From Thermodesulfobacteriota bacterium (GTDB lineage Bacteria; Desulfobacterota; DSM-4660; Desulfatiglandales; Desulfatiglandaceae): 8,888 nt of DNA. The notes beneath the pieces were generated by a model. It searched no databases, had not been told where the DNA came from, and saw nothing but the letters and a program-made list of their open reading frames with translations. Each line of letters opens with the position of its first letter. Positions within the stretch are counted from its first letter, which is position 1. The stretch covers positions 1-8,888 of the forward strand of contig JANQDY010000248.1 in NCBI GenBank assembly GCA_028278625.1, given 5' to 3'. Positions 1-8,888 of this stretch are shown here, in pieces. The position numbers and the translations under genes are program-made.

Positions 1-96
1 ATAAAGGTGCCAAAGTGAATTGGCAGTTTAGAACCGAAGATGCGCGGATAAAACTCAAAAGGCTTTATCCGACATTAGATGTTTGACATGACACTA
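1..96 (+). mobile_element. Right end of a probable IS630-family insertion sequence
   Basis: Reading frame 3 carries the tail of a transposase ending at TGA 84-86. The same frame then resumes as type I specificity-subunit protein a few codons later. IS630-family elements insert at TA and duplicate it, and their transposase gene usually ends inside or close to the terminal inverted repeat. The only TA between the stop codon and the HsdS homology is at 95-96, so the element probably ends at about 94 and TA 95-96 is one copy of the target duplication. The other end lies outside the window, so the inverted repeat cannot be confirmed. The family is assigned from the C-terminal residues only. Confidence 0.5.
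3..86 (+). CDS. Transposase C-terminus (IS630-like), 5' part outside window
   Basis: The last 27 codons of an open frame entering from the left edge. The residues around NWQF and then EDARIKLKRLYP resemble the extreme C-terminus of IS630-family DDE transposases, where a W-x-F strand is followed by a DARxKLxxLYP helix. None of the catalytic DDE residues falls in the visible part, so activity cannot be judged. The stop codon sits about 8 bases before the proposed end of the element. It could be another DDE family with a similar tail. What is seen directly is only a short partial frame; the family is recognised from memory. Confidence 0.5.
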   Translation, partial: KGAKVNWQFRTEDARIKLKRLYPTLDV

Positions 97-110
97 GAAG
101 CCGCATCAGT

Positions 111-818
111 ATGGGCCGACTCGCTTCTCTTTCGATTCCATGCCCGCCACTGGAAACACAACTTGAATTCGAAAGAGCCGTTCTGGAGATTTCAGCTATT
201 GAGGAAATAATCAACCAGTCAAACAAAACAGCGAAAAATCTTTTAAGCAGCCTTTCGGCCCATGCCTTTTCCGGCCAACTCACCGCCGAATGGCGAGAAG
301 CCAACCGCGATAAACTCACTTTCGAAGCACGCCAGCGTGATGCCGCCCTCAGAGAAGCTGGCGGGGTTCGTGGAATTTCCAGCAAAGTTAGGATGCAGGC
401 GGAGATAGAAGCCATGTTGGAAGGGCCGACCGAAGGCATTTACTCCGACCTCAATCGCGAGCAGCGCGGCCTTTTGCGCGACATTAAACGCATGGTGGGG
501 GGTGTTCGATACGCCCGATATTTCACTGCCGAAAAATTGAGCCAATATATCTCCACCGGTCCAATGCGCCGCAATCCCCAAGGGGTGGAGGGGCATTTGG
601 CCGTCTTGGCTGCTCGTGGCCTGATAATTCCCGCAAGCAGGGAGGAACAAACCGAGGACACCGGGAAGTTTGTTTTCGGCAATGCCTATCGTCTGCCGCT
701 CCATGATTTCGAACCCGGCGAAAGCGAGGAAGGAGAGCCCCAAATCGGAGACCACGCGAGGACTCGTGAGTTGGAGCGGCTGGGCGCCCGCCTGGAAAAG
801 GAGAGCACACTAGCATGA
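111..818 (+). CDS. Type I restriction specificity subunit (HsdS), C-terminal fragment with winged-helix-like extension
   Basis: Remnant of a type I restriction-modification specificity subunit. The stretch reading SIPCPPLETQ (residues 8-17) followed by a long amphipathic helix to about residue 55 (ending LSAHAFSGQLTAEWRE) is the classic C-terminal conserved region of HsdS, which contacts HsdM. Both target-recognition domains are missing. HsdS-like sequence extends upstream of this ATG to about position 96, and the ATG has no Shine-Dalgarno sequence, so the start is an artefact of truncation by the upstream insertion sequence. Residues about 110-197 form a compact domain not found in standard HsdS: a helix (REQRGLLRDIKR), a YFTAEKL helix, a VEGHLAVLAARGLI helix and a final strand ending YRLP, resembling a winged helix. 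An acidic linker and a charged helix close the protein. The stop overlaps the next gene's start (ATGA). Probably inactive as a specificity subunit. Confidence 0.72.
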   Translation: MGRLASLSIPCPPLETQLEFERAVLEISAIEEIINQSNKTAKNLLSSLSAHAFSGQLTAEWREANRDKLTFEARQRDAALREAGGVRGISSKVRMQAEIEAMLEGPTEGIYSDLNREQRGLLRDIKRMVGGVRYARYFTAEKLSQYISTGPMRRNPQGVEGHLAVLAARGLIIPASREEQTEDTGKFVFGNAYRLPLHDFEPGESEEGEPQIGDHARTRELERLGARLEKESTLA

Positions 819-2755
819 GATTGCGCTACCTCCATCTCCCGCGTTGCGGCCCGCTTACCGATGCAAGAATCGTTTTCGGCCGGGAGGACCGCGTCACCAA
901 TGCATTGCAGTTGCCGCGGAGAGGTACGCTGAATTTCATGGTTGGCGTGAACGGAACCGGGAAGTCATCCTTGCTGCAAGCACTCTATCGTATCTTCCGT
1001 TCTTTGAAACTCCGCGAGAGGCCGTCGTTGCCCGTAACAATAGCGTGGGATCGAACGACGGGGAGCAAAGCCGTGACGGCACTCCTTCATGCCACCAACC
1101 GAAAAAACATGAACTCCTTTTTTGCCACGCTCGATCCGGTTCCGGTTTCCGCAAATCAAGCCGATTGGGAAGAGATTACGCTCGCCGCGAGCAGAAGAGA
1201 GGCGCATCCGTTGGTTTCGGATTTTGTAATGGTTACGGGCTCGGATGCATTTTCCAGTCCGTTCCTTTTTGCCCATTTACCAAAACGACTTATCGCCTAC
1301 ACATCAGGAGATGAGCAACCTTGGATGCAGCTCGAACACCCGATTTTTCACCCGGAAATTTTTGAAGAGGGACAATATCAGACCGAAGATGAACGCCCGC
1401 AGGGTTGGGACATGACCCAGGAATGGGAGAAAGAGCAAACAATTCGCATTTCCAATTTGCTTGCTCCTTCCACTTTAAAATCAAGCGGTGAGGCTAAAAC
1501 CTTCGAGAACTTAAGGCAGGAGTTGAGTCTACTGCAGACCATCCGGCGGAAAGCCCTATCAAACCGTGCGCTACGTAGCGAACTCCTGGACGGCTCCTAT
1601 TTCCATGTCGCTCCATCGGATCTCCGTTTTGCCGGTATAATCCTGGCGCTCTGGCAAACGGCAAAGGAACTCTCCGGTTGCCAGAATGAACGTCAACTGG
1701 AGGCCTTGCGGAATTCCATCATTCACCAGCCCAATTCAGATGAAAAACCGAGATATGCCCGGCGTGTCTTAAATGAGATTGACTGGCTTTGGCCAACTCA
1801 TTTGAGCTTCGTTTACCGCGATGCCGAGGACGAGGTAAGGCCACACCAGCATCAGGAGCTGTTATGCCTCGTGGCGCTTGCCGATGAAGTGATCGCCCAG
1901 CCGCTTGGACGTTGCCGGGCCGTCTTTTCACTTGGCCCCTCGGATCAAATCAACCTCACCCAAGAACTGAAAAATGCTTTGCCCTTCGGCCTTCCCAATA
2001 AGGGAATTGAGGCCATCGCCGAACGGGTTGATGGCTGCAATACCGGCGCCGAGGCCATTCTACGCGTGTTGAGCGCGGATCAGGATTTAGACTCCACGCC
2101 CATGGATGTCTTTTCCCGGCTTCGGGACTGGGAGCGCACAGGTCTTCTGGAGGAGATCACGCTCACGCTGAAGCGGCTACACCGTCCCGCATCCGACGAA
2201 AGCGATCCCTCCGAAGAAATCATTGTTACTTACGATCAGTTAAGCGACGGCGAAAAAATGCTCCTTTGTCGCATGGGCCTTTTCTTCCTCCTTCGCGGAC
2301 AAGAAGGTTCCCTTTTTCTGCTCGATGAACCGGAGACACACTTCAACGACATATGGAAGCGCGAGATCGTCGAAATGGTGGATATGGGCCTGTTGAAATC
2401 AACGGCGGCAAACGTTATTGTCGCAACGCACACGAGCATTGCACTTACCGACGCTTTCGCTGCTGAAGTCACCGTGTTGGACAAAAAGGCGGGTGAGATC
2501 ACGGCACGAAAAGTTAAAGGCGGTCTTTTCGGCACCGACCCCGGAGAAGTGTACATGAATCTCTTTGGCGCGGATAGCAGCATCGGACGTCGTTCGGTTC
2601 TTCTGCTGGAACAATTGTTGAAAACAGAATGGAAGGGCAGGGCAAATGAATTGGAGGAGATCCTGGAAATTCTAGGCAGTAGTTTCCACCGCGCCGAATT
2701 GAGAGCTGTTCTGAGGCAGCTTCGAGCAACAAGCCATGGCGCTCCACCCCGTTAA
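815..2755 (+). CDS. AAA/ABC-type ATPase, PtuA-like (Septu-type defence)
   Basis: A 646-residue ATPase of the SMC/RecF-like (OLD/PtuA) class, cytoplasmic and probably a sensor or regulator of its partner nuclease. An N-terminal strand pair leads to Walker A GVNGTGKSS (residues 44-52, K50). A long, mostly helical insertion with little recognisable similarity follows. The ABC signature LSDGE is at 476-480, Walker B LFLLDEPE at 500-507 (catalytic E505), and the switch histidine in VATHTS is H539. All nucleotide-hydrolysis motifs are intact. The C-terminal 90 residues are helical. The start is supported by AAGGAG at 798-803 and by the ATGA overlap with the hsdS fragment. It overlaps the HNH gene by 20 bases, so the three genes form one operon. 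Known Septu and retron-Ec78 systems pair an ATPase of this type with an HNH nuclease, forming a complex that cleaves nucleic acid during phage infection. The precise subfamily is uncertain. Confidence 0.8.
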   Translation: MRLRYLHLPRCGPLTDARIVFGREDRVTNALQLPRRGTLNFMVGVNGTGKSSLLQALYRIFRSLKLRERPSLPVTIAWDRTTGSKAVTALLHATNRKNMNSFFATLDPVPVSANQADWEEITLAASRREAHPLVSDFVMVTGSDAFSSPFLFAHLPKRLIAYTSGDEQPWMQLEHPIFHPEIFEEGQYQTEDERPQGWDMTQEWEKEQTIRISNLLAPSTLKSSGEAKTFENLRQELSLLQTIRRKALSNRALRSELLDGSYFHVAPSDLRFAGIILALWQTAKELSGCQNERQLEALRNSIIHQPNSDEKPRYARRVLNEIDWLWPTHLSFVYRDAEDEVRPHQHQELLCLVALADEVIAQPLGRCRAVFSLGPSDQINLTQELKNALPFGLPNKGIEAIAERVDGCNTGAEAILRVLSADQDLDSTPMDVFSRLRDWERTGLLEEITLTLKRLHRPASDESDPSEEIIVTYDQLSDGEKMLLCRMGLFFLLRGQEGSLFLLDEPETHFNDIWKREIVEMVDMGLLKSTAANVIVATHTSIALTDAFAAEVTVLDKKAGEITARKVKGGLFGTDPGEVYMNLFGADSSIGRRSVLLLEQLLKTEWKGRANELEEILEILGSSFHRAELRAVLRQLRATSHGAPPR

Positions 2756-3821
2756 ACTGCCGAAAAGCGCGGCCCGTCTTTTCAGAATCGTGGTGCTTCA
2801 GAAGCGGTTGCTCAAAGCGCTCACTGATCCCGCGATAGATGGCGACTCAGTGGATACAGGTTGGGTTCAGGAGGTGTGGCGTGTGGTTGATCCCGAATGG
2901 GTAAGGAAATTCTGCCTTGGCGGCAAGGAATCCGTGCTTCATCCACTTAGAACCATTTCTGATTCACCCCTCGTTGCCCGTCAGGAATTGTATCGTGAGT
3001 TCTGCCGCCAAAACAAAGTGCGAAAAATGCTCGATGCAGGCGGCAACTTTCGGGAGCTTAATGATCTGCCGGGATTTACCCCGCAACTAACAGACGCGAT
3101 AAAGAGATTCTTCGGACACTGCTACAAGCTTTTGAGCCACAGAAGAAGCCGAAGATGGCGCGGATATGAATTTAACGGCAATCGCTCCATCACGAACCGT
3201 GCCTATAAAGATGCCTTTTGCAGAGACTATCCGGCCAAAGTGGTATGCCCTTATTGTGATGGAGATATCGCAACACCCGAACTGGATCACTACCTTTGCA
3301 GGTCCGGCTTTCCGTTGATTGCCTGCTCACCGTGGAATCTCGTCCCCGTCTGTAAATCCTGCAATGACACAGTAACGGCGAAAGGAGATCGTCCCGCCAT
3401 AACGCTGGAACCGGTACGTTCCACGAACGACTGGCTCCACCCGTTCTTTCGGCCGGCTTCAATGCAGGTGCGAATCGAGCTGAGCGGCGCGCCTCAAGAC
3501 TCCGTACCACAATTGAATTCGCCTGATGCCGCCGAGCAAAAACGTGTCTCAAACCACATGGATCTTATCCGCACGCTGTCAAAAAGGTGGACAAACATTG
3601 CTGCGGCCCATTTCGACGTTCTGGTTCGACAGGTGAATCGAAAAGTGAGCGCTGACCATTCCGTGAAAAGCCTCGTCAGCACAAAGTTGGAAGATCATTT
3701 GGAGGCCCGCGGAAAGGAAGCGTCAGCCATGATCCATGCCGCAGTCTGTAGGGCAGTTCTCGACGAAAGACCGGAATACCTGGAGGAATTCTCCAATCCC
3801 AACGCCCCGACGCTTGAATAG
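2736..3821 (+). CDS. HNH endonuclease, PtuB-like partner of the upstream ATPase
   Basis: A 361-residue protein with a central zinc-binding HNH (treble-clef) nuclease core. CPYC (C171, C174) and CKSC (C206, C209) are the zinc ligands, DH (184-185) supplies the general base, and N201 in SPWNLVP sits at the middle HNH position. Spacing and the LDHY...NLVPVCKSCN pattern match PtuB-type and other ATPase-linked HNH nucleases. The N-terminal 165 residues are basic and helical, with a run of arginines near 136-142 that may contact nucleic acid. The C-terminal 110 residues (about 250-361) are helical and may dock to the ATPase. It is longer than typical PtuB proteins. The start lies inside the ATPase gene with only a weak GAGG upstream, so translation is probably coupled. 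The predicted role is nuclease effector of an ATPase-HNH anti-phage module. The HNH fold is secure; the system name is inference. Confidence 0.8.
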   Translation: MALHPVKLPKSAARLFRIVVLQKRLLKALTDPAIDGDSVDTGWVQEVWRVVDPEWVRKFCLGGKESVLHPLRTISDSPLVARQELYREFCRQNKVRKMLDAGGNFRELNDLPGFTPQLTDAIKRFFGHCYKLLSHRRSRRWRGYEFNGNRSITNRAYKDAFCRDYPAKVVCPYCDGDIATPELDHYLCRSGFPLIACSPWNLVPVCKSCNDTVTAKGDRPAITLEPVRSTNDWLHPFFRPASMQVRIELSGAPQDSVPQLNSPDAAEQKRVSNHMDLIRTLSKRWTNIAAAHFDVLVRQVNRKVSADHSVKSLVSTKLEDHLEARGKEASAMIHAAVCRAVLDERPEYLEEFSNPNAPTLE

Positions 3822-3878
3822 CGACGTCCCGCTGTGAAAGCCATAACGATCATTTGGTGTTCGTATCCGTTTGTCATC

Positions 3879-3920
3879 GAACAGGAGACCGCTAACCAAC
3901 GATTTGGCTACCACAATCAT
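3879..3920 (-). pseudogene. Vestigial PIN-domain toxin (5' end only)
   Basis: The antitoxin gene stop overlaps an ATG (ATGA, 3920-3917), the usual coupling in AbrB-PIN toxin-antitoxin pairs. The codons after it read MIVVAKSLVSGLLF, which resembles the first strand and helix of PIN toxins (typically V-x-D-T-N-V-L-V-S-G-L). The metal-binding Asp and the Thr-Asn are gone. After SGLLF the similarity stops, and the frame runs into unrelated sequence and then antisense to the HNH gene. I read this as a toxin truncated and decayed when the defence segment was joined here. The match is short, so the identity rests largely on the neighbouring antitoxin and the ATGA overlap. Confidence 0.45.
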
Positions 3921-4150
3921 TTTCTTCTGGAACGGGCCCACCGGACAGCCTCATCAACGCAGTCCTCGGAAAGGCCCGAGCGCTTCATTTTTGCCCTTAC
4001 TTTCTCAAAGTCGGTGTCATACACTCTTAAAGGCTTCAGCAAAATCCTTCCATCCGCATAATCCACATCAAAATACCGGACGTTCGGAAGTTTGGCCATA
4101 ACGCTTTTCGGAATGGTAATTTGATTCTTGGATGTGAGTTTTGCAGGCAT
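3917..4150 (-). CDS. AbrB/MazE/SpoVT-type DNA-binding antitoxin
   Basis: A small 77-residue protein. Residues 3-42 form an AbrB swapped-hairpin domain: AKLTSKNQITIPKSV, the hallmark start, then a short helix and the strand DGRILLKPL. The C-terminal helix (about 46-77, EDCVDEAVRWARSRRK) is the toxin-neutralising tail typical of antitoxins paired with PIN-domain toxins. Such proteins repress their own promoter as dimers and block the toxin nuclease. Its cognate toxin is reduced to a few codons at 3879-3920, so this looks like an orphan antitoxin. The start is supported by AAGGA about 9 bases upstream and by a strong promoter at 4184-4212. The gene faces the defence operon tail to tail. Confidence 0.85.
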   Translation of the reverse strand: MPAKLTSKNQITIPKSVMAKLPNVRYFDVDYADGRILLKPLRVYDTDFEKVRAKMKRSGLSEDCVDEAVRWARSRRK

Positions 4151-4170
4151 TTCCTTTTATCCTTACTTCT

Positions 4171-4195
4171 GGATTTTCTTACAATAGTAAAATCC
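4171..4195. promoter_or_regulatory. Dyad over the -10 region, candidate antitoxin operator
   Basis: Inverted repeat with perfect 7-base outer arms GGATTTT (4171-4177) and AAAATCC (4189-4195), and an inner, partly paired TTA/TAG section around CAA at 4182-4184. It covers the -10 box and the likely start site of the antitoxin promoter, a position suited to autorepression by an AbrB-type dimer. It might also act as a weak hairpin after the channel gene, but it is AT-rich and lacks a run of T on the minus strand. Confidence 0.4.
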
Positions 4196-4212
4196 TCTGG
4201 TGGGGATGTCAA
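4184..4212 (-). promoter_or_regulatory. Sigma70-type promoter of the antitoxin gene
   Basis: On the minus strand a perfect TTGACA (4212-4207) is followed by a 17-base spacer and TACTAT (4189-4184). Transcription would begin near 4178, giving a leader of about 28 bases. The -35 box overlaps the stop codon of the upstream channel gene (4211-4209), so the antitoxin has its own promoter despite abutting that gene. Confidence 0.65.
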
Positions 4213-6203
4213 AGGTTTTGAACCGGTTTGGGGAGAGGGGATTTGTGGGGAGATTCAGCGCCTTCAGGTTTATCGCCAAAGTAAAGGGTCCGGGAGGGAA
4301 AGGCGAAGCTGAGATGGTTCAGTTCGAGTATTTCAGCGATCTTCGCCATGACATCCTGTTTCACCCGCAGCCATTCCTCCCAGTCGATGGATTTGCTGAA
4401 GCAGTACACCAGAATGTTGATGGAACTGTCACCATAATCATTCAGATAGACCAGAAGGGTTCTGCGAATGCCGAACTGATCATCCTTTTCCACCAGCCGG
4501 GACTTCACTTCCCTGCTCAGGTCAAACTCCGTCCGGTCATCGGCGATGTCCGGATGATCTCTCAGCATGGCCCGGATGTCATCCACGGCTTTCAGAATGT
4601 CTTTCATTTCAGAATCATAGGTGACGCCGATGCTCATCTTGATGCGTCGCCCCAACTGCCGCTTGTTCCAGTTCTTGATTTCCGTATTGGCCAGATACCC
4701 GTTGGGGGCAAAAACCATGGCATTATCAAAGGTTCGAATGCGGGTGGAGCGCAGGCCGATCTCCACCACGGTGCCCTGGTATTTCTTCGTCACAATCCAG
4801 TCCCCCTGACTGAAAGTGTTGTCAAAGATGATCTGGATGGAACCGAAGACGTTGGTTAAGGACTCACGGGCGGCCAGTGCAATGGCCAGCCCGCCGATAC
4901 CCAGCGATGCCAGAATGCCGCTGATGTTCACTCCCATGTTCCCCAGGATGATGAGCAGCGCGATGATGGAGATGAGTATCTTGGAGAGAACCAGGAAGAA
5001 ATTGATGATCTCTTTTCGCATGGTGGGGTATTTCTCAAGGAAAGAATCGCTGTAATAATAGACGAAGTGGTCGACCACCCGAAAAGAAGCCCAAACGGCA
5101 ATCAGGCTGTACAGACTGTCAAACACAAAGACGATTCCTTCGTTGCGCGGCGACGCGATGAAAATGAGTCTTTGAACGATATCCAGAGCAAAGAGGACGA
5201 GAAATACCCTGATCGGCCGGGATAGGGATTTACGAACAAGCTCATTGAATCGATTGACCCGTTTTTCGTTGTCAACAGCTTTCCTTCTCCCCAGTAAAAC
5301 GCCACTTAAACCTTTCAGAAGAAGTTCAGTGATTCTGAAAATGATGGTATAGCCCAGGAACAGAAGCAGAATAATCAGCAGTGAGGCCGCCAACTGGCCG
5401 ATGCTTATGGTTGTAGACTTCTTGACCAGATCCGCGGCCCCGGTCTTTCCAAAAATCCGGTTGATGATGGACACCAGGCGGTTGATTCCGAAAAAGTCGA
5501 TCAATGAATCCGTGGCCAAGACTTGGTCAACGTAATGATGAAAATACATGAGGACGGCGTTGTAGACATCCAACTCGTCTAAAAGTTTGTCATAGGCTTT
5601 CAGATAGATGAGGGCTTCGGGGCCTTTGTGATAACCCACTTTCAGGATGTCTTCAAAAACCATATGGTACAGACGGGGATTGAAAATCAGCTCCTGCCGA
5701 AAGTCCACCAGTATTTTATTGAAGGTTTCACGGGTATCGTACTCTTCAAGGGCTTTTTGAATGGCATCCACAAAGTCGACGAATTTGATGCGGAGTTCAA
5801 TGGATCGGAAATTCAGATCCGAAACCAGAAAGGCCACATATTTTTCCCGGGAAAAGGCGCTTTCATCTTTTGCCAGTCTGTCGTGGGCGGCTTTAAGCGC
5901 CTTGCGCTTTTCCCGCATGACCGACAGATCATAATCCACCAGGTCCCCGGCCATGAGTTTTTTAAGGAAACTCGCGATATTGAGGGCGCGTTGTTCCTTT
6001 AGGGCCGCTTCCAGCTTCTTTTGGGCTTCGGTTTTGGCCTCAAACACCGACAGCTCATAATCGATGTCATTGACGCGGGTCAATTCTTCGGTTTTGAAGG
6101 TGTGATAATCGATGTTATTGGCATAATCGAAGGCGTAAACCGGTGAAACAAGTAACAGCCAGGCAAGCAGTGTGGCGGCATAATAGGGCATGCGGTCTCT
6201 CAT
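4209..6203 (-). CDS. MscS-family mechanosensitive ion channel with large N-terminal domain
   Basis: A 664-residue inner-membrane channel that would release solutes under hypo-osmotic stress. A signal peptide (about 1-24, ending PVYA before FDY) is followed by a helical periplasmic domain (25-265) rich in charged coiled-coil-like sequence. Hydrophobic segments lie near 268-290, 330-350, 357-376 and 400-421. The pore helix is at 425-460 with the glycine-alanine pattern LASLGIGGLAIALAARESLTN, the hallmark of the MscS family. The beta domain follows (QGDWIV; GTVVEIGLRSTRIRTFDNA; PNGYLANTEIKNW) and then the alpha/beta C-terminal domain. Small MscS has about 290 residues, so this is an extended family member. 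The first ATG is preferred because it supplies two arginines to the signal peptide n-region; the second ATG (residue 5) has a slightly better GAGAG upstream. It has its own promoter at 6266-6293. Confidence 0.9.
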   Translation of the reverse strand: MRDRMPYYAATLLAWLLLVSPVYAFDYANNIDYHTFKTEELTRVNDIDYELSVFEAKTEAQKKLEAALKEQRALNIASFLKKLMAGDLVDYDLSVMREKRKALKAAHDRLAKDESAFSREKYVAFLVSDLNFRSIELRIKFVDFVDAIQKALEEYDTRETFNKILVDFRQELIFNPRLYHMVFEDILKVGYHKGPEALIYLKAYDKLLDELDVYNAVLMYFHHYVDQVLATDSLIDFFGINRLVSIINRIFGKTGAADLVKKSTTISIGQLAASLLIILLLFLGYTIIFRITELLLKGLSGVLLGRRKAVDNEKRVNRFNELVRKSLSRPIRVFLVLFALDIVQRLIFIASPRNEGIVFVFDSLYSLIAVWASFRVVDHFVYYYSDSFLEKYPTMRKEIINFFLVLSKILISIIALLIILGNMGVNISGILASLGIGGLAIALAARESLTNVFGSIQIIFDNTFSQGDWIVTKKYQGTVVEIGLRSTRIRTFDNAMVFAPNGYLANTEIKNWNKRQLGRRIKMSIGVTYDSEMKDILKAVDDIRAMLRDHPDIADDRTEFDLSREVKSRLVEKDDQFGIRRTLLVYLNDYGDSSINILVYCFSKSIDWEEWLRVKQDVMAKIAEILELNHLSFAFPSRTLYFGDKPEGAESPHKSPLPKPVQNL

Positions 6204-6265
6204 GGGCGTTTTTGAATTGGGGGTCTTTATGATGAGTCGATGAGAGATTCTGTTAACTCCTAGAA

Positions 6266-6293
6266 ATTAGACACTTCCATGCTTGTGTGTCAA
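6266..6293 (-). promoter_or_regulatory. Sigma70-type promoter of the MscS-family gene
   Basis: On the minus strand TTGACA (6293-6288) is followed by a 16-base spacer and TCTAAT (6271-6266), which matches five of six consensus bases. Transcription would start near 6259, giving a leader of roughly 55 bases before ATG 6203. Confidence 0.6.
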
Positions 6294-6353
6294 GAAGAAA
6301 CAAGCGGGAAGATGGCGACCTCATTGTTAAGCGAGTCTATTATGGGTGCGGTG

Positions 6354-6383
6354 TTGACAATTTTTGCTCGGTAAACATAGAAT
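6354..6383 (+). promoter_or_regulatory. Sigma70-type promoter of the nitronate monooxygenase-like gene
   Basis: TTGACA (6354-6359), an 18-base spacer and TAGAAT (6378-6383), which matches five of six consensus bases. Transcription would begin near 6390, leaving a leader of almost 130 bases before ATG 6518, longer than needed for translation alone. Confidence 0.6.
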
Positions 6384-6517
6384 CAGAAGGAGAGGGAATC
6401 GGATTTTTCGGCGCGGATCTGTTTTCTCAGGACCTCCTGAAATGTATGCGATCATTGCGCCAAAAGACCGGAAAAGCGTCGGATCGGCAATAAACCGCTC
6501 AAGGAAAGGACGAGCAT

Positions 6518-7537
6518 ATGCAAACCAATGGCATCTGTCATCTGTTGAATATTCGCTATCCCATTATTCAAGCTCCCATGAACTGGGTGAGCGGGGTGGC
6601 CCTGGCGGCGGCCGTGTCCAACGCCGGAGGGCTTGGAACCCTGGGGCCCAATGCGGGAGAAACGGAGAGAACCCGCGATCCCGACATAAGGGCGGAGGGT
6701 GCAAGAGGGCGCATCCGGGAGATCAAAAAGCTCACTGAAAAACCCTTTGCCTTGAATATCCCCGTGGGTTTTACGGACAAAGACCGGCACCATTCGCGGA
6801 AGCTGGTCCAGGTGGCCTTAGAAGAGGGCGTTTCCGTTGCCATCGTGTCCGTTGGAAGTCCCAGAGTATACACGGAGACCCTCAAAAATGCAGGGATTAC
6901 GGTTCTTCACGCCGTTTCCACAAAAGCCCATGCGCTAAATGCTGAAAAAGCGGGCGTGGATGCCGTTATTTGTGAAGGGTTTGAGGCCGGCGGACACAAA
7001 GGTTTTACGGAACTGACCACTTTCGTGCTGGTCCCCATGGTGGCTGATGCGGTGAGCCTGCCGGTGGTGGCGGGAGGCGGCATCGGAGATGTGCGCGGTG
7101 TGCTGGCAGCCCTGATGCTGGGGGCCGATGCCGCCTATATCGGGACCCGTTTTATGCTGGCCCAAGAGTCGGATGCGCACCGCCGGGTCAAGGAAACGGT
7201 GATTTTAGGGGATGACGTCTGCACCGTCAGCGTGCCCAAACGAAAAATGCTGGCCCGGGACTTCAGAAATCAGTTTGCCGAAACCTATCTGAATCTGCAT
7301 AAACAAGGCGCTTCCATGGATGAGCTGGAGATGTTTCAAAGAGAGCATTCCCAATATCATTCCCAGTTTAAAGGGCACGCCGATGATGCCGAGATCTGCT
7401 GCGGACAGGGGGCGAGCATTATCAACCGTATTGAGAGTGCCGGACAAATCATCGAAAAGATGGCCGCTCAGGCAGCGGCTCATATGGCGTCATTAACGGA
7501 AAAGGCGGGTCCGTTGATCACCGGCCGGGCTCCATGA
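6518..7537 (+). CDS. Nitronate monooxygenase / FabK-like FMN oxidoreductase
   Basis: A 339-residue TIM-barrel flavoprotein of the nitronate monooxygenase (2-nitropropane dioxygenase) and FabK superfamily, cytoplasmic and FMN-binding. Visible motifs in order: PIIQAPM (15-21), AVSNAGGLGTLGP (32-44), GFEAGGHKG (154-162, with H160 at the usual catalytic position), LPVVAGGGIGD (181-191, phosphate binding) and GADAAYIGTRF (202-212). Members oxidise nitronates or reduce enoyl-ACP; these motifs do not separate the two activities, and no fatty-acid synthesis genes are nearby. In an anaerobe it may act as a general NAD(P)H-flavin oxidoreductase. The start is supported by AAGGAAAGGA (6501-6510), 7 bases upstream, and homology begins within ten residues of it. 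Transcribed alone from the promoter at 6354. Confidence 0.85.
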   Translation: MQTNGICHLLNIRYPIIQAPMNWVSGVALAAAVSNAGGLGTLGPNAGETERTRDPDIRAEGARGRIREIKKLTEKPFALNIPVGFTDKDRHHSRKLVQVALEEGVSVAIVSVGSPRVYTETLKNAGITVLHAVSTKAHALNAEKAGVDAVICEGFEAGGHKGFTELTTFVLVPMVADAVSLPVVAGGGIGDVRGVLAALMLGADAAYIGTRFMLAQESDAHRRVKETVILGDDVCTVSVPKRKMLARDFRNQFAETYLNLHKQGASMDELEMFQREHSQYHSQFKGHADDAEICCGQGASIINRIESAGQIIEKMAAQAAAHMASLTEKAGPLITGRAP

Positions 7538-7546
7538 AGGCGTCTA

Positions 7547-7567
7547 TGGAGGGCTTCCGTTCCTCCA
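7547..7567. terminator. Possible hairpin between convergent genes
   Basis: TGGAGG (7547-7552) and CCTCCA (7562-7567) form a 6-bp stem with a 9-base loop, just after the oxidoreductase stop codon. A second compact inverted repeat, TGAGC-GG-GCTCA, lies at 7583-7594 just before the methyltransferase stop. Neither has a proper T run, so termination is plausible from position but weakly supported. Confidence 0.3.
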
Positions 7568-7594
7568 AAAGCATGGGTCCCGTGAGCGGGCTCA

Positions 7595-8155
7595 TTAAAG
7601 CCCTTTAACAAGCAGCGCCGATTTGGAGAGCAGGATTCTTGGCCCCTTTTCAATCTCAAAGCCTGCGCTTTCTGCCGTAAGGAGCGTCTCACTGAAAGCC
7701 GACCGCGACACATGAAACGGCGGCTCCACCACCAAAACCGACCCCCCAGGCTTAATAATGGCAGCGACCTCATTAAAAAAAAGCCCTTTGTCTGGAATTT
7801 CATGGACCACATAAAAGGCCAGCGCAAAATCGACCCTTTGAGATACACCGATGTGATTGTCGCTGCAATTCCTTAGGGTTATTCGGTCTTCCAGATCGGT
7901 ATTCTGTATTTTGCGCGCCAGCTTCCTCAGCATCCCTTCTTGCAGATCAACGGCAAATACCCGTCCCGATGGTCCCACCATTTCAGCCATGCTCAGGGTA
8001 AAAAAACCGGGGCCGCATCCAAAATCCATGACGGTCATACCGGTTTCAATATAGGGCCCCAGAATTTTGTCCGGATTCTGGATCCAGCGGCGAAGGAAAT
8101 TATCAAGGCTCCCGGCGATTTCTACCGGGCACACACGCGGTCGTTCAGTGGGCAT
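7595..8155 (-). CDS. Class I SAM-dependent methyltransferase
   Basis: A 186-residue Rossmann-fold methyltransferase. Motif I is VMDFGCGPGFFTL (42-54), which binds the S-adenosylmethionine carboxypropyl part. An acidic residue at the end of strand two (VFAVD, D70) would bind the ribose. Later come a motif II/III region (VDFALAFYVVHEI, 108-120) and IIKPGGSVLVVEP (133-145). It belongs to the large Methyltransf_11/25/31 type group; the substrate cannot be read from sequence. The start is supported by AAGGAG about 6 bases upstream (8160-8166). It lies 62 bases downstream of the MarR gene on the same strand, so the regulator may control it, though a possible terminator lies between them. It is convergent with the oxidoreductase gene. 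Confidence 0.85.
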   Translation of the reverse strand: MPTERPRVCPVEIAGSLDNFLRRWIQNPDKILGPYIETGMTVMDFGCGPGFFTLSMAEMVGPSGRVFAVDLQEGMLRKLARKIQNTDLEDRITLRNCSDNHIGVSQRVDFALAFYVVHEIPDKGLFFNEVAAIIKPGGSVLVVEPPFHVSRSAFSETLLTAESAGFEIEKGPRILLSKSALLVKGL

Positions 8156-8179
8156 AATGTCTCCTTAATATTAAAGAAG

Positions 8180-8194
8180 AGGTGTTTAATACCT
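8180..8194. promoter_or_regulatory. 15-bp dyad upstream of the methyltransferase, possible operator
   Basis: AGGTGTTTAATACCT is an inverted repeat with one mismatched pair, between the MarR and methyltransferase genes. Its size fits a site for a winged-helix dimer such as MarR. The perfect palindrome TTAATATTAA lies nearby at 8165-8174, next to the ribosome binding site. No function is demonstrated. Confidence 0.25.
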
Positions 8195-8207
8195 ATACGC
8201 TTGTCTC

Positions 8208-8240
8208 AAAAAAAAGACTAATCGGATGACAGCAGTCTTT
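8208..8240 (-). terminator. Possible intrinsic terminator at the end of the MarR gene
   Basis: On the minus strand AAAGACT (8240-8234) pairs perfectly with AGTCTTT (8219-8213) across a 14-base loop, and the T run continues to 8208. The stem includes part of the MarR stop codon. The stem is AT-rich and the loop long, so it would be a weak or partial terminator reducing read-through into the methyltransferase gene. Confidence 0.35.
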
Positions 8241-8664
8241 CGAAAAAAGTCTCTACTCTCAAAAGGAATTTTTCAATAACCGCGGCTTTCTCGCGGTCGA
8301 GATTCAGGAAATATTCCTTAAAGCCGCCATCCATGGTTTCGTGCCAGTGTTTGTGGGCATAATAGGCAACCTTTCCCTTGGAGGTGAGCGTGACAATGGA
8401 TCGGGATGAGTTTTCCGGATCAACATGCTTCCTGATGAGATCCTTCTTCTCGAGCTGTTTGAAACGCTGGGAAACGGCCCCCTTGGTCACTCCAAAGCGC
8501 CTGGCGATGTCCGTTACACCGGAGTTTTCGTGATCTCCCACGAGCTCAATAAGGTGAATCTCGACCCCTGTCAGCATGGTGTCAGTGCCGTATTTTCGCG
8601 GTTCGGTCTCGAGCCTCCGCGCCAGTTGAATCACGTTATTGAATCTTTTCTTAATGTTCTCCAT
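8218..8664 (-). CDS. MarR-family transcriptional regulator
   Basis: A 148-residue winged-helix dimer of the MarR family, a ligand- or stress-responsive DNA-binding regulator. N-terminal dimerisation helix about 1-20; helix-turn-helix at 51-79 (TDIARRFGVTKGAVSQRFKQLEKKDLI, in which the GVTKGAVSQR recognition helix is typical of the family); wing at 80-95 with D82 and R88 around the beta hairpin and the usual VTLTSKGK ending; C-terminal dimerisation helices 98-148. Length is normal for the family. It is likely autoregulated and may control the methyltransferase gene downstream and the riboswitch-bearing transcript diverging from it. No Shine-Dalgarno sequence precedes the ATG, and the predicted transcription start is almost at the ATG. 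The ligand is unknown. Confidence 0.9.
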   Translation of the reverse strand: MENIKKRFNNVIQLARRLETEPRKYGTDTMLTGVEIHLIELVGDHENSGVTDIARRFGVTKGAVSQRFKQLEKKDLIRKHVDPENSSRSIVTLTSKGKVAYYAHKHWHETMDGGFKEYFLNLDREKAAVIEKFLLRVETFFERLLSSD

Positions 8665-8672
8665 GGCGAATG

Positions 8673-8701
8673 AGTGTATATCATCTAAACGCTATTGTCA
8701 A
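8673..8701 (-). promoter_or_regulatory. Promoter of the MarR gene, predicting a near-leaderless mRNA
   Basis: On the minus strand TTGACA (8701-8696), a 17-base spacer and TACACT (8678-8673). The start site would fall at about 8666, only a base or two from the A of ATG 8664. An alternative -10, TATACA (8680-8675), gives a 15-base spacer and a similar conclusion. TGTC-AA-GACA (8696-8705) covers the -35 and might be a half-size operator. Confidence 0.5.
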
Positions 8702-8739
8702 GACATAGACCCTTGATGCCAAAGTAATGGAAATACTCC

Positions 8740-8767
8740 TTGACAGGTGCAGTTCTTATGAAATAAG
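8740..8767 (+). promoter_or_regulatory. Promoter for the B12-riboswitch transcript
   Basis: TTGACA (8740-8745), a 16-base spacer and AATAAG (8762-8767), which matches four of six consensus bases. Transcription would start near 8774, immediately before the conserved riboswitch sequence, which supports the assignment. The -10 lies within the right arm of a perfect inverted repeat. Confidence 0.45.
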
Positions 8768-8772
8768 AACTG
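8750..8772. repeat. Perfect 9-bp inverted repeat, candidate operator
   Basis: CAGTTCTTA (8750-8758) and TAAGAACTG (8764-8772) are exact reverse complements separated by five bases. The repeat covers the spacer and -10 of the promoter feeding the cobalamin riboswitch. It has no T run after it, so it is not an intrinsic terminator, and it precedes the expected start site, so it would act as DNA. An operator for a dimeric regulator, possibly the adjacent MarR protein, is the simplest reading. Confidence 0.5.
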
Positions 8773-8774
8773 AT

Positions 8775-8888
8775 CCAAGGTGCCCTTGGGGCTTAATAGG
8801 GAATCCCGTGGAAATCGGGAGTGGTCCCGCCGCTGTGATCGGGGACGAAATCCGCGAAATGCCACTGTTTCGAAAGATCGGAATGGGA
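8775..8888 (+). promoter_or_regulatory. Cobalamin (B12) riboswitch, 3' end outside window
   Basis: The order of conserved elements matches the cobalamin riboswitch: GGTGCC (8779-8784); GCTTAATAGGGAA (8791-8803); a CCCG/CGGG stem around GTGGAAAT (8805-8819); the core GGTCCCGCCGCTGTGA (8823-8838); GGGGACGAAA (8841-8850); and a B12-box-like GCCACTG (8861-8867). In known examples, adenosylcobalamin binding folds the mRNA leader to stop transcription or hide the ribosome binding site of B12 synthesis, uptake or B12-independent isoenzyme genes. The closing stem, the expression platform and the regulated gene lie beyond the right edge, so which it controls cannot be seen. Confidence 0.88.

Follow-up and report, generated by a model that had tools for sequence, protein, structure and literature searches.

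Septu and restriction enzymes are usually regarded as distinct defence systems. Septu (PtuAB) and the retron-Ec78/Eco7 effectors encode an ABC ATPase and an HNH nuclease in adjacent genes, as does the locus described here. Septu is normally a two-gene unit without type I genes, whose anti-phage activity needs both genes, and in type I-A retrons a reverse transcriptase and an msr-msd sit beside ptuAB. PDC-M01 (PDC-M01A and PDC-M01B), an unpublished PADLOC candidate that partly overlaps Septu calls, is also a two-gene ATPase and HNH unit, and the available part of its description mentions no link to type I genes. According to the available portions of the published accounts, PrrC is a single protein with an anticodon-nuclease domain that acts as an ABC-ATPase effector inside the type I locus EcoprrI, where it is silenced by the linked type I enzyme and switched on by phage Stp (PMC2610378). 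The same kind of partial source describes PARIS AriA as a related ABC ATPase that senses the anti-restriction protein Ocr and works with the TOPRIM nuclease AriB, and OLD-ABC and HNH dyads near BREX are also among the closest known systems. Regarding substrates, the excerpts available report depletion or cutting of tRNA-Tyr by retron-Eco7 and Septu EcB88 PtuAB (PMC11555353, PMC13096335), and state that retron-Eco4 likely does not target tRNA, that one Septu was reported to act on nicked DNA and that PtuAB may or may not cut tRNA directly (PMC11555353).

The window (the whole 8,888-nucleotide stretch analysed) contains an ATPase-HNH pair of this type immediately after the remnant of a type I specificity gene:

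1 to 96, plus strand: 3' end of an IS630-family element (transposase C-terminus 3-83, stop codon 84-86)
105 to 818, plus strand: hsdS remnant, the last conserved region and C-terminal tail of a specificity subunit, aligning to the HsdS of locus L054
291 to 818, plus strand: HsdS C-terminal tail, 175 aa, proposed ATPase docking segment, found in 1 of 297 Desulfobacterota genomes
815 to 2755, plus strand: PtuA-like ABC-type ATPase, 646 aa, intact (PADLOC PtuA, 102 bits; TIGR04435, 113 bits)
944 to 970, plus strand: Walker A, GVNGTGKSS; G, N, G, G, K and S invariant in 32 ATPases including that of the window
2240 to 2254, plus strand: ABC signature, LSDGE, read in the ATPase ORF
2312 to 2350, plus strand: Walker B, LFLLDEPETHFND, read in the ATPase ORF
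2736 to 3821, plus strand: predicted PtuB-like zinc HNH nuclease, 361 aa, intact, with a PtuB-like fold model
3246 to 3365, plus strand: HNH core, CxxC...LDHY...PWNLVPVCxxCN (CxxC 3246-3257, LDHY 3282-3293, N...CxxC 3330-3365)

The HsdS C-terminus, the ATPase with its Walker A, signature and Walker B motifs and the zinc HNH nuclease named in the original prediction were all read in the sequence, and the two predicted overlaps, of 4 bases between hsdS and the ATPase gene (ATGA, 815-818) and of 20 bases between the ATPase and HNH genes (2736-2755), were confirmed. Its description of the pair as translationally fused to the specificity subunit was too strong: in the window the genes only overlap, and true HsdS-ATPase fusions occur in other loci. 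The ATPase and HNH genes are established beyond chance: each protein has more than 100 listed relatives whose match spans roughly nine tenths of the query or more. In a wider set of ATPases, strict patterns for all three motifs fit 37/45 sequences, and S-x-G-E and DEP are invariant in 45/45. Alignment of 29 HNH proteins, including that of the window, revealed invariance of the four cysteines, D184, H185, N201 and N210; the zinc/HNH motif is present in 44/47 HNH proteins (46 loci and the window), and the structure model has the PtuB fold. The ATPase model is moderately confident (pLDDT 77); its top Foldseek matches are retron and Septu PtuA, but the TM-scores are low (about 0.25-0.3), and in VIA the Z to PtuA (11.8) is level with those to Rad50 and AriA.

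The PADLOC PtuA models PDLC00293 and PDLC00294 match 45/45 of the ATPases and PDLC00271 matches 38/45, whereas 27 control PtuA were separated from these ATPases by a branch with 97% SH-aLRT in a quick tree whose controls came from one PADLOC model and one bacterial order. The HNH protein is also longer than PtuB, with 361 aa against chains of 179-234 residues. PDC-M01B was the best match of the window HNH protein (65.8 bits) and PDC-M01A matched the ATPase at 39.9, with no cut-off given for these models. The AriA models of PARIS match the window ATPase (E 7e-15), but the partner here is a PtuB-fold HNH protein rather than a TOPRIM nuclease. Type I-linked relatives resemble PrrC in its locus, although the window itself holds only an hsdS remnant, unlike the PrrC-EcoprrI locus, and the function is divided between two proteins with an HNH nuclease; an anticodon-nuclease domain was not found in the ATPase by a Pfam scan, which gave ATPase-type matches and one chance-level match. 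A retron assignment was dropped because no reverse transcriptase was present among the nine window translations scanned and Rfam at the gathering threshold identified only a cobalamin riboswitch in the window (the region left of the IS element lies outside it).

The restriction association of this ATPase family is already known through the name of NCBIfam TIGR04435, "restriction system-associated AAA family ATPase". This model matches 45/45 of the ATPases, including that of the window, at E ≤1e-10, although the window ATPase scores 113.3 bits, below the curated cut-off of 300, and lies in a different main branch of the tree from the TIGR04435-named proteins of plasmid records L046 and L048. 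Those records have the order M-S-ATPase-unknown protein, with hsdR in L046 and none in L048. The link to a restriction system is shared, given the hsdS remnant in the window and the type I genes of its relatives, but the name is silent on the HNH partner and on function, and a literature search found no paper using the phrase. The association as such is not new, since the TIGR04435 name already contains it.

Linkage across genomes was assessed in 47 loci gathered by ATPase similarity alone, in searches that included plasmid records and a genome-contig scan with two ATPase peptides; the figures apply among the matches listed. hsdS was present in 44/47 listed loci (as a fusion in L018, and broken or cut in L002, L005 and L011), hsdM in 42/47 and hsdR in 30/47. 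The end of the contig accounts for the lack of both hsdS and hsdM in L006 and L008 and for that of hsdM in L005 and L028; the sole exception among listed loci with resolvable contigs is L050, a Rhizobium plasmid without either gene. In control PtuA loci (PDLC00271, Enterobacterales), hsdS lay within 1.5 kb in 1/30 (L056) and hsdM in 1/30 (L065), the control model being one that may not stand for all canonical PtuA and that also matches 38/45 of the type I-linked ATPases. The HNH profile built here detected an HNH gene beside only 13/30 of the controls. The hsdS profile had been built from the same loci, so a leave-one-out run was performed, and it placed hsdS within 1.5 kb in 37/47 listed loci; in 7 of the other 10, hsdS lies further upstream, with extra coding sequence before the ATPase gene (one frame in six loci, split into two frames in L020). 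Family scans and A3 exclude L002, L004 and L011, whose ATPases are broken.

The usual gene order is (R)-M-S-ATPase-HNH with tight junctions, in at least eight phyla among the listed loci; the hsdS-ATPase spacing is -28 to +54 bases in 33/37 adjacent listed loci, also from at least eight phyla and on the same strand. In four listed loci (L018, L026, L029 and L049), hsdM lies 3' of the HNH gene. The hsdS-ATPase-HNH order is thus conserved in other genomes; the pair does not usually occur without type I genes, and its hsdS neighbourhood is not unique to the window. Plasmid searches matched 11 records, of which 6 are among the 47 loci, L086 and L087 were viewed besides, and H4, H7 and H8 stand outside the count. 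Six of the eight viewed records are type I-linked, including L086 (linked to hsdM-hsdS), and type I genes are lacking around two of the Rhizobium plasmid relatives viewed; L087 is without type I genes. A phage-borne system was rejected, as 50,697 phage records gave no match; two viral-contig relatives were found.

Two features bear on a physical connection to HsdS. The 990-aa ORF of L018 contains Methylase_S and AAA_21 in one polypeptide, and both PF01420 and PF13304 occur in 69/120 listed relatives of the fused ATPase, which are single HsdS-ATPase polypeptides; this is not a frequency, because the query is itself a fusion and length limits favour long proteins. In other loci the specificity subunit is long: median HsdS length is 526 aa next to the ATPase (n=33), 401 aa in loci with a gene in between (n=7) and 429 aa for background HsdS (102 stop-to-stop frames, among matches listed). 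L002, L005 and L011, whose HsdS is broken or cut, are excluded from this comparison, as is the fused L018, and the start codon was re-chosen where the frame ran more than 60 bases into hsdM. Within its phylum the tail is specific: the single Desulfobacterota genome of the 297 in which the window HsdS tail was found is that with the intact ATPase-HNH pair, and the tail was not found in genome G002, which carries a wrecked copy of the locus.

We propose that a Septu-like effector is tethered to HsdS and is triggered by the state of M-S, a reading that we believe and doubt in about equal measure. The ATPase-HNH pair would form the effector half of a widespread composite operon, (hsdR)-hsdM-hsdS-ATPase-HNH, in which the PtuA-like ATPase may be tethered to HsdS via the extra C-terminal tail, by direct fusion or, less certainly, by way of a methylase-like protein in between, and would carry the PtuB-like HNH nuclease. 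The M-S complex would hold this module inactive on HsdS. Infection could perturb M-S when an anti-restriction protein or unmodified phage DNA occupies the complex; an ATP-dependent rearrangement would then free the HNH nuclease to cut some essential nucleic acid, with tRNA the likeliest by analogy with two studied PtuAB systems, and infection would be aborted. A tRNA substrate is, however, not general among PtuAB systems, as the available part of PMC11555353 indicates. HsdS as the only brake is also difficult to reconcile with the window, where its loss should free a toxic effector, yet both frames are open; perhaps they are unexpressed. The earlier suggestion of an accessory effector of a type I locus is partly supported: the operon linkage and the PtuB-fold HNH protein speak for it, but with hsdS broken the composite is probably not functional in the window. 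If the operon is conserved and includes HsdS-ATPase fusions, restriction and Septu can be one machine, and the trigger of PtuAB-type effectors could be asked about directly. The tail and the fusions point to a candidate contact, and the two main models differ in what they expect of loci that lack hsdR.

The second of these models is guided loading, in which M-S is a DNA reader, unmethylated sites load the ATPase-HNH module and the HNH protein cuts DNA, supplementing or replacing HsdR; we regard it as possible but doubtful. The HsdS-ATPase fusions fit it, as does the absence of hsdR nearby in 10/40 resolvable listed loci, from which the conserved core is M, S, ATPase and HNH. For the same reason, sensing of blocked restriction cannot require a linked HsdR, and these loci argue against a sensor of HsdR alone. 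Seven genomes whose loci lack hsdR nearby were searched whole. In two, G1488 and G1489, no frame long enough for HsdR was found, as guided loading would have it: the A4 profile for HsdR matched nothing in G1488 and, in G1489, frames of no more than 514-515 aa, and PF04313 matched frames of 171-355 aa in the two. In the other five (G007, G010, G1487, G1490 and G1491), PF04313 or A4 matches a frame of 779-1110 aa away from the locus, an HsdR-like frame that could act in trans. Against loading as a route to DNA cleavage also stand the presence of hsdR in 30/47 listed loci, so that a restriction nuclease is usually already there, and the action of two PtuAB relatives on tRNA in the available parts of the reports. 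In favour of guided loading is L007, which has no hsdR nearby and a degenerate HsdM motif IV (SDLPH instead of ANPPF). A bolder formulation, to which we give slightly less credence than to guided loading, is that HsdM-HsdS reads DNA and a Septu-type ATPase-HNH pair tethered to HsdS by tail or fusion kills, while HsdR is dispensable or missing; the methylase of at least one locus looks inactive as a catalyst, which would make a pure recognition-and-strike machine.

It is improbable that the ATPase-HNH pair serves chiefly to regulate or assemble the type I enzyme (for example in activity tuning or self-protection) and is not an antiviral effector. Tight coupling to hsdS and hsdM, with hsdR alongside in the 30 loci, would suit such a role, but the conserved zinc/HNH residues (44/47) and the PtuB fold indicate a nuclease output. 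An independent Septu system that is a chance neighbour of type I genes is the least probable reading and is strongly disfavoured. Defence genes do cluster in islands, and the two Rhizobium relatives lack type I genes, but the shared strand, mostly constant order and narrow spacing in at least eight phyla, the gene fusions, the control loci and the tail specificity all oppose it.

Returning to the tethered effector, the window copy is a relic in which the recognition part of hsdS has been lost to an IS630 element, while the ATPase and HNH genes keep open frames. The transposase C-terminus encoded by 3-86 has a best match of 91% over 22 residues (E 1e-5). A tblastn search with these 27 aa (E limit 10) matched 144 plasmid records, with identity of ≥80% in 4, and several of the best matches (E 1e-5 to 2e-5) are annotated as IS630 family transposase. 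The TA dinucleotide at 95-96 may mark the edge of the element, given the target preference of IS630. HsdS homology begins near 105, at the position of residue 345 of 581 in the intact HsdS of L054 (58% identity to residues 345-580), and the ATG at 111 is an internal codon; PADLOC Specificity_I matched residues 2-57 of the 111-818 frame (E 1.4e-8). The 5' part is lost and both target-recognition domains are missing, because only the last ~236 of ~581 residues remain, and with hsdS broken the composite system is probably non-functional here. The ORFs of the window, which begins inside the IS element, included neither hsdR nor hsdM. The HsdS remnant gave 4 weak matches in plasmids, none covering 80% of it, and a 25-aa query for a PIN-toxin remnant near an AbrB-like ORF gave no plasmid match. 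Scans for sigma-70 promoters and terminators resembled shuffled sequence (3 vs 2.3 and 7 vs 5.9 sites). As a check for relaxed selection, column counts were compared: the window copy breaks 3/86 otherwise invariant ATPase columns and 3/58 HNH columns, counts on the high side among the 32 ATPase and 29 HNH sequences but not extreme.

The ATPase and zinc-HNH nuclease genes of the window follow an HsdS-like ORF head to tail, with overlaps of 4 bases (HsdS/ATPase) and 20 bases (ATPase/HNH).

Features of the window
3–86, upstream of the HsdS-like ORF: C-terminus of an IS630-family transposase, KGAKVNWQFRTEDARIKLKRLYPTLDV, and stop codon (best match 91% over 22 residues, E 1e-5)
111–818, + strand: HsdS-like ORF, its match confined to the last part of type I specificity subunits
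815–2755, + strand: ATPase ORF, frame open and motifs kept
2736–3821, + strand: HNH ORF, frame open and motifs kept
3917–4150, − strand: lone AbrB/MazE-like antitoxin ORF directly after the HNH gene (weak Pfam match, under cut-off)
4209–8664: ordinary genes (MscS-type channel, nitronate monooxygenase, methyltransferase, MarR regulator)
8761–8888, + strand: cobalamin riboswitch aptamer (66 bits), cut by the window end

The hsdS to which the original prediction had joined the ATPase-HNH pair is not intact in the window; the copy is broken after the transposase end. It matches the intact 581-aa HsdS of a close relative (locus L054) from residue 345 to the end with 58% identity, so approximately 344 N-terminal residues, including both recognition domains, have been lost and the ATG at 111 is a codon internal to the original gene. 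The most probable reason for the window to start at the IS630 element is that repeated insertion elements interrupt assemblies. No toxin partner was recognized for the AbrB/MazE-like ORF, and it may have been lost on arrival of the cassette.

The key expectation of the original prediction, a conserved hsdS-ATPase-HNH order, holds in other genomes. At least 47 loci were gathered by the ATPase alone (37 genome contigs, 2 viral sequences, 6 plasmids, and 2 whole genomes), and their ORFs were compared with HsdR, HsdM, HsdS, ATPase, and HNH references taken from annotated plasmids. The hosts span Pseudomonadota, Thermodesulfobacteriota, Verrucomicrobiota, Chloroflexota, Bacteroidota, Cyanobacteriota, Melainabacteria, and Bacillota. 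An HNH gene was found in 46/47 loci (L036 stops inside the ATPase), hsdS in 44 (as a fusion in L018; disrupted or truncated in L002, L005, and L011), and hsdM in 42; L006 and L008 begin at the ATPase, and L005 and L028 are cut ahead of hsdM. A leave-one-out profile placed hsdS no more than 1.5 kb from the ATPase in 37/47 loci, and in 33 of these 37 the spacing between ORF calls was −28 to +54 bases (tallied by hand, with the L011 value taken from its locus coordinates); the exceptions were L004, L018, L022, and L054, the last giving −4 with an alternative start. The control comprised 30 Enterobacterales loci found with the PADLOC PtuA model PDLC00271, of which one had hsdS within 1.5 kb (L056), one had hsdM (L065), and 13 were positive with the HNH profile.

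In most loci hsdM lies 5′ of hsdS, and in L018, L026, L029, and L049 it lies 3′ of the HNH gene. Seven loci (L010, L012, L015, L020, L037, L043, and L047) carry an extra gene of 621–689 aa between hsdS and the ATPase gene, present as two frames in L020; among the five scanned it is N6-methylase-like in L037 and L047 and barely recognizable in L010, L012, and L043. HsdS is short in loci of this kind (365–431 aa). A Vibrio plasmid relative outside the 47 reads hsdM-hsdS-ATPase-small protein. Type I genes were not found in the Rhizobium locus L050, nor in a second Rhizobium plasmid relative outside the 47 (L087); in both plasmids the pair is followed by a DUF2026 gene, and they form their own long tree branch.

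In L018, a single 990-aa ORF (7529–10501 of that locus) encodes HsdS, with two Methylase_S stretches, and then the ATPase, followed by the HNH gene and hsdM. When the ATPase half was used as query, 69 of the best 120 of 1502 matches contained both Methylase_S and AAA_21. These single-chain proteins (L018; P0241–P0312) range from 737 to 1146 aa, mostly ∼950–1150. The seven fused ATPases included in the tree form one clade. The fusions are the strongest sign that HsdS and the ATPase work together, and the proposed physical link is unusually testable.

HsdS proteins adjoining the ATPase are long (median 526 aa, 33 loci) compared with those having an intervening gene (median 401 aa, 7 loci in two lineages; Mann–Whitney p 9e-5, with non-independent lineages). 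At least 463 aa was reached by 32/33 of the former versus 21/102 background frames (median 429 aa), the background being frames of at least 350 aa among the matches listed from a single phylum, Desulfobacterota. Long C-termini occur in any case in some HsdS families (type IB). The 175-aa C-terminal tail of the window HsdS was found in 1/297 Desulfobacterota genomes (G298, which also carries the full operon) and was not found in G002, host of the wrecked copy L002; Methylase_S was present in 93/198 genomes.

Protein searches, with the window proteins included, covered the best 120 of 360 ATPase matches and the best 120 of 146 HNH matches, and most listed relatives covered at least nine tenths of the query; several lie on contigs of equal size (e.g., 6009, 21077, 12742, and 7415). 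The key Walker and signature residues are invariant among 32 aligned ATPases, as are the key zinc/HNH residues among 29 HNH proteins. The family is rare, occurring in 2/345 Desulfobacterota and 1/337 Verrucomicrobiota genomes, two seed genomes counted in. By segment, the closest sequence to the window ATPase (85–86%) is at L002:4703–11799 from delta proteobacterium NaphS2, itself a wrecked locus with hsdR split, hsdS fragmentary, the ATPase only partial, and HNH present. The best named family is NCBIfam TIGR04435, "restriction system-associated AAA family ATPase" (113 bits versus a cut-off of 300), and through that name the association is in part already known. Neither "restriction system-associated AAA" nor TIGR04435 was found in the literature searched, which lay mostly outside subscription journals, and no account of such operons or of fusions between HsdS and the ATPase was found there. 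In the portions available, PDC-M01 appears in two papers as an unpublished candidate, Septu is presented with a reverse transcriptase in the PADLOC 2021 paper, which has nothing on hsdS beside Septu, and a 2026 BREX paper mentions ABC-ATPase and HNH dyads, citing an earlier classification.

By analogy, the preferred reading is that the ATPase-HNH pair would be an effector tethered to the HsdM-HsdS complex, normally silent, that aborts infection when the complex is perturbed. It is preferred because of the PrrC, PARIS, and PtuAB precedents. In the sections of those sources available, the type I enzyme linked to PrrC keeps it silent and phage Stp activates it (PMC2610378), PARIS senses Ocr and degrades tRNA-Lys (PMC12707154), and retron-Eco7 PtuAB depletes tRNA-Tyr (PMC11555353). 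Septu EcB88 makes its cut in the variable loop of tRNA-Tyr and requires both ATPase and HNH motifs (PMC13096335); tRNA is likely not the target of retron-Eco4, and a Septu cited in the same source reportedly acts on nicked DNA (PMC11555353).

The rival reading, guided cutting of unmodified DNA by the module, is favored by loci without hsdR. That gene was found in 30/47 loci and not in 10 with ∼5 kb or more of flank (L007, L011, L013, L014, L024, L026, L029, L037, L048, and L049), of which L011 is broken in several genes; the tally leaves out L005, L006, L008, L023, L028, and L035, which cannot be judged, and L050, with no type I genes. Seven of the ten hosts, with genomes of unstated completeness, were searched whole, giving an HsdR-profile match in 5/7 and a PF04313 match in 7/7. 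HsdR may act from elsewhere, since five hosts (G007, G010, G1487, G1490, and G1491) have an HsdR-type match in a frame of 779–1110 aa; G1488 and G1489 had none in a frame above 515 aa. In L007, with no hsdR nearby, motif IV of HsdM (6641–8350) is degenerate, reading SDLPH versus ANPPF.
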